This document shows positions 1-64,000 of a stretch of DNA of 64,000 nt, in pieces. The translations under genes were made by a program, and so were the position numbers. Origin of the DNA: Gemmata palustris (GTDB taxonomy: Bacteria > Planctomycetota > Planctomycetia > Gemmatales > Gemmataceae); the NCBI RefSeq assembly GCF_017939745.1, contig NZ_JAGKQQ010000002.1, positions 744,001-808,000 of the forward strand. Reading direction: 5' to 3'. Each line of letters starts with the position of its first letter. Within the stretch, counting starts at the first letter, position 1. The notes beneath the pieces are model-generated. The model was given only the letters and a program-made list of their open reading frames with translations. It was not told the origin of the DNA and did no database searches.

Positions 1-453
1 GTGCTGGCGCTGTTAGAGCACCCCGACCAACTCGCCCGGCTGCGGGCCGACCCGGCGCTCATGCCGTCCGCCGTCGAGGAGCTGCTGCGGTTCACCTCGC
101 CAGTGAAGACGTCCACCGTGCGGTACGCGGCGGCAGACGTGAGCGTGGCCGACGTGGTCATCCCGAAGGGGGAGATGGTGCTTGTCATCATCACGGCGGC
201 CAACCGCGACCCGGCCCGGTTCCCGTCCCCGGACACGCTCGACATCACCCGGCCGGACAACAAGCACCTCGCGTTCGGGCACGGCATCCACTACTGCCTG
301 GGAGCACCGCTGGCCCGGCTGGAAGGCGAGATCGCGTTCGGGACACTGTTACGGCGGTTGCCCGACCTGCGGCTCGGGGTCGCGGGCGAAACCTTGACGT
401 GGCGGCCCAGCTTCGGGCTTCGCGGCCTGGCGAAGTTGCCCGTCCGCTTCTGA
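1..453 (+). CDS. Cytochrome P450, C-terminal part (cut by the window edge)
   Basis: This is the C-terminal 150 residues of a bacterial cytochrome P450 (soluble heme monooxygenase). The K-helix ExxR motif is visible as EELLR at residues 26-30, and the heme-thiolate loop FGHGIHYCLG has its cysteine at residue 99. Family members are about 400 residues, so roughly 250 N-terminal residues lie outside the window; the GTG at base 1 is probably an internal valine, not a start. The substrate cannot be inferred. No redox partner is seen downstream, where the sequence turns into decayed genes. Confidence 0.88.
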   Translation: MLALLEHPDQLARLRADPALMPSAVEELLRFTSPVKTSTVRYAAADVSVADVVIPKGEMVLVIITAANRDPARFPSPDTLDITRPDNKHLAFGHGIHYCLGAPLARLEGEIAFGTLLRRLPDLRLGVAGETLTWRPSFGLRGLAKLPVRF

Positions 454-934
454 CCACGCGGCCGCCGAGACGGATGTCAAGAAGGCCGAACCACCCGCTG
501 CTGAGCTGTGCCGTTCGTCCCGCTCAACCCACCAGCCGAAATCACTTCCGCATTTGGTGGGAGGTATGTCGGTGCGAGCTTACCAGATCAGCTACGGAAG
601 CAGCTACGGACGTACCGCACGATCTGCCCAGCGTGCGAATGGCGAACTACGGACAATCCCTGCATTTCCTTGATGGCGTTTGTAGTCACTTGCAACGGGG
701 CATGCGATGGGGTAAAAGGGTACGATCTGCCTTGTTTCTCTGGCCTTTGCGAGCAGTGAAAGCCCGTCCTGACGGAGCCTTCGGAACCGAGGGTTAGAGG
801 TTCAAATCCTCTCGGGTGTACTCGACTTAAATCCTTTCGCCGAAGCAGCTTCTGCTTACATCAGTGTGCCGGGCGCGGCTTCCGAATGAGGCGTTTCGTG
901 GACTGGCCCACAAAACTCCCGAGGAACCGCACCA
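454..934. other. Intergenic stretch, no supported gene
   Basis: These 481 bases hold no open frame with a recognisable protein. An 83-codon frame at 508-759 has no known domain and no good ribosome binding site. Local composition is less GC-rich than the neighbouring genes. The only structured element is the tRNA-like 3' end at 796-820, and the last bases carry the GAGGA ribosome binding site (921-925) of the integrase remnant. Confidence 0.5.
796..820 (+). other. tRNA-like 3' end (T-arm plus acceptor), possible att remnant
   Basis: Bases 796-812 form a perfect T-arm: a 5-bp stem (agagg/cctct) closing a 7-base loop ttcaaat. They are followed by seven bases, cgggtgt, that would be the 3' acceptor strand. 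I find no matching 5' acceptor strand (acacccg) and no D or anticodon arm in the preceding 100 bases, so this is not a complete tRNA. Integrases commonly recombine into tRNA 3' ends, and an integrase remnant starts 115 bases downstream, so an attachment-site scar is the best guess. Confidence 0.35.
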
Positions 935-1168
935 ATGACACGTCCCCGTAAACTCGTACCGCACTACCTTAAACGCACTAAAAGCGGCAAGGGCCGCTTG
1001 ATCTGGACCCATGGCCTTTAGTTCTCGGGGGATGGGAAAGTTCCACCCCCTTGCCCACATCCACACATTACATGGCCCTGGGGCCACTACGAGAAATTAC
1101 TTCCCGGTCCGTTCGGCTCGCCCGAATCTCTAGTCGGCCCGCTGCTTGGCCGATTCCACGCCGAGTAG
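935..1168 (+). pseudogene. Remnant of a planctomycete-type tyrosine recombinase/integrase (N-terminus)
   Basis: An ATG at 935 with a good Shine-Dalgarno (GAGGA at 921) opens a frame beginning MTRPRKLVPHYLKRTKSGKG, the typical start of Gemmataceae site-specific integrases, and stops at TAG 1019-1021. In the same frame further on, 1085-1130 encodes YEKLLPGPFGSPES, a segment found about 40 residues into these integrases, and then runs out of homology. The core-binding and catalytic domains are absent. I read this as the decayed N-terminus of an integrase, truncated near 1130 where an unrelated gene fragment begins on the other strand. Family recall only, no alignment. Confidence 0.5.
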
Positions 1169-1243
1169 ACTGCGGAAGAACGCGACCGACGTGCTCAAAT
1201 CGGCCACGTTCAGAGAGAGGTGGAAGCGGACGGGATCGCTCAT
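1130..1243 (-). pseudogene. Truncated ArsI/CadI-like VOC-family protein
   Basis: The minus-strand frame from ATG 1243 encodes MSDPVRFHLSLNVADLSTSV and continues to ESAKQRAD before a stop at 1130. This matches the first beta-alpha unit of VOC (glyoxalase/bleomycin resistance) proteins of the ArsI/CadI type, in which the conserved RAD is normally followed by YAKFE and about 100 more residues. Only 37 residues remain, so the gene is inactive. The break coincides with the end of integrase-like sequence on the plus strand, suggesting the integrated element cut this gene. It lies 17 bases after the PhyH remnant, in the same direction. Confidence 0.55.
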
Positions 1244-1260
1244 GGTCTCAACAGGGCGGA

Positions 1261-1739
1261 TCACTCGAAGTAGGTGTCGGTCCTCCCGTACTCGGCGTAC
1301 TTCGTCTTCAGCCACGCATGGAACTCGCGGTAGTGCGCGTCCCGCTGGTCGCCGCCATCAGAAAGGGCATTGTAACTGAGGTACAACTGGCACCGCCAGC
1401 GCGCACTGACGTTGGGAGCGGAGCAGTGCGGGGTGAACCCGCCGAACACGGCCACGCCCCCGGGCTCAAAGAGCAGCGGCACGGCCCGCGCCTCGTCCAC
1501 CGTTCCGGGCGGGAGTTCATGGTACTGGCCGTCCTCGGGCGAGAGCGGGCCGGTAGAGTAGCAGCCCGGGTACACCACCGTACACCCGTTGTCGCGATCG
1601 GCCGCATCAAAAGGGACCAGGATCGTGAGGAAGGTGCGGGGAACCCGTCCCACGCGATCCGGTCCTGGTGCAGCCCGCACCCCTTCACGCCCGGGGGCTT
1701 GTAGATCAACTTGTCTTTGAACAGGCACGCCGGCTCGTC
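1261..1739 (-). pseudogene. Frameshifted phytanoyl-CoA dioxygenase (PhyH) C-terminal half
   Basis: Two overlapping minus-strand frames together encode the C-terminal half of a PhyH-type Fe(II)/2-oxoglutarate dioxygenase. From about 1739 to 1640 the frame reads DEPACLFKDKLIYKPPG then GLHQD, which carries the HxD metal motif. Near 1640, in a run of four C, the sense shifts by one base and continues with TILVPFDAADRDNGC, the distal histidine region FGGFTPHCSAPN and the C-terminus ending TDTYFE at 1261. The N-terminal third is missing and replaced by MFS-like sequence in the same frame, so this is a fused, broken remnant. A sequencing error could explain the shift but not the missing N-terminus. 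Confidence 0.6.
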
Positions 1740-2180
1740 GTGTACACTTCCCCGCGCGGTCACAAACGGAAAGCACATCAGCGCGATGTCCTGGAGCACC
1801 AGAGACGCGGTGAGCCGAGCCGAACCTTCGTGGCGAGCCACCCGGCCCCGAGGTTCACGGCCGGGCCGATGGACGAGGTGACCGAGGTACTCGTGTAGAA
1901 CACGCTGCGGTCGAACCCGCGCGCGGCCAGGAGCGACTCGTCGAACAGTGACGTGCCCGCGGTGACCGACCCGTAGAACGAGGGCGCAAGGCCGAACACC
2001 CAGAACCCGGGCAAGGAGCGCGGCCCCGAGCGTGTACCGGTGTTCGTCCGCGCCCGGCGCCGCGGCCGTGGGTCGCGCACGAAGGCGAGTGCCGATGAAC
2101 CGGCTCGCGCTCGCGACCTTCCTCCTCGTCGGGGGCAAGGTGTTCCTCCAAACGGCGTCCGCGGACGGGAAGACGCGAAC
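1740..2180 (-). pseudogene. Frameshifted MFS transporter fragment
   Basis: Pieces of a major facilitator transporter are scattered over the minus-strand frames. One frame has WRNT followed by FIGTRLRARP and then EHRYTLGAAL (about 2180-2010). Another has PGFWVFGLAPSFYG, SLFDESLLAARGFDR and AGWLATKVRLGS (about 2000-1820). The first frame resumes with ARLTASLVLQDIALMCFPFV up to about 1750. At least two frameshifts are needed to read it through, and both ends are missing. The assignment rests on the transmembrane pattern and on WLATKVRLG-type loop motifs, so it is an inference. No function is expected. Confidence 0.45.
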
Positions 2181-2609
2181 CCTGCTGTGCTTCAGGTCGC
2201 TGGAAGAACGCGGCCGACAACTTAAGAACTCGGCAGGCGTCATTATATTCGTCGGGAACGAAACGTGAGTCAAGCGCCCCGTGGTACATTTGGGTTCGTG
2301 AACCCGACACGGTGCGCGGTAAGGGACCTTGCCTCGGAACACCCGGAGCGTTCGCGAACCAGCGGTACCGGCGCGCCCGTCCGTCCGGCTCGACACCGAG
2401 CGGCGCGCCCGACCCGATCGGGGTTCAGGTCCACGGGCCGGGCGGCGCGGCTCGGGGCCGGTGCGCTCAACACAGTTTGGGCGGTGATCGGGCGGTTGCA
2501 ACTCGAGTTCCAGCGCGGGCGCGCCGGCCCACGAAACGTGGCCGGGTACCCCCGGAACCGTAACCTAACACCCGGGCAGTAATCCAAGCGACGAGGAGAT
2601 CGATCCCAC
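2181..2609. other. Intergenic region upstream of the rhodanese gene
   Basis: No convincing gene is present in these 429 bases, although long open frames exist because of high GC. The region separates the decayed genes from the intact pair that follows and ends with the GAGGAGAT ribosome binding site at 2591-2598. Any promoter of the rhodanese-permease pair should lie here, but no clear -35/-10 pair stands out. Confidence 0.4.
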
Positions 2610-3575
2610 ATGCAACCTTTCAGATCCGTCCTGCGCGCGCTCCGTTCGGCCGGCTCGAGTTTCCCGGCAAAAGCCGTCGTCGCGGCCCTCGTTCTCGCAC
2701 TGCCCGGCCGCACCGCGCGGGCCGACATCGGGATCATTTCGCCCGCCGAGGCCAAGAAACTCATCGAGGCCGACGACCCCGCGAAGCGGCCGATCGTGCT
2801 CGACACCCGCGGCGGGTACAAGGACTACTTCCGGGGGCACCTGCCGACCGCCCACCACCTGAACTTCGACACCCTGCGCGGCACGGACAACGGCGTCCCC
2901 GTGCAGTACCTCCCGGACGATCTGACCAAAGCCCTCTTGGTGCGCGCCGGCGTGAACAAGGACCGGTTGCACCTGATCTACGCGACCGGTGAGAAGCTGC
3001 CCAACGACGAGATCCTGAGCGCCAGCATGGTGGCCTACGTGCTGGAGAAGTACGGCGTGAAGGACATTCGGATCGTGGACGGGGGGCTCCCGGCGTGGAA
3101 GGCGGCCAAGCTCCCGGTCACCCAAGAGTATTTCGGCAACCCGAAGGGAGCCCTGCCCGAGAAGGGTAACCCGGATATCGCCCTGACCGTGGACGACGTG
3201 CTGAAGCGCAAGCCGGGCGCGGTTCTCGTGGACGCCCGGCCGCACAACGAGTACGTGGGCGACGACGAGATCTGGTTGCGGAAGGGGCACATCCCCGGCG
3301 CGATCAGCTTCCACTGGGCGCGGCTCATGGAGGCGGACAACACCCACCAGTTCCTGCCCTTCGAGAAGGTGAAGGCGCAACTCGCGGCCGCGGGCCTGAC
3401 GGCAGACAAGGAGATCCTGGTGTACTGCGGCACGTCCCGCGAGGGCAGCCTGTTGCGGTTCTACCTGAAGCACGTGGCGAAGTACCCGAACGTGCGCCTC
3501 TACGAGGGCTCGTGGAAGGAGTACGCCGCGCTCAAGCAGCACCCGGCCGAGACGAAAGAGAACAAGCCCAAGTAG
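2610..3575 (+). CDS. Exported two-domain rhodanese (thiosulfate sulfurtransferase)
   Basis: A 321-residue protein with a signal peptide ending near residue 38 (TARA-D) and two rhodanese domains at about 40-170 and 190-310. The C-terminal domain has the catalytic loop CGTSREGS with Cys273. The equivalent loop in the first domain (ATGEKLPND) lacks cysteine, as is normal for the inactive N-terminal domain. It should transfer sulfane sulfur from thiosulfate or a related donor in the periplasm. The start is set by GAGGAGAT about 11 bases upstream. The PiT permease begins 6 bases after its stop, so the two are probably cotranscribed. Paralogous mercaptopyruvate sulfurtransferase activity cannot be excluded. 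Confidence 0.85.
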   Translation: MQPFRSVLRALRSAGSSFPAKAVVAALVLALPGRTARADIGIISPAEAKKLIEADDPAKRPIVLDTRGGYKDYFRGHLPTAHHLNFDTLRGTDNGVPVQYLPDDLTKALLVRAGVNKDRLHLIYATGEKLPNDEILSASMVAYVLEKYGVKDIRIVDGGLPAWKAAKLPVTQEYFGNPKGALPEKGNPDIALTVDDVLKRKPGAVLVDARPHNEYVGDDEIWLRKGHIPGAISFHWARLMEADNTHQFLPFEKVKAQLAAAGLTADKEILVYCGTSREGSLLRFYLKHVAKYPNVRLYEGSWKEYAALKQHPAETKENKPK

Positions 3576-3581
3576 CCCCAC

Positions 3582-4535
3582 ATGACCATCACGATCCTGT
3601 TTCTCGCGGTCTGCTTCGTGGCTTTCACGAACGGGGCCAACGCCAATTTTAAGGGCGTCGCCTCGTTGTACGGCAGCGGAACGACGACGCTCCGCACGGC
3701 GGCGCTCTGGGGAACGGCGGCGACGTTCGCGGGTTCGATCGCGGCGCTGTTCCTGGCCGGGGGCCTGCTCGCCTCGTTCCGCGGGCGCGGGATCGTCCCG
3801 GACGAGCTGGTCGCGTCCCGGGAGTTCGTTTGCGCCGTGGCCGCCGGCGGAGCGCTCACGAGCTTCCTGGCCACTCGTTTCGGCTTCCCGGTCTCCACCA
3901 CACACGCCCTGGTGGGCGCGCTGGCGGGTGCGGGGTTGGCCGGTAGCGGGGAGGTGCGGTTCGCCGCGCTGGGGAAGCTGTTCTTTTATCCCCTGTTTTT
4001 TAGCCCGGTCGTCGCGGCGGTGGCGGGCGCCGGAGCATTTCTGATCCTCAAGTCGGTGCGCCTGATGCCGGACCGCCGCACGCCGGCGCTGGACGTGTTG
4101 CACTTTCTGAGTACCGGTGCCGCGAGTTTCGCCCGGGGCCTCAACGACACACCGAAGATGGCCGCGCTGATGCTCGCCGTGCCCGGATTGGAAGTCCACT
4201 GGGGGGTTCTGATCGTCGCTCTGGCCGTCGCGATGGGCGGGGTGCTCGACGTCGATCGGGTCGCGGAAACGCTCGGCAAGAAAGTCACGGGGATGAACCC
4301 CGGTCAGGGCTTCGCCGCGAGTTTGGTTACGGCCGGGTTGGTAACGACGGCGAGCTTGCACAGCTTGCCCGTGAGCACGACCCACGTCAGCGTGGGCTCC
4401 CTATTTGGAATGGGCGTGGCCTCGCGGCAGGTACACTGGCGGAAGGCGGGCGAGATCCTGCTCGCGTGGGTCAGCACGGTGCCCTGCGGCGCGCTCCTCG
4501 CGGCACTGGCATACGGGCTGATGATCCGATTTTAG
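3582..4535 (+). CDS. PiT-family anion permease (phosphate or sulfate)
   Basis: A 317-residue polytopic inner-membrane protein of the PHO4/PiT family. The two inverted PiT signatures are present: FTNGANANFKGVASLYGS near residue 15 and FARGLNDTPKMAAL near 183, each followed by an STTH motif (FPVSTTHALVG near 102 and LPVSTTHVSVG near 263). PiT proteins usually move inorganic phosphate with H+ or Na+, but the Bacillus CysP branch carries sulfate. The coupling to an exported thiosulfate sulfurtransferase makes sulfate or thiosulfate a reasonable alternative. The length is somewhat short for PitA (about 500) and nearer to the compact CysP-like members. Confidence 0.85.
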   Translation: MTITILFLAVCFVAFTNGANANFKGVASLYGSGTTTLRTAALWGTAATFAGSIAALFLAGGLLASFRGRGIVPDELVASREFVCAVAAGGALTSFLATRFGFPVSTTHALVGALAGAGLAGSGEVRFAALGKLFFYPLFFSPVVAAVAGAGAFLILKSVRLMPDRRTPALDVLHFLSTGAASFARGLNDTPKMAALMLAVPGLEVHWGVLIVALAVAMGGVLDVDRVAETLGKKVTGMNPGQGFAASLVTAGLVTTASLHSLPVSTTHVSVGSLFGMGVASRQVHWRKAGEILLAWVSTVPCGALLAALAYGLMIRF

Positions 4536-4693
4536 ATCGCGGGCACCAAGCGGGTCGTGGGGCGCGCAAAAATCGGAGGCTTCCCGGAAGAGGGAAGACG
4601 TGTAGCGTCTGCCGGCTCCGAGCGGGCCGCCCGCCCGTCCCGAGGACGCAGATACGAGCACTCACGGAACGGACTAATTCGTATCAACGAAAC

Positions 4694-4735
4694 GGGCCGC
4701 GGGGCGACAGGAGATGATCCCCCGCCCCGCGGCCC
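4694..4735. terminator. GC-rich hairpin between convergent genes
   Basis: A perfect 13-bp inverted repeat (4694-4706 and 4723-4735; arm gggccgcggggcg) with a 16-base loop lies between the convergent permease and DUF1559 genes. It is placed to act as a terminator for either strand. No long U-tract follows. Confidence 0.5.
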
Positions 4736-4781
4736 AGCAGCCGGGGCCTCGTCTCTTCACCCGAAGGGACGAGGGCGGACG

Positions 4782-5783
4782 TCACTCGCTCACAACGGAG
4801 CCGTCGCCGACACCGTTCACCGCGACCCAAATCGGCCACGACATGCTCGTGCTGATGTTGCCGACCGAACCGTCCGCACGGGCCACGTTGACCGAGCTCC
4901 CGTGCATCGAGCTCGCGCCGGGCCAGTCGCAGTTAATGCCCCACGCGGTCAGGTACGTCGGCGGGAAGCTGTACGGTGCGGTGAGCCCGCTGAGCCACTG
5001 CCCGTCGACGCTCGGCGTCGCGGAGCCGTCCGCGCCCATGTACGGGGGGAACTTCGAGGTGCCCGCGTACCCCGTGAACACGAACGCCGAGCGGAACACC
5101 GCTTCGCCGCCGCGGGCGCGGAGTGTGCCACCGCCCTGCGCGTTGAACGGACCGTTCTTGAAGCCGTAACTCGTAGCTTCCGCGATCGCCACCACGTTCG
5201 ACGTGCCGTCGGTGACGTCGGCGAACTTGAACGTCCGGGTGACCGTGAACAGCCCGGAGTAGTCGCCCGTCGTGCCCGTGCCCGGGTTGAACACGGCCGT
5301 CGACCACCAGTGGTACCCTTCGCTCCCGGCGTAGTTGGTGACGGTGAGGTTGTGCGTCTCGTCGGACTTGGCGTAGCCGGGGTCCGAGGGGCAGCGCAGG
5401 AGCCCCACATCGGTACTCATGATCGGTTGCCCCCACGCGGGGGCGTTGATGTTCGTCTGCTTGAACAGGTTGTCCTGTTCAACGAACGGCAACAGGTGCG
5501 TGAGCCAGGTGTGGTGGTTGGGCGGGGCGCTCGAGGACGGCACCGGCTTGGCCACCGTGAGCACGCCGGCCGCCGGGAACTTCCCGTTGGAGTCGTGGTA
5601 GTTGTGCAGCGCCAGGCCGAGCTGCTTGAGGTTGTTCTGGCACTTCATCCGGGCCGCGGCCTCGCGGACCTTCTGCACGGCCGGGAGCAGCAGCCCGATC
5701 AGGATCGCGATGATCGCGATCACGACCAACAACTCGATCAGCGTGAACCCGCGCTTCGATCGAGAGAGAGAAGGGACAGACAT
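4782..5783 (-). CDS. DUF1559 protein with prepilin-type N-terminus
   Basis: A 333-residue pilin-like secreted protein of the family that is hugely expanded in planctomycetes. The prepilin cleavage/methylation motif is [18 protein letters not shown] near residues 10-27, with the conserved Glu five residues after the cleavage site. DUF1559 follows, with [20 protein letters not shown] near 47-66 and the C-terminal turn [15 protein letters not shown] chose ATG 5783 because GAGG sits five bases upstream; an in-frame ATG at 5807 has no such site. These proteins are presumed to be assembled or anchored by a type II secretion/pilus-like system, but their role is unknown. It stands alone, convergent with the permease. 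Confidence 0.9.
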
Positions 5784-5864
5784 TGACACCTCGGGAGAAG
5801 GAGCCACTCGCTCGGGCGGGAGTAATGAGCAGCAAGAACAATTGAGATGGGACCACGAAAATCA

Positions 5865-5893
5865 CTTCTAAACTTCTCCGACGAGCCAGTCAA
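5865..5893 (-). promoter_or_regulatory. Tentative promoter for the DUF1559 gene
   Basis: On the minus strand, TTGACT (5893-5888) and TAGAAG (5870-5865) are separated by 17 bases, about 80 bases upstream of the DUF1559 start, in the most AT-rich stretch nearby. This resembles a housekeeping promoter with a weak -10. It is a pattern match only. Confidence 0.22.
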
Positions 5894-6700
5894 GTACAAT
5901 CAAGTTAGTATCGACTTGATCTAATATAGTTCTCATGCGTTGCTAGCAGCCGTGATAAATGCGCTACGATATGAGAGCCGATGTCAAAGATCGTATCGCT
6001 GCATATTCTCGCGTGATATTCTTCGAGCAGCGGGCGCGGGCCGCGGCCACTCGGGTCGCCGCGCACGGAACGTGCTCGCACATTGTGTGCCGCGGCCCCG
6101 CTCATCGCGCCTTCATGTCACCGAGTCAATAATTTGCGCGTTAAGAAAAGGGCCGTCGCCCTTGAGCTATCTCGCCCCGTGGAAGTTCGGGCGAAGTGCA
6201 TCACGGGAAAGTACGGAATCGGCATTCCAATTCCGCAGATCGAGTCGCGGTTGGCTCAACGGGTCGATCGGGTACGCGACCGCGATCCCGGGACCGGTAT
6301 TGAACCGCGGTTGGGGTGCTCGGTGGTGCGGCCCGTCGCTGGCGCCACTGGCGAACAATTACTGCGGACCCGAGTAGGGCGGCCGAAAGAAGGCGCCGCG
6401 CCACGAGAACCGTTTCAACGAAACGGCTACGGGAGATGGGGCAAGCGGGTGTAGTGAGTGAGGCGCGGGCCTTGGCCTCAAGACTTATACGGCCCTGCGG
6501 TCACACGGACGGTCTTTAGCAGCCGCGCCCTTCGGGGCCGTTCCCGCACTGTCCGGGGTAACAACGGAACAGTCACGCATCCGACTGCCAATTAGTAGAT
6601 TAAGATCGCAACACAGACGGAATAGAGAAAAATTTGATAGTTCGACCACGTGTTTCCGGTGAAGCGCTTGCCGAGCAAGTGCTTGTGGTGTGAAATGTGA

Positions 6701-6738
6701 GCGCCGGGAGCGGGCCGAACGATGTCCGCTCCCGGCGC
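6701..6738 (+). other. Leader hairpin upstream of the triple-repeat protein
   Basis: A perfect 13-bp stem (6701-6713 with 6726-6738; arm gcgccgggagcgg) encloses a 12-base loop and ends 58 bases before the start codon at 6797. If transcription begins upstream, it would sit in the 5' leader and could be an mRNA-stabilising element or attenuator. No U-tract follows. Confidence 0.4.
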
Positions 6739-6796
6739 GTCAGCGTCGGCGCTCCGCCGGTTCTCCGGGTGCGTGCCGCTTCCCGAGGAAAATCGT

Positions 6797-9700
6797 ATGC
6801 CACGCCCGCTCTCCTGTTGGCCGGTGCCCGCCCGTTGGCTGCTGTCGGCCGTCGCCGTGGTGCTCGTGGGGCCGCTGCACGCCGCCCCGCTCTCCCAACC
6901 CAAGGGCGACGCAAAGCCGGCCGAACTACCGGCCGTCGCGCCCGAATTCGACAAGGTGCCGCTCTTCGACCTATCGAAGGGGGCCGGACTACCCAGTTAC
7001 CTGAAGGCGTCGCCGACCATGCTCGGGGACGCCAGCGGGCTGCGCGGCGGCGAGGCCCGGGTCACGACCCCCGACCTGGGTAGCAAGGATTTCACCTTCG
7101 ACGTCCTGTTCCGGTTCAACGACGGGGAGAAATCGATCGCCCTGATCGGAGTGACCGCGGCCGCACCCGTGACCCGGGCGGCCGACGAGGGCGTTTCTTC
7201 GGCCGTTCACAGCCCCGGGCTCGGCGGCTACACGACCCTCGGCAGCACCGGCGGGACGGAGTTCCGACTGGGGACGTTCAAGACGGACGGCCCGCACCTG
7301 TACCGGATCGACAAGAAGGGGGACGCGCTGACGGTGGCAATCGGCGAGTGGAAGGACGGCAAGTTCAGCCCGTACTCCGTCAAGGCCCTCACCATCTCGA
7401 AGGACACCCCGGTTCTCAAATCGGGCGGGGTTCCGTTCTTCGGTAACGAGGCCACGTTCCTGGGGGTGCGCCTGGCCGTAGACGGCAAAGTGGTCGATCC
7501 CGGGAAGCCGGCCCCGCCCCCGGCCGACCTGTCGAAGATCCCGCTCACTCCGCTCGGCGGGGCCAATCCGCTCCCGAGCTACCTCGGCACCGACGCGGCC
7601 GGGGTCGCGGACAAGGACGGGCTCCGCCTCGACAACTCCGCGTACCGGACGAAGACGACCGGGCTCGTCGAAAAGGACTTCGTCTTCGACGTGCGGTTCC
7701 GGTTCCAGGACGAGGAGCAGAGCATTTTCACGATCGGGCTCGCCGGCGCGAAGGGAGAAGGCATCAGCTCGCGGGTCCACGGACCCGGGCACGGCGGGTA
7801 CGCAACCCTGGCCATCACCGGACAGGAGGAGTTCCGGTTGGGGGCGTTCAAGACGGCCGGCCCGCACACCTTCCGAATCGAGAAGCGCGGCCCGACGCTG
7901 ACGCTCGCCATCGGCACAGAAAAGGACGGGACGTTTACTCCAATTGTAACGAAAACGATCCCGCGACTCACGGCGACGGCCCCGTGTCTGACCCCGAAAG
8001 AGTGTGCGGTGTTCGTGTCCGGGAACGGGGGCAAGTTGGAGGCCGTGCGCTTCGTGGTCAACGGAGAAGCGCACGGCGGGAACGTGGCCGGCGGCTCGAA
8101 GGGTGGCACCGAGCCCAGGCCGACCGACCCCAAGCGCCCGGCCGCGGCCGCCGATAACGGTATCGAGGGCCGGGAGCACCTGATCCGGCTGACCGGGGCG
8201 CCGCTCCCGTCGTACCTCGGTGCGCACCCCGGCCTCACCTTTGAACCCGCGGGCGGACTGGTGCTTCACGACCGCCTGATTCGCACCGCAGCGGCGGACT
8301 TCGCCACCAAGGACTTCACCTTCGACGTGGTGTTCCGATTCAAAGAGAAGGAACAAGCGATCTGCCTGGTCGGGCTCGGGGCCGCGGAGCGGCGGCCCGG
8401 GGGCGGCATGGACCTGAAGGACAGCGTGTGCTCCCGGCTCCACGGCCCCGGGCACGGGGGGTACGGAACGGTGAGCGTTTCCGGACAAGAGGAGCGCCCG
8501 CTCGGCGCGTACAAGTCGGCCGGCCCGCACATGTTCCGGCTCCGGAAGAAGGGCAACGTACTCACGATGGCCGTGTGCGTCGAGTTCAAGGGTACGTTTA
8601 CCGCCCACATCGAGCGGTCGATCACTGACCTGAAGGCGGCTGCCCCGTTCCTGACCAAATCGAACAGTTGGCTCTTCATCGGCGCGGACGGGGTGGTGGA
8701 GTCGGTTCGACTGGTGGTCGATAGCGAACCGATCGAGTCCCGGGATCTGGCACTGAACCTCCCGGCCCGCGTGGTCGCCGGTCGGTCACTGGGACAATCT
8801 CTGGTCGCGGCCCCGGGGGGCAAGAAGTTCGCGGTGGCGTCCGGTCCGAAGGGGCTCACCGTCAGCACCGAGGGCAAGGTCTCCTGGGTGCCGACCGCCG
8901 AACAACTCGGGCGCCACGAGGTCCGGATCAACGTCGCCGGTCCGAAGGACACGGCCCAAGCGATTCTCGCGGTCGAAGTCGTCTCCGCCGAGGACGCGGC
9001 CGCCGTCAACGGGAACTTGGCCCGGATCGACAGCCTGTACCAACTACCGCTGGCCGCGGGGCCGACCCACATCGGTCCCGGGCTCGACGGGAAATCCCTC
9101 CTTCTGGTGGAGGGGAACCGGTTGCGGCGACTGACCGGCGGGGGGATCACGGTGAAGGAGGAGATCCGCCTGCCAGCGCGCTACGAGCGGCTGTTCGAGC
9201 GGGCCGATTACTTCGTCGGGCTGTCGGACGAGAAGAAGGCCCTGCACGTGATCGACAAGAAGACGCTGAAGGTTCGGCGGAGCGTCAAGATGGATTACCC
9301 GGCCCGGACCGACCTGGCCCCGCACCCGACCCGGGCACTCTGCTACGTGTGCGTCGTGACCGGCGGGGAGGGTCCGCCGGCCCGGGTTCTGATCGTCGAA
9401 GAGGACACCGGGGACGTGCAGGAGCCGGCCGGTCTGTTCGGCTCCTGGGCCGTGGTGTCGCCCGACGGGCGCAACCTCTACGCCGGCTACCGGGAACTGT
9501 ACCAGAAGGGCGCGCGCCTGCTGTTCAACCCCGACCGGATCCACGTCGTCCCGGAGTACGGGACGTTCGACGCCCTGCTGGTCTACGACATTACCCGCGC
9601 CAAGCCGGTGATGCGGCACCTCAAGGAGGAGCCGGGCGGGAACGGAACCGGGCTGGTGCTGTCGCCGGACGGGAAGCGCCTGACGTACCTGTCGCACACC

Positions 9701-10066
9701 GGGTACCCGATTTCTTCCGACCAGATCCCCGCGTGGTCGCCCGCGTCCCTGGACAAGCGCCCGATCGGGTACTCGACCAAGGCGGACAAGGCGTCGACCC
9801 TCTGGGTCGCGTACCACCCGGTACTGGACATTGCCGCGGCGCCGGCCAAAGCCGGGGCGGTGTGCTACGACCGCGAGACGGGCGAGGTCGAACCGAAGCG
9901 GGCGGACCTCACGTACCCGTTCCTCGGGGAACCGGCGGTGAGCCGGGTGTTCTTTTCGCCCGACGGTCGGCACCTGCTGTTGGAGTGTGAGGAGAACGGG
10001 AAGCGGTCGCTGCGCCGGGTCCGGCTCAACCTGACGGCCGCAGAGGTGGCCCGGTTGCCGAAGTGA
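6797..10066 (+). CDS. Large secreted protein: three repeated jelly-roll-like modules, Ig-like domain, beta-propeller
   Basis: A 1089-residue exported protein with a signal peptide (about 1-31, ending LHAA-P). Three copies of a module of about 185 residues follow, at roughly 55-235, 247-427 and 462-646. Each starts with an LPSYL segment and contains DFTFDVLFRF-type, VHGPGHGGY-type and FKTAGPH-type blocks. Residues about 650-730 look like an Ig/cadherin-type fold (SGPKGLTVSTEGKVSWVP), and about 740-1089 contains VSPDGRNLYAGY and LSPDGKRLTYLSH blades typical of WD40/YVTN propellers. The repeats could be carbohydrate-binding, but no known family name fits. ATG 6797 is preferred over an in-frame upstream codon because of GAGGAA at 6785. 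It ends nine bases from the convergent BatD gene. Confidence 0.75.
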   Translation: MPRPLSCWPVPARWLLSAVAVVLVGPLHAAPLSQPKGDAKPAELPAVAPEFDKVPLFDLSKGAGLPSYLKASPTMLGDASGLRGGEARVTTPDLGSKDFTFDVLFRFNDGEKSIALIGVTAAAPVTRAADEGVSSAVHSPGLGGYTTLGSTGGTEFRLGTFKTDGPHLYRIDKKGDALTVAIGEWKDGKFSPYSVKALTISKDTPVLKSGGVPFFGNEATFLGVRLAVDGKVVDPGKPAPPPADLSKIPLTPLGGANPLPSYLGTDAAGVADKDGLRLDNSAYRTKTTGLVEKDFVFDVRFRFQDEEQSIFTIGLAGAKGEGISSRVHGPGHGGYATLAITGQEEFRLGAFKTAGPHTFRIEKRGPTLTLAIGTEKDGTFTPIVTKTIPRLTATAPCLTPKECAVFVSGNGGKLEAVRFVVNGEAHGGNVAGGSKGGTEPRPTDPKRPAAAADNGIEGREHLIRLTGAPLPSYLGAHPGLTFEPAGGLVLHDRLIRTAAADFATKDFTFDVVFRFKEKEQAICLVGLGAAERRPGGGMDLKDSVCSRLHGPGHGGYGTVSVSGQEERPLGAYKSAGPHMFRLRKKGNVLTMAVCVEFKGTFTAHIERSITDLKAAAPFLTKSNSWLFIGADGVVESVRLVVDSEPIESRDLALNLPARVVAGRSLGQSLVAAPGGKKFAVASGPKGLTVSTEGKVSWVPTAEQLGRHEVRINVAGPKDTAQAILAVEVVSAEDAAAVNGNLARIDSLYQLPLAAGPTHIGPGLDGKSLLLVEGNRLRRLTGGGITVKEEIRLPARYERLFERADYFVGLSDEKKALHVIDKKTLKVRRSVKMDYPARTDLAPHPTRALCYVCVVTGGEGPPARVLIVEEDTGDVQEPAGLFGSWAVVSPDGRNLYAGYRELYQKGARLLFNPDRIHVVPEYGTFDALLVYDITRAKPVMRHLKEEPGGNGTGLVLSPDGKRLTYLSHTGYPISSDQIPAWSPASLDKRPIGYSTKADKASTLWVAYHPVLDIAAAPAKAGAVCYDRETGEVEPKRADLTYPFLGEPAVSRVFFSPDGRHLLLECEENGKRSLRRVRLNLTAAEVARLPK

Positions 10067-10075
10067 ACCGCAGGG

Positions 10076-11362
10076 TCACCCGACCGGGTTCAATGGCGGC
10101 AGTGCCCGCGCCCCGGGCCGGGTCGTTGAGGGGCGCAGTGTACGACGGGCAAGTTTGATGCGGGCGAATAGCTGATGCGCGTCCCACGATCCGGGAGCGC
10201 CCGCCCCCGGGCGAACGTAGACGCGACTTGTCAGGTCCGCAATCGCGCGAGACAGCTCGGGATCGGCGGCTCGGTGCTCGAATTCGGCGAGAGACGTGAA
10301 ACCGAACCGATCGAGCCATTGTTCCAAAGCCACGAACACGGTGTGCGCGTCGTGAGAGCGGCACGCGCGTTGAAATCGGGTGAAGTAAGCGGACTCGGAC
10401 GCGCTCCACGCGGCGTAGCGCCGGGTACCCCACGACCACAGACGCACGGCCAGAAACCCGCCCAGCGCGATCGCCCCGACGAGTGCCGCCCCCCAACGCC
10501 ACCACCGGCCGCGTGCATTTGAGGCAGTGGAAATTGTGGTTGGCTCGGGCGCGGACACTGGAACGGCCGCTACCGTAAACGTCTTGCCGGGTAACTTCAC
10601 GGTTTTCAGTTCGTTGGCCCCGAGGTCGAACCACGTCAGCGTTCGGTCCGGGACGGTCACGGTACCGGCTTCTTTGCACACGTAGGTAACCGTTTCGGTG
10701 CGCTGGCCCGTTAGTGCGCCGCGCTCGGTGCGATCGTTAACGACCGGCTCTTTGGGGTACGCGGCCAGTTCGTCGATCTCGTCGAGCCGGAACGGAGGGA
10801 ACACCATCCCGGGCACGCCGTCCGCAGTCACGGTGAGTGTCCGCGTGAGTGCGTCACCGACTTTCAGCGCCTTCGGGTTCGGTTTCCAATCATCTGTCAC
10901 CTTGAGATCGCGTGCAGCGATCACGGTCCCGAGCCCCTCCGCGCCCGGAGGAGTCTTCGCGGTGAATGACGCGCGCTCCGTGGTGACCTGTCGCTGAACA
11001 ACAGGCTTGCCGAACCCGGCGTTCGACTCGAACCGGATCGCGAATGCCGGGATCTGGACGGTTCCCGGTCGTTGCGCGTAAACGGTGAACTCGTGGCGCT
11101 GGGTGGTGAAACTCGTGTCACCGATCGTTTCCGAACCGACGATGGAGCCGCTCGGAGGCAGCACGACCGCCCCTGGAATCGGCGGCATATCGAACGACGG
11201 CACGCCCGCGAACAGATCGGGGGTGTAAAGCGTGATCGCCAGCGTGACCCGCTGACCGACCCACGCGCCGTCCTTTGGGGCCAGTTCCACCTTCGCGCGC
11301 GGAGGCGGATCGGCGGCCGTTACAGGCGCGGCGAACAACAGGAGCGGAACGATGAACCTCAC
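10076..11362 (-). CDS. batD: BatD-like membrane protein, last gene of the MoxR/Bat operon
   Basis: A 428-residue protein with an N-terminal signal (VRFIVPLLLFAAPVTAAD), an extracytoplasmic beta-sandwich region (about 25-300) and one transmembrane helix near 320 (WRWGAALVGAIALGGFLAV) before a cytoplasmic helical tail. This is the layout of BatD proteins, which work with VWA proteins and MoxR ATPases in aerotolerance or envelope stress. The GTG start at 11362 overlaps the stop of the upstream TPR gene by four bases (GTGA). A longer reading from 11446 would add about 28 residues inside that gene and is unlikely. It is the terminal gene of the nine-gene operon. Confidence 0.75.
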   Translation of the reverse strand: MRFIVPLLLFAAPVTAADPPPRAKVELAPKDGAWVGQRVTLAITLYTPDLFAGVPSFDMPPIPGAVVLPPSGSIVGSETIGDTSFTTQRHEFTVYAQRPGTVQIPAFAIRFESNAGFGKPVVQRQVTTERASFTAKTPPGAEGLGTVIAARDLKVTDDWKPNPKALKVGDALTRTLTVTADGVPGMVFPPFRLDEIDELAAYPKEPVVNDRTERGALTGQRTETVTYVCKEAGTVTVPDRTLTWFDLGANELKTVKLPGKTFTVAAVPVSAPEPTTISTASNARGRWWRWGAALVGAIALGGFLAVRLWSWGTRRYAAWSASESAYFTRFQRACRSHDAHTVFVALEQWLDRFGFTSLAEFEHRAADPELSRAIADLTSRVYVRPGAGAPGSWDAHQLFARIKLARRTLRPSTTRPGARALPPLNPVG

Positions 11363-11988
11363 GGCGCCTTCTCCCCCGATTGCGCCTGGAACGCGAACTT
11401 CGCGCGCAGGAAGTCGGCCGGTTTCGTCTGCACGCGCCGCAACCACAGCCCGCGCAACTGCTCATCGTTCAGGGGTTCGTCGCCCGCGACCTCGGTTTTC
11501 TGCCCGCGGTTCGCGTTCTCCCCCTTCTCGAAGACGATTTTGTCGGCCTTCACCTGCCCCCCGGTCTCGTCCCCGCCGGTGAGTTTCAACCGGTCGCGCC
11601 GCACCACAGCAACCGCGCGGTTTTCTATGCACTCGGACCAGTCCGCACGAAGATTCAGCGCGCGATCGTAGCTCGCAATCGCGGCGTCGTACTTGCCGAG
11701 CATCACGAGACTGTTTCCGCGATCGAACGCGGCTTCCGGCGTGCCCACTGTGGCGAACGCGGTCGCGGCGTCCTTGAAATTGCCAGCGCGGTAGAGCGCG
11801 ACACCACGCCGGTACGGGTCGACGTAATCTTGTGCAGCGACTTCAAACTGACCCGCTCGAAACAGGCGATCGGCACGCTGATCCGGTGAGGACCAGAGGT
11901 CCGGGTTGCGCGCGGAAGCCAGCGCGAGAGCCGCCCCCGCGATTACCAAGGCTCCCGCAAATAACGTGAGCGGTCGGCGCGTGCTCAT
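11359..11988 (-). CDS. TPR protein of the Bat operon (BatC/BatE-like)
   Basis: A 209-residue protein with an N-terminal membrane anchor (TLFAGALVIAGAALALASA) and two or three tetratricopeptide repeats at about 40-130 (for example YRAGNFKDAATAFATVG and LGKYDAAIASYDRALNL). TPR proteins at this position are the BatC/BatE components that scaffold the Bat complex on the periplasmic face of the inner membrane. It overlaps both neighbours by four bases (ATGA at its start, GTGA at its end), so translation is coupled. The C-terminal 80 residues are charged and have no known domain. Confidence 0.72.
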   Translation of the reverse strand: MSTRRPLTLFAGALVIAGAALALASARNPDLWSSPDQRADRLFRAGQFEVAAQDYVDPYRRGVALYRAGNFKDAATAFATVGTPEAAFDRGNSLVMLGKYDAAIASYDRALNLRADWSECIENRAVAVVRRDRLKLTGGDETGGQVKADKIVFEKGENANRGQKTEVAGDEPLNDEQLRGLWLRRVQTKPADFLRAKFAFQAQSGEKAP

Positions 11989-12911
11989 GCTTCACCCCCG
12001 GCGGACCGCACCATCCACCCGCGCCGAAACAACAGCAGTGCCACGAGCGCGAGCGGGAAAACGAGCCAGTAGCCGAAGTCCTTCCAACGCTCACCCCCGG
12101 CCTGCTCCGAAACGGTCGAGAACCGCGTGTTGCGGCTGAGGCGCTGCACGTCCGCGTCGTCCGGCGACACGCGCACCACTGGCGCGTCGAGTACGGAAGC
12201 CGCTTGTTTGAGCGATTCCAGTTCCGGCCCCTCACCGGCCACCGCCAGCACGCTCACCGGCGCGCGCCCCTCCGCGCGGTACTTCTCCAGTGCCTTCTGT
12301 TCGTCCGGGGACGCGCCGTCCGCGATCCACAGCACCCACCCGGCTCGGCCGGACTTCTTCACCGTCTCGTCGGCCGCGGTCAGCGCAGCACCGGCGTTGG
12401 CCCCTTCAACGGGCATCACGTCCGGCGACAGTTCCGCAGCGAACGCGGTAACGATTCCCGCATCGGTCGTGAGCGGCATGACCCGGTGCGCACTGCCCGC
12501 GTAAGCGAAGAGCGCGGTCCGCGTCCCCGGGCGCTGTTGGAGCAGGTCGCACACCTTCTCTGTCGCGCGGGCGAGGCGGTTCGGTTGCACGTCCTCGGAT
12601 TTCATCGACGGCGTGACCTTCACGACGATCGCGAGTACCGCGGTGTCCTCCGCGAACGGCGCCGGCTCGCGCGCCCATGTCGGCCCGGCCAGCGCGAGCA
12701 CCGCGAGCACCCACCCGACGAGCAGTACGGTCACCGGCCGGAACCAACCGCGCTCCGCGCGCCCGATGAGTAGGTGCGGGAGCAGGTGCGGCGCAACGAG
12801 CTGCCGCCACGCGCGCCCCGCGTCCTCGGTCGCCCACAATCGCCACGTCAGCGCCCCGGCCGGGATGACCGCGAGCAACCACCACGGGCGGAGGAAGTGA
12901 AACTCCGCCAT
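11985..12911 (-). CDS. VWA-type Bat protein with a degenerate MIDAS motif (BatB-like)
   Basis: A 308-residue protein built like BatB: a short N-terminal region, transmembrane helices near 58-78 and 280-297, and a von Willebrand A domain between them. The metal-binding MIDAS motif DxSxS is not intact: the aligned stretch VVKVTPSM has Lys98 in place of Asp and Thr100 in place of the first Ser. The later VWA elements GANAGAALTAAD and LWIADGAS are recognisable. Binding of a metal-dependent ligand therefore looks impaired, unlike the neighbouring BatA. ATG 12911 shares its A with the upstream stop; a GTG at 12914 is also possible. Confidence 0.75.
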   Translation of the reverse strand: MAEFHFLRPWWLLAVIPAGALTWRLWATEDAGRAWRQLVAPHLLPHLLIGRAERGWFRPVTVLLVGWVLAVLALAGPTWAREPAPFAEDTAVLAIVVKVTPSMKSEDVQPNRLARATEKVCDLLQQRPGTRTALFAYAGSAHRVMPLTTDAGIVTAFAAELSPDVMPVEGANAGAALTAADETVKKSGRAGWVLWIADGASPDEQKALEKYRAEGRAPVSVLAVAGEGPELESLKQAASVLDAPVVRVSPDDADVQRLSRNTRFSTVSEQAGGERWKDFGYWLVFPLALVALLLFRRGWMVRSAGGEA

Positions 12912-13927
12912 CACACCCTCGCGACTCGGGCAGGTGAACGCGCGCTCGATGGCGCACGCAAACGGTTCGCCAGCATTCCAGCAACCGCGGGCACGAAGCT
13001 CAGCGCGAATCCCGCCGCGAGCGGCCAGTGAAACAGGTCGCGCCGCGGGCGGTGCGAGATCGTTTGGGCCTCGCGCGTGGGCAGTTCGTCGAGTCGCTTG
13101 TAGATCGCGTCCAGTTCGGCCCGGTTACCGGCGTGCGAGTACGTTCCGCCGGTGGTGCCCGCGACCCGCTTGAGTGCCTCTTCGTCGAGCTTGTCCTCGC
13201 CCGCCGCATTGGGATCACCGACCGCGACCGTGTAAACGACGATCCCCTTATCCTTCGCGACCGCGGCGGCCTTTTCGGGCGGCACCTGGCTACCGGTGTC
13301 GTTGCCGTCGGTCAGTACGATCAGCACCTTTTCGGGCACATCACTCCGGTCGAAGACCGTGATCGCCAGCCCGATCGCGTCACCGAGTGCCGTTTTCGGC
13401 CCGGCCATGCCGACGCGCGTTTCGGCGAGCAGCTCGTGGCACACATCGAGGTCTTGCGTGAACGGCGCCTGAACGAACGGCGCGTTCCCGAACACGATCA
13501 GCCCCACGCGATCGCCCTTGCGCCGCGTCAAAAAGTCGGCGAGCACCTGTTTCACTGCGGTGAGCCGGTCCGTGGTCTTTCCGGCCTCATCGGTGAAGTC
13601 GCGCGTCCCCATCGAGCCGGACAGGTCCACCGCGAGCATCATGTCGCGGACCGGTATGGTCCGGTTGATCGGCGGTTCGAGCCACTGTGGGCGCACGAGT
13701 GCGAACACGACACACAGCCAGACACCGACGAGCGCGAACCCGCGCCCCCACCCGCCGCGCAGCACGACCGCGCCGGTCGTCGGCTCCTGACCGGTGAGGC
13801 GCGCGAGGCGCGGAACGAACGGTACCCGGAGCGCTTCGCGGTGCTCGCGGTACGCCGGTACCACCCACCGCACCAGAACGGGCAGCGGTAACACGGCAAG
13901 CAGCCAGGGATAGGCGAGTGTCAGCAT
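12911..13927 (-). CDS. batA: VWA-type Bat protein with intact MIDAS (BatA-like)
   Basis: A 338-residue inner-membrane VWA protein. Transmembrane helices lie near 5-25, 62-80 and 305-322. The VWA domain begins with an intact MIDAS motif DLSGSM (Asp101, Ser103, Ser105) and includes KTALGDAIGLAI and LTDGNDTGS. BatA and BatB are thought to form a membrane complex driven or remodelled by the MoxR ATPase. ATG 13927 overlaps the end of the DUF4381 gene by seven bases. A much longer upstream open frame in the same phase is only a high-GC artefact over the neighbouring gene. Confidence 0.85.
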   Translation of the reverse strand: MLTLAYPWLLAVLPLPVLVRWVVPAYREHREALRVPFVPRLARLTGQEPTTGAVVLRGGWGRGFALVGVWLCVVFALVRPQWLEPPINRTIPVRDMMLAVDLSGSMGTRDFTDEAGKTTDRLTAVKQVLADFLTRRKGDRVGLIVFGNAPFVQAPFTQDLDVCHELLAETRVGMAGPKTALGDAIGLAITVFDRSDVPEKVLIVLTDGNDTGSQVPPEKAAAVAKDKGIVVYTVAVGDPNAAGEDKLDEEALKRVAGTTGGTYSHAGNRAELDAIYKRLDELPTREAQTISHRPRRDLFHWPLAAGFALSFVPAVAGMLANRLRAPSSARSPARVARV

Positions 13928-14394
13928 CGGTGGTGCGTGATCCAGTGTCGAACGACGGCCGCGAGTTTCGGAACATCGGGCGCTGCGCCCGGCCGCGCGC
14001 GCTGGTAGATCGCGTCCCCCAAGAGCCGCCCGTCGCCGCTGGTGAAAGCGTCCGTTCCACCGGTCGCGTCGAGGAACCCGAGCCACGCCGCGCCCGTGAG
14101 TGACGCGACGCGCTCGCGCGGGAACGCCGCGAGCGCCGTCCGCTTCAACAGCTCTGCGATCTCGATTACAGCTACGGGCGCTTGGTGCGCGATCAGGTCG
14201 AGTTCTCGTAGCGCGTCGCGGCGGTATCGATTGCGGCGCCAGCGATCCACCGCGGCCCACACGCCGACACCGAATAACACCAGTGCGACCCCCGCGACCA
14301 CGTACCACCCCGGTGCGAGGGGCCACCACGACACCGGAGGCGGAACGGCGATGTCGTGTAGTCGATCAAGGCTGCCCGGATCAGTATCAGCCAC
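13921..14394 (-). CDS. DUF4381 membrane protein of the MoxR/Bat operon
   Basis: A 157-residue protein with the DUF4381 hallmark near its N-terminus: LHDIAVPPPVSWWPLAPGWY, followed at once by a transmembrane helix (VVAGVALVLFGVGVWAAV) and a basic cytoplasmic tail with RRNRYRRDALRELD. Proteins of this family occur almost only between the DUF58 and VWA genes in MoxR operons. The GTG start at 14394 overlaps the DUF58 gene by eight bases; a start at 14424 is less likely. The role is unknown beyond membership of the complex. Confidence 0.8.
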   Translation of the reverse strand: MADTDPGSLDRLHDIAVPPPVSWWPLAPGWYVVAGVALVLFGVGVWAAVDRWRRNRYRRDALRELDLIAHQAPVAVIEIAELLKRTALAAFPRERVASLTGAAWLGFLDATGGTDAFTSGDGRLLGDAIYQRARPGAAPDVPKLAAVVRHWITHHRC

Positions 14395-15334
14395 GACGCC
14401 CCCCCGGTCGGGCACCGAGCGCACGCAGAACCTGGTCGGTCACGTCCGCGTCCGTGCGAACCGGCAATACGGGAACCTCGCGCGACAACAGGAAGTTCTT
14501 CGCTGTGGCGAACCGCTCATCGAACTCCCGGCGGAACCCGTTCTGCACGGAGGCGCTGCCGGTATCGACTTCCATTTGCCGCGCGCCGTCCGAAACGACC
14601 AGGTTCCCCGCGGCCGGCAGGTCCGTTTCGAGCGGGTCGAACACGAACGCGATCAGGACGTCGTTGTGCCGTGCGATCGTCGTGACGAGTTGTTGCGTAT
14701 CCGGGTCCGATCCGGCCGCGTCGGAGATCAGCACCACGAGGAAGTCGTGTGTCGCCACGCGCACCGCGCGCCGCAGGGCCTCGTTCAGCATCTCGGGACC
14801 GGGCTTGGTGGGTGAGTCCGCCCGAAGCTCGCGATTCCGCTGCGCCACCGTGCCCAACAGGTGCATCACGGTGGACCGCGTGCGCTGCGGGCGGATCTCC
14901 GTGATTTCGGAATCGTTGAACACGATCGCGCCGACGCGGTCCTTCACCGCAACCGTGCGCCACGCGGCGAGTGCGGCGCATTCGGCCGCAACAACCGACT
15001 TCATCGCCCTCACGCTGCCGAAGAACATCCCGATCCGCTGGTCGACCACGAGCAGCACCGGGCGCTCGCGCTCCTCGGTGAACACGCGACTGTGCGGTGA
15101 TCGCATGCGCGCGGTCACCTTCCAGTCGATCGTGCGCGGGTCGTCCCCGGGCTGGTACTTGCGGATCTCCTCGAAATCCAGCCCGCGCCCGCGCAGTTTG
15201 GAAGTGTGCCCGCCCGCGAGCAGGCTCGTCACCGGCTGGCGCGGCAGGAAGCTGAACCCCCGCGCCTTGTGCCGGAGGGCCGCGAGTTGTTCCAGGGTGA
15301 CGTACACCCCGGCACTGGCATCGGGGGCACTCAC
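14387..15334 (-). CDS. DUF58 protein (VWA-like) of the MoxR/Bat operon
   Basis: A 315-residue soluble DUF58 protein. The family signature RGLDFEEIRKYQPGDDPRTI is present near residues 47-66, followed by IDWKVTARM and the degenerate VWA strand VLLVVDQRIGM. DUF58 proteins are encoded next to MoxR almost universally and are likely adaptor or substrate proteins of the AAA+ ATPase. The GTG start at 15334 overlaps the moxR stop by four bases (GTGA), which argues against longer starts. Confidence 0.87.
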   Translation of the reverse strand: MSAPDASAGVYVTLEQLAALRHKARGFSFLPRQPVTSLLAGGHTSKLRGRGLDFEEIRKYQPGDDPRTIDWKVTARMRSPHSRVFTEERERPVLLVVDQRIGMFFGSVRAMKSVVAAECAALAAWRTVAVKDRVGAIVFNDSEITEIRPQRTRSTVMHLLGTVAQRNRELRADSPTKPGPEMLNEALRRAVRVATHDFLVVLISDAAGSDPDTQQLVTTIARHNDVLIAFVFDPLETDLPAAGNLVVSDGARQMEVDTGSASVQNGFRREFDERFATAKNFLLSREVPVLPVRTDADVTDQVLRALGARPGGRRG

Positions 15335-16296
15335 GGTACGGCCACCTTCTTGATGATTTCGGCCACCACTTGATCGGGCGCGGTGCCGTCCGCAGCGGCC
15401 TCGTAACTCAGGATGAGCCGGTGCCGCAGGCACTCCGGCGCGACGGCCCGCACGTCGTCCGGGGTCACGTGGTCGCGCCCCTGGAGCCAGGCGTAGGCCC
15501 GCGAGCAGCGGTCGAGGGCGAGCGTCCCGCGCGGGCTGGCCCCGACCTGAATCCACTTCTTGAGATCGGCCGAGAAGTCGCCCGGGCGCCGCGTCGCTGC
15601 GATCACACTGACGATGTACTTTTCTAGCGCTTCGGACACGAACGCCGTGTGAACTTCCGCCCGCGCATCGACCACTACTTGTTGCGGCAACTTCGCGACC
15701 TCGGCCGGTTTGGGGGCGCCCTCTTCGCCGCGAACGAGCCGAAGGATCTGGCGCTCCTCGTCGTCCGTGCCGTACCCGAGGATGACTTTCATCAGGAAGC
15801 GGTCCGTTTGCGCTTCGGGCAGCGGGTACGTCCCTTCCTGCTCAATGGGGTTCTGCGTCGCCATGACGAGGAACAGCGGCGGCAGCGCGTGCGTCGTACC
15901 GGCGACGGTCACCTGCCGCTCCTCCATCGCTTCGAGGAGTGCGGCCTGGGCCTTTGCGGGCGCGCGGTTAATTTCGTCGGCCAGCACGAGGTTGCCGAAA
16001 ATCGGTCCCGGCTGGAACTTGAACGTCCCCTTCCCGCCCTCGTCGTAGTACACCTCCGAACCGGTCACGTCGGCCGGGAGCAGGTCCGGGGTGAATTGAA
16101 TGCGGCGGAACTCGCTTTCGAGGTTCTTGGCCAGCGTTTTGATGGTGCGCGTCTTCGCCAGCCCGGGCAACCCCTCCATCAACACGTGCCCGTCGGCCAG
16201 GAGCGCGACGAGCAGCCGGTCGATCGCGGCCTGCTGACCGATGATCGACGTGCTAATGCGCTTTTTCAGTTCCAGGATCGAGTCGCGTGCGGACAT
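15331..16296 (-). CDS. moxR: MoxR-family AAA+ ATPase
   Basis: A 321-residue AAA+ ATPase. Walker A is GLPGLAKT (42-49), Walker B is LVLADEIN with Asp107-Glu108, and sensor 1 lies in VMATQNPIEQEGTYPLPEAQ, the MoxR hallmark. The C-terminal lid contains GASPRG. MoxR proteins act as chaperone-like ATPases on VWA proteins. Its ATG immediately follows the stop of the HlyD gene (TGAATG), an unusual link between the YiaVW pair and the MoxR operon. Length and motifs are normal for the family. Confidence 0.92.
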   Translation of the reverse strand: MSARDSILELKKRISTSIIGQQAAIDRLLVALLADGHVLMEGLPGLAKTRTIKTLAKNLESEFRRIQFTPDLLPADVTGSEVYYDEGGKGTFKFQPGPIFGNLVLADEINRAPAKAQAALLEAMEERQVTVAGTTHALPPLFLVMATQNPIEQEGTYPLPEAQTDRFLMKVILGYGTDDEERQILRLVRGEEGAPKPAEVAKLPQQVVVDARAEVHTAFVSEALEKYIVSVIAATRRPGDFSADLKKWIQVGASPRGTLALDRCSRAYAWLQGRDHVTPDDVRAVAPECLRHRLILSYEAAADGTAPDQVVAEIIKKVAVP

Positions 16297-17427
16297 TCAG
16301 AACCCCGTGACGTAGTTCAGGTAGCCTTCCATCCGGATGCTCATTTTCTGGACGGCGCCGAGCGGCCGGAGCGTGTGCGTGTAGACCACCGCGGACCCGC
16401 CGGCGCCGCCGGGGAGGAGGGCCATGTCCTCGTCGGAAAGTTTGAGGCGCACGGCGAAGCGCCCCCGCGGTTGGGCCTGGACGACTTCCGGCAGGTCGCC
16501 GGTCGGGGTGATCTGCCCCTGCCCGGTGATCGAGATCACGGTTTCGACTTCCGCCTTGAAGACCCGACCCGGGTACATGGCGAAAATCACCTCGGCCCGG
16601 CTGCCGGGGGCAATGTTCTGGAGCGGGTGCTGGGAGTACGTGGCCACCACGATGCCGCGCTGGGCGGTGCTGACGAACACCATCGCCGGGGTTGCGGGTG
16701 CGACCATCAACCCGGGACGGATCGCCAGATCGGTCACGAACCCGTCGTCCGGGGCCGTGACTGTGGTCTGCTCCAGGTTCAGCCTGGCAGTCGCCAGTTG
16801 CTGGCGTACCTCGGCGACCGCGGTGAACTCCCCGCCGATCTTCGACTCCAGCGCGAGCTGCGCGCGGTCGCGGCGGGCGAGCGCCTCTCGACGAGCGGAC
16901 GTGGTGTTGTCGAACCGAGTCTTGGCGTCGAGGTAGTTGGACTCAGACGTTGACCCGGCGGCCCGCAACTGCTCCTGTCGGTCGAAATCCTTCCTGGCGT
17001 TCTCCAATGTCGCCTCGGCGGTGGCGACACCGGCCTGCGCAACCTTTAGATCGGCCTCCAGTTTCGGCAAATCGGTGTTCGCCGCGACGAGAGCCGCTTC
17101 CAGGCGCCGGACCTCGTACTCGTAGGGCCGCGCGTCCACCCGAAACAGCACGTCCCCCTTCTTCACCGGCGTGTTCGGGCGGACCGCGACCTCGACCACC
17201 TGGGCCGGTTTCGGCAGGTACGTCGAAATCGGGACGACGTACCGGAACACCCGGACGTCGGACGAGTGCGGGTGGCTGTAATTAGTCGCGAGCAGCAATC
17301 CGAACACGATGGTCACACCGGCCAGCGCGACCCCGATCTTGTTCGCCAGATTGAACGGGAGCACTTTGAGCCGGAAGTAGACGAGCCAGACCAGGGCGAA
17401 GTAGGTCAGGGTGATGATAACGATCAC
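16297..17427 (-). CDS. HlyD/YiaV-type membrane fusion protein
   Basis: A 376-residue inner-membrane protein with two N-terminal transmembrane helices (VIVIITLTYFALVWLVYF and GVALAGVTIVFGLLLATNYS) followed by an HlyD-type adaptor: barrel-sandwich halves around a coiled-coil hairpin (about 115-230) and a beta-barrel region containing AEVIFAMYPGRVFKAEV. The order (two helices, then HlyD) is that of Escherichia coli YiaV/YibH, whose gene follows yiaW (DUF3302), exactly as here. No cognate transporter is adjacent. The GTG start at 17427 overlaps the DUF3302 stop by four bases. A longer frame to 17781 is not supported. Confidence 0.82.
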   Translation of the reverse strand: MIVIITLTYFALVWLVYFRLKVLPFNLANKIGVALAGVTIVFGLLLATNYSHPHSSDVRVFRYVVPISTYLPKPAQVVEVAVRPNTPVKKGDVLFRVDARPYEYEVRRLEAALVAANTDLPKLEADLKVAQAGVATAEATLENARKDFDRQEQLRAAGSTSESNYLDAKTRFDNTTSARREALARRDRAQLALESKIGGEFTAVAEVRQQLATARLNLEQTTVTAPDDGFVTDLAIRPGLMVAPATPAMVFVSTAQRGIVVATYSQHPLQNIAPGSRAEVIFAMYPGRVFKAEVETVISITGQGQITPTGDLPEVVQAQPRGRFAVRLKLSDEDMALLPGGAGGSAVVYTHTLRPLGAVQKMSIRMEGYLNYVTGF

Positions 17428-17690
17428 GACTTCGTCCCTCCGTTGTCCGGAACCGACTGCCCGGGCACGCGGACGAACGCCCACGCGAACGCGACCGGCC
17501 ACAGGATCACGAACAGTAGCCCCACCCACCCGAGCACAGTGACCGCCTCGGCCTGCGGATGCGCCCGCTTGTGCGCGATCGAGCCGGGGAGCGACCCGAG
17601 CCAGACGAGTCCGACGACCGCGATGGTCAAGATCACCACCAGGAAGATCGCGGCAATGATGTCGAACAGTCAGTCGACGCTGTCGAGCAT
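17424..17690 (-). pseudogene. DUF3302 (YiaW-like) gene with an in-frame TGA at codon 7
   Basis: From ATG 17690 the frame reads MLDSVD, a TGA at 17672-17670, then LFDIIAAIFL and on through two membrane segments to the stop at 17424. DUF3302/YiaW proteins normally start at about this point, so codon 7 was probably TGG (Trp). Translation could resume at GTG 17639, giving a 71-residue protein beginning VVILTIAVVG that keeps the HPQAEAVTVLGWV core. Alternatives are a sequencing error or readthrough. The gene is first in the operon and coupled to the HlyD gene. GAGAG lies about ten bases upstream of the ATG. Confidence 0.6.
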
Positions 17691-17908
17691 GAGATTGTTC
17701 TCTCGGAGCGTACCCGCGGGCGCTCGGTCGGCTCGCCAACGCGAACGACCGCGGGTCGAACGGAATGCCCTCGGATCTCACACGAGATCCGGCCTCACTT
17801 TACTTCTTCAAAACTCGACTCCCACGACCATCGAAGGGCCGGCCGCAACGAGTACGGCCGAGATCAGGAATCGCGAGCGCATGGATGACTCCGGTTCAGA
17901 GTGAGGCA

Positions 17909-17939
17909 GTACGGGCCGGGACACGCTCCCGACCCGTAC
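17909..17939 (-). terminator. Hairpin after the sulfatase gene
   Basis: A 13-bp inverted repeat with one mismatch (17909-17921 and 17927-17939) and a 5-base loop lies six bases beyond the sulfatase stop on the minus strand. It probably separates the phosphatase-sulfatase pair from the downstream MoxR/Bat operon. Confidence 0.5.
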
Positions 17940-17944
17940 CGATG

Positions 17945-19654
17945 TTATTTGCCCTTGAGACCGGATTCGAGCTTCTCGATGACCTGGTCGATCGAGAAAC
18001 TGGCCGGGCGCTGGCGCGGCGGGAAGTCCTTGTACGTCTTGAGGTACGCGCCGACCTTCTCGACCGAGGGGAGCAACAGGTAGGCGTGGTCGATCAGCCA
18101 GCCGTGGTAATAGGCCGAGGCGTCGATGGAGTATTCGTAGGGGTCGCTCTTCAGATCGATGACCTGCGGCGTCCGCAACACCGTGAAGGGCTGGACCCAG
18201 ACCTCCACGCCCTTCGCGTTCTGCGTCTGGTACGTGTACTTGAACCGGTCGTCGCGGTAGGCCACGAGGGCGCCGTCGTCACTGAAGTAGAAGAACTCGT
18301 GCCGGGGGCCCTTGCTGGTTTTGCCGGTGAGGTAATCGAGCTGGTTGTAGCCGTCCAGGTGGACCTTGAACGTCTTGTCTCCTGCAGTCACCCCCTTCGT
18401 GGCGCTCTCGCGCAGGTTCGGGTCGCCGCCGGCCGCGGCGACGAGCGTCACCAGCCAGTCTTCCGCGGAGAACAGCTCGGTGAAGTTCGTGCCGGGCTTG
18501 ATGTGCCCGGGCCAGCGGACCAGCGCCGGGACGCGGAACGCGCCGTCCCAGTTCGTGTCCTTCTCGGACCGGAACGGCGACGCGCCGCCGTCCGGCCACA
18601 TGCTCTTCATCGCGCCGTTGTCGGTGGTGTAGACCACGATCGTGTTGTCCGCGATCTTGAGGTCATCGAGCTGCTTCAGTAGCTCGCCGACCATCCCGTC
18701 GTGTTCGGTCATGCCGTCCGCTTGAGTCCCGAGCCCGGTTTTGCCCTTCGACGCGGGCTTGAGGTGCGTGAAGATGTGCATCCGGGTACTGTTGAACCAG
18801 CAGAAGAACGGCTTGTCGGCCTTGTGGCTGCGGTCGATGAAATCCTTCGCCGCGGCCAGGAACTCCTCGTCCACCGTCTCCATCCGCTTCTTCGTGAGCG
18901 GTCCGGTGTCGGTGATCTTGCCGTCGGACGTGCATTTCAGCACCCCGCGCGGGCCGAATTTCTTCTTGAACTCCGGATCTTTCGGGTAGTCCTCGTTCTC
19001 CGGTTCCTGTTCGGCGTTGAGGTGGTACAAGTTGCCGAAGAACTCGTCGAATCCGTGTGCCGTCGGTAGGAATTCGTCGCGGTCGCCGAGGTGGTTCTTT
19101 CCGAACTGACCCGTCGTGTACCCGAGGGGCTTGAGGAATTCTGCGATAGTCGGGTCTTCCTTCTGGAGCCCCACCTTTGCACCGGGCATGCCGACCTTCG
19201 TCAGCCCCGTGCGGAACGGGCACTGTCCGAGGATGAACGCCGCGCGCCCGGCCGTGCAGGACTGTTGGCCGTAGTAGTTGACGAACACCCCGCCTTCCGC
19301 CCCGATGCGATCGATGTTCGGCGTCGTAAAGCCCATCAGCCCGCGGCTGTAGGCGCTGACGTTCGATTGGCCGATGTCGTCGCCGAAGATGACGAGAATG
19401 TTGGGCTTCTTGCCGTCCTTCTGCGCGTTCGCGCTCACTTTTGCGTTGTGCGCGTTGATCGCGGTCAGTGCCGCAGCTTTGTCGGGACTTGCGCAGCAAC
19501 CGTCCTCGGCACACGCCCCGGATTCGGTCGTCGCGCTCGTAGCCTTCGGCTCGGCGCGCAGCAGGGAATCGAACTTCCCACTGGCCCCGGCCCATCCACT
19601 CACCACCCCGACCGCCAGCGCGATCAGGACGGCGAGGTTCGACATGCGGAACAT
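17945..19654 (-). CDS. Exported type I sulfatase (arylsulfatase-like)
   Basis: A 569-residue sulfatase. The N-terminal hydrophobic segment (MSNLAVLIALAVGVVSGWAG) exports or anchors it. The first metal site is FGDDIGQSN (Asp92-Asp93), and the formylglycine motif is CTAGR with Cys133, so maturation by a formylglycine-generating enzyme is expected. KNHLGDRD and the VYTTDNGA metal site follow. A cysteine-rich insert (GACAEDGCCA, near 46-55) precedes the domain. Planctomycetes carry many sulfatases for sulfated polysaccharides, but this sequence is closer to the arylsulfatase A-like group, so the substrate is open. ATG 19654 has GAGAGGGG just upstream. Confidence 0.87.
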   Translation of the reverse strand: MFRMSNLAVLIALAVGVVSGWAGASGKFDSLLRAEPKATSATTESGACAEDGCCASPDKAAALTAINAHNAKVSANAQKDGKKPNILVIFGDDIGQSNVSAYSRGLMGFTTPNIDRIGAEGGVFVNYYGQQSCTAGRAAFILGQCPFRTGLTKVGMPGAKVGLQKEDPTIAEFLKPLGYTTGQFGKNHLGDRDEFLPTAHGFDEFFGNLYHLNAEQEPENEDYPKDPEFKKKFGPRGVLKCTSDGKITDTGPLTKKRMETVDEEFLAAAKDFIDRSHKADKPFFCWFNSTRMHIFTHLKPASKGKTGLGTQADGMTEHDGMVGELLKQLDDLKIADNTIVVYTTDNGAMKSMWPDGGASPFRSEKDTNWDGAFRVPALVRWPGHIKPGTNFTELFSAEDWLVTLVAAAGGDPNLRESATKGVTAGDKTFKVHLDGYNQLDYLTGKTSKGPRHEFFYFSDDGALVAYRDDRFKYTYQTQNAKGVEVWVQPFTVLRTPQVIDLKSDPYEYSIDASAYYHGWLIDHAYLLLPSVEKVGAYLKTYKDFPPRQRPASFSIDQVIEKLESGLKGK

Positions 19655-19747
19655 GGTGCCCCTCTCTGTTGAGTACGGGAACTCGGACGCCCGCGTGAGT
19701 CGCGGCCGTCGCTCTTTCACTGACGCTTTTCGTGCTCTGACAGGCGA

Positions 19748-20755
19748 CTATTTCTTCGGCGGGAAGACCGCCTTCCAGTCGTCCTTGATGCTCGCGACCG
19801 CCCACCCGCGCTTCGGCGCATCATCCAACCCACGATCAAGTTTCCCGACGGGCGACTTGCGGTCGTAAGCGAACTCGCGCTCGGCGTCGGTGTGGTGAAC
19901 GAGCAGCCCGAACCGCGCCCCCTTGCCCGTCGTGGTGTATTCGAGCATCTCGAGGTCGCCGTCCGAGTTGCCGAACGCCATGAGCGGTCGGCGCCCGATC
20001 GCGCGGGCGATCCCGACTGGCTTCCCCGCATGGTCGTCGATCAGATCGATGTGCGGCTCGATGACGACGGCCGATTTGCCGTCCTTCGCGGCGTACTTCG
20101 TCTTGAACGTGGTTCCGACGACCTGTTCGGGCGGCACGCCGTAGACCTTCTCCGCCCACGGGCGCATGAAATCGGCCGTTCCCCCGGACACGATGAACGT
20201 CTTGAACCCGTTGGCCCGCAGGTACGCGAGCACTTCGAGCATCGGCTGGTAGACGCACTCGGTGTACGGCCGGTCGTACTTCGGGTGCCGCGCGGTCGCG
20301 AGCCAGTCCGTTACGGTGGCCTCGAATTCCTCGATCGTCATTCCCGTGTGTGTGGCGATCAGGATCGCCGCCAATCCCTTCTCGCCGGACGCGGCGAGCG
20401 CCTTGTGGTCGCCCTCCAGGACCGCCTTGAACGGCTGCTGATCCTTCCACTCCGGGTGCTTGTCGGCCAGCGCTTTCACGCGATCGATTGCGAACGCGAA
20501 CTGAACGTAGATCGGTTGCTCGCACCAGAGCGTGCCGTCGTTGTCGAACACCGCGACGCGCTCGGCGGGCGGGACGAAGTCCGGGGAGCCGTCGTTCGTG
20601 ACTTTCGCGACGAACGCAGTGAGCGCCTTTTTCGGGGCCGTGTCGTTCCACGATGGGAGCGGGTCTGCGGGCGCAGTCCGGGCGCCCTTGGACGGAGCGG
20701 GAAATAAAGTTCCCCCCGCCACGAGCAGGAGGGGCAGGAGGATCGCGGACCGCAT
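19748..20755 (-). CDS. Exported HAD-superfamily phosphatase
   Basis: A 335-residue protein with a signal peptide (SAILLPLLLVAGGTLFPAPS) and a haloacid-dehalogenase fold. Motif I is FDNDGTLW with nucleophile Asp71 and Asp73, motif II is FIVSGGT, and motif IV is MAFGNSDGDLEML. The WCEQP extension after motif I is seen in a periplasmic phosphoserine-phosphatase-like subgroup. It lies 93 bases upstream of the sulfatase in the same direction, so the two likely form an operon for extracytoplasmic release of phosphate and sulfate. ATG 20755 has AGGA seven bases upstream. Confidence 0.82.
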   Translation of the reverse strand: MRSAILLPLLLVAGGTLFPAPSKGARTAPADPLPSWNDTAPKKALTAFVAKVTNDGSPDFVPPAERVAVFDNDGTLWCEQPIYVQFAFAIDRVKALADKHPEWKDQQPFKAVLEGDHKALAASGEKGLAAILIATHTGMTIEEFEATVTDWLATARHPKYDRPYTECVYQPMLEVLAYLRANGFKTFIVSGGTADFMRPWAEKVYGVPPEQVVGTTFKTKYAAKDGKSAVVIEPHIDLIDDHAGKPVGIARAIGRRPLMAFGNSDGDLEMLEYTTTGKGARFGLLVHHTDAEREFAYDRKSPVGKLDRGLDDAPKRGWAVASIKDDWKAVFPPKK

Positions 20756-21829
20756 GGCGCGTCCTGACAACCGGACAACGGTGCTAACGGTCGGCCGGTT
20801 ACCGTCCGCGAGCGGCCCTAAATCCTTGGGCTTCGTGGGCGATCCGTTCGGGAAGTGCGAGGTAGATGATGCGCCGATCGATCGAGAGTGACAAGCGAAA
20901 AGCCGGCGAGAAAATCAAAATCGATCTCGGCCCGAATCTTAAGGCATTAGTATGGTTTCAGAGACTGCCTACTCTCATGAACGGATGTAGGGCGAGGAGT
21001 TGATCCCATGCGTTCCAACTTGGGGACGGTTACGGTCGGACTCCCATGTCGGCCCCGATTCCCGGCCTCGCTCGCTCCGAACCGTTCTGACTACTGAATG
21101 CCTTCACCGCGCGAGTCCGAGCGCCGGTCGCGGCCCTCACGCTTTAAGCCCTCCACACGCGCATCACTCCGGTCGCGGCCGAGTTCCTCCGCACGGTCCT
21201 CTTGGGTGCCGTCGGTCAACGGGGGGCGGCTCAACCGGCCCCATCCCGCTCTTCCAACGCTTCGCCGGGGAAGGTGTCGCGGAGGGCGTCCGGGCGTGTT
21301 GATGTCCGTGTTCGAGACGTGCTGCCGTCGGACCCATTCGGTAGGTCCCCGCAGTTCTTCGCGATGGCGCGAACTTGCCCCCAACTGCGGCCTCAAGCGC
21401 TTCACACAGATACGGGTACACCTTCGGGAACACCGGCCCACGGGGGCGAAACACCGTACCTGTTGACCCGCGCCAACGGCGGGCCGCTCGACGCAACGCC
21501 CTTCGCCGCGCCGCGGGCGATATTCGGATAAGTGGCCTGGGCGAAGATTGGGCGATTTGCCCGTATCGAAATCCGCACTCGTACTAGAACAACACCTCTA
21601 CGCACCCGCGCACGGGAACAAGAACAACAAATTTTAAAACCGTAGGTGCATACCGCGCATTCACTACGAGCGCCACGACCCGAATGCCCGTTGTCCGCGC
21701 GGGAACGCAGCGATAAAGTGACTTCACCCACGACACGTCTCTCCAGTCCCGCTCCGCGCCCGAGCGGGCCGCCGGCACCCCGGCCGCGCCGTGGATTCAG
21801 GGATTGCCCGCACACGAGACCCCAGCACT
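20756..21829. other. Divergent intergenic region with possible integrase remnant
   Basis: This gap of about 1.07 kb lies between the divergent phosphatase and desaturase genes. Positions 20880-20990 are comparatively AT-rich and are the likeliest promoter zone. On the minus strand at about 21470-21380 a frame reads VFPKVYPYLCEALEAA, which resembles the VFP-x-x-x-P-x-L-x-x-A stretch in planctomycete integrases, but no other integrase motif can be recognised and frames break repeatedly. I treat it as a doubtful remnant. No other gene is supported. Confidence 0.35.
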
Positions 21830-22654
21830 ATGGCCGCGACCGTTCCCGATGGTCCCGTACTCAACGCGGGGATCTGGAAGATTTATCGCGAGTTCTTTGA
21901 ACTCGCCGAGCGCCGGCGCCGGTGGGTGCTCGAGAGCGACATCCCGTGGGACCAGTGCAACCCGAACACGCCGCCGGAGATCGCCGACGTCGTCGAGTCG
22001 TTCTGCGCGGTCGAGCTGTTCCTGCCCGACTTCGTCGGCAAGGCGCTCCCGATGGCCCGCACCGTCCGCGGGCGGGCGTGGTTCCTGGCGAACTGGGGGT
22101 ACGAAGAGTCGAAGCACTCCCTCGTGCTCCAGGAGTGGCTCCTCCGCTCCGGCGCGCGGACCGAGAACCAGCTCGAAGCGGTCGCGAACTGGGCCGTGGT
22201 CGGGGAGTGGGAGCTGCCGCAAGACGACGTGCGCGGGATGACCTGCTACACGATGTGTCAGGAACTCGCCACCTGGCTGCACTATCGCAACCTCCGACTG
22301 CTCTTGGGCAACACCGACCCGGCACTGAACAAGATCCTCTCGCTCATCAGCATCGACGAGCGCGCGCACTACGACTTCTACGTCAAGGTGATGAAACTGC
22401 ACCTCGCCGACGACCGGGCCGGCACGCTCGAGCAACTCAAGCGCGTGCTCAACGGGTTCGCGATGCCGGTCACGCACCTGCTCGCCGACAGCGCGCGCCG
22501 GACCGCCGCCGTGAAGAACATGAACATCTTCAACGAGGCCCTGTTCTACTCGGACGTGTTGGTGCCCATCCTGACGACGCTCGGGATCGATAAAGCGGAG
22601 CTCCGGAACCGGGCGCTCCAGAAGAAGAGCCTGCCCCCGACGACGCCCCGATGA
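21830..22654 (+). CDS. Ferritin-like diiron acyl-ACP desaturase
   Basis: A 274-residue member of the FA_desaturase_2 (soluble acyl-ACP desaturase) family. The six diiron ligands of the four-helix bundle can be assigned: Glu62 (FCAVELF), Glu93 and His96 (EESKH), Glu145 (CQELATW), and Glu177 and His180 (IDERAHYDFY). It should use O2 and ferredoxin to introduce a double bond or hydroxyl into an acyl chain on a carrier protein. It overlaps the following ketosynthase-like gene by four bases (ATGA). A GTG at 21791 would add 13 residues; neither start has a strong ribosome binding site, and I prefer ATG 21830. Confidence 0.83.
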   Translation: MAATVPDGPVLNAGIWKIYREFFELAERRRRWVLESDIPWDQCNPNTPPEIADVVESFCAVELFLPDFVGKALPMARTVRGRAWFLANWGYEESKHSLVLQEWLLRSGARTENQLEAVANWAVVGEWELPQDDVRGMTCYTMCQELATWLHYRNLRLLLGNTDPALNKILSLISIDERAHYDFYVKVMKLHLADDRAGTLEQLKRVLNGFAMPVTHLLADSARRTAAVKNMNIFNEALFYSDVLVPILTTLGIDKAELRNRALQKKSLPPTTPR

Positions 22655-23970
22655 CGGCCCCTCACACGCAGGACCGCGCCCGCGCGACCGATATGCCAAT
22701 ACACTCCCGTCGGACCGTCGTCACCGGCTTCGGGGTTCTCAGTCCGATCGGCTCCGACCCCGCCACCTTCTGGGAGGCGCTCCGGGCGGGCACGTCCGGA
22801 ATTCGCACCCTTCGCGGGTTCGATCCTTCCGTGCTCTCGTGCCGGGTCGCGGGCGAGATCCCCGACTTCGCCGCGAAAACACTCATCGACAAGGGCTACC
22901 GCAAGTCGCTCAACGCGATGTCGCGGCCGGTTCAGCTCGGCGTCGTGGCCGCACAGTTGGCGGTGCAGAGCGCCGGGCTGGTAAAGGGCACGGTGCCGCC
23001 CGAGCGGTTCGGCGTCGTGTTCGCGTCCGTGATGAACGAGACCGAAATTGACGACCTAGCCCGGCTCAGCACCGCGTGCTCGAGCGGCCCGGGGCGGCCG
23101 ATCGACATGGAAGCGTGGGCGCGTGCCGGGGTGCCGCAAATGCCCCCGATGTGGATGCTGAAGTACCTGCCGAACATGCCGGCGTGCCACGCGACCATCA
23201 TGCACGACGCGCAGGGGCCGAGCAATTCGCTCACGCCCGACGACCTCGCGGGGGCCGCGGCCGTGGGCGAAGCGCTCCGCGTGATCCAGCGCGGGACCGC
23301 GGACGTCATGCTGGCCGGCGGGTGCGAATCGAAGCTCACGCCGGTCACGCTCGCCCGGATGGACACGTTCGCGCCGCTCACGCGCGAACACGAGCACCCC
23401 GAGCGCGCCGTCCGCCCGTTCGACCGCGACGCCTCGGGCACCTGCCTGGGCGAAGGCGCGGCCGTATTTGCGTTAGAGGAACTCGCCCACGCACAAAAAC
23501 GGGGCGCGCCGATTTTGGGTGAAGTCGTCGGCTTCGCGTCCGGGGTCGATCGCGGGATGACCGGCGCGGGGCTCGCCCGCATCATCCGCAACGCGCTCGC
23601 CAACGCGGGAATCCGGCCCGGCGACATCGACCACATCAACGCGCACGGCGTCGGCGTGCCCGAGCTCGATCGTTTCGAGGCGCGCGGGATCGCCGCAGTG
23701 TTCGGGCGCGACGTACCGGTGTTCGCGCCGCTGAGCCGGTTCGGGAACACGGGCGCCGCGTCCGGGGCGCTGGAACTGGCGTGCAGCGTCCTCGCACTGC
23801 AACACGGGCAGCTCCCGGGAACGCTCAACCACGCCATCCCCGACGAAGACTGCCCGATCACCGTCCACACCGGCCCCCCGCGCCCGGTGACCAAGCCCTA
23901 CGCGATCAAAGTGACCGCCACGGACCTCGGACAGTGCGGGGCCGTCGTAATCAAACGGTGGGAAACGTAG
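22651..23970 (+). CDS. Ketosynthase-like protein lacking the catalytic Cys (KS-beta/chain-length-factor type)
   Basis: A 439-residue protein of the FabF fold. The nucleophile region reads GPSNSLTPDDLAGA, where Asp198 occupies the place of the active-site Cys. The first catalytic His is kept (NAHGVG, His332), but the second GH is replaced by GN (Asn366) and the adjacent Lys is lost. It therefore cannot perform normal condensation and resembles the KS-beta/chain-length-factor partner of heterodimeric type II ketosynthases. The natural KS-alpha partner is the intact synthase at 25584, now separated by an IS. Its start overlaps the desaturase stop, so the three genes probably formed one operon. 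ATG 22693 is an alternative start. Confidence 0.8.
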   Translation: MTAPHTQDRARATDMPIHSRRTVVTGFGVLSPIGSDPATFWEALRAGTSGIRTLRGFDPSVLSCRVAGEIPDFAAKTLIDKGYRKSLNAMSRPVQLGVVAAQLAVQSAGLVKGTVPPERFGVVFASVMNETEIDDLARLSTACSSGPGRPIDMEAWARAGVPQMPPMWMLKYLPNMPACHATIMHDAQGPSNSLTPDDLAGAAAVGEALRVIQRGTADVMLAGGCESKLTPVTLARMDTFAPLTREHEHPERAVRPFDRDASGTCLGEGAAVFALEELAHAQKRGAPILGEVVGFASGVDRGMTGAGLARIIRNALANAGIRPGDIDHINAHGVGVPELDRFEARGIAAVFGRDVPVFAPLSRFGNTGAASGALELACSVLALQHGQLPGTLNHAIPDEDCPITVHTGPPRPVTKPYAIKVTATDLGQCGAVVIKRWET

Positions 23971-23977
23971 CGATCCG

Positions 23978-24006
23978 GGCGAACGGCCGGTGTCAGCCGG
24001 CCGGTG
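23978..24006 (+). repeat. Short interspersed palindromic repeat, copy 1
   Basis: A 29-base copy of a repeat beginning GGCGAACGGCCGGTG and ending AGCCGGCCGGTG, which can fold on itself through its GCCGG/CCGGC parts. Other copies in the window are at 25540-25568 and 37577-37605 (both inverted), with a partial copy at 37437-37455. It lies just past the stop of the ketosynthase-like gene, like a REP element. Confidence 0.7.
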
Positions 24007-24049
24007 AGTCGAGTTAAATCGTAGCGTGTTGAACGAGCCGCGACCGCAA

Positions 24050-25307
24050 CAGTAGTTTCAAGGCGTTGCGTTGGTTGTAAGTGTATTGTGTGGCAGGGTA
24101 ATACATCGTGTGCGTGGGTATCGTGAGCGGATCCGTTGCGTGAGCCAGTCGAGCATCTCGGCCAACGGGAACTGGGCGACCCAGGCGGTCGGCGCGAGCC
24201 CGCGTGCCCGAGCGATCCGGAGCGTCAGGTACACCCACACCTGGCGCAACAGCAGGGCCACGCCCTCGAGCAGCAACCGGTACTCGGGGTTGGTGCTGGT
24301 GGTCCACCCGCGGGCCTGGTTCTTCTGCCGATAGCTGGTCTCGATCCCGAACCGCTCTCGGTACCGCCGGCGCCCCAACCGAGCCCGGTTCGCCTCCGAC
24401 ACGGCGGTCGCATCGCCCCACCCGCGGAACGCGTACACCCGGGCGTGCGATTCGCCCTTCCGTTGCCACACGAGCACCCGAGTCGATACCGCCTTGCGGC
24501 TCTTCTCGGTGACCCACTCCATGGTGGTGATGGTGCCGTGGGGTTGGGTGTAGCTGGCGTTGCGGCGGTTGGTACCGGTGCCCTTCTTGCGCATCGGGAC
24601 CGTGTAGCTCAGGTTCCGTTCCTGCAACAGCAACAGGGTCTCCCCGCTGTCGAACCCGGCGTCCAGAACCACCCCGCGGACCGTGAGCCCGCGGGCCGCC
24701 ACCTGGTCCAGAAGGGTCTGCACCTGCTGGTGCGGCTTGGTTCCTTTCGTCACGCTCATCAGCCCCACGGTGTACCGCCGGTGCTTGTGAATCAGTACCC
24801 CGGTGGCGTACGCGTGAAAGAACGAGGTCCCGGCCTTCTTGGGTCCGCCGATGATCCCCGGGGTGCTGCGATCCCCATAAAAGGGGACGTAATGCACATC
24901 GATGGCACACGTCCACCGGCGCCTCCGGTCCCGGCGCGTGAACCCCGCCACCTGGTGAAGGGCATCCACCAACCGGGCCGTGAGTTGGTCCCGGGAACCC
25001 CGGTTGGCGTGCATCGCCTGTCGCGCGGTCTCGTGGGAGAACCCGAAGTACCGGGTCACTACCGCGAACAACGTGCGGGTGGTGCCCGCGATCAACAGCA
25101 CCAGGTCGAGCAACTGGGTGCGCGTGACCGACCGCTTGTAGTCGGTCCAACCCAGGGCCCGTTCCAACGTTCGGCGCGTCAGTGCGTGGACCACCGCCGG
25201 GGTGATCGTAGAGTAACCACGTCGCATGGGAGGCTCCCGTTCAAGTGCCTGAGAACCTTGAACTTAGGAACTCCCATGCGGCACTGCCAAATCACTTGAA
25301 ACTACTG
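24050..25307 (-). mobile_element. Complete insertion sequence, IS4/ISH3-like, with 4-bp target duplication
   Basis: A 1258-bp element bounded by perfect 13-bp inverted repeats CAGTAGTTTCAAG (24050-24062 and 25295-25307). It is flanked directly by GCAA on both sides (24046-24049 and 25308-25311), as expected for a 4-bp target duplication. It contains one full-length transposase gene. The intact ends, gene and duplication suggest a recent insertion. It sits between the KS-beta-like and KS-alpha genes and separates what was probably one operon. Confidence 0.88.
24058..25227 (-). CDS. DDE transposase of the IS4/ISH3-like element
   Basis: A 389-residue DDE transposase. Catalytic residues are recognisable in [13 protein letters not shown] (first Asp), [10 protein letters not shown] (second Asp) and [13 protein letters not shown], the Y-(2)-R-(3)-E signature of the IS4 superfamily. 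The N-terminal 100 residues are basic and include [13 protein letters not shown], a probable DNA-binding helix-turn-helix. Its stop codon falls inside the left terminal inverted repeat. No frameshift or truncation is visible, so it is likely active. Confidence 0.88.
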
Positions 25308-25539
25308 GCAAGGGAGCGGGAGGCGCAACCGGCCCCTGGTAGCACCCTGTTGAGCCGAGGCGTTTGGGCAACGGCACTAAACAGTCGTGCTGTCAACACA
25401 GTGTGGTGGGCCATACGCTGGGGGTCACTGTTTCCGCTCCCTTGCGGTCGCGGCTCGTTACAAAAATCCGAAACTGAAGCGAGCAATCGGTTCGCGACGT
25501 CGGACGGGTTCAGAGGCAATCTCTTCGACTGCCGGACCC

Positions 25540-25568
25540 CACCGGCCGGCTGGCACCGGCCGTTCGCC
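25540..25568 (-). repeat. Short interspersed palindromic repeat, copy 2
   Basis: A 29-base inverted copy of the repeat at 23978-24006, differing at one internal position (tgccagcc for tgtcagcc). It lies 15 bases before the start of the intact ketosynthase gene. Together, copies 1 and 2 bracket the IS element in opposite orientations. Confidence 0.7.
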
Positions 25569-25583
25569 AACAGAGTAAGCGCA

Positions 25584-26876
25584 ATGCGTAGGCGGGTCGT
25601 CATCACCGGAATGGGCGTCGTCACCCCGCTGGGGCACAGCGTGGGCGAGCTGTTCGCCGCACAAATCGAGGGGCGCACGGCCGTCGGGCCGATCACGCGC
25701 TTCGACGCCTCCGCGCTCCCCACCACGTTCGCCTCGGAAGTGAAACACTACGACCTCGCGAAGTACCTGAAGGACGCGACCCGGTACGCCCACAGCGGGC
25801 TGAACACCCGGTTCGCGCTCGGCGCGGCCCAGCAAGCGCTCGCGGACGCCGAACTGCTGGACGAGGGGCACGGCGATCGGGGGCGGATCGGCGTGTACCT
25901 CGGCGTCGGCGAAGGGCCGGAGAACTTCCCGGCCCTCATCAACAGCATCGCCGCCGCGGTCACGGGCGACGGCGACCGCGCCGACCCCGCTCGATTTATT
26001 GCCGCCCTGCGCCCGGCCCTCGACGCGCGGGGCGAGTCCGAGGTCGAAACGCACACCACCGTGGGCCACCTCGCGAACCAGTTCGCACTGGACGGCCCGA
26101 ACGTGTCCTGCCTCACGGCGTGCGCGGCCGGGTCGCAGGCGATCGGCGAGGCGGCGGAACTGATCCGCGCCGGCGACGCGGACGCGATGATCGCGGGCGG
26201 GTCGCAGAGCATGTTGCACCCGCTCGGCGTCGCCGGGTTCACCCGCCTCAGTGCCCTCTCGCAGCGGAGCGACAGCCCCCAGACCGCGAGCCGGCCGTTC
26301 GATCTCACGCGCGACGGGTTCGTGATCGGCGAGGGCGCGGGGGTCGTGGTGCTGGAGGAACTGACTCACGCCAAGGCGCGCGGGGCCACGATCTACGCCG
26401 AACTGACCGGCTACGGGTCCACGGCCGATGCGTACCGCATGACCGACCCGCACCCGGCCGGTAGGGGCGCGATCCGGTGCATGGCGAACGCGCTCGCCGA
26501 TGCCGGGCTCCGCGCGATCGACATCGGGTACATCAACGCCCACGGGACCAGCACCGCCGCGAACGACGCGATGGAAACGGCCGCGATCAAGTCGGTGTTC
26601 GGTAATTACGCCCACAAGGTGCCCGTTTCGAGCAGCAAGAGCATGCTCGGCCACCTGATCGCCGCCGCGGGCGTGGTCGAACTGGCGATCTCGGTAATGG
26701 CGATCCGCGCGGGCGTGCTCCCTCCGACCATCAACTACGAGACCAAAGATCCGGTCTGCGATTTGGACTACATCCCGAACGCCGCGCGCGAGGCGCGCGT
26801 CGATCACGTCCTCTCGAACAGTTTCGGGTTCGGCGGCCAGAACGTGTCCCTCACGGTGAGCCGCTACCGCGGGTGA
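25584..26876 (+). CDS. fabF: Beta-ketoacyl-ACP synthase II (intact, KS-alpha partner)
   Basis: A 430-residue condensing enzyme that elongates acyl-ACP with malonyl-ACP. All catalytic residues are present: Cys180 in [14 protein letters not shown], His320 in NAHGTST, Lys352 and His357 in SSKSMLGH, plus the C-terminal NSFGFGGQN glycine loop. Its length is normal. Its neighbour at 22651 is a catalytically dead homologue, so this gene may form the active half of a heterodimer for a specialised chain, or may act as an ordinary FabF. ATG 25584 is preferred; the longer open frame upstream runs into the IS end. The ribosome binding site (GAGTAAG) is weak. Confidence 0.88.
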
Positions 26877-26893
26877 CAAACAAGCGGCCACTT

Positions 26894-26932
26894 CACAGCG
26901 CTCGCCCGCGAAGCGCGCAGGCGAGCGCTGTG
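26894..26932. terminator. Terminator-like hairpin between fabF and the membrane protein gene
   Basis: A perfect 13-bp stem (26894-26906 with 26920-26932; arm cacagcgctcgcc) and a 13-base loop lie between the convergent fabF and membrane-protein genes, 17 bases after the fabF stop. It could terminate both strands. Confidence 0.55.
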
Positions 26933-26945
26933 CCCCACAACGCAC

Positions 26946-28349
26946 TCACCCGGTCGGGTTCGGCGCCCGACCGGTCCAGCGCTCGATCCAGCGCGACAAC
27001 ACCCCCGCCCGCGCCAAACTGACGAACACCGCGACCGGCAGCAGCACCACCCCCAATACGAGGAAATCGAGTCCGGGGACATCTTCGCGTAGTGCGCGGT
27101 ACCCGCGCCACGCGATCGTACCCACCCACCCGATTGCGACGGCGGCGCCGATCGCCCGGCGCCACCAGTCGCGCCGCCACAACGAAATCCCAACCGCGAG
27201 ACCGACCGCGGTCACCAGAAGCGCCGGCTGCGGCGCGGTCAGATCCTCGAACGTGAGCGCACCGGACTTCACGAACGCCAGTGCCGCGAGTGCCACACTC
27301 AACCCGTCTGGAGCCAGCGCGACCCCGCGAACCCATGCGTAGAGGTAAAACGCACTCGCCGCGAGGAGCGTAACGAACAGCGGCGCCCCGCCGAGTCGGG
27401 CCGCGAAGTGCCCGAGGAACTCCGTATAGATCGCGTCGTTCCGGTGACCGATCCCCGAAAGTACGACCAACCCCAGTGGCGCGGCGAGGGCGACCCAGCG
27501 CGTGCCTCGGCTATTCTCAACCAAGCCGAGTTCCAAAAGCAAAATCGCGATCACGAACCCGAACGGCACCAGGAAGTAAGGCCCGAAAATCAGTTGGTCA
27601 CTGGCGTTGGGCAGCAGGTGAAACGACCAGCACAGTAGAAACGCCCGCCCGCACACGGCGACCGCGAGGAACACAAACACCGACCACGGGTAGAACGGCC
27701 ACGGCCACGGGCTACCGTTGCCGCGCACGTATTCTCGACTTCGGCGAATAGCAGGAATAAGCGTGAGGAACACCAACCCCGCGACCGGCGCGAACCCCCA
27801 CAACCCCCACATCAGCGCCTCACTGTGCGGATCACTCACCACCGGCGCGAGCGCGAGCGGGTACAGGAAGAACAGCGCCAGCGCGAAGTGATACGGCAAG
27901 CGAAAGCGGAGCGGGAACCGCAGCCCGATGCCCCGCAAAACCAGCTCCGTCAGCGCGACCGCGAACACCAACCCGCCGATGAAGTACCCGCGCCCGCGCT
28001 CGGGGTTCAGCATGAGCAGTTCGTCGAACGTCACCGACGTCGCGAGAAACATCAGCACCACGAGCAGCAGCACGGTGCGGACGTCGTTCCACACGCGGGC
28101 GAACCGCACCAGCACCAGCGCGGCCAGCACGAGCAGAAGCGTGTACCCCGCCAGCCCGCCCATCAGTGCCCAGGAATCCGTGTCGCGTGCGTGGGCGCCG
28201 AACGACATGCGCAGCCCGAACAGGAACAACCCCGCACTAATAACGTAAAGCGGGTTGCTCGTGGACACCCACTGGAGAAGCGGAGGTGGCCCGCTCGCGG
28301 GTGGGGTCGAATCGGGAACATCGGGAACGGGAATATCAGCCGACGACAT
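26946..28349 (-). CDS. Polytopic membrane protein of unknown function
   Basis: A 467-residue integral membrane protein. A proline-rich N-terminal tail (about 1-30) is followed by at least ten hydrophobic segments, for example PLYVISAGLFLFGL, GGLAGYTLLLVLAALVLV, TVLLLVVLMFLATSV and LDFLVLGVVLLPVAVFVSLA. I recognise no transporter or enzyme motif. Such proteins, with short loops and no catalytic signature, are common in planctomycetes. ATG 28349 gives the full-length reading. It faces away from the DUF4139 gene, with a 274-bp divergent promoter region between them. Confidence 0.7.
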   Translation of the reverse strand: MSSADIPVPDVPDSTPPASGPPPLLQWVSTSNPLYVISAGLFLFGLRMSFGAHARDTDSWALMGGLAGYTLLLVLAALVLVRFARVWNDVRTVLLLVVLMFLATSVTFDELLMLNPERGRGYFIGGLVFAVALTELVLRGIGLRFPLRFRLPYHFALALFFLYPLALAPVVSDPHSEALMWGLWGFAPVAGLVFLTLIPAIRRSREYVRGNGSPWPWPFYPWSVFVFLAVAVCGRAFLLCWSFHLLPNASDQLIFGPYFLVPFGFVIAILLLELGLVENSRGTRWVALAAPLGLVVLSGIGHRNDAIYTEFLGHFAARLGGAPLFVTLLAASAFYLYAWVRGVALAPDGLSVALAALAFVKSGALTFEDLTAPQPALLVTAVGLAVGISLWRRDWWRRAIGAAVAIGWVGTIAWRGYRALREDVPGLDFLVLGVVLLPVAVFVSLARAGVLSRWIERWTGRAPNPTG

Positions 28350-28623
28350 GGTACGACCCTCGAAACTACGGGCCAGAATAACGAGTCGGGGAGATGAAAG
28401 ATGTGAGAACGGCTTCCCCGCTCGTGCCCGCTATCAGAAATGACGCCACCCGTGGCGCGCCAGTTCAAGGGCTTCAATGAGCCGCTCGCGGTAACAGAAT
28501 GTAACAATTCGTGCGACGCGGCAAACTCTTCGTGCCGCCAGAACGTCGGAATACGGTACCATCGGGTGCATTTGCGTTACGACCTTTCCCGCCCCATCCG
28601 GGGCTTCTTCACGAGGGCTGGGC

Positions 28624-30861
28624 ATGTTTCGCGCGAAGTGGCTGCTGTGGGGCGTTCCGGTCGCGGGCGCGGTCGGCCTGGGTGTGGGCGTCGATCAATG
28701 GCTCAGCGCGGCGGGCGAAGCGAAGCAAGACCTCAAACCCGCGACCACCCTCCCAATCACCCGCGTGGTGCTATTCAACAGCGGGGTCGGGTACTTCTCC
28801 CGAAGCGGTGAGGTGGAAGGCGAGGCCCGGGTCGACCTCACGTTCCCCGAATCGGATGTGAACGACCTGCTCAAGAGCATGGTCCTGGAAGACTTCGGCA
28901 ACGGGCGCATCAGCGCCGTCTCCTACGACTCCCGCGAGCCCATCGCGCGCACCCTTTCGTCGTTCGCGATCAACCTGAACGGGAACCCGACGTTCGCCGG
29001 GATCATCAGCCAGTTGCGCGGGGAGCGCATCGAGGTTGCCGTTAGCGCGACCGCGGCCAACCAACCGGGTAAGCTGAATGGCACCATCGTCGGGGTCGAG
29101 AAGCAGAAGGTTCCGGCCGGCACCCAGACCATCGACGCCGAAGTGCTGAACATGTGGTGCGCGGAGGGGATGCGCGCCATCAAGATGGCCGATATCCAGT
29201 CCCTGCGGTTCAGCAACCCGGTCATCGAGAGCGAGTTCCGGCGCGCCCTGGAGGTGCTGGCACTCTCGCACGACAGCCAGAAGAAGGCCGTGCAACTACA
29301 CTTCGCGGGCGAGGGCAAGCGCAGGGTCCAGGTCGGCTACGTGATCGACGCTCCCATTTGGAAAACCAGCTACCGACTCCTCATGAACGAGAAGGAGAAG
29401 CCGTACCTGCAGGGCTGGGCGATGGTCGAGAACCCCACCGACGAGGACTGGTCCACGGTCAAGATGGCGCTCGTCTCCGGGCGCCCGATCTCGTTCAAGA
29501 TGGACCTGTACAACCCGCTCTACGTGGATCGACCCACCGTCGAGCCCGAACTTTTCGCCTCGCTCCGCCCCGTCACTTACTCCGGCGGGTTCAACGGTAC
29601 TAAATTCGGCAACGACCTGCGGCAGGTCGAAGACCTCGCACGCGCGCCGATGGGCGGTGCGCCAATGGCGGCTCCGGCCCCTGGTGGTCCGGGCTTCGGT
29701 GCGCCGGGCCGGGGCGCCGGCGGCATCCCCGGAGGGGGCGGTTCCGGTGGGTTCGGTGGCGGCGACGGCAGGATGAAGCTGGCCGAGCCCCAAGACAAGC
29801 AGAGGGAAGTCGACCGCAAACGGTACGCGCAAGACTTCGGGCGCGAACTCGCCGGCAAGATGAACGCCGGCACGGTCGGCAACGCGGCGACGGCGGGTGC
29901 GCTGGGGGACTTCTTCCAGTACACGATCGACCACCCGGTCACGCTGGCCCGGCAGAAGAGCGCGCTGCTCCCCATCGTCGGGAAGGACATCGAAGGCACG
30001 CGGGTTTCGATCTACAACGCGAGCGTGCAAGGGAAGCACCCGCTGTTGGGTCTGCGGCTCAAGAACACGAGCGGCGCGCACTTGAACCAGGGGCCGATCA
30101 CCGTGTTCGAGGGGAGCGTGTACGCGGGCGACACGCGCGTACTGGACGTTCAGCCCAACGAAGAGCGCTTGCTGAGTTACGCCATCGACCTCGGAACGGA
30201 AGTCGATCCCAAGGCCGGCGCGGGCAAGCAGAAGATTACGAGCGTCAAGGCCGTGAAGGGCATCGTCACCACCGTGACCAAAATCACGGAAGAGACGACG
30301 TACAAGGCGATCAACCGCTCGCAGACGGACCGCACGCTGTTGATCGAGCACCCGAACCGCACGACCCAGCAGTTCAAGCTCGTGGACACCGATAAGCCGG
30401 CCGAGGACACGCCCGAGGTGCTCCGGTTCCAGACCCAGGTGAAGGCCGGCGAGACCAAATCGTTCACGGTCAAGGAAGAGAAGGACATCGCGCAGTCCTT
30501 CAGTCTGACCAACGGGGCCGAGAACCAGATCCGCTACTTCATCTCACTCTCCGAAGCGAGCCCGGGGCTCAAGGAGAAGCTCCACGAGGCCCTGAAGATC
30601 AAGGGCGACTGGGACACGAGCCTGCGCGAACTGCGCCAGGTGCAGTCCGACCTCCAGCGCCTGAGCGTGGACCAAGACCGCATCCGAAAGAACCTGCGTG
30701 AGACCCCGAAGGAAGCGGACGTGTACGCGACCTACCTGAAGAAGCTCTCGACCCAGGAAAAGGAAATCGACGCACTGACGGCCAAGGAGAAGGAACACAC
30801 CGCGGCCGAGTTCAAGGCGCGTAAGAAGTACGAAGACTACCTCGCCAACATCGGCGACTGA
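28624..30861 (+). CDS. DUF4139-domain secreted or membrane-anchored protein
   Basis: A 745-residue protein with an N-terminal hydrophobic anchor (LLWGVPVAGAVGLGVGV). Residues about 40-260 form an N-terminal beta domain including RVVLFNSGVGYFSRSGEV. The DUF4139 region covers roughly 230-640, with VGYVIDAPIWKTSYRLL and the GWAMVENPTDEDWSTVKM segment typical of the family. A Gly/Ala/Pro-rich linker lies at about 342-385, and a C-terminal coiled coil at about 650-745. Family members are beta-sandwich proteins of unknown function, often exported. A strong terminator hairpin follows directly. Confidence 0.8.
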   Translation: MFRAKWLLWGVPVAGAVGLGVGVDQWLSAAGEAKQDLKPATTLPITRVVLFNSGVGYFSRSGEVEGEARVDLTFPESDVNDLLKSMVLEDFGNGRISAVSYDSREPIARTLSSFAINLNGNPTFAGIISQLRGERIEVAVSATAANQPGKLNGTIVGVEKQKVPAGTQTIDAEVLNMWCAEGMRAIKMADIQSLRFSNPVIESEFRRALEVLALSHDSQKKAVQLHFAGEGKRRVQVGYVIDAPIWKTSYRLLMNEKEKPYLQGWAMVENPTDEDWSTVKMALVSGRPISFKMDLYNPLYVDRPTVEPELFASLRPVTYSGGFNGTKFGNDLRQVEDLARAPMGGAPMAAPAPGGPGFGAPGRGAGGIPGGGGSGGFGGGDGRMKLAEPQDKQREVDRKRYAQDFGRELAGKMNAGTVGNAATAGALGDFFQYTIDHPVTLARQKSALLPIVGKDIEGTRVSIYNASVQGKHPLLGLRLKNTSGAHLNQGPITVFEGSVYAGDTRVLDVQPNEERLLSYAIDLGTEVDPKAGAGKQKITSVKAVKGIVTTVTKITEETTYKAINRSQTDRTLLIEHPNRTTQQFKLVDTDKPAEDTPEVLRFQTQVKAGETKSFTVKEEKDIAQSFSLTNGAENQIRYFISLSEASPGLKEKLHEALKIKGDWDTSLRELRQVQSDLQRLSVDQDRIRKNLRETPKEADVYATYLKKLSTQEKEIDALTAKEKEHTAAEFKARKKYEDYLANIGD

Positions 30862-30874
30862 TGCGAGGTTCCAC

Positions 30875-30920
30875 GAAACGAGCTGGCCCGCGAGCTTCTG
30901 CTCGCGGGCCAGCTCGTTTC
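30875..30920 (+). terminator. Strong hairpin terminator after the DUF4139 gene
   Basis: A perfect 20-bp stem (30875-30894 and 30901-30920) with a 6-base loop begins 13 bases after the stop codon at 30861. The right arm ends in cgtttc. It is well placed to end the DUF4139 transcript. Confidence 0.75.
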
Positions 30921-31030
30921 ATATCCGCTAACTCAGCAACACCCAGCGCGAGCTACGCGGAAATCCGAACGCGGCCCCGGGCTTGCGGCCGGTGCCGGAA
31001 CAGTCATGCTGGGGAGCCAGAGGGCAACCG

Positions 31031-31777
31031 ATGACCGAAGCGGAATGGCTGGCGTGCGAAGCCCCAACCTCGATGCTCCGGGCGATCGGCGAAGGGGAAA
31101 AGGTGCTCTCGGCTGCCGACACGCGCCGGGCGCAGTTGTTCTTATGCGCGTGCTGCCGGCGCGTCGAAGTGATGCTCCCGAACTTCTGGAACCGGGCCGA
31201 ACCGGATACGGTCGAGCAGTCCGCGGATGGGCTAGCTTCGGACCAAGAGTACCAGGAAAGCGCGCACCGCATCCGCGACAGTGTGAGTGTGGTCCACCGG
31301 CGCTTCATCGATGAGGGCAGACCTATACACTGCGAGACCGGGCAGACCGGGGCGGAACTGCCCGTGCTGCGCGGGCTCCGTGAGGCGCTGGTGGAGGCGC
31401 GGCTCTTCCACGTGAGCGGGCGGGACACAACCACGGGGACCGCCCTCGCGCTTCAAACGGCCACGAATGAGAGCGAATTCCGGGAGAAAGTGTTCGGCAC
31501 CTTCCGCGCCGAACAATCCGCCCAAGTCGCACTTCTCCGCGACATTTTCGGGAACCCGTTCCGCCCCGTGGCCTTCTCCCCCTCGTGGCGCACCTCGACC
31601 ACTGTGGCGCTCGCGTCCCAAATGTACGAGTCGCGCGACTTCAGCGCGATGCCGATCCTGGCCGACGCGCTCCAGGACGCGGGCTGCAACAGCGCCGAGG
31701 TGCTCGACCACTGCCGCGGACCGGGGCCACATGTGCGCGGGTGCTGGGTCGTCGACTTGGTATTGGACAAAGAATAG
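31031..31777 (+). CDS. Planctomycete paralogue-family protein (MTEAEW...GPHVRGCW type)
   Basis: A 248-residue cytoplasmic protein. It begins MTEAEWLAC, contains RRAQLFLCACCRRVE near residue 33, an RAEQSAQVALLRDIFGNPFR segment near 160, and ends with ADALQDAGC and GPGPHVRGCWVVDLVLDKE. These blocks define a large lineage-specific family in Gemmataceae whose central region varies greatly, often as Ala/Arg repeats; here the centre is not repetitive. The function is unknown. The CxxCRR cluster is constant in the family and could bind metal, but that is a guess. Confidence 0.72.
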   Translation: MTEAEWLACEAPTSMLRAIGEGEKVLSAADTRRAQLFLCACCRRVEVMLPNFWNRAEPDTVEQSADGLASDQEYQESAHRIRDSVSVVHRRFIDEGRPIHCETGQTGAELPVLRGLREALVEARLFHVSGRDTTTGTALALQTATNESEFREKVFGTFRAEQSAQVALLRDIFGNPFRPVAFSPSWRTSTTVALASQMYESRDFSAMPILADALQDAGCNSAEVLDHCRGPGPHVRGCWVVDLVLDKE

Positions 31778-32144
31778 TGGGCGAGGGGATAAATCATTTG
31801 TATTTTTACGTTCACTAGTATACAATTTAACAATTCGCACACGCGGACCAAGTGTCCCAAGAGGTGGGGTAGGAGAGGCACGAGGATGGAAGCGAAATGT
31901 TAGCCCGATACCTACCCAAAGTGCGAAAATGTCAGCGTTTGTTAGCCTCAAACGCGGGACAATTTGGAGAGGGAATTGTCAAAAGACTGGAAATACTAGT
32001 CTTTCGCGCGTGAGTCGCGACGGGCGGCCGCCCCCGGTCCCAAAATGTTAGCAAATGTTAGCCTGCTCCCCCGGTCCCTCAGTTGACCGGGGTCCGCGCC
32101 CGCGATACGGTCGAATGCGGTTCCTTGTTTTCGAGGGTTTCAAC
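31778..32144. other. Low-GC intergenic stretch with TGTTAGC repeats
   Basis: This 367-bp gap is notably richer in A+T than its surroundings, especially 31790-32010. It contains four copies of TGTTAGC (31898, 31940, 32046 and 32055), with two in close tandem at 32046-32061. A 38-codon frame runs from ATG 31897 to TGA 32011 (MLARYLPKVRKCQRLLASNA...) but has no known homologue and may be chance. The GAGGG ribosome binding site of the next gene is at 32133-32137. Confidence 0.4.
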
Positions 32145-32612
32145 ATGCGGCCGATCGTCGTGTTACTCGCGGCTCTCGCACTGGTGCTCCAGCCCGGTCG
32201 CGCGCCCGCGCAGGGGTCCGGTACGAGCGGGTTCCAGATCGTGGACGCGAAAGTCGAAAAGGGCAAATTCATCTGGAGCGAATCGAAGGCGGTGCCGGTC
32301 GCCAAAGTGATCGAGGTGACCGTGAACGTCAACGGTGTCAACGTCGTCGAGAAGCGCACGGTGATCGAGTACGCGGCGACCACCACGACCCAGGGCCAAG
32401 ACCTGAAGGGGCTCACGGCCACGGACGCGAACGGGAAGGTCATCGGTGCCGACAAACTCGCGGAGCTGCTGAAAGAGCCCGCGCCGGTCGTGCTCGTGTC
32501 CGGCCTCATTTCGGACAAGCACCGCGCGCTGTTCAAGGACAAGACCGTATTCGTGGAACTGCAGTTACCGAAGCCCCCGGTTCCGCCGGCCCCGCCCGTC
32601 GATCCGAATTAG
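32145..32612 (+). CDS. Small exported protein of unknown function
   Basis: A 155-residue protein with a clear signal peptide (RPIVVLLAALALVLQPGRAPAQG). The mature part is beta-rich (VAKVIEVTVNVNGVNVVEKRTVIEY) and ends in a Pro-rich tail, KPPVPPAPPVDPN. I do not recognise a family. The start at ATG 32145 is supported by GAGGG seven bases upstream and by the signal peptide. It lies in the same direction as the patatin-like lipoprotein gene but is separated from it by about 170 bp. Confidence 0.65.
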   Translation: MRPIVVLLAALALVLQPGRAPAQGSGTSGFQIVDAKVEKGKFIWSESKAVPVAKVIEVTVNVNGVNVVEKRTVIEYAATTTTQGQDLKGLTATDANGKVIGADKLAELLKEPAPVVLVSGLISDKHRALFKDKTVFVELQLPKPPVPPAPPVDPN

Positions 32613-32783
32613 GACGGCGACCCGGCTGTGCGTTCGCGGCCCGAACGTTCTGGGCCGCGAACGCTTAATGGTGCGGTGTGCGCAGTGAAGGATTCCCACA
32701 GCACAGGTCGGTGTAATTTGCCGCTTCCGCATCAAATGCAACTGCCGTTGACACTGCCGCGGGCGGTGGGTACATCCCGCCGC

Positions 32784-34031
32784 ATGGTTACGTTGCGCTC
32801 TTGCGCCGGTCACCGGGCGGTGCTTGTGGGGCCGCTGATCGGCCTCGCGATCCTGGTCGGGTGCCACACCCCACGACAGTCGGAGCGCCCGCGAACGGGA
32901 TCGCACCGGGTGCTCGCGTCGGAAGACGGGCCGCCCATCGTGCCGCCCGGCGTGGTGCTCATGTCCCCGGCGGACCTCGTGGACGGGCTGCGCAAGCCGC
33001 AACACGTGCTCGCGCTGTCGAGCGGCGGGTTGTACGGCGCGTACTCGGCCGGCGTGCTCGACGGGTGGACGCGCGCCGGGACGCGCCCCGAGTTCGACGT
33101 GGTGACGGGTACCAGCACCGGCGCGCTGATCGCCCCCTTCGCGTTCCTGGGGAGCGAGTACGATGCGCAAGCGATGAAGCTCTACACCGGCGTGCGCACC
33201 CAGGACATTTTCCGCGTGCGCGCCTGGGTGACGATCCCGTTCCGCGACGCGCTGGCGACCTCGCTCCCGCTCCAGAAGCTGATCGACTCTCAAATCACCC
33301 AGGAGTTGTTGGAGCGGATCGCGGAGGAGCACCGCAAGGGCCGGCGCCTCTACGTCGGCACCACCGATCTGCGCACCCGGCGCGCGGTGATCTGGGACAT
33401 GGGGGCGATCGCGTGCCGCCCGTGCCCCGAGGGGTGCATGCTGTTCCGCGACGTGCTGCTCGCGTCGTCCTCGATCCCCGGGGTGCTCCCGCCGGTGCCG
33501 TTCCGCATCGCGATCGACGGGCACCGCGAAACCGAGTACCACGTCGACGGCGGGATCACCGCGCCGCTGTTCATGCCCCCGGGCGTGTTCGAGAGCGCGG
33601 GGGCGGGGGCCGGCGCCGGCGCGGACCCGATGCTCACGAAAGCCAACTTCTACGCGATCGTGTCCGGCAAGCTGTACCCCGACGAAGGGATCGTCCGCCG
33701 GCGCATCCTCCCCGTGCTCAGCGCGAGTACGGGCGCGGTGCTGTTCGCGCACTGCCGCGCGGAACTGGCGAACACGTACTGGCAGTCGCAGCTCGCGGGG
33801 ATGCGGTACCACATGGTCGCGCTCCGCCAGGACACCGACATTCAGGTGAACACGGCCGTGAGCTTCGACCGCGAAATCATGATGAAGCTCTACCGAGAGG
33901 GGCTGAACGACGGGCAATCCGGGCCGAACTGGAAGTACATTCCGCCGGCCCTCAGTCCGTGCGACGGCAACTACGCGCGCGGCGGCCTCCGGCTGCGGAC
34001 CATGCCGCCGGTGCCGGTCCCCGTACCGTGA
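32784..34031 (+). CDS. Patatin-like phospholipase, lipoprotein
   Basis: A 415-residue patatin-family acyl hydrolase. The N-terminus has a lipoprotein signal (LVGPLIGLAILVGC), so it is probably lipid-anchored. The oxyanion loop SSGGLYGAYSAGVLDGW and the nucleophile elbow GTSTG are near residues 75-110, and the catalytic-dyad Asp lies in HVDGGITAPLF. It should hydrolyse phospholipid or neutral-lipid esters in the envelope. ATG 32784 is chosen because it places the lipobox correctly; upstream in-frame starts lack a signal. The patatin domain is full length. Confidence 0.82.
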   Translation: MVTLRSCAGHRAVLVGPLIGLAILVGCHTPRQSERPRTGSHRVLASEDGPPIVPPGVVLMSPADLVDGLRKPQHVLALSSGGLYGAYSAGVLDGWTRAGTRPEFDVVTGTSTGALIAPFAFLGSEYDAQAMKLYTGVRTQDIFRVRAWVTIPFRDALATSLPLQKLIDSQITQELLERIAEEHRKGRRLYVGTTDLRTRRAVIWDMGAIACRPCPEGCMLFRDVLLASSSIPGVLPPVPFRIAIDGHRETEYHVDGGITAPLFMPPGVFESAGAGAGAGADPMLTKANFYAIVSGKLYPDEGIVRRRILPVLSASTGAVLFAHCRAELANTYWQSQLAGMRYHMVALRQDTDIQVNTAVSFDREIMMKLYREGLNDGQSGPNWKYIPPALSPCDGNYARGGLRLRTMPPVPVPVP

Positions 34032-34048
34032 GTCACGGTCTCTTGAAT

Positions 34049-34155
34049 GTAGTCCGCTCGCTCCGCGAGCGGTTCGGCAATCGCGTGTAGGTGAAAAGAC
34101 AAAGCACTCGTCGATTAACACTGCGAGCCGCACGCTCGCGGAGCGAGCGGACCAC
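34049..34155. repeat. 23-bp inverted repeat pair between convergent genes
   Basis: Arms at 34049-34071 and 34133-34155 are 23 bases with one mismatch and contain the palindrome CCGCTCGCTCCGCGAGCG. The pair lies between the convergent patatin and IMPase-fusion genes, where it could terminate both. The same core (GCGGAGCGAGCGGG) recurs near 47318-47333. Confidence 0.6.
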
Positions 34156-34172
34156 ACTCCGAAGCGAACGAG

Positions 34173-36416
34173 CTACGTTCCCGTTCGCGGGGGCGTGAGT
34201 ACCTCGTCCAGGAGTCGGGCACCGTGCTTCGCGATCTGCTCGCGCACGAGTTCGACGAGCGCGTTGTGGATACGCGCTTCGACGCCCACAATGGTACAGG
34301 TGCGCTCTTCGCCATCGGACGCGAACCCGATTTGCGTGACCCACGCGCCGGCCTCGTGCGCGATCAACCGACCGGCTTCCACGTCGTGGTCCTTGGCCGT
34401 GATGATCGCGCCGGTTCCCCCGCGTCCGGCCATGTGTGCCAGAATTAGCGCGACGGACCCGCTGTTGCGCAGCGCGGCCCCGCGGCGCGCGAGTTCGGAG
34501 AAGACTTCCGTTTGTGCGGGCTGGTCCAGCCCGCGCGCGGTGTAGTCGATCAACTGGTGTTTGAGCGGGTTCGCATCATCGATGCCGGTGGCGTACACCA
34601 CCGCGTGCTGTTCGAGGTCGGTGCGCTCGATGACGAACGCGCCCTGTCCCCGTTCCGCCCAGAAGATGCGCCCCGACGCGGGGTGCGCAACGACGCCGTC
34701 CGTCGTCACCCACGCGGCCCCGTTCCACTCCTGGCACGCGAGCGCGACGCAGAACTCTTCCCGCCGGCACAGAAAGTTGCGCGTGCCGTCGAGCGGATCG
34801 ACCAGGAACCGGCGCTCCCCGGCGCTCGGCGGCGCGAGGTTCAGATCGCCGCGCTCTTCGCCGTAAAAGCGGTGCGCGGGGAAATGCCCCTTCAGCACCG
34901 CACAAATGCGGGCCTCGATCTCGTCGTCCACGACGCTGGCGATGTTGTGCTCGTCCTTGTGGTTCGCGACCAGTCCCCCGCCGCGGAGGTGCGCGGCGAA
35001 GTACTTCATTGCGATGCCGTTGGCCTCGAACGCGGCCTCGATCATCGCCCCGACGTGGCCGTAGTGCATCCCGCCCGGCAGCTTGCGCTTCACCACACCG
35101 TCCCAGATGGGTTTGAGCACCGTGATGCGCGGGTTCATCTCGCCGCGAATGGCCCCGAAGTAGCGCCACATCTCCTTCGTGAGCGAGCCGTAATCTTCGA
35201 CCCACGCGCGCGGCCCCTTCGAGTGCGAGTTCGCCTTCGCGAGCAGCAACCGAACGTACCGCGTGTTCCGATCATCGTCGCTGAGATGCGCGGGGCTCGC
35301 ACTGCCATCGATGAGATCCCGCACCGCGCGCTCGGACCGCTCCAGCACGTCCTTACACTCGTCGTACCGGCGCTCGAAGGCGTCGATCGCGTGCGGGGTC
35401 TTGAACGCCTCGCACAGCAGGTAGCCCGCGATCATCCCGACCGAAAGGTTCCGCCCGTGCTTGGGGTGGTACAGCCAGTCGTAGAACTTCAGGATCTCGT
35501 CGAGCGTGTTGCGGTAGCGGTGCAAGCACTCGCGGAGTGCGTCTACCGGGATCGCGGGGATTGTGGCGACGAGTTGGTTATCGTCCGCGAGCACCTTGTC
35601 CTCGAACAGGACCGGGAGCACGCGCCCCGCCTTATCGGTCAGCGACGGACCGTGAATGTACACCGTGGAGCAGAAATCACCGTTGGCGAAGCCGGTCTCC
35701 GCGTTCGTTTCCACGAAGTGCGCGTCTTCCAGAATCTGGGCGTAGGCGTCGCCGGAGGTGAACGTTTCGGACGCGCCGCGCTCGAGGACCGCTTCTCCGA
35801 GAAAGGCTTTCCGAAGGTCGCCGTTCGCGTCGCGCATGTAGCCAGCGTAAGCCGGCATGATGCGCCGGGTGTGCGCCAGTTCTGCGACCGCGGGGGCGAG
35901 GTCCACGCCCCTTACCAGTTCGTTCGCCGGCGCGAACCCGACCACGCGCCAGGTGTGGTTCGTGAGTTCGCCCGTGACGATGGCGGACGCCATCTCGAAC
36001 CGGTGCAGGTGGAGCCGTTCGAGCGCGGCGAAGTTCGCCCCGCGCCAGTACACGTGGAGCCGGAACTTGAAGCCGGTCGCGCGGTCGTCGTCGAGTACGA
36101 GTTTGTCGAACCCGATGGGGTGCGGGTACGACCGCGCGGCGACGGCCGTGAGCGCCCCCTCATCGGCCAGAATCGAAGTTACGATCGCGCGCACCACGCG
36201 CTTGTCCGCGAAGCTCGCCGTGATGGTGCGCAGGGCGGTCACGTCCCCGATCCGGTGGTTGCGAAAGTACGCGCGGAGCATCCGCTTGCCCGTATCGAGC
36301 GTCGGGCTCGCGAAGAACTCTTCGATCCGCGGCGCGAGGCCGGGGAATTGCGCGATACGGTCCGTGAAGTACGCGAGGGTCGCGGCGCGCACGGGGAGTT
36401 GCGGGTCGAACGACAT
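34173..36416 (-). CDS. Cupin-like domain fused to inositol-monophosphatase family domain
   Basis: A 747-residue protein. The C-terminal half (about 450-735) is an inositol-monophosphatase-family phosphatase: GEERGD (Glu520-Glu521) for metal 1, VDPLDGTRNF (Asp540, Asp543) and KDHDVEAG (Asp678). Usual family members are about 260 residues. The N-terminal 450 residues are extra: FKFRLHVYW and LHLHRFEMAS with His136, His138, Glu141 and His154 look like a cupin metal site, followed by a helical region that contains no motif I know. The fusion suggests a phosphatase tied to a regulatory or second catalytic domain. A GGAAGGG ribosome binding site precedes ATG 36416. Confidence 0.78.
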   Translation of the reverse strand: MSFDPQLPVRAATLAYFTDRIAQFPGLAPRIEEFFASPTLDTGKRMLRAYFRNHRIGDVTALRTITASFADKRVVRAIVTSILADEGALTAVAARSYPHPIGFDKLVLDDDRATGFKFRLHVYWRGANFAALERLHLHRFEMASAIVTGELTNHTWRVVGFAPANELVRGVDLAPAVAELAHTRRIMPAYAGYMRDANGDLRKAFLGEAVLERGASETFTSGDAYAQILEDAHFVETNAETGFANGDFCSTVYIHGPSLTDKAGRVLPVLFEDKVLADDNQLVATIPAIPVDALRECLHRYRNTLDEILKFYDWLYHPKHGRNLSVGMIAGYLLCEAFKTPHAIDAFERRYDECKDVLERSERAVRDLIDGSASPAHLSDDDRNTRYVRLLLAKANSHSKGPRAWVEDYGSLTKEMWRYFGAIRGEMNPRITVLKPIWDGVVKRKLPGGMHYGHVGAMIEAAFEANGIAMKYFAAHLRGGGLVANHKDEHNIASVVDDEIEARICAVLKGHFPAHRFYGEERGDLNLAPPSAGERRFLVDPLDGTRNFLCRREEFCVALACQEWNGAAWVTTDGVVAHPASGRIFWAERGQGAFVIERTDLEQHAVVYATGIDDANPLKHQLIDYTARGLDQPAQTEVFSELARRGAALRNSGSVALILAHMAGRGGTGAIITAKDHDVEAGRLIAHEAGAWVTQIGFASDGEERTCTIVGVEARIHNALVELVREQIAKHGARLLDEVLTPPRTGT

Positions 36417-36659
36417 GAAGCGGCCCTTCCGTTACGATGGACGTGTGCGAGTAGTATGCGGCCGCGGGCCGGCGCAGTCCACCGTACCGATTTCGCGAAC
36501 CGGCCCGCCGCGCGTCAATTACAATTTCCCTGGGCAGGCCGTCGAACACGCTCTCGTCCGCTACGCGGTGTGAGTTAGATTGAAGGGCTCCGCTCGAAAA
36601 CTCGGCCCGAACACCAGACACGCGGTCCGTCACAAATTCGATCACCAACCGGGGTGAGC

Positions 36660-37376
36660 ATGGAATCGCTGTTCGTCTTCACATCCGCACCGAGCACCTG
36701 CAGCTACTTACCGGACCAGCAGTGGGCGCTCACTTACGAGATGGTGGCGCGGATCACCCCCACCGAATACCAGGAGCGCCTGAAGACGGGCTGGCGCCGG
36801 TTCGGGTTCTCGCTCTTCAAGCCGACGTGCCCGGCCTGTACCGCGTGCCAGCCGCTCCGCGTCCCGGTGGCGTCGTTCAAGCCGGACCGGTCCCAGCGCC
36901 GGTGCCTAGCCGCGAACGATGGAGACGTGAAGCTGGTGATCGGACTGCCCGAGGTGACGGACGAGAAACTCGATCTCTACGACCGGTTCCACTCGTACCA
37001 GCACGAACACATCGGCTGGTCGGATCACGGTCCGAAGAACGCGAGCGACTACGCGGAGTCGTTCGTTGACAACCCGTTCGTGACGCAGGAGTGGTGCTAC
37101 TACCTGGGCGAAAAATTGGTCGGCGTGGGGTTCGTGGACAACTTCCCGGAGGGGTTATCGGCGATCTACTTCTTCCACGACCCGGCCGAACGGCACCGGT
37201 CGCTGGGCACGTTCAACGTGCTCTCGATTATTCGCACCGCAGTGCAGTGGAACCTGCCGCACGTGTACTTGGGCTACTTCGTCGAAGGGTGCCGGTCGCT
37301 CGAGTACAAGGCCCGCTTCCGCCCGAATGAAGCGCTCGGGGCGGGCGGAGAGTGGAAGGCGTTTCGGGAAGGGTGA
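36660..37376 (+). CDS. bpt: Aspartate/glutamate leucyltransferase (Bpt/Ate1 family)
   Basis: A 238-residue N-end-rule aminoacyl-tRNA-protein transferase, which attaches Leu (or Arg) from tRNA to proteins with acidic N-termini, marking them for ClpS/ClpAP. The N-terminal Cys cluster is present (CSYLPDQQW and CPACTACQPLRVPV), as is the C-terminal GNAT-like domain with YLGYFVEGCRSLEYKARF and RPNE. The length is that of bacterial Bpt. ATG 36660 follows GGGGTGA closely; GTG 36654 is an alternative start. It is transcribed divergently from the IMPase fusion. Confidence 0.9.
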   Translation: MESLFVFTSAPSTCSYLPDQQWALTYEMVARITPTEYQERLKTGWRRFGFSLFKPTCPACTACQPLRVPVASFKPDRSQRRCLAANDGDVKLVIGLPEVTDEKLDLYDRFHSYQHEHIGWSDHGPKNASDYAESFVDNPFVTQEWCYYLGEKLVGVGFVDNFPEGLSAIYFFHDPAERHRSLGTFNVLSIIRTAVQWNLPHVYLGYFVEGCRSLEYKARFRPNEALGAGGEWKAFREG

Positions 37377-37391
37377 TCTCGTTGCAAAGTT

Positions 37392-37542
37392 TTTTGACAG
37401 GATTAACAGGATTCAGCGCAGACCCGCGCATAGCAAGGCGAACGGCCGGTGGTAGTAAAACTCAGCACAGCGCACGGAGCCGAATGAAGCTCCAACTCCG
37501 AGTCCGTTTCAAATCGTGTTGGTCCTGTGAATCCTGTCAAAA
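37392..37542. repeat. Inverted pair of the TTTTGACAGGATTnACAGGA repeat
   Basis: The 20-base sequence at 37392-37411 reappears inverted at 37523-37542 with one difference (A or C at position 14). The arms are 111 bases apart. Sequences of the TTGACAGGATTAACAGGATT type are widespread interspersed repeats in planctomycete and related genomes. The pair lies downstream of bpt in a gap without genes and is interleaved with two copies of the GGCGAACGGCCGGTG repeat. Confidence 0.65.
37437..37455 (+). repeat. Short interspersed palindromic repeat, partial copy 3
   Basis: A 19-base partial copy of the 29-base repeat (GGCGAACGGCCGGTG then gtag), inside the composite repeat region downstream of bpt. The second half of the repeat is missing. 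Confidence 0.5.
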
Positions 37543-37576
37543 CCCTTCTGAATCTCACCAATCGGCTGGCATCAAA

Positions 37577-37605
37577 CACCGGCCGGCTTACACCGGCCGT
37601 TCGCC
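37577..37605 (-). repeat. Short interspersed palindromic repeat, copy 4
   Basis: A full 29-base inverted copy of the repeat also found at 23978 and 25540, differing internally at one or two bases. It lies 20 bases beyond the stop of the coiled-coil protein gene on the minus strand. Confidence 0.65.
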
Positions 37606-37624
37606 AATCTCCGGTCGTTGTGTC

Positions 37625-38209
37625 TTACACCACTTCGGCCAGTCGCTTCAGCTCGGTTGCGATCGCGGACAGTTCGGTCCGGCCGACGGTCAGTTCCTTG
37701 CGCAGCGTGCCCAGTTTCTCGGCCGCTTCGACGTGCGCTTGGCGCCTCGCGGTGAGCGACTTCTCGGCCTCGACCACCGCCTGCTCGGTGTAACACACGT
37801 CCTTCTCCGCTTGCTTCACGTCGGCCGGGAGTTTGCGGATCTGGTTCTCGAGCGCGATCTGGTCGGCGATCAGTTGCGTCCGCGTGGCCCGCGCCTGGGC
37901 GCGCTTCACGACCTGGTTCTCGGTCTCACTAACCGGGGCCGGAACCGCGACCACCTGCACCCGCGTCGCGGCCACCTCGACCGACTCGCGGAACGATTTG
38001 CCCCGCGCCTTGTGGTACACGATTGTCAGCAGGAACATGCCGAGCGCGGCCGACACCGGAACCGAGTTGGCTTCAATGCCGTCAGACACCCGCGCGACAG
38101 CCCGCGCCGCTTGATCGAGGAACCGCGCGAACGCGACCGGTTCCACGGTGTAGATCGTACCGATGGCGGCGCCGACGCCCGCGCCCGTGAGCGCAATCAG
38201 CTTCTTCAT
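37625..38209 (-). CDS. Membrane-anchored coiled-coil protein, unknown function
   Basis: A 194-residue protein. Two hydrophobic segments near the N-terminus (LIALTGAGVGAAIGTIYTV and SVPVSAALGMFLLTIVY) are followed by a long Ala/Glu/Lys-rich helical region (about 95-190) with heptad character, for example KLPADVKQAEKDVCYTEQAV. No enzyme motif is present. It could be a small envelope-associated structural protein. AAGGAAGA upstream of ATG 38209 supports the start. Confidence 0.65.
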   Translation of the reverse strand: MKKLIALTGAGVGAAIGTIYTVEPVAFARFLDQAARAVARVSDGIEANSVPVSAALGMFLLTIVYHKARGKSFRESVEVAATRVQVVAVPAPVSETENQVVKRAQARATRTQLIADQIALENQIRKLPADVKQAEKDVCYTEQAVVEAEKSLTARRQAHVEAAEKLGTLRKELTVGRTELSAIATELKRLAEVV

Positions 38210-38351
38210 GGTGTTCTTCCTTGGTGTGGTGCGTCCGCGACGTGCAAACCCGGATCGAGCCGCAGAATTGGACGTTCACCCGGATAGAGGCGTCGGATAA
38301 CACTTGGTTCGCGCGGGACGCGAAAGAAAATGGGCGGCACCCGCGGGCACG

Positions 38352-39068
38352 TTACTGGAACCCCAATACGAGCGAGACGCGCTCGATCGCGTTCGCGGTG
38401 CCGCCGGCGGGCGCGTCCGTCGGCAGCACGCGGTGCTTCCACACGTACCGGCTCTCGCCGCTGAGCAGGAGCAGCGCGCCGACCGGGAGCGGGATGTCGG
38501 TCACCACCTCCTCCTTCGCGATCTGGAACAGCACCTCGCGCTGGACGTTGAGGATCATCGTAACGACGCCGTTCGCCGGGATATCGACGTGGAACGGGAA
38601 CCCGGCGACCTTGCCGTTCACGCGCTTGTAGAAGTTCATCGTGAGCTTCCACGTCAACTCTTGGTCGAGCCCCACGAACCCTTCGGCCGCGACCATCCCG
38701 TGAACGCCGGGCACGAGGTCGCGCGCAACGAAATCGGGGAGGTTCGCGTTGCGCTGGAAGTACGCGAGCGCGTGACCGTCTTCGCCGTACCGCGGGAAGT
38801 ATTCGCAGCGGATCGCGCGCTGCTTCTCTTCGACCAGCGCGACGCGCGCGAAGTGCTCCGCACTCTTGAGGTTGTGTTCCGCGCTGCGCACGTAGGCCGG
38901 TTGCGGGATGTGGGCCTTCTCCAACGGTCCTTCAGCGCGGCCGACAGTGGCCTCCAACCGCTCGTACAGTTGGAGCGATTGGCGCACGAGTTCCGAGCAC
39001 TGCTCGGGCACGAAGTAATCGGTGTCGAGGAACAATCCCGGGATGTGGTCGAACGTGCGTCGGGGCAT
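38352..39068 (-). CDS. AlkB-like Fe(II)/2-oxoglutarate dioxygenase
   Basis: A 238-residue protein with a double-stranded beta-helix dioxygenase core. The Fe ligands can be assigned as His160 and Asp162 in GFPFHVDIP and His212 in YVWKHRVLP, with Arg230 in AIERVSLVLGF for the 2-oxoglutarate carboxylate. The spacing and the ERVSLVLGF ending match AlkB homologues rather than phytanoyl-CoA dioxygenases. Substrates could be alkylated nucleic acid or protein; nothing nearby decides. ATG 39068 is preferred over in-frame codons upstream that give a basic, unstructured extension. Confidence 0.68.
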   Translation of the reverse strand: MPRRTFDHIPGLFLDTDYFVPEQCSELVRQSLQLYERLEATVGRAEGPLEKAHIPQPAYVRSAEHNLKSAEHFARVALVEEKQRAIRCEYFPRYGEDGHALAYFQRNANLPDFVARDLVPGVHGMVAAEGFVGLDQELTWKLTMNFYKRVNGKVAGFPFHVDIPANGVVTMILNVQREVLFQIAKEEVVTDIPLPVGALLLLSGESRYVWKHRVLPTDAPAGGTANAIERVSLVLGFQ

Positions 39069-39381
39069 GGGACGAGCCAGTGACGAGGAACGCCGTTCAC
39101 GAGGGAACGACCGGGGCAACCTCACCGCGAGAGGATACCCGCGGAGCGCGACCACGTTACACCGCGCCGCGATCCGGAAGCACTGAATCGCCTCACACGA
39201 GTGTGTAACGGATCGCGTTCATCGCTGCCCTCCGGGTTACCGTAATAACGGGCGCGGGCCGTGCGCGTTGGCGCCCCGGCGCGGGCGCCCGCGCATACCG
39301 CGTCCTTTCTGTGTTGCCCGCGATTCGGCCCACTCGTAATCTCAGGGCAGTTTCCCTCTCTCACTCGACGAGTCTCTTTCC
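39069..39381. other. Divergent promoter region
   Basis: A 313-bp gap separates the divergent AlkB-like and oxidoreductase genes. It contains a small palindrome, cacacgagtgtg (39192-39203), which could be an operator, and a GC-rich stretch near 39251-39295 (gcgccccggcgcgggcgcc). No gene is supported and no clear -35/-10 pair stands out. Confidence 0.35.
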
Positions 39382-40512
39382 ATGAGCCACAAGCGCGTGA
39401 ACGTCGCCATCGCGGGCCTCGGGTTCGGGTCCGAGTTCATCCCCATCTACCAATCGCACCCGGACGCCGAGATGTACGCCATCTGCCGGCGCAACCGGGC
39501 GGAACTCGACGCCTGCGGCGACAAGTTCGGCATCCCGAAGGAGCGCCGGTTCACCGATTACGAGACGATGCTCAAAGACCCGAACATCGACGCGGTCCAC
39601 ATCAACAGCCCGATCCCGGAACACGGCAAGCAAACCATCGCGGCGCTCAAGGCCGGCAAGCACGTCGCTTGCACCGTGCCGATGGCGACCGAGAAGGAGG
39701 AGATCAAGGAGATCATCGAGCTGCAGCGCAAGACGGGCAAAGTGTACATGATGATGGAAACCGTCGTGTACGCCCGCGAGTACCTGTTCGCCAAAGACCT
39801 CTACGACCGCGGCGTGCTCGGGCGCATCCAGTTCCTCCGCGGGAGCCACCAGCAGGACATGGACGGCTGGCCGGGTTACTGGCCGGGTCTCCCGCCGATG
39901 TGGTACGCGACCCACTGCGTCAGCCCGTGCCTCGCGATCCTCTCGGACGCGGCGAAGGGCAAAATCGCGCTGGCCGAGAGCGTGGTGTGCCACGGCTCGG
40001 GGCGCATCCGCGAGGAATTCATCCCGATCTACGGCTCCTCGTTCGCCATCGAGACCGCGACGTTCAAGATCAAGGACTCGGACGTGTGCGCTGAAGTGAC
40101 CCGCAGCCTGTACGACACCGCCCGGCAGTACCGCGAGAGCTTCGACGTGACCGCGAGCAACGCCAGCTTCGAGTGGCAACAACTGGAGGGCGAGGACCCG
40201 GTGCTGCACATGCGCGGGCTGCCCGAGCACCAGATCCCGCGCCGCGTGAAGGTGCCGGACTTCGCCGGGCGCCTGCCGGACCCGATCCGTAAATTCACCG
40301 GTGCGATCCACGACGCGACGCACCTGAGTTTCGTGCAGGGCGGCGGGCACGGGGGCAGCCACCCGCACTTGGTCCACAACTTCCTGATGGCGGTGACCGG
40401 CCAGCAACCCGCGTTCCCGGACGCGCCCACGAGCGCGAACTGGACCCTGGTCGGTATCTGTGCCCACGAGAGCGCGCTGAGCGGCGACCGGGTGAAGATC
40501 CCGATGTGGTAA
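39382..40512 (+). CDS. Gfo/Idh/MocA-family NAD(P)-dependent oxidoreductase
   Basis: A 376-residue oxidoreductase. The N-terminal Rossmann fold has GLGFGSEFIPIY near residue 11, the family's second motif is INSPIPEHGKQTIAALKAGKHV (about 74-95), and a C-terminal alpha/beta domain follows. In place of the usual EKP the sequence reads TVPMATEKEE, so the catalytic Lys is not in its standard position. Members oxidise or reduce sugars and inositols. Planctomycetes have many paralogues, often exported, but this one lacks a signal peptide. It ends 41 bases before a very long hairpin. Confidence 0.83.
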   Translation: MSHKRVNVAIAGLGFGSEFIPIYQSHPDAEMYAICRRNRAELDACGDKFGIPKERRFTDYETMLKDPNIDAVHINSPIPEHGKQTIAALKAGKHVACTVPMATEKEEIKEIIELQRKTGKVYMMMETVVYAREYLFAKDLYDRGVLGRIQFLRGSHQQDMDGWPGYWPGLPPMWYATHCVSPCLAILSDAAKGKIALAESVVCHGSGRIREEFIPIYGSSFAIETATFKIKDSDVCAEVTRSLYDTARQYRESFDVTASNASFEWQQLEGEDPVLHMRGLPEHQIPRRVKVPDFAGRLPDPIRKFTGAIHDATHLSFVQGGGHGGSHPHLVHNFLMAVTGQQPAFPDAPTSANWTLVGICAHESALSGDRVKIPMW

Positions 40513-40553
40513 CGCGCGAACGACCGGAACCGCGGGTCACCACGGCCGGAACG

Positions 40554-40633
40554 CCGATCGGAAGCAAAAACGCCGGGTGGCGGTTGCGGATTAAGTTCCG
40601 CAACCGCCACCCGGCGTTTTTGCTTCCGATCGG
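40554..40633. terminator. Perfect 37-bp hairpin between convergent genes
   Basis: Arms of 37 bases (40554-40590 and 40597-40633) are perfectly complementary around a 6-base loop, ttaagt. It lies 41 bases after the oxidoreductase stop and 9 bases before the end of the convergent zinc-ribbon gene. The gtttttgc stretch in the arm supplies a run of U in either direction. It is a probable bidirectional terminator, far longer than usual. Confidence 0.8.
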
Positions 40634-40642
40634 TTCCGACGA

Positions 40643-43627
40643 CTACTTCTTCTCGCCCGGTACCGGTGCCCCTTCGGGCTTCGTACCCTCGGTCTTGGGC
40701 GCCGGGTCCGCAGGCTTCTTGTCGTCCGCGTTCTTGTCATCGGGTTTCTTATCGGCCGGCTTCTTGTCGTCCGCCTTCGGCGGGGCGACGGGCGTGGGAA
40801 CGACCGGTGTAACGGGATCGCTCTTCAGATCCGTCGTTGTGGGCTTCGGGCCTTCGACGCGCGGGGCTTGCGCATCAATATCGGCGAGCGCTTCCCCCCC
40901 GGCGCGCGTGGCCATCCCGAGCAGAACCTTCTTGTCGATGGTCGCAGGGATGAAGCGCACCGACCCGTCGCCCATCAGGGCATAGCTGCCCGGCTTGCCG
41001 CCCTGGGTGTACTTGAACCCCGCCATCGGGTCGGTCTCGTCGAACCCGCGCACCGTCGCACCGCCGCCCGCGATCCAGGGCTGCTGCAAGCCCGGCGGGG
41101 TCTGCATCAGGTAGATCGTGTTCGCCAGGCCGTCGGTCACCTCCTCGGCCTTCGACCCCCACCCGTACCCGGTCATCCCCAGTTTGGTTTTCACCGCCGG
41201 GTCCGCCGGGTCGTACCGGGCGGAATCGAGCCCCGCGCCGGAGATGGCGACGTAGTTGGTCGCGCCGAACACGGTATCGGGGGCGTAAGGCGAGGTCGCC
41301 CGCCACGCGGACTGCGGGTAACTCGGCACGAGCAGTTCCGGCACCCACGCGCCGCCCGCAGCCAAGTTCTTCTCATCGTACCACGCGGCGTTCTTGTTGA
41401 CCGACGCGGCCAGTCCCCCGCGCCCGAGGTGCGGGAGCAGGTCGACGAACAGACTGACCCGCTGCACCGGCGGGTACTCGAGCCCCAACCGACTGGGATC
41501 GGTCTTGGCCCGGTTCCACGTCCCGCGCGGGAACACTTTGTTCGCGGCCAGCGCCTTCGGCCCGGCCAGCGCGATCACGTGGGGGCCGGACTCGGCCGAG
41601 TACACGGCCATTTTCCCCTTGATCTGGTTCACCACACCCATCATGCGCGGGGCGATCGCCGTGCGGAACACGGTGTCCGTCCAGGTGATGTCGATGGCAA
41701 TGAGCAACTGGTCATCGACCAGCGCGAGATCAACGTGTGACACGGGGGGCTCTTGCGGTACGTTCGGGTCGGTCGGGCTGCCCGGGTAACCCGGACCACC
41801 CGGACCGCCTGGAAAACCCGGACCGCCTGGGAAACCCGGTCCCCCCGGACCGGGGGGACCGCCTTCGGGCGCCCCGATCCCGATCCCCAATCCCGGCTTG
41901 CGCGGCGGTTGCCCGCCCTTGATACCACTGCCACTACCCCCCGGCAGTCCGGGCGGCCCGCCACCCGAACCGACCTTCGGAGGAATCATCCCGGGCGGCG
42001 AGCCCGGGAACCCGGGACCACCCGGCAGTCCGGGCATCCCCGGCGGGAACCCACTACCGGGCGGGAACCCCGAGCCCGGGAACCCGCTATTAGGGGGCAC
42101 GCTTCCCGGCACCGTGTAATCGCGGAACTCAATGGTCGTCGTGAGAAGGAGCTTGAGCACGTCCACAACGGTCGTCAGGCCCGGGCCGAGAGTATCCTTC
42201 GCGATCTCGCGCGCGTCGTTCGCGTCCCCGAACCGCAGCCGCAGGTTCGCGACCACCTGGCGCTGGCTGAAGGTCGTGATGTTTCCGCTGAGGTACTTGG
42301 TGCGGTTCGCGATCGGATCGAGCGTGGTGGAAAGAATCTGGTAATCTTTCTTCATCAGCTTGGGATTGTATTGCCGCGCGTCGAACTTCTCGGCGTACAC
42401 CATGAGCGGGCGCGCTATCGGGTCGGCTTCCAAATCGTCGAGCGCGCGTTTCAGTGGGAAATCGAGCGTGCGGTACGCGTCGATCGTCGTGTAGGCCTTG
42501 TCACCGGCCGCGGGCGGCGCGGGTCGCTTCGGGGGAACGGGGGGAGCGATCGGCGGTACTGCGGGCGGCGCCCCGGGAGGAGTTCCAGGAGCCCCCGCGC
42601 CCGGATCGGACGTGATCGGCGGCGTGGTGTCCAGCTCGCTCTTGAACGGAGGGTACCCGTCGGCCCCGAGTTCGCCGAGGAACCGCTCCAAAAGGGCATA
42701 GTCCCCAACCAACACGTGCTGCGTGTCGTAGACGCACACGCCGAACGGCTTGTCTTTATGCGCCGCGGAGGGGGGCATCGGGATGGTGGCGTAAAGGTCA
42801 CCGAAAATGGCCCGCATCGCGAGCGCGTTCGAGACCGCGTGCAGGAACGGTGCGGAGCGGAACGAATAGAGGTCGCGCCCCTTGACCGCTTTGGGCTTGG
42901 CCTGAACCGGCATCCGCACAAGCAGGTCCGGCACTTTCACTGGCAGTTTGAGCTTGATGACCCCGAACGGGTCGCGCCCGTCGCCCGCGAAGCAGTGGAT
43001 GTAGGTCTGCACGCCGTCGGGCTCAACGCCCAGCGTCCGCTGGAACATCTGGGCGACCGACTGGTCCACGAGCGCCCCGTGAACGGGACTCCCGCGCAAC
43101 GGATCCATGTTGAAGCGATAAACGGCCACCGATTGGCTCGGGAGCAGGTTGGTGGCAACCTTGGTGCTCAGCGGGATCGTCGGTTTGGGCGGCGGGCTGT
43201 CCTTCTTGTCCGGGTTCTGTTCGTCCGGGTTCTGTTCGTCGGGATTATTGTTGCTTGCGACCGACGGCTTTGGGTTATCGAACGGGCTCTTGGTGGGCTT
43301 TTTACCCCCGAGCACAGCGAACCCGACCCCGCCGAGAACCAGCACCGCGACCACGCCCACAATAATGGGCACGAGTTTCTTGTTCTTCCCGCCGGTCGCG
43401 GCCTTGGCCTTCTTGTCTTTTTTGTCCGCCTTATCGGTCTTCTTGTCCTTGGCGGTCGCCGTTGCAGTGGCCCCGCCCGCAGCCCCCCCGGACGATTCCG
43501 GGGGCGGCTCTTCGACCTTGAATCGGTACTTGCACTTGGGGCATTCCACCTTGGTGCCGACGAGGTCCGGGTTCTTGATGAGAACCGGCGCCTCGCAACT
43601 GGGGCAGGGAACCTTGAAACTCGGCAT
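40643..43627 (-). CDS. Zinc-ribbon, transmembrane, collagen-like, DUF1559-like protein
   Basis: A 994-residue membrane protein. Residues 1-40 form an MJ0042-type zinc ribbon (Cys8, Cys11, Cys29, Cys32). A Lys/Ala-rich linker and one transmembrane helix (about 85-108) lead to a large extracytoplasmic part. This has two Pro-rich linkers and, at about 560-690, many Gly-Pro-X triplets (for example GPGGPGFPGGPGFPGGPGGP). The C-terminal region contains GLANTIYLMQTPPG and YALMGDGSVRFIPATIDKK, which resemble the end of DUF1559 proteins. A charged tail with repeated DDKKPADKKP ends it. The ribbon should be cytoplasmic. ATG 43627 places it at the N-terminus. Function unknown. Confidence 0.75.
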   Translation of the reverse strand: MPSFKVPCPSCEAPVLIKNPDLVGTKVECPKCKYRFKVEEPPPESSGGAAGGATATATAKDKKTDKADKKDKKAKAATGGKNKKLVPIIVGVVAVLVLGGVGFAVLGGKKPTKSPFDNPKPSVASNNNPDEQNPDEQNPDKKDSPPPKPTIPLSTKVATNLLPSQSVAVYRFNMDPLRGSPVHGALVDQSVAQMFQRTLGVEPDGVQTYIHCFAGDGRDPFGVIKLKLPVKVPDLLVRMPVQAKPKAVKGRDLYSFRSAPFLHAVSNALAMRAIFGDLYATIPMPPSAAHKDKPFGVCVYDTQHVLVGDYALLERFLGELGADGYPPFKSELDTTPPITSDPGAGAPGTPPGAPPAVPPIAPPVPPKRPAPPAAGDKAYTTIDAYRTLDFPLKRALDDLEADPIARPLMVYAEKFDARQYNPKLMKKDYQILSTTLDPIANRTKYLSGNITTFSQRQVVANLRLRFGDANDAREIAKDTLGPGLTTVVDVLKLLLTTTIEFRDYTVPGSVPPNSGFPGSGFPPGSGFPPGMPGLPGGPGFPGSPPGMIPPKVGSGGGPPGLPGGSGSGIKGGQPPRKPGLGIGIGAPEGGPPGPGGPGFPGGPGFPGGPGGPGYPGSPTDPNVPQEPPVSHVDLALVDDQLLIAIDITWTDTVFRTAIAPRMMGVVNQIKGKMAVYSAESGPHVIALAGPKALAANKVFPRGTWNRAKTDPSRLGLEYPPVQRVSLFVDLLPHLGRGGLAASVNKNAAWYDEKNLAAGGAWVPELLVPSYPQSAWRATSPYAPDTVFGATNYVAISGAGLDSARYDPADPAVKTKLGMTGYGWGSKAEEVTDGLANTIYLMQTPPGLQQPWIAGGGATVRGFDETDPMAGFKYTQGGKPGSYALMGDGSVRFIPATIDKKVLLGMATRAGGEALADIDAQAPRVEGPKPTTTDLKSDPVTPVVPTPVAPPKADDKKPADKKPDDKNADDKKPADPAPKTEGTKPEGAPVPGEKK

Positions 43628-43980
43628 GGAGCGCTCCCGCGGTGCCGTTATGAGGGCGTGAAATGTCGTGAGTATCATACTAGCGGCCCGGGCGCCGGCG
43701 GTGCAAAGGGTTTTTGAACCCGTTACCGTGTGAAATCCGTGCGCGGCGCGGGTCAATCGGGCGCCGCGCGGCGAGCGGGCACGGCAGGCGCGTCCCGTTA
43801 CGGTTCGTGAAGACCGGGGAACCGGGGAAAATCGGACACTTGTACCGACGGGATACTCACCGAGAACAGAAACTCTCGCGGGTTGTACTTTTTCTCTACA
43901 CACGGGAACCGCTCACACTATCCTGTAACATCATTCGCCGGCACGGCGCGCCACTGCCGGCGGCGCGGAGTCCTCTCGCC
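43628..43980. other. Divergent promoter region
   Basis: A 353-bp gap lies between the divergent zinc-ribbon and hydrolase genes. Open frames across it are high-GC artefacts without recognisable protein. The zone at 43860-43935 is less GC-rich (gaaactctcgcgggttgtac, cactatcctgtaacatc) and is the likeliest promoter zone for the hydrolase cluster. Confidence 0.35.
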
Positions 43981-44826
43981 ATGCGTTCCCCTATTAAGGG
44001 GCTGATCGACCGGCTCCGGCCGCGACACTACGGCCGCCGGCATCCGCTCGTGCTCATCAACGGGTTGGCCGAACAGGCCGAGTCGTGGTACCGCAACCGC
44101 AAGTTCTGGTCGCGGTTCTTCGACGTCCACACCCCGAACATCCTCGCCTACGAGGGCGAGACCATCCACCGGTTGATCGCGGCCAAGGAGCCGATCACGG
44201 TCGACTACCTGGTGAACCAGCTCCACATTTACCTCGACCAGTTCGTGCAGACGCCGCCCTACCACCTGGTCGCGAGCAGCCTGGGCGGGAAGGTCGCCGT
44301 CGAGTTCGCCGCGCGCTACCCGGAGATGATCGGCCGCGTCGTGCTGCTGTGCCCGTCGGGTATGGGGGACGAGGAGCAGTTGCCGATCATGGACGGCGTG
44401 GTGGGCCGGAACGCGGAAATGATGGTGAAGAGCGTGTTCCACAAGCCCCGGCTCGTGGACCGCGAGATCGAGCGGTACTACCGATCGAAGTTCGCGAACC
44501 GCAAGTGGCAGAAGGGGTTCATCCGCACGGTGCGCGGGACCCTCGCGCACACCGTGCGCGACAAGATGAAGCACGTGCTGGCGCCCACCCTGCTCGTCAC
44601 CGCGTCCGGGGACAAGGTGTGCAGCCCGGTCACGGCCGAGGAAGCGGCCCGCGAGCTGCCCAACGGCCACTTCCGCAAGATCGAGCGGTGCGGGCACGCC
44701 CCGCAGATCGAGAAGCACTGGCTGATCAACCGACTGGTCGTAGACTTCCTCAGTTCGACAGAACCGACCGCACACCCGTCGTGGACCAAACTCATCCTGG
44801 CGAAGCCAACCCGAGCGAGCAAATAA
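43981..44826 (+). CDS. Alpha/beta hydrolase
   Basis: A 281-residue alpha/beta hydrolase. After a basic N-terminus comes HPLVLINGLAEQAESWY (oxyanion HG-type loop), the nucleophile elbow VASSLGGKVAVEFAARYP with the central Ser near residue 100, an Asp in TASGDKVCSP and the catalytic His in CGHAPQIEKHW. It could be an esterase or thioesterase. It overlaps the next gene, a methyltransferase, by one base (TAATG), so the two are cotranscribed, with a GH3-type enzyme following. The catalytic triad appears complete. Confidence 0.82.
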   Translation: MRSPIKGLIDRLRPRHYGRRHPLVLINGLAEQAESWYRNRKFWSRFFDVHTPNILAYEGETIHRLIAAKEPITVDYLVNQLHIYLDQFVQTPPYHLVASSLGGKVAVEFAARYPEMIGRVVLLCPSGMGDEEQLPIMDGVVGRNAEMMVKSVFHKPRLVDREIERYYRSKFANRKWQKGFIRTVRGTLAHTVRDKMKHVLAPTLLVTASGDKVCSPVTAEEAARELPNGHFRKIERCGHAPQIEKHWLINRLVVDFLSSTEPTAHPSWTKLILAKPTRASK

Positions 44827-45551
44827 TGCCATCAACCGTGCCGCCGCAACCGGTCGCCACCTCGCCCGTGGCGCCCGCCACCGCACTGCACACTCCAGCG
44901 GCCGGTCCGACGGACACCGCGAAGACCAACCCGCACCCGCCGGCCGGCCCCAACCGCACCCCCAAGGGGCCGGACTGGTGGCTCATGATGCGGGCGTTCC
45001 TCACGCAGGGCAAGCGGATCGCGTCGTTCGCGCCCAGCTCGCGGTTCATGGCCCGCAAGATCCTCGACGGCATCAACTGGGCGACCGCGGGGTCCATTGT
45101 CGAGCTCGGGGCCGGGACCGGCCCGATCACGGCCGAAATGGTCCGGCTGGCGAGCCCGAAGACCCGGCTCGTGGTGATCGAACTCGACCCCACGCTCTGC
45201 GGCCGACTCCGTGAGCGGTTCCGCGGCTCTCCCAACGTCGAAGTGATCCTCGGTGACGCGACGAAGTTCGGCGAGTTGCTCGCCGAGCGCGGCATCCCGA
45301 AGGTCGATCACGTGCTCTCCGGGCTGCCGCTCCCGTCGTTCCCGGCCGAGGTCCGGGACAGCATCCTGGCGACGGCCGCGCGCACCATCGCGTCCGGCGG
45401 AACGTTCCGCCAGCTCACCGTGATGCCGCTGGTCTATTACAAGCTCTACCGCCGGTACTTCGAGGCGGTGCGGTTCCGGTTCGTCCCGTTCAACCTCCCG
45501 CCCGGCGGCGTGTACGTGTGCCGCGGGTTCCGGGGCGCGGTGAATCCGTAA
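44826..45551 (+). CDS. SAM-dependent methyltransferase (PmtA/phospholipid N-methyltransferase-like)
   Basis: A 241-residue methyltransferase. After a Pro/Ala-rich N-terminal tail (about 1-50) come FLTQGKRIASFAPSSRFMAR, typical of the PmtA/rRNA-adenine-dimethylase-like group, motif I VELGAGTGPIT, and VVIELDP for the acidic SAM-binding residue. DHVLSGLPLPSFP is the catalytic-motif equivalent. PmtA-type enzymes methylate phosphatidylethanolamine, but small-molecule methylation is equally possible here. Its ATG overlaps the hydrolase stop by one base. The N-terminal tail is unusual for this family. Confidence 0.8.
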   Translation: MPSTVPPQPVATSPVAPATALHTPAAGPTDTAKTNPHPPAGPNRTPKGPDWWLMMRAFLTQGKRIASFAPSSRFMARKILDGINWATAGSIVELGAGTGPITAEMVRLASPKTRLVVIELDPTLCGRLRERFRGSPNVEVILGDATKFGELLAERGIPKVDHVLSGLPLPSFPAEVRDSILATAARTIASGGTFRQLTVMPLVYYKLYRRYFEAVRFRFVPFNLPPGGVYVCRGFRGAVNP

Positions 45552-45666
45552 GTCTCGGATCGCGGATCCTCGGTCCCGGTCGTGTTCCCCGGTTCGCGCA
45601 AAGCCCGAACCAATGTCGGGCGGCCCGGGGCGAATGACTACTGACCGATGACCGAGGACTCGATCC

Positions 45667-47235
45667 ATGCCGAGCACCAAATTTCTCGCGCCGGTCGCGA
45701 ACAACCGGCTCGTCCGCAAGGCGGCCGACGCCGCGCTCCTCCGGTACTCGCACTACCGCACCGTTCAGCTCGACCAGATGGACGCCGGGGCCGTGCAACA
45801 CGCGACCCTGAAGCGCCTCGTCCGCGCGGCCCGGCGCACCCGGTTCGGGCACGATCACGACTTCTCCCGCATCACCTCGGTGGCCGACTACCAGGCCCGC
45901 GTGCCCGTGCGCGACTACGAGTGGTTCTGGAACACCTACTGGAAGGACGCCTACCCGAACCTCGACAACGTCACCTGGCCGGGCAAGATCCCGTACTACG
46001 CGCTCTCGTCCGGCACGACGAGCGGCGCGACCAAGTACATTCCGGTATCGTGGGACATGGTGCGGTCGAACAAGAAGGCGGCGTTCACCACCACCTCGCT
46101 GTTCCGGCACGTTAACCCGGCTGCGAAACTCTTCACCGGGAAGTTCTTTTTTCTCGGCGGCAGCACCGATTTGCGGAAGCAGGCCGACGGCAGTCTCGCG
46201 GGCGACTTGAGCGGGATCGCGGCGAAGGAGCTGTACGAGTTCCTCCGCCCGTACACGTTCCCGCCGGCCGAACTGACGCTCATCGCCGACTGGGAAGAGA
46301 AGGTCCGGCGGTTCGCGGAACTGAGCGCGCGCGAGCCGATCACGGCCCTGAGCGGCGTACCCGCGTGGATGTACGTCCTGTTCTCGCGCCTGAAAGACGT
46401 GACCGGCAAGAAGACGGTAGCCGAGGCGTGGCCCGACCTGCGCCTCGTGATCCACGGCGGCACCAAGTTCGACCCGTACCGCGACCTGTTTAAGAAAGAA
46501 ATCGGCAGCGACCTCGTGAAGTTCTGCGAGGTGTACCCGTGCTCGGAAGGGTTCATCGCGACCGAAGACCCGCGGTACAATCTGCTGCGGATCGTGCCCG
46601 ATCACGACATCTTCTTCGAGTTCATCCCGCTTGAAGAAGTGGGCAAGGAGTCCCCCACGCGCCACACGCTCGCGAACGTGGAAATCGGGGTGCAGTACGC
46701 GGTGGTCATCACGTCGTGCGCGGGGGTGTGGTCGTACCTCGTGGGCGACACGGTCGCGTTCGAGAAGCGGAACCCGCCGCTGATCCGCTTCACCGGGCGC
46801 ACGAAGTATTTCCTCTCGGCGTTCGGCGAGCACCTCATCAGCGAGGAAGTGGAAAAGGCCGTCACCCACGCCGCGACCGTCTGCGGGGTGAGCGCGCTGG
46901 ACTTCCACGTCGGCCCGGTGTTCCCGTCGCAGCCCGGCACACCGGGGCACCACCTGTACCTGATCGAGTTCGCGGACCGCGCCCCCGATACCGCCCGCTT
47001 CGCCAAGGAAATTGATGCGGAGCTTACGCGCATCAACGAGGACTACGGGCCGCACCGCGTCGGCGACTTGGCGATGCTGGTGCCCGAAGTGCGCGTCGTG
47101 AAGCGCGGCGGGTTCGACGAGTGGATGAAGGCCCGCGGAAAGTACGGCGGGCAGAACAAGGTGCCGCGCATGGACAATGGCGGCACGATGACAAAGGACA
47201 TGGCGACGTGGTTCGCGGAGCACGGGTACGTTTAA
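45667..47235 (+). CDS. GH3-family acyl-adenylating enzyme
   Basis: A 522-residue member of the GH3 (auxin-responsive promoter) family of ANL acyl-adenylases, which join carboxylic acids to amino acids. The P-loop-like ATP motif is SSGTTSGATKYIPVS (about 114-128). The GH3 core continues with YPCSEGFIATED and LVGDTVAFEKRNPPLIRFTGRTKYFLSAFGEHL. Bacterial GH3 substrates are mostly unknown. It lies 115 bp after the methyltransferase in the same direction, so a small hydrolase-methyltransferase-GH3 cluster is likely. Confidence 0.85.
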   Translation: MPSTKFLAPVANNRLVRKAADAALLRYSHYRTVQLDQMDAGAVQHATLKRLVRAARRTRFGHDHDFSRITSVADYQARVPVRDYEWFWNTYWKDAYPNLDNVTWPGKIPYYALSSGTTSGATKYIPVSWDMVRSNKKAAFTTTSLFRHVNPAAKLFTGKFFFLGGSTDLRKQADGSLAGDLSGIAAKELYEFLRPYTFPPAELTLIADWEEKVRRFAELSAREPITALSGVPAWMYVLFSRLKDVTGKKTVAEAWPDLRLVIHGGTKFDPYRDLFKKEIGSDLVKFCEVYPCSEGFIATEDPRYNLLRIVPDHDIFFEFIPLEEVGKESPTRHTLANVEIGVQYAVVITSCAGVWSYLVGDTVAFEKRNPPLIRFTGRTKYFLSAFGEHLISEEVEKAVTHAATVCGVSALDFHVGPVFPSQPGTPGHHLYLIEFADRAPDTARFAKEIDAELTRINEDYGPHRVGDLAMLVPEVRVVKRGGFDEWMKARGKYGGQNKVPRMDNGGTMTKDMATWFAEHGYV

Positions 47236-47373
47236 ACGCGGTCCGCCCGTGGCGCGTTGGGGCGCCGGTTGCTAGAGTAAGGTGGTTCCCCCGCACACCC
47301 GCGCAATGACACCGTTCGCGGAGCGAGCGGGCCGCACCAAAACACGGCGTTTTCCTCTTAGCGCTCGGAACCC

Positions 47374-48303
47374 ATGCGACCGCACACACCGTTTGTTGGG
47401 CTGGTCCCGGCCGTACTCACGCCCTTCGATTCGACCGGCGAACTGAACCTCGCCGCGGTCGAACCGCACGCCGAGTTGCTCGCGCGGGACGGCGTCGCCG
47501 GCGTGTTCGTCGGCGGCACCACCGGGGAGTTCAGTTCGCTCACGCTGGAAGAGCGGCTCTCACTCACCGCGCGCTGGGCCACTGTTACAAAGGGCAGCCC
47601 GACGCGGTTGGTCGTTCACGTCGGGGCAAACTGCCTCGCGGACGCCAAGCACCTCGCCGCGCACGCGAACGCGCTCGGCGCTGCGGCAATCGCGGCCGTT
47701 GCGCCGAGCTACTTCAAGCCGAAGTCGCTGGACGTGCTCATTTCGTGGTGCGCGGAACTCGCGGCCGCAGCGCCCGACACGCCGTTCTACTTTTACGACA
47801 TCCCGGTCCTCACCGGCGTCGCGTTCCCGATGGCGGATTTCCTCGAACAAGCGCCCGCCCGCATCCCGACGCTCAAAGGCGTGAAGTTCACCAACCCGGA
47901 CCTGATGACGCTCCAGCGCATGCTCCGCGCGGACAACGGGCGCTTCGACGTGCTGTTCGGAATGGACGAACAACTGCTCGCCGCGGTCGTGCTGGGGGCG
48001 CGCGGCGCGGTCGGGAGCGGGTACAACTTCGCCGCTCCGCTCTTTAACCGGCTGCTCGCCGCGGCGGACGCGAACGACTTCGCCACCGCCCGTGCCGAGC
48101 AATATCGCGCGGTCGAACTGGTGGCCCTCCTGATGCGCCACAGCTACTTACCGGCCGCGAAAGAAGTGATGCGGGTGCGGGGCGTCGATCTCGGCTCGGT
48201 GCGCCTGCCGCACCAGGGTTTTACTGCGGAGCAAGCCGCGAACTTCCGCCGCGACCTCGACGCCCTGGATCTCGCCGAACTGCTCGGAACGCCCGGGATG
48301 TGA
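47374..48303 (+). CDS. Class I aldolase, N-acetylneuraminate lyase/DHDPS family
   Basis: A 309-residue TIM-barrel aldolase. The pyruvate-carboxylate loop is GGTTGEFSSLT (47-57), the proton-relay Tyr141 lies in FYFYDIPVLTGV, and the Schiff-base Lys171 in KGVKFTNPDL. The pair PVLTGV and GVKFTN is characteristic of N-acetylneuraminate lyases rather than DapA, where the Lys motif is GIKE/GVKE. It may cleave sialic acid to pyruvate and N-acetylmannosamine. No other sialic-acid gene is adjacent, so a related keto-sugar acid is possible. Confidence 0.82.
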   Translation: MRPHTPFVGLVPAVLTPFDSTGELNLAAVEPHAELLARDGVAGVFVGGTTGEFSSLTLEERLSLTARWATVTKGSPTRLVVHVGANCLADAKHLAAHANALGAAAIAAVAPSYFKPKSLDVLISWCAELAAAAPDTPFYFYDIPVLTGVAFPMADFLEQAPARIPTLKGVKFTNPDLMTLQRMLRADNGRFDVLFGMDEQLLAAVVLGARGAVGSGYNFAAPLFNRLLAAADANDFATARAEQYRAVELVALLMRHSYLPAAKEVMRVRGVDLGSVRLPHQGFTAEQAANFRRDLDALDLAELLGTPGM

Positions 48304-48448
48304 ACGGCCGTCCCGGTAGTTTAACGGCGCCCCTTCCCGGCTTTCCGTAATCGCCCCGCGGTCCGCTGTTTACCGCGGCGCAAGTGTGAGCTATAGTTTA
48401 CAGTTAACACGGGTCACAGCCCGGCCCGCGTGCTCATGAGATTCCGGC

Positions 48449-49195
48449 GTGAAGGCGATTATCAGCGACATCCACGGCAATATGGAAGCCCTCCAAGCCG
48501 TGCTCGCGGACATCAAAGAGCAGGGCATCCGCGAGGTGTACTGCCTCGGCGACGTGGTCGGCTACGGGCCGAACCCGCGCGAGTGCATCGACCTCGTCAT
48601 GGACAGCAAGCTCGTCTTGCTCGGGAACCACGACCAGGGCGCGATGTTCGACCCGGACGGGTTCAACCAGTCCGCCGAGCGCGCCATCTTCTGGACCCGC
48701 GGGCAACTGGAGTCCCCCAGCGAACCGCGCCCGTCGCGCGAGAAGCGCTGGGAGTTCCTCTCGGAGCGCCCCCGGAGCCACCGCGAGAACGGGCACCTCT
48801 TCGTCCACGGCTCGGCCCGCAACCCGCTCAACGAGTACGTGTTCCCCGAGGACGTGTACAACCAGCGCAAGATGGAGCGCATCTTCGCCCTCGTCGACCG
48901 GTACTGCTTCCAGGGCCACACGCACGTCCCCGGGATCTTCACCGAGACCATGCAGTTCCTCAGTCCGGAAGAGGTCGACTTCGCGCACAAGCTCGACGGC
49001 CGCAAGACGCTCTGCAACGTCGGCTCGGTGGGCCAACCCCGGGACGGCAACTGGCGCGCGTGCTACGTCGTGCTCGATAACGACGTCATCAAGTTCCGCC
49101 GCGTCGAGTACGACTGGCAGAAGACCCGCGACAAGATCTACGAGATCCCGGACCTCGACAACTTCCTCGGCGACCGACTCGGCGAGGGGCGCTAA
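48449..49195 (+). CDS. Calcineurin-like metallophosphoesterase
   Basis: A 248-residue dimetal phosphoesterase. All five signature blocks are visible: SDIHGN near the N-terminus, [20 protein letters not shown] and GHTHVPG. The order and length match the YfcE/MJ0936-like group of phosphodiesterases. The start is a GTG at 48449, which begins the conserved [10 protein letters not shown] strand; nothing upstream fits. It is followed by an 18-bp terminator hairpin and seems to be a single-gene unit. Confidence 0.88.
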
Positions 49196-49218
49196 AGCTC
49201 CGGCCGCGACCCGCGAAT

Positions 49219-49264
49219 AACCCGAAGGCCCACGGATGAGGTTTCGTCCGTGGGCCTTCGGGTT
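49219..49264 (+). terminator. Hairpin terminator after the metallophosphoesterase
   Basis: A perfect 18-bp stem (49219-49236 and 49247-49264; arm aacccgaaggcccacgga) with a 10-base loop starts 24 bases past the stop. The descending arm ends in ggtt followed by tgttgg. It is a plausible intrinsic terminator. Confidence 0.75.
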
Positions 49265-49390
49265 TGTTGGTCGTTCTCGGGCGCCGGTTCGCGCCCCGCA
49301 CCATACCGGGCGCGGGCTACAGAAAACCGGGTGCAGAACTTCTAAGATAGCTGCGGCCGGGCCGTTCGCGATTCCTACCGATTTTTACAC

Positions 49391-51922
49391 ATGCGCAAGA
49401 ACGCTCTTAACGTCGTTGTCTTCATATTCCTCGCCGGGGGACTCGTCTTCCTTTGGCAGTACGCGGAAAAGAACTGGGTTCCGAAACCCGCCAAGAAGGA
49501 AGATCTGGCGGAGAAGTTCGTTGAGGATCTGAAGAAGCGGGCCGAGGAGGACGCGAAGATCGTCGCGGAGGCCGCCGAAAAGAAGCAGGCCGCGCAGAAG
49601 TCGCTCACCGCGGCCGGGGGCGGGCTCGTGGTCGCGGGCGAACTCCCGAAGCCCAAGCCCCCGGAACCGCCGAAGATCGCCGCGCCCAAGTTCGGTGGGG
49701 TCGATCCGCGGGTTCTGGCCGAAGCGATCACGAACGGCATCTTCGATTACACCGCCCGCCCCACGCTCATCGCCCTCGGGAAAGACACGTTCTACAACCA
49801 CTTCCTACTCACCACGCAGGGCGGCGGCGTGCAGCAGGTCGTGCTGCCGAAGTTCTGGCAAGCCGACCGCCTCGGGCGCGAGGTCAAGCGGAAGGACGAG
49901 AACGGCACCCCGACCAAAGTTCCGTTGTACCTGGTCCCCGGCGTGACGTACACGCGGTCCAAACAGCTCCGCGAGGAGTACCGCGTCCCGGACCTCGTGC
50001 CGGGTAAGGTCGCCGACCCGTCGGGCCTCGCCGAGCCGAGCTACACCGTCTTCCACTATCCCACGCCCGACGACAAGAACCCGGACCCGTTCCTGGGCAC
50101 CACGAACTGGACCGTTGTGTCCGAAGAGCGCCCCAACGAGGGCGATCACAAGGTCGTGTTCGAGAAGGAACTCGGCGAGCCGTACTTCGTGAAATTGCGG
50201 AAGACCTACACACTCGGACCAAAGGACTACCACGTCGGGCTGCGCGTCGAGATCGAGAAGTTAGAGGTTCCCGGCTCCGTGAAGGGCAGGGGGCAGTTGC
50301 GGTACCAACTCTCCGGTCCGCGCGGGCTGCCCATTGAGGGCGAGTGGTACACCAGCACATACCGCGTGGCAATCACGGGATGGAAGGATGCGAAGAACAC
50401 CCCCCGCCGCCAGTACGAGGACTCGGCTTCCATTGGCCTCAAGCGCGGGGGCGAGATCGTCACACGCGGTGAGAACACTTTCAAATACATGGTGGTCGCC
50501 AACCAATACTTCGCGTCCGGTGTCGCCATCGACGACACCGCCGAAGGCCCGGCGAAGAACCCGTGGGCTTACGTCCGTGCCACGACCGAGATCCCGCTCG
50601 ACAAGAAGCAAGACCCGAACCTGACGCACTTCGATGACATCACCGTGCGAGCCGCGTCCGAGACGATCGACCTCAAACCCGGTGAAAAGGTCAGCCACAG
50701 CTACCTGATCTACAACGGCCCCTCGAAGGTCGGGCTCCTCGAACTCATGCCCAGGGAGGGTAATACAGAGCCGGCCGTGAGCAAGGATTTGGTGAAGCGC
50801 TACAAGGACGAGCTGATCCTCTCCACGCTCACCGACTTCCGCTCCGACACGTGGATCGGTCGGTTCGCCAGCTCGATTTACTGGACGGAACTCGTCATCA
50901 CGACCACCAACCTGATGCACATGTTCCTCTACTACATCAACAGCGCCGTCGGAAGTTGGGCGCTGTCCATCGTGCTCCTCACCGCGTGCGTGCGCCTCGT
51001 GCTGCTGATGCCCAGCCGCAAGCAGACCGCGATGAGCATGAAGATGATGGAAGTGCAGAAGCGGCTGCAGCCCGAGTTCGAGAAGCTGCAAGAAAAGTAC
51101 AAGGACGACATGCACTCCTACAACCGCGAGAAGACGCGGTTGATGATGCAGCACGGGGCCAACCCGTTCGCGATGATGGGCGGGTGCCTCCTGCTCGTGG
51201 CACAAATGCCCATCATGATGGGGCTCTACTTCGGGTTGCAGGAGAGCATCTTCTTCCGGCTCGACTCGGCCCTGTGGATCGACAACCTCGCCGCGCCGGA
51301 CATGCTCGTCTGGTGGGGCGAGAACATCCCGTTCATCAGCACTCCCGAAGACATCGGCAGCTTCATCTACCTGGGGCCGTACTTCAACCTGCTCCCGATC
51401 CTGGCCGTGGGGCTGATGCTCTACCAGCAGGCGAAGATGATGCCGACCTCGACCGATCCGCAGGCGGAACAGCAGCGGATGATGATGAAGATGATGATGG
51501 TGATGATGGCGGTGTTCTTCTACAAGGTGGCGGCGGGTCTGGCGCTGTACTTCATCGTGAGCACCGGGTGGGCCATCATCGAGCGCCAGTTCATCCCCAA
51601 GCCCAAGATCGACGGCTTCAACCCCGACGGCAACGGCACGACCGCGAACACCTACCCCAAGGCCGGTTCGCCGAACGGCAAATCGCCGACCGCTGCGGAC
51701 GCGGTGGCCGCAGCACAACAGAAGAGTAAGGGGCTACTCGGGCGCCTCCGCGAAAGGCTCCAGGCCAAGATGGAGGAGATGCAGCGGCAGGCCGACGAGC
51801 AGGCGAAGCGCCAGATCCGCAACGACCCGAACCGTCCCAACGGTACGACGCCCGCGCCAGGAACCGGCCCGGACAACCGACCGAACGCCCCGCGCCGCGA
51901 CAAGAAGAAGCGCAAGAAGTGA
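49391..51922 (+). CDS. yidC: Membrane protein insertase YidC
   Basis: An 843-residue YidC. The first transmembrane helix is NVVVFIFLAGGLVFLWQY. A large periplasmic domain follows (about 100-490), with a Lys/Ala/Glu-rich segment at 30-80 that is longer than in Escherichia coli. The conserved five-helix insertase core is at about 510-740, with NLMHMFLYYINSAVGSWALS, MPIMMGLYFGLQESIFFRL and the hydrophilic-groove Arg after it. The C-terminal 100 residues are basic and end RRDKKKRKK, likely to contact ribosomes. It inserts proteins with or without SecYEG. It stands without the usual rnpA/rpmH neighbours. Confidence 0.93.
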   Translation: MRKNALNVVVFIFLAGGLVFLWQYAEKNWVPKPAKKEDLAEKFVEDLKKRAEEDAKIVAEAAEKKQAAQKSLTAAGGGLVVAGELPKPKPPEPPKIAAPKFGGVDPRVLAEAITNGIFDYTARPTLIALGKDTFYNHFLLTTQGGGVQQVVLPKFWQADRLGREVKRKDENGTPTKVPLYLVPGVTYTRSKQLREEYRVPDLVPGKVADPSGLAEPSYTVFHYPTPDDKNPDPFLGTTNWTVVSEERPNEGDHKVVFEKELGEPYFVKLRKTYTLGPKDYHVGLRVEIEKLEVPGSVKGRGQLRYQLSGPRGLPIEGEWYTSTYRVAITGWKDAKNTPRRQYEDSASIGLKRGGEIVTRGENTFKYMVVANQYFASGVAIDDTAEGPAKNPWAYVRATTEIPLDKKQDPNLTHFDDITVRAASETIDLKPGEKVSHSYLIYNGPSKVGLLELMPREGNTEPAVSKDLVKRYKDELILSTLTDFRSDTWIGRFASSIYWTELVITTTNLMHMFLYYINSAVGSWALSIVLLTACVRLVLLMPSRKQTAMSMKMMEVQKRLQPEFEKLQEKYKDDMHSYNREKTRLMMQHGANPFAMMGGCLLLVAQMPIMMGLYFGLQESIFFRLDSALWIDNLAAPDMLVWWGENIPFISTPEDIGSFIYLGPYFNLLPILAVGLMLYQQAKMMPTSTDPQAEQQRMMMKMMMVMMAVFFYKVAAGLALYFIVSTGWAIIERQFIPKPKIDGFNPDGNGTTANTYPKAGSPNGKSPTAADAVAAAQQKSKGLLGRLRERLQAKMEEMQRQADEQAKRQIRNDPNRPNGTTPAPGTGPDNRPNAPRRDKKKRKK

Positions 51923-51941
51923 GTGCGTAACTCGAGGCCCC

Positions 51942-52289
51942 ATGCACCCCACGACCCGAGAGCGGTTCGTCTGGCTCGCTTTCGGGTTGTGGGCGGTGGG
52001 TGGTGTTGTCTGGGTACTGGCGACCGGGTACGTCGCGGATTTACGGTGGGATTACTCGGCCGAGTTGACGTTCCAATACGTCGGGCACGTACCAGGACCG
52101 GACACCCCCTACGCTAAAGGCGTCCGGCTGAATGCGTTGTGGGAGCTTCTCAGTTTTGGCTCAATTGGCTACGCGGCTATTGGTGCTTTTCTGTTCCGCC
52201 GTCGTGGGTGCGTCGTCTTCGGGGCTGCAGTCGCCATCGTCGTTTTCTCGTGGCTCGCACCCTGTACGGTCGGACTCGGCCACCTCTGA
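51942..52289 (+). CDS. Small membrane protein of unknown function
   Basis: A 115-residue protein with three hydrophobic segments ([36 protein letters not shown] and [17 protein letters not shown]). I recognise no family. It lies 19 bases after yidC with a CGAGG sequence before its ATG, and 24 bases before the PfpI gene, so it may be cotranscribed with both. Confidence 0.6.
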
Positions 52290-52312
52290 TCTCTTGCAAC
52301 CGGAATCTTACC

Positions 52313-52894
52313 ATGCCCGTAAAGCAGATCCTGATGCTGGTCGGCGACTTCGTGGAAGACTACGAGGTGATGGTCCCGTTCCAGGCGCTCCAGATGGTCG
52401 GGCACACCGTCCACGCGGTCTGCCCCGACAAGCGCGCCGGCGACAAAGTGCGCACCGCGGTCCACGACTTCGAGGGCGACCAAACGTATTCCGAGAAGCC
52501 CGGCCACAACTTCGCGCTGAACGCGACCTTCGCGGAAATCGACGTTACGAAGTACGACGCGCTCGTGATTCCCGGCGGGCGCGCCCCGGAGTACCTCCGC
52601 CTGAACGCGGACGTGCTGAACGCGGTCCGGCACTTCTTCAGCGCGAACAAGCCGGTCGCGGCAATCTGTCACGGCCCGCAGCTCCTCGCCGCAGCCGGCG
52701 TGTTAAAAAACCGGACGTGCAGCGCCTACCCCGCGGTCGGTCCAGACATCGGGTTGTGCGGCGGCGTGCTCGCGGACGTGCCGATCGACGGCACGCACGT
52801 GGACGGAAACCTCGTGACTGCTCCAGCGTGGCCGGCTCACCCCACTTGGTTGCGCGCGTTCTTGAAAGTGCTCGGGACCAAGATCGAAATGTGA
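52313..52894 (+). CDS. DJ-1/PfpI family protein
   Basis: A 193-residue DJ-1/PfpI protein. The acidic residue after the first strand lies in [17 protein letters not shown], and the nucleophile elbow is [14 protein letters not shown] with Cys near 121. The typical [17 protein letters not shown] stretch precedes it. Members act as glyoxalase/deglycase or protein-quality hydrolases. ATG 52313 is right for the conserved start ([12 protein letters not shown]); a longer reading from 52139 overlaps the upstream gene and is not supported. A long inverted repeat follows. Confidence 0.85.
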
Positions 52895-52923
52895 CCCGCG
52901 CCCGAATTCGGGCGCGAAAGGAA

Positions 52924-53088
52924 CACAGGGCGGAAGCCCTGTGCTACGAACGCCGGCCCCTCCGGGGCGAAAACAACGAACCCATCCGCAGTCCGGTACC
53001 TTCATCTCGTTCCCGATGTGGCGGCGAAGGCCAATGCCTTACCGCCCCGGAGGGGCCGGCGTTCGTAGCACAGGGCTTCCGCCCTGTG
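52924..53088. repeat. Perfect 46-bp inverted repeat between convergent genes
   Basis: Arms at 52924-52969 and 53043-53088 are exactly complementary over 46 bases and are separated by 73 bases. Each arm contains two small palindromes, cacagggcggaagccctgtg and gccccggaggggc. The structure fills the space between the convergent PfpI and metG genes, so it may stop transcription both ways. Its modular composition looks like a mobile or repeated palindromic unit rather than a simple terminator. Confidence 0.8.
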
Positions 53089-53096
53089 CATCTTTG

Positions 53097-54689
53097 TTAT
53101 CCGATCCGCGGGAACAGCGGCTTCACTTTACCTTCGATCAGCTCCGCAGTAACCCGAAGGTCATCGGGCTGAGCCGTCAGCGCGGTCGCGTCCGCGTACT
53201 TCACTTCGGCCCACGGGGTCGGGAAGTTGAAGCTCGTGTAGATCGTCTCCGCGCTCTTCGGGATGAACGGCTTCAGCAGGATGCTCGCAATGCGGAGCGA
53301 CTGCACCGCGTTGAACAGCACTCTCTTGGCCGCGTCCTTGTCCGTCTTCACAAGCTTCCAGGGGGCGTTCGATTCGAGGTACTGGTTCGTCGGCGTGAGG
53401 AAATCCTGCACGATCTTCTGGAGCGCGAGGTTGTACCGGCACGCTTCGATGTGCTCGCGCACTTCCCCAACGAACAACTCCAGGTTCAACCCGGGCACGA
53501 CCGATTCCGGCACCCGACCGGCGGTCTCGTCGAACACCCCGCCGAAGTTCTTCCACGTGATCGTCATCTCGCGGGAGAACAGGTTGCCGAGGTTGTTCGC
53601 CAGCTCGGAGTTGTAAACCTCCGCGAACCGCCCCCAGCCGAACTCACCGTCCGACGGGTACGGGCACTCACGCAGGAAGAAATACCGGAACGCCTCCGCG
53701 CTAAACTGCCGAATGATCTCCATTGGCTCAATGGCGTTGCCGAGTGATTTGCTGATCTTCTCGACGGTGCCCGCTTCCTCGTTCTTGACGTAGACGAAGC
53801 CGTGCGCGAACACCTTCTTTGGGGCGGCTTCGCCCGCGGCCCACAGCATCGCGGGCCAGAGGGCGCAGTGAAAGCGGGTAATATCCTTCCCAATAAAGTG
53901 CGTATCGCAGGGCCAATACTTCTTGAACGTCGCCTCGTCGTCACCGTACCCGATGCCGGTGATGTACGTGAGTAGCGCGTCGAACCAGACGTAAATTGTG
54001 AACTCCGGGTCGAACGGGATGCGAACGCCCCACGTCTGATTCAATCGACTAATGGGAATGTCGCGCAGCCCCTCCGTTTTGATAAGGCTGACGATCTCGT
54101 TCTTCCGGCTCTCCGGTTGAATGAAGTCGGGGTACTCCTCGTAGTGCTTCAGTAGCCGATCCTGAAACGTGGACAGTTTGAAGAAGTAGCACGGCTCCGC
54201 CCGCCGCGCGAGCGGGGTCCGGTGGTTCGGGCACAGACCGTTGTTCTCCTTGTGATCTTTCTCGCTCTTGAACTCCTCGCACCCCTCGCAGTACCAGCCC
54301 TCGTAACTGCCCTTGTAGATGTGCCCGTTGTCGTAAACCTTCTGGATGAACTTACGGCAGCACTGTTTGTGGCGCTCACTGCTCGTCTGCACGAAGGTGT
54401 CGTAGCTGATGTCCAGTGCGTCCCACACCTCGCGGAACTGTCGGGCCATGTCGTCGCAGTACGCCTGCGTGTCCTGATTGAGGTCGGCGGCGCGTTTCGA
54501 CACCTTCACCGTGTTCTCGTCGTTGCCCATCAGGAAGAAGACGTCGAACCCCTCCATGCGCCGGTACCGGGCCTGCACGTCGGCGCCGAGTTTCTCGAAC
54601 GCGGTACCGATGTGCGGCCGGCTGTTCGGGTAGTCGATTGCGGTCGTCTGGAACCAGCGGGGTTTGTCCGTCACGGTCAACTCCTTCAT
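53097..54689 (-). CDS. metG: Methionyl-tRNA synthetase
   Basis: A 530-residue class I synthetase. The HIGH-type motif is YPNSRPHIGTAFEKLGAD near the N-terminus, where HIGT replaces HIGH, as in several MetRS2-type enzymes. The knuckle YCEGCEEFKS with a CPNHRT partner forms a zinc site. KMSKS appears as EKISKSLGN. The anticodon-binding helical domain follows, with NLGNLFSREMTI and NQYLESNAPWKL. There is no C-terminal EMAP/tRNA-binding domain. ATG 54689 is preferred; GTG 54695 is possible. Confidence 0.93.
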   Translation of the reverse strand: MKELTVTDKPRWFQTTAIDYPNSRPHIGTAFEKLGADVQARYRRMEGFDVFFLMGNDENTVKVSKRAADLNQDTQAYCDDMARQFREVWDALDISYDTFVQTSSERHKQCCRKFIQKVYDNGHIYKGSYEGWYCEGCEEFKSEKDHKENNGLCPNHRTPLARRAEPCYFFKLSTFQDRLLKHYEEYPDFIQPESRKNEIVSLIKTEGLRDIPISRLNQTWGVRIPFDPEFTIYVWFDALLTYITGIGYGDDEATFKKYWPCDTHFIGKDITRFHCALWPAMLWAAGEAAPKKVFAHGFVYVKNEEAGTVEKISKSLGNAIEPMEIIRQFSAEAFRYFFLRECPYPSDGEFGWGRFAEVYNSELANNLGNLFSREMTITWKNFGGVFDETAGRVPESVVPGLNLELFVGEVREHIEACRYNLALQKIVQDFLTPTNQYLESNAPWKLVKTDKDAAKRVLFNAVQSLRIASILLKPFIPKSAETIYTSFNFPTPWAEVKYADATALTAQPDDLRVTAELIEGKVKPLFPRIG

Positions 54690-54740
54690 CTGCACGGCTC
54701 GATGTAGCCTTTCTACAGACGCGGTCGGCGCGGAGCAGGT

Positions 54741-55430
54741 TCAGTACACGTCGTACTCACCGAACCGCCCGCGGAGCCGCTCCCGGGTGCCGGAGCTGAG
54801 GTGGCCCAGTCCGCCGACGAGCAGTTTGAGGTGAAGCAATCCGGCCATGAACGGCGAATCGAGGAACGCGACCGCGGCCCGCTCGGTGAGCTGGACCCGT
54901 TCCATTCGGAGTCGTTCCAGCTTACCGAGGTGCTCGCAATCGACCATCGCTATGAACGCACGTTCCGTAATCCTCTCGGTATCGGTCCACACGCCGAGTT
55001 TGCGCACGAGCCGCGCTTCGGTCCATGTCGCGAGCGCGAGTAGGTCCGCATCGGTCGCACCGCGGAAGTTGAACTCGCAGAGCGGGACGCGCCCGGCGAA
55101 CCTCGGGTGCGCGGCGCGGATAAGTTCGCCCGGTCCCGCGAGTGTGAACGGGAACCCGCGGGTCCAGTTCTGCCACATCAAGCCGACCGGCAGCCCCATT
55201 CGTTCCGGCCACGACTCGACGACGACCGGCGCGAGTTCGCGCTCGCGGGCGACGAGTCGTTCGCGCGGGTCCCCGGCCCCGCGTGCCAGCGCCATTTGCA
55301 CGCGAATCAGTTCCGCCCAAGCCGCGCTCACCGTGCCCTGCTCGTCGAGCCAGTCGGCGAACGCCAACCGCGGCATGTCCTCGTCCGGGTGCTCACAGAT
55401 CGCGCGAAGCAATGCGTCTTCTTCGTTCAT
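54741..55430 (-). CDS. TIGR02996-domain protein 1
   Basis: A 229-residue protein. The N-terminal TIGR02996 domain is clear: ALLRAICEHPDEDMPRLAFADWLDEQG, then AELIRVQMALARG. The remainder contains leucine-rich-repeat-like stretches (GKLERLRMERVQLTERAAVAFLDSP). The domain is a Gemmata-lineage signature of about 42 residues found in very many paralogues, of unknown function. It is the last of three tandem genes of this type, all on the minus strand. Confidence 0.85.
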   Translation of the reverse strand: MNEEDALLRAICEHPDEDMPRLAFADWLDEQGTVSAAWAELIRVQMALARGAGDPRERLVARERELAPVVVESWPERMGLPVGLMWQNWTRGFPFTLAGPGELIRAAHPRFAGRVPLCEFNFRGATDADLLALATWTEARLVRKLGVWTDTERITERAFIAMVDCEHLGKLERLRMERVQLTERAAVAFLDSPFMAGLLHLKLLVGGLGHLSSGTRERLRGRFGEYDVY

Positions 55431-55545
55431 CGGATGCGACCTGCGTTCTCCGCACGCGCCACTCTCAAAGTGGATTCTACCACACCCTCCTAAACGGATC
55501 GGACCCGTGCCCGGAACCGAATTCTGGCGAACGGAACCCGCATCA

Positions 55546-56298
55546 TTACGCCCCGTAGCGCCCGCTCTGAATACGGCCCAGTAGCTCCCGGCTGATCGAG
55601 TTCTCCGACAAGTCGAACCGGCGCACTTTGATGAGCAGCCCCGATCCGAGCAGCGCGGCCGCGCCGTCGTCGGTAATGTCGTTGTCGCGGAGGTCGAGTT
55701 CGCGCAAGCGGGGAAAGCCCCACGACTCGCACAGCGCGCGCAACCCGATGTTCCCGATCCCTTGCCGCGCGAGCACTAGGCGCTCCAACCGCGGGTACGA
55801 ACCGTCCGCGAGCGCGTAAGCTCCGGCCCACCCGAGCAACCGGTGCCCGCGCACGACGAGCGTCTTCACGCGGGTGAAGACGGCCTGCTTTGTGATCTCG
55901 GCCAGCCGGCGCGCGGACACATCGGGCACCAGTTCCAAGTATTCGAGCAGGTGCAACCGCGGGTCGTCGGTGCCCTCGATCTGCGACGCGGTGGCGAGCC
56001 CGCGGTACGCGAGCCCGCGCCGTTGAGGGGCGAGCGCCTTGTACCCCGGCGGCATCTCGTACTGCCACACCGTGTCCCACGCGGAGAGCAACTGGTCGAT
56101 GCGCGGCCCCACGACCTTTCGGTCCGGGTGATCGGCCGGGAGCCGGTCGGCGCGAACGTGCAGGCGAATGAATTCCGCGCGGGCGGCGCCCGACGGCCCG
56201 CCCTGCTCGTCGAGGTAGTCCGCGTAGACGAGCCGCGGCGTGTCCTCGTCCGGGTGCGCGGCGATGGCCCGCAAGAGTGCGGCTTCCGTGTCGTTCAT
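55546..56298 (-). CDS. TIGR02996-domain protein 2 with leucine-rich repeats
   Basis: A 250-residue protein. The TIGR02996 domain reads ALLRAIAAHPDEDTPRLVYADYLDEQGG, then RAEFIRLHVRADRL. The C-terminal half carries leucine-rich repeats: LERLVLARQGIGNIGLRALC and LRELDLRDNDITDDGAAALL, the classic RNI-type pattern. Such proteins could mediate protein contacts. It lies between two paralogues, with gaps of 115 bp downstream and 22 bp upstream. The start at ATG 56298 agrees with the domain beginning. Confidence 0.86.
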   Translation of the reverse strand: MNDTEAALLRAIAAHPDEDTPRLVYADYLDEQGGPSGAARAEFIRLHVRADRLPADHPDRKVVGPRIDQLLSAWDTVWQYEMPPGYKALAPQRRGLAYRGLATASQIEGTDDPRLHLLEYLELVPDVSARRLAEITKQAVFTRVKTLVVRGHRLLGWAGAYALADGSYPRLERLVLARQGIGNIGLRALCESWGFPRLRELDLRDNDITDDGAAALLGSGLLIKVRRFDLSENSISRELLGRIQSGRYGA

Positions 56299-56320
56299 CA
56301 GGTCGTCCGATGTTGGGGCG

Positions 56321-56923
56321 TCACGGGGTCACCGGGAACCGGGACCAGAACATCCGCTGGGTGGCCGGGGAGAAATCGCTGCCGCCGAACTGCAGAACGC
56401 GCAGGCGGCCCGAATACGGGCTCCCGAGTAGTGCCGTGGCGACCGCGTCCGTCGCCCGCAGGTCGTGGAGATAAAGGTGCGTGACCGACGACAGCCACGG
56501 CCGCTTGCACAGTTCCACAACGGCCGCCGCGTTCACGGGCCGCAGGAACAGTTCGCAGATCGGTGTGAGTTTCGCGAGCTTGTGGCCGTGCTTGTTGATG
56601 GCCGCAGCGGGCAAATTGAAGTATTCGACGAACCCGCGGCGGAACACCCACCCGCCCCACCGCCCCGGTCGGCACCCCAACACGTTCGCGAGTGGCGCGA
56701 CCCACTCGGTGTCGTGGGCGACGAGCAAGTCCCGCTGGCGCCGCTCGAGGTACCGGAGCCGGTCGCGATCGGCCACACCCCGGGCCAGTTCGATCTGAAC
56801 CCGAACGAACTCGGCGCGCGATGGCCGATCGTTTTCGTCGAGCCAATCGGCCATCGCGAGCCGGAGCGTGTCGTCCCCCGGCTCGGCGAGTAACGCCGTC
56901 AAAAACGGGTTGTCTGGCGTCAT
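56321..56923 (-). CDS. TIGR02996-domain protein 3
   Basis: A 200-residue protein. The TIGR02996 domain is FLTALLAEPGDDTLRLAMADWLDENDRPSRAEFVRVQIELARG in pattern. The rest has degenerate leucine-rich segments (SSVTHLYLHDLRATDAVATALL and GRLRVLQFGGSDFSPATQ). It is the first of the three tandem paralogues, which probably arose by local duplication. The three are clearly diverged from each other. ATG 56923 starts just before the domain. Confidence 0.84.
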   Translation of the reverse strand: MTPDNPFLTALLAEPGDDTLRLAMADWLDENDRPSRAEFVRVQIELARGVADRDRLRYLERRQRDLLVAHDTEWVAPLANVLGCRPGRWGGWVFRRGFVEYFNLPAAAINKHGHKLAKLTPICELFLRPVNAAAVVELCKRPWLSSVTHLYLHDLRATDAVATALLGSPYSGRLRVLQFGGSDFSPATQRMFWSRFPVTP

Positions 56924-57014
56924 AACGGGAACAACGGTTCCGGGTGCGGTTCGGGCTCGCCTTTCGGCGAGGAGAACGGACCCGGTCCATCAAGTGTAAC
57001 GCCGGGCGCCGCAC

Positions 57015-58445
57015 TCACCCGATCGCCACCCGGTCGCCGGGTGCGGGAACGGCCACGTCGTCGAAGCCCAGATTGCGGAGCGTGCCGGCCAGCGCATCGG
57101 CCTGCTCGTACTCACCGTGGATCAGGCGCACCTTCCCGACTTTGCCCACGAGCGGCTGCAGGTACGCGAGGAAGTCGTTCTTGTCCGCGTGGCCGCTGAA
57201 GCCGTCCAGGTGGAGCACTTCGATCCACTTGTTCCAGTCGCGCCCCTGGAACCGCACCGTCGGCTTCGGATCGAGGAGCTTGCGCCCCACGGTACCGGAC
57301 GCCTGGTAGCTCACGAGGATGATGGTGCCGCGCGGGTCGTCCACGAGTTGCTTCAGGTGCTGCTGAATGCGCCCCGCGTCGCACATGCCGCTCGACGCGA
57401 TGATGACGCTCGACCCCGGGCGCGTGGCCAGCAGCGTGCTCTGCTCGAAGTCGCGCACGTAAGTCACGCCGTCTCCGCCGAGCAGCCCGTGTCCCTCGCG
57501 GAGCGCCTGCGCGATTTCGTCGGACAGGCTGTTCGGGTGCGCGCGGTACACCCCGGCGACCTCCGAAGCGAGCGGGCTGTCCACGAAGACCGGGATCTCG
57601 GGGATCTTCCGCTCGCGCAACCCCTGCTGCAGGATGTGGATGATGAGCTGCGTGCGCCCCAGGCTGAACGCCGGGATGAGCACCTTCCCGCCGCGGTCCA
57701 CGGTCTCGCGGATCGCGGCGTAGAGGCGCTCCACCGTGTCCGCGAACGAGCGGTGCGTGCGGTTGCCGTAAGTGCTCTCGCACACCAGCACGTCGGCCGG
57801 CGGAATCGTGCCGGTCGGCTTCAAGATGGGCAACCCCCTGCGCCCCATATCCCCGCTGAACGTGAGGGTCCGATCGCGGTCGGGGGCCGCGACGTTGACG
57901 TGGACCATCGCGGAGCCGAGGACGTGCCCCGCCTCGATGAACCGGAAGCGCACGGTTTTCGTGACGTCGGTGTCGCGCGCGTAGGGCACCGAAACGAGCC
58001 GGCCGAACACCTTTTCCACGTCGTTGACCGTGTACAGCGGCTGGACCCACGGCTCCGCGTAGTTGCGGGCGATGTTGATGTGGGCCGCGTCCTCTTCCTG
58101 GATCTTCGCGGAGTCCGCGAGCATGACCCGGAGCAGGTCGCGCGTCGGCGGGGTGCAATAAATGGGGCCGTCGAACCCCTGGCGGATGAGCGTGGGCAAA
58201 TTACCGCAGTGGTCGATGTGGGCGTGGCTGACGATGACCGCGTCGATCTGCGTGGGGTGGAACGGGAAGTGCCCGTTCCGCTGGCGCGCTTCTTCGCGCC
58301 GCCCCTGGTGCAAGCCGCAATCGAGCAGGATCTTGTGGTTCCCGGTTTCGATGAGGTGCATCGATCCGGTGACGCCGCCGGCCGCCCCCCAGAACGTGAG
58401 CGTGGGATCGCTGGCGCCCGGCGCGGGTGTATTTGTGGGTTTCAT
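57015..58445 (-). CDS. Beta-CASP metallo-beta-lactamase RNA-processing nuclease
   Basis: A 476-residue zinc-dependent nuclease of the CPSF73/YSH1-like type. The MBL motif is SHAHIDHCGNLP, with metal-site residues also in EAGHVLGSAM and FSGDMGRRG. The beta-CASP insert begins at CESTYGNRTH and includes IPAFSLGRTQ. The C-terminal RMMBL region has VSYQASGTVGRKLLD and LDGFSGHADKNDF. It is probably an endo- or exoribonuclease. ATG 58445 gives a complete reading. It is divergent from the LptD-like gene, with 218 bp between them. Confidence 0.9.
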   Translation of the reverse strand: MKPTNTPAPGASDPTLTFWGAAGGVTGSMHLIETGNHKILLDCGLHQGRREEARQRNGHFPFHPTQIDAVIVSHAHIDHCGNLPTLIRQGFDGPIYCTPPTRDLLRVMLADSAKIQEEDAAHINIARNYAEPWVQPLYTVNDVEKVFGRLVSVPYARDTDVTKTVRFRFIEAGHVLGSAMVHVNVAAPDRDRTLTFSGDMGRRGLPILKPTGTIPPADVLVCESTYGNRTHRSFADTVERLYAAIRETVDRGGKVLIPAFSLGRTQLIIHILQQGLRERKIPEIPVFVDSPLASEVAGVYRAHPNSLSDEIAQALREGHGLLGGDGVTYVRDFEQSTLLATRPGSSVIIASSGMCDAGRIQQHLKQLVDDPRGTIILVSYQASGTVGRKLLDPKPTVRFQGRDWNKWIEVLHLDGFSGHADKNDFLAYLQPLVGKVGKVRLIHGEYEQADALAGTLRNLGFDDVAVPAPGDRVAIG

Positions 58446-58663
58446 TCACCCATTCTAACCCGCGGGGCGACAAGCACAAACCCGATGCGCGGTGTGAGGT
58501 TGCGGGCGCCCGCCGGGCCGCGCCCGCGCGCCGCGCAGTCAGCCTTGATTCGCCCGGCGCCCGGCTTATAGTCCCGCCCTTCAGTGCAGACGAACCGTTT
58601 CGGCGTGACCGCTTCGCGCGGTGGGACACTCATTCCGCCGCGCGCCGATTGAAGGGACACCGC

Positions 58664-61408
58664 GTGTTCAGCGGGCGAGCGATAATTTGGGCCGGGCTGG
58701 TGGTCTCCGCGCTCCTGGTAAGCGCACCGGCGACCCGCGCCCAGCCGTTTCCGTCCGCGCGCCCCACGGTGCGGCTGCCCGACGACCCGGCGTCGGGCAC
58801 GTTTTCGTTGCCCACCGACGGGCTCATGGCGCCGGTCCAGCCGGTGCCCCCGCGCACCGCGTACCAGCCGCCCCGCGACGCCGGTTCCCCCTACGAACCG
58901 GACCCGCTCCCCAGCGGCACGGTGATCCCCACCCCGCAATCGAAGAAGCGAAACGTCAAATACTTGCCGCGGTACGCGACGACCACCTACACCCAGGACT
59001 CGGTCAAGCTGGCCGACGGCACCGAGCGCATCCTGTTCACCGGCGGGATCATCATCAACGTCTCCGGGGAAGACGGGGACCAGACGACCGAGTTCGCGAC
59101 CGACGAAGCGGTGATGTGGGTCCGGAACAAAACACAGGACGAGAAGGACGGGTTCGTCACCGCCGGGGACGGCAGGACCGAGGTCGAAGTTTACCTGTCG
59201 GGTAACGTCATCGTCCGCACGACCCAGGGGGGCAAGGGCAAGGCGCCCATCACGCGGACGCTCCGGGCCGCCCAGGTGTACTACGACGCCACGCAGAACC
59301 GCGCGATCGCGCTCCGGGCCGATCTCGAAATGGCGCTCCCGAGCGTCCCCGACGCCTTCCACTTGAGGGGCGAGGAGGTGCGCCGGCTGGACCTGGAGAA
59401 CTGGGAGATCCTGACCGGCTCCTCGAACGCGAGCAAGTTGCCCAGCGACCCCGGGCTGCGGCTCGATTCGGAGCGCTTCACGCTGAGCCAGCGGCGCCTG
59501 GTCCGGCGGAACATTTTCGGCATCCCGTACCGCGACACCCGGACCGGCGAGCCGGTGGAGGGGCTGGAGCAGATCGTCACGGGCACGAACGTGGTCACCC
59601 GGCTCGGGGGCGTCCCGGTGTTCTACCTGCCCAAGATGCGGTTCGACGCGACCGACCCGCTCGGCCCGGTCACCGGGCTCGGGTTCAGCCAGAACCGCAT
59701 CTTCGGGACGCAGTTCTATTCGTCCTTCGACATCTACGAGTTGCTCGCGCTGCGCGCGCCTCCGGGCCACAACTGGCGCCTCAACCTGGACTACCTGAGC
59801 CGGCGCGGTCCGGCGGGCGGCACCGACTACACGTACCGCATCCCGTCCACGGAACCGGGCGAGTACCCGGTCGCCGGCCTCATCAAACTGTACGGCATCC
59901 AGGACGACGGGCTGGACATCCTCGGCGGCCCGCGCGGGATCGAGCCGACGCAGCCGTCGTTCCGCGGGCGCGCCCTGTGGCGGCACCAGCAGGAAGTGAT
60001 GGAGGGGATGTACTTCCAGGGGCAGTTCGCGTACCTGAGCGACAAGAACTTCCTGGAGCAGTACTACAAGAACGAATTCGACATGGGTCCGAACCAGGAA
60101 ACGTTCGCGTACCTGACGTGGCAGCGGCAGAACTACGGCGCGACTGCGCTGCTCCAGGACCGGCTCAACCGCCAGTGGGTGAGCGAGACGAACTGGCTCC
60201 CGCGGGTCGACGGCCACCTGCTGGGGCAGACGTTCCTGGACGACCTATTCGTGTACAGCGCGCGGGCGAGCGCGGGTTACGCCCAGGCGCGCCCCACGGA
60301 AGCGGCCCCGTTCGCGCTGCTCCCCACGGACCGGCGCGTCGACACCGGCCGGTTCGACCTGTGGCAGGAGCTGAGCGTCCCGTTCGCCCTCGGCCCGGTG
60401 AAACTCGCCCCCTACGGCGTCCTCGACCTCACCGAGTACACCAGCGACGTTAACGGTAACGAGATCGGCCGCGTGTACGGCGGTGGGGGCACGCGCGCGA
60501 GCCTGCCGTTCTCCCGGCTCTACGGCGACGTGAGCAGCGAGCTGCTGAACCTGCGCGGGCTGAACCACAAAATCGTCTTCGGGGCCAACTACCTGTACGC
60601 CCGCTCGAACGAGCCGTACACGCGGTTCCCGATGCTCGACCGGCTCAACGACGACGCGGTGGACCAGTCGTACCGCAACCTCCGACCGATCCAGTCACAG
60701 GTCCTGCCGGGACCGGACGGGCTGGCGCTCATGAACTCGCCGGTGTTCGACCCGCAGCAGTACGCGATCCGGCGCCTGGTGGAGAGCCGCACGGACACGC
60801 TCGACAACATGAACGTGCTCCAGGTGGACGCCCGGCAGCGGTTCCAGACGAAGCGCGGGTACCCGGGGATGGAGCACACGGTGGACTTCCTCACGTTCGA
60901 CGTGTCCGCGTCGTACTTCCCGGACGCCAAGCGCGACAACTTCGGGCACCAGTTCTCGTTCCTCGAGTACGGCACGGTGTGGAACCTCGGGGACCGCACC
61001 TCGGTGGTGTCGAACGGGTGGTTCGAGCCCTACGAGGGCGGGAGCCGGTACTGGAACGCGGGCATGTACGTGAACCGCACGGACCGCACCAACGTGTACC
61101 TGGGGTACCGCCAAACGGACCCGATCAACAGCAAGGCGGTGGTGCTCTCGATGGGCTACCAGATGAGCCCGCGGTACTACATGAACCTGGGCGCGAGCTA
61201 CGACTTCGGGCTCCAACAGGCGCTCTCGAACTCGTTCACCCTGACGCGCACGGGCGCCGACCTGACGGTGTCCCTCGGGTTCACCTACAACGCCTTCGTG
61301 AACAACTTCGGGTTCCAGTTCCTCGTGGTGCCGAACCTCGCCTCGGCACTGGGCGGGCGGTTCGCGGGCACACCGGTTAGCAACCAGCAGTTCAGCGGTC
61401 GGCGGTAA
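58664..61408 (+). CDS. LptD-like outer-membrane protein (OstA/LPS-assembly family)
   Basis: A 914-residue exported protein. A signal peptide ([21 protein letters not shown]) leads into a Pro-rich spacer. An OstA-type beta-jellyroll region follows at about 105-260 ([30 protein letters not shown]-type strands). The rest is a large beta-barrel with alternating aromatic strands ([23 protein letters not shown]) and a C-terminal barrel strand. LptD inserts LPS at the cell surface. Planctomycete homologues are consistent with a Gram-negative-type envelope. The GTG start at 58664 has GAAGGGA six bases upstream. Similarity to LptD is from fold pattern, so a general OM transporter is possible. Confidence 0.72.
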
Positions 61409-61456
61409 GGAACGCGAACCCGCCGGTGCGCGCCGGTATTAAAAGGTGGCCACACG

Positions 61457-61894
61457 ATGAGGTATCCCATGCCCGCGGAAGTGTGGTGCGCGCCCAACGA
61501 CGACCGGCCCCCGCGCAAGAAGCCGCGCTTGTGGCGCGACAAGTTCCGCGAGGCGGTCCGCGGGGTGAAGCGCGGGGTCCGCGGGCACTCCAGTTTCTCC
61601 GTCCACTTCTTCTGCGCGGTCGTCGCGCTCGCGGCCGCCGTCGTGCTCGAGTGCGACCGGCAGGAGTGGTGTCTCGTGCTCGGCTGTATCGGCCTGGTCG
61701 TGACCGCAGAGCTGTTCAACAGCTCCATCGAGACGCTGTTCCGCGGGTTGGAACAGGAGGCCCGCGACCGCGTGTACGGGTGCTTGGACATTGCCGCCGG
61801 TGCAGTGCTGGTCGCCGGCCTGACCTCGGCGACCATCGGGGCCGTCATCTTCGGCCACAAAATCCTGGTGCTGTTCCACTGGTTGCCGGCGTAA
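61457..61894 (+). CDS. dgkA: Diacylglycerol/undecaprenol kinase family protein
   Basis: A 145-residue integral-membrane kinase of the DgkA family. The catalytic helix is [26 protein letters not shown], with the conserved Glu-x-x-Asn and the charged [22 protein letters not shown] stretch, in three transmembrane helices. It has a basic N-terminal extension of about 40 residues compared with the usual 120. It phosphorylates diacylglycerol or undecaprenol at the inner membrane. It lies 48 bases after the LptD-like gene, which suggests linked envelope functions. Confidence 0.87.
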
Positions 61895-61956
61895 CCGCGA
61901 GACGCCGCGCGCGTCCGCGCGTAAAATGGTCCCGAGACCACCCCACGGGACCGACG

Positions 61957-62709
61957 ATGAAACTCACGCTCCACGTCTGGCGGCAGAAATCGCGCACGGT
62001 CGCGGGCCAAATGGTGACTTACGCCCTCGACGGCGTGAGCCCGGACATGTCGTTCCTCGAAATGATGGACACGCTCAACGAGCAGTTGATCCGCAAGGGC
62101 GAGGAACCGGTCGCGTTCGACCACGACTGCCGCGAGGGGATCTGCGGCAGTTGCAACATGATGATTAACGGGCTCGCGCACGGCCCGGAAAAGGGTACGA
62201 CGACGTGCCAGTTGCACATGCGCAGCTTCGCCGACGGCGCGGAACTGTACATCGAGCCGTGGCGCGCCGGGCCGTTCCCGGTGGTGAAGGATCTGGTGTG
62301 CGACCGTTCGGCGTTCGACCGCATCATTCAGCGGAGCGGGTTCGTTAGCGTGAACACCGGCGGGGCGCCGGACGGCAACTCCCTGCCCATCGCGAAGAAG
62401 GACCAGGACCGTGCGATGGACGCCGCGGCGTGCATCGGGTGCGGGGCGTGTGTGGCCGCGTGCCCGAACGCCTCGGCCATGCTGTTCCTCAGCGCGAAGG
62501 TCAGTCACTTGGCGCAGATGCCCCAGGGCCAACCCGAGCGCAACGACCGGGTCCGCGCGATGGTGTCCCAGCACGACCGCGAGGGCTTCGGCCACTGCAC
62601 GAACATCAACGAGTGCGAGGCCGCGTGCCCGAAGGACATCAGCGTCGAACACATCGCGCAGCTCAACCGCGACTTCATCGCCAGTACCGTGAGTGCTGTG
62701 GTGAAGTAA
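61957..62709 (+). CDS. sdhB: Succinate dehydrogenase/fumarate reductase iron-sulfur subunit
   Basis: A 250-residue iron-sulfur protein. The 2Fe-2S cysteines lie in CREGICGSC and, further on, TTTCQLHM. The 4Fe-4S and 3Fe-4S cysteines lie in [12 protein letters not shown] and [12 protein letters not shown]. The length is that of SdhB/FrdB. It carries electrons from the flavoprotein SdhA to quinone. No sdhA or sdhC gene is next to it: dgkA is upstream and the next gene is on the opposite strand, which is unusual for this operon. ATG 61957 is well supported. Confidence 0.88.
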
Positions 62710-62749
62710 GATTCAGCCGCTCGCGGGTGGTTCACTCGCCCGCCGAGCC

Positions 62750-63784
62750 TCAACCCATCCATTCGGGGTGCTTGGCGGTGCCGTCGAACTCCGTGCTCGT
62801 CTTGAACCGCTCGTGCTTACCCTTCGCCGCCGCCTTCTCCGTTTTCGCGAGCAGCGCAGTAACCTCTCCCTCGGGCAGCGGCTTGAAGTTCTTTACCACG
62901 TCGAGGGCTTGTTTCAGCCGGTCCATCGTTTCCATGCCGGTAATGACCACGGAGGTCGGCAGCGTGAGCGCGTAGTGGAGGCACTCGACAGCGGTCGCGG
63001 CCTTGCTCTCCAGAATCGCGCCGCTGGCCATCGGCTTCATGCCGAGCACGCCGATTTGCTCCTTCACCAGAACGGGGAGCACGTTGCGGGCGAAGCTGCG
63101 GAAGTGCGCATCAAGGACGTTCAGCGGCATTTGTACCGTGTCGAAGCGGAACCCGTTCTCCTTCGCCACTTCGAGCGTGCGCAGGTGCGCGAGGGGGTCC
63201 TTGTGCCCGGTGAAGCCCACAAACCGCACCTTCCCCGCCTTGCGCGCGCCTTCGACCGCCTCCTGTGCCCCGTGTTCGCCGAAGATGCGGTCCGCGTCCT
63301 CCATGCGGAGCATTTCATGGTGCTGGATCAGGTCGATCACGTCGGTGCGCAGCCGCAACAGGCACTGGTCGATCTGCTTCGCGGCCGCGGCTTTCGTGCG
63401 CCCGTCGATCTTCGTCATCAGGAACGCTTTCTTCCGGTAGCCGTCCTGGAGCGCCTTGCCCATGCGCAGTTCACTCAACCCGTCGTGATAGTCCCAGCAG
63501 TTGTCGAGGAAGTTCATGCCCGCGTCGAGCGCGGTGCGAATGATCCTGATGCTGTCGGCCTCGTCCGCCGGGATACCGATGTGGAACCCGCCGACCCCGA
63601 TACACGACACCTCGACGCCGGTCTTACCGAGTTTCCGGTAGCGCATATCGCCGCGCACAATTTCCTGTGTGGCGTCGAAGCGCGGGAGCGCCCCGGCGGG
63701 CACTGCTCCTTCCGCAGAGCCGTTTACGAGCGGGGTACTGACCGTGGTCGCGACCGCGGTACGGAAGAATTCGCGGCGTTGCAT
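62750..63784 (-). CDS. Tat-exported aldo/keto reductase
   Basis: A 344-residue aldo/keto reductase. The N-terminus MQRREFFRTAVATTVSTPLV has the twin-arginine RRxFF motif, so it is exported folded, probably with its cofactor. The TIM barrel contains the catalytic Asp/Tyr region FLDNCWDYHDGLSE, the Lys in MTKIDG, and QHHEMLR for the active-site His. The C-terminal cofactor-binding region is reduced (VVITGMETMDRLKQA). ATG 63784 is chosen to begin with the Tat signal; upstream in-frame codons would bury it. The last 216 bases of the window hold no gene. Confidence 0.83.
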   Translation of the reverse strand: MQRREFFRTAVATTVSTPLVNGSAEGAVPAGALPRFDATQEIVRGDMRYRKLGKTGVEVSCIGVGGFHIGIPADEADSIRIIRTALDAGMNFLDNCWDYHDGLSELRMGKALQDGYRKKAFLMTKIDGRTKAAAAKQIDQCLLRLRTDVIDLIQHHEMLRMEDADRIFGEHGAQEAVEGARKAGKVRFVGFTGHKDPLAHLRTLEVAKENGFRFDTVQMPLNVLDAHFRSFARNVLPVLVKEQIGVLGMKPMASGAILESKAATAVECLHYALTLPTSVVITGMETMDRLKQALDVVKNFKPLPEGEVTALLAKTEKAAAKGKHERFKTSTEFDGTAKHPEWMG

Positions 63785-64000
63785 GAATGGATCTCGGTGT
63801 GACAGGCGAGAATCGAGACGAGCCGACTTTTTGGGCAGCAAATCCTGCACCGAACGACACCCCAGGAAATTCTCGCAGTAGCGCCGGGATCAATTAGAAA
63901 TCGGTATCGCGTTGTTCACACCGCGCAACGACGGACAAGTGTTTCTTGAATACAAAACCCACATGGACCCACTAGAAGCGTTTGCCCTCGTTGATGTGCG

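Follow-up and report, generated by a model that had tools for sequence, protein, structure and literature searches.

The window analysed here, a stretch of 64,000 nucleotides from Gemmata palustris, contains a plus-strand open frame at 6722-10066 that would encode 1114 residues counted from its first ATG. The ATG at 6797 is the better start, because it is preceded by 'gagga' and followed immediately by a signal-peptide-like stretch; the alternative at 6722 would add 25 residues ahead of the signal peptide. The gene defined in this way (6797-10066, plus strand) encodes 1089 residues and has an orthologue, 95% identical, in a second genome of the genus (G010). Its product comprises a Sec-type signal peptide, assigned by eye from the sequence (6797-6883), three copies of a module of about 180 residues (copy 1, 6944-7507; copy 2, 7523-8086; copy 3, 8189-8722 with an approximate end), a Gly/Pro/Lys/Ala-rich linker preceding copy 3 (8087-8188), an Ig-like domain (8741-9016, bounds approximate) and a β-propeller (9044-10063, start approximate), all encoded on the plus strand. 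No surface anchor was seen in the window protein and an NCBIfam scan of it gave no match, as did an Rfam scan of 4400-10300.

To the left of the gene lie rhodanese and PHO4 genes, and to the right a BatD-TPR-VWA-VWA cluster with a MoxR-type gene. The 409-residue plus-strand frame at 4557-5783, for which no family was found, is probably not a gene; a minus-strand frame overlapping it encodes a DUF1559 pilin-like protein. A scan of ten neighbouring frames turned up no polysaccharide-utilisation gene. Positions 4658-10070 of the window, apart from a gap at 6214-6564, align with 6.557-6.563 Mb of G010. The BatD cluster, from 10073 onwards, has its counterpart near 0.634 Mb of G010 and a further match in genome G009, in which the gene itself was not found; the left flank (rhodanese, PHO4) corresponds to G010 sequence at 2.68 and 4.88 Mb, and what follows the G010 gene on its right has only short matches in the G. 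palustris genome and in G009. Because the left and right flank matches fall elsewhere in G010, the gene block is flanked differently on both sides in the two species, and the gene adjoins a rearrangement breakpoint. The neighbours were rejected as a clue to function, since the rhodanese/PHO4 and BatD/MoxR genes do not stand beside the G010 orthologue. Of the 18 other genomes of the genus, some of them incomplete, only G010 showed the gene. It is thus an accessory gene, in a place that has been rearranged between closely related species.

The initial annotation described the module as triplicated, and comparison of the copies bears this out. Pairwise identities in a MAFFT alignment are 45% (copies 1-2), 38% (1-3) and 46% (2-3), with BLASTP E-values of 5e-43, 3e-33 and 2e-47, respectively; local alignment scores of 340, 271 and 358 compare with maxima of 55, 53 and 47 obtained from 200 shuffles of one partner per copy pair. 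The sequence blocks named as common to the copies hold to different degrees. LPSYL is present in all three. DFTFDVLFRF is exact in copy 1 and differs at one or two positions in copies 2 and 3; GPGHGGY is exact in two of the three copies and has diverged to SPGLGGY in copy 1; FKTAGPH is exact in copy 2 and reads FKTDGPH in copy 1 and YKSAGPH in copy 3.

Searches against named families returned no convincing Pfam or PDB sequence match for the module. The best Pfam rows had E-values of 0.11 among 8 module sequences and 0.054 among 20. The Pfam candidates ILEI (0.11), Receptor_IA-2 (0.054) and HU-CCDC81_bac_1 (0.059), and the PDB sequence matches to a β-lactamase (0.76), YddE (0.81) and a designed NTF2 protein (E 0.013 over 30 residues), were discarded as weak, short or unrelated. 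LamG and DUF1080 had been singled out as the families to which the repeats might prove to belong; a full-coverage sequence match to either was looked for and did not appear. LamG (PF13385, PF02210) gave no row among the 8 (E ≤ 1) or 20 (E ≤ 0.1) module sequences, and DUF1080 (PF06439) gave no hmmscan row in either set; PF13385 occurs at 9 places in the G. palustris genome and DUF1080 at 24, in each case with none in the window gene. Profile-profile comparison with hhalign, for which the targets were 15 of the 24 DUF1080 places and 8 of the 9 LamG_3 places, suggests DUF1080 as the nearest family, weakly, at 27% probability (P 6.6e-4; shuffled targets, P 0.31, 0.67 and 0.95). The module reaches 0.1% against LamG_3; DUF1080 against LamG_3 reaches 70%. 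When a relative with three copies (L050, described below) was scanned whole, its third copy matched Laminin_G_2 below threshold (E 0.0035; 18.3 bits, cut-off 22.9); a scan of the isolated copy did not reproduce this match. Among the titles and abstract openings listed by full-text literature searches, none described a module of this kind, and a description may still exist.

For structure prediction of one repeat followed by a fold search, a check put forward in the initial annotation, copy 2 alone was modelled, from 10 rows taken from the window or from the related loci found; the AlphaFold2 model is nearly all β, with a mean pLDDT of 86.8 and a pTM of 0.86. Foldseek returned 145 PDB matches for this model at E ≤ 0.001, headed by the carbohydrate-recognition domains of VIP36, ERGIC-53 and Emp47 (E 3e-6, TM by query about 0.6); lower rows include a legume lectin, PL7 alginate lyases, a galectin and CBM66. 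With VIA-align, 737 of 999 chains reached Z ≥ 8. The best was ERGIC-53 (4ygb_A; Z 15.4, rmsd 3.2, 164 of 188 residues); the ConA-like part of a GH43 β-xylosidase (5z5d) scored Z 15.0 and a seed lectin (2gmp_A) Z 14.6, these matches sharing 7-12% identity with the module. The L-type lectin fold occupies the top rows of both searches, with GH43 domains tied within Z 1; as VIA-align rows within Z 1 were counted as ties, no subfamily is preferred, and the VIA-align list does not speak against PDB families missing from it, DUF1080 structures among them. Judged from the model, the module is a ConA-like jelly roll, a two-sheet β-sandwich that takes up the whole domain, and copy 1 is assigned the same fold through its homology to copy 2. 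LamG and DUF1080 are themselves members of the ConA-like superfamily. The remark that the module was not recognised as a named family holds at the level of sequence for the families searched, where the family is unnamed; it does not extend to the fold predicted for copy 2, which is already known.

A profile search built from the three copies, the other check proposed at the outset, located the module in at least 4 of 392 genomes of the phylum. When relatives were added to the profile the count rose to at least 11 of 397 genomes of the class, and a 20-row profile gave at least 13 of 397; a seven-row profile free of window sequences gave at least 8 of 392 phylum genomes (G. palustris itself is included in every count, and up to eight candidates per genome were scored). 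The profile without window rows recovers the copies (copy 3, E 2.7e-33; copy 2, 1.8e-23; copy 1, 4.7e-14), which is a consistency check, its rows having come via profiles that held the window copies. Copy 3 is also the top scorer of the three with wider-family profiles. Within the G. palustris genome the module was found in the window gene only, both with copy 1 as query (all 14 candidates scored) and with profiles (among the best 8 of 32 and the best 8 of 70). Relatives are sparse across Planctomycetota. Whole-genome searches covered this phylum, and genome contigs were scanned with narrow peptide patterns, which can miss relatives in other phyla; the first scan confirmed 0 of 151 stretches and the second 5 of 188, all five from planctomycete MAGs by title. 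A viral or plasmid origin was considered and discarded: narrow peptide patterns on viral contigs confirmed 0 of 88 and 0 of 33 stretches as relatives, and a tblastn search of 72,556 plasmid records with copy 3 as query found nothing at E ≤ 0.01.

The surveyed set comprises 27 open frames with 34 modules (L121 and L122 are additional and outside this count), and the proteins concerned look exported, as read from their sequences. Three copies followed by an Ig-like domain and a propeller occur in the window protein and its G010 orthologue. In L050, an 844-residue protein from a Rubripirellula MAG, three copies stand behind SHD1 (Pfam); L018, from genome G400, has two copies and a dockerin-like tail recognised by eye, for which no Pfam dockerin was found. 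Elsewhere the module is joined to trypsin-like proteases (L051 by Pfam, Trypsin_2, 93.5 bits; L019, L052 and L053 by eye), being C-terminal in several of these fusions, and to CsgG-like domains (L030 by Pfam, 41.4 bits; L033, L034, L040 and L045 by eye). FecR-like domains accompany it in L062 (23.5 bits, just below the cut-off of 24) and, by eye, in L036, L042, L047, L048, L065 and L066, of which L036 has no Pfam FecR match. LamG_3 (85.7 bits) directly precedes the module in L037 (genome G087), and in L060 a GH2 domain stands behind it. A PEP-CTERM tail follows the module in L059 (TIGR02595, 24.1 bits, cut-off 16) and, by eye, in L061; L121 and L122 have PEP-CTERM-like tails by eye. L017 is lipoprotein-like and L022 a membrane protein (both by eye), and L054 is a fragment. 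The FecR, GH2, LamG and PEP-CTERM group matches the seed profile with lower scores (E-values of 1e-9 to 2e-21; L059, 1.1e-24) and forms the outer rim of the module family. The PEP-CTERM tail shows a correlation with producers of exopolysaccharide (PMC1569441).

A tree of all 34 modules unites the six copies from G. palustris and G010 in a single clade (support 100/99), within which copies 1, 2 and 3 each group with their own G010 counterpart. This pairing places the triplication within this module lineage and before the two species split. The two copies of L018 form a separate clade (99/96) and hence represent an independent doubling; the three copies of L050 are not resolved in the tree, and the positions of L022 (long branch) and L059 (odd composition) are unsure. 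Between the window gene and its G010 orthologue the frames are intact and dN/dS is 0.159 over 1088 codons (Nei-Gojobori, own script). By segment the ratio is 0.129 in copy 1, 0.107 in copy 2, 0.162 in copy 3, 0.264 in the Ig-like part and 0.140 in the propeller; these low values show that each folded part is under purifying selection. The linker, at 0.454, has the highest ratio except for the 30-codon signal peptide, whose 1.245 rests on hardly any changes.

Residues kept in at least 30 of the 34 modules were treated as near-invariant. Numbered as in the model, these include G72 (34/34), F53, H115 and G136 (33/34 each) and R118, G92, G107 and G113 (32/34 each), and are mostly of the fold-building kind. 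Glycines together with H115, R118 and K121, the last kept in 24 of 34 modules, make up a strand signature GxHxxRxxKxG. Aspartates at residues 131 and 141 are each present in 17 of 23 core rows; the window copies 1, 2 and 3 have G, G and C at the first of these positions and Y, I and H at the second, and the six core modules that lack Asp 131 are exactly the window and G010 copies. Asp 135 is kept in window copies 1 and 2. The acidic loop seen in the relatives is thus only partly preserved in the window copies, so a metal site in it, if one exists at all, has probably been lost from them; with Asp 131 absent from both the window and the G010 copies, subfamilies of the module may differ in the ligand or metal they use.

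The initial annotation placed an Ig-like domain and a WD40/YVTN-like propeller after the copies, and of these the propeller is the better supported. One PD40 stretch in the window protein (9638-9694) exceeds its cut-off (21.8 against 20.9 bits), and a profile of six propeller homologues matches WD40, surface-layer and YncE structures, including 2ymu (whole-sequence E 4.7e-11, with individual stretches all non-significant) and 1l0q (E 3e-7, two stretches). In the G010 orthologue PD40 reaches 17.8 bits, under the cut-off, and He_PIG is also under its cut-off. For the Ig-like part, He_PIG scores 14.3 to 17.4 bits (best E 0.0062) and misses the Pfam cut-off of 24, which makes the assignment a weak one; this part also has low-scoring matches (E 1.7e-4 to 9.6e-4) to stretches in five genomes of the family, and these stretches have an Ig-like appearance by eye. 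A single-sequence model of the Ig-like and propeller part had a pLDDT of 38.8 and was set aside. Homologues of the propeller in genomes G006 and G094, 42% identical, do not carry the module, and scoring of all candidates in these two genomes revealed none; domain shuffling is accordingly the best account of how the window protein arose.

We hold with moderate confidence that the window protein is an exported, trivalent binder, likely of a glycan or another extracellular polymer. This reading is drawn from the signal peptide, the resemblance of the fold to lectins, the presence of several copies and the domains with which the relatives occur. The signal peptide would route the protein across the inner membrane to a secreted or periplasmic site, where the three ConA-like modules, as tandem copies of one ancestral module, would act as three similar or related binding heads. 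The predicted fold makes binding likely for the module copies, and fold and context together favour a glycan or other extracellular polymer as ligand; the Ig-like domain would serve as a spacer and the propeller as a second interaction platform. The initial annotation suggested a surface binding protein with three ligand sites; here the surface location and the three sites are both putative. Several points weigh against the reading: ConA-like folds serve also as enzymes and as protein-protein modules, the near-invariant positions are mostly structural in kind, the acidic loop is partly lost, and neither a surface anchor nor, among the ten neighbouring frames, a polysaccharide-utilisation gene was seen. 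A broader proposal, which we offer tentatively and consider rather doubtful, is that the module represents an undescribed glycan-recognition family of Planctomycetota that serves as an exchangeable head for exported proteins (proteases, CsgG-like, FecR-like and GH2 proteins) and would have multiplied independently at least twice, the window protein being its trivalent propeller form.

Possible, although clearly less probable than the trivalent binder, is that the modules are protein-protein or structural parts of the envelope, comparable to LamG scaffolding, and bind no glycan. CsgG-like and FecR-like domains, to which the module is fused in several relatives, are parts of envelope assembly and signalling, a propeller with an Ig domain is a typical protein-binding scaffold, and the Laminin_G_2 match in L050, sub-threshold and without repeat in the isolated copy, points the same way. 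Set against this is the fact that carbohydrate-recognition domains come first among the nearest folds, though a shared fold does not mean a shared ligand. That the modules are instead three catalytic units, like the DUF1080 3-keto-glycoside hydrolases or PL7-type lyases, we consider unlikely. The fold matches include alginate lyases (PL7C chains, Foldseek E 5e-5; PA1167, 1vav_A, Z 14.0, rmsd 2.7 over 152), a histidine and an arginine are near-invariant (33/34 and 32/34) and the weak profile link to DUF1080 would fit; however, no Pfam enzyme family matches the module, several copies lie C-terminal to proteases as accessory domains do, and the 'GxHxxR' strand containing the histidine is similar to LamG's 'WHH' strand, in which the histidine is structural. 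A decaying or chance fusion without function, as the detection of the gene in only one of 18 other genomes of the genus and its position at a breakpoint might suggest, is highly improbable given a frame intact in two species at 95% identity and a dN/dS of 0.159 overall and 0.11-0.16 per module.

Planctomycetes hold many large exported proteins without annotation. The present alignments allow a shuffled module of about 180 residues, shared by exported-looking proteins that are not related in other respects (protease, CsgG-like, FecR-like, GH2, PEP-CTERM), to be defined and turned into a family model, and its ligand could be tested with three natural copies side by side. Because the fold itself is ordinary, the gain lies in annotation and in a testable ligand question, and not in a new kind of system.

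Compared with known systems, the module shares with the L-type lectins (ERGIC-53, VIP36, Emp46/47 and legume lectins) a jelly roll over nearly its whole length (Z 15.4 to 13.8), at 8-12% identity in the VIA-align rows, so that the likeness is one of fold, and of a predicted model. The C-terminal ConA-like domain of the GH43 β-xylosidase likewise has the same fold (5z5d 311-510; Z 15.0, 165 residues aligned), at 7% identity, and the module has no Pfam match to such a family. LamG lies directly before the module in L037, and LamG and the module both sit behind FecR-like domains, FecR and LamG domains being known to occur paired; LamG has no sequence match in the window copies and a profile-profile probability of 0.1%. 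DUF1080/3keto-disac_hyd (PF06439; treated in PMC9007349) belongs to the same superfamily and shows the weak 27% profile link, but it gives no hmmscan match to the module and none of its 24 places in the genome falls in the window gene. The Rubripirellula protein L050, which unlike the window protein is joined to SHD1 and has no Pfam propeller or Ig match, likewise combines three members of the module family in tandem.

Synonymous divergence between the three-module gene (6797-10066, + strand) and its orthologue in G010, a genome of the same genus, is low in the 5' part of the gene (6797-7507), at 0.019 for the signal-encoding segment and 0.056 for copy 1; it is 0.15-0.20 in copies 2 and 3 (7523-8086 and 8189-8722) and in the propeller. 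The low synonymous divergence of the 5' part looks as if it came from recent exchange or from constraint at the DNA level.

Several relatives at the rim of the module family differ in their domain context. In one (L060, genome G292) the module lies N-terminal to a glycoside hydrolase family 2 enzyme. Genome G743 encodes four proteins, judged FecR-like by eye (L036, L042, L047 and L048), that carry the module in the C-terminal place. Judged by eye, two further outer members (L121 in G691 and L122 in G685) terminate in PEP-CTERM-like tails with dockerin-like stretches; in L122 such a stretch seemingly falls within the module.

A synteny breakpoint lies at 10067-10076, between the stop codon of the three-module gene and the BatD gene. 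The G010 matches to its two sides are ~5.9 Mb apart on the G010 contig; in genome G009, the right side is matched and the left side was not found. To the left of the three-module gene is a DUF1559 pilin-like gene (4785-5807, - strand) with an N-terminal methylation motif, whose 5' end (5583-5763) has additional matching places in G010 and G009 at 81%, as expected for a multi-copy family. To the right, the - strand cluster at 10079-17781 comprises a BatD, TPR, VWA and VWA set, followed by an AAA protein of the MoxR type and a protein resembling HlyD. Within this cluster, the MoxR-type AAA protein also has an over-cut-off match to bpMoxR of the MoxR-vWA-beta-propeller ternary systems.
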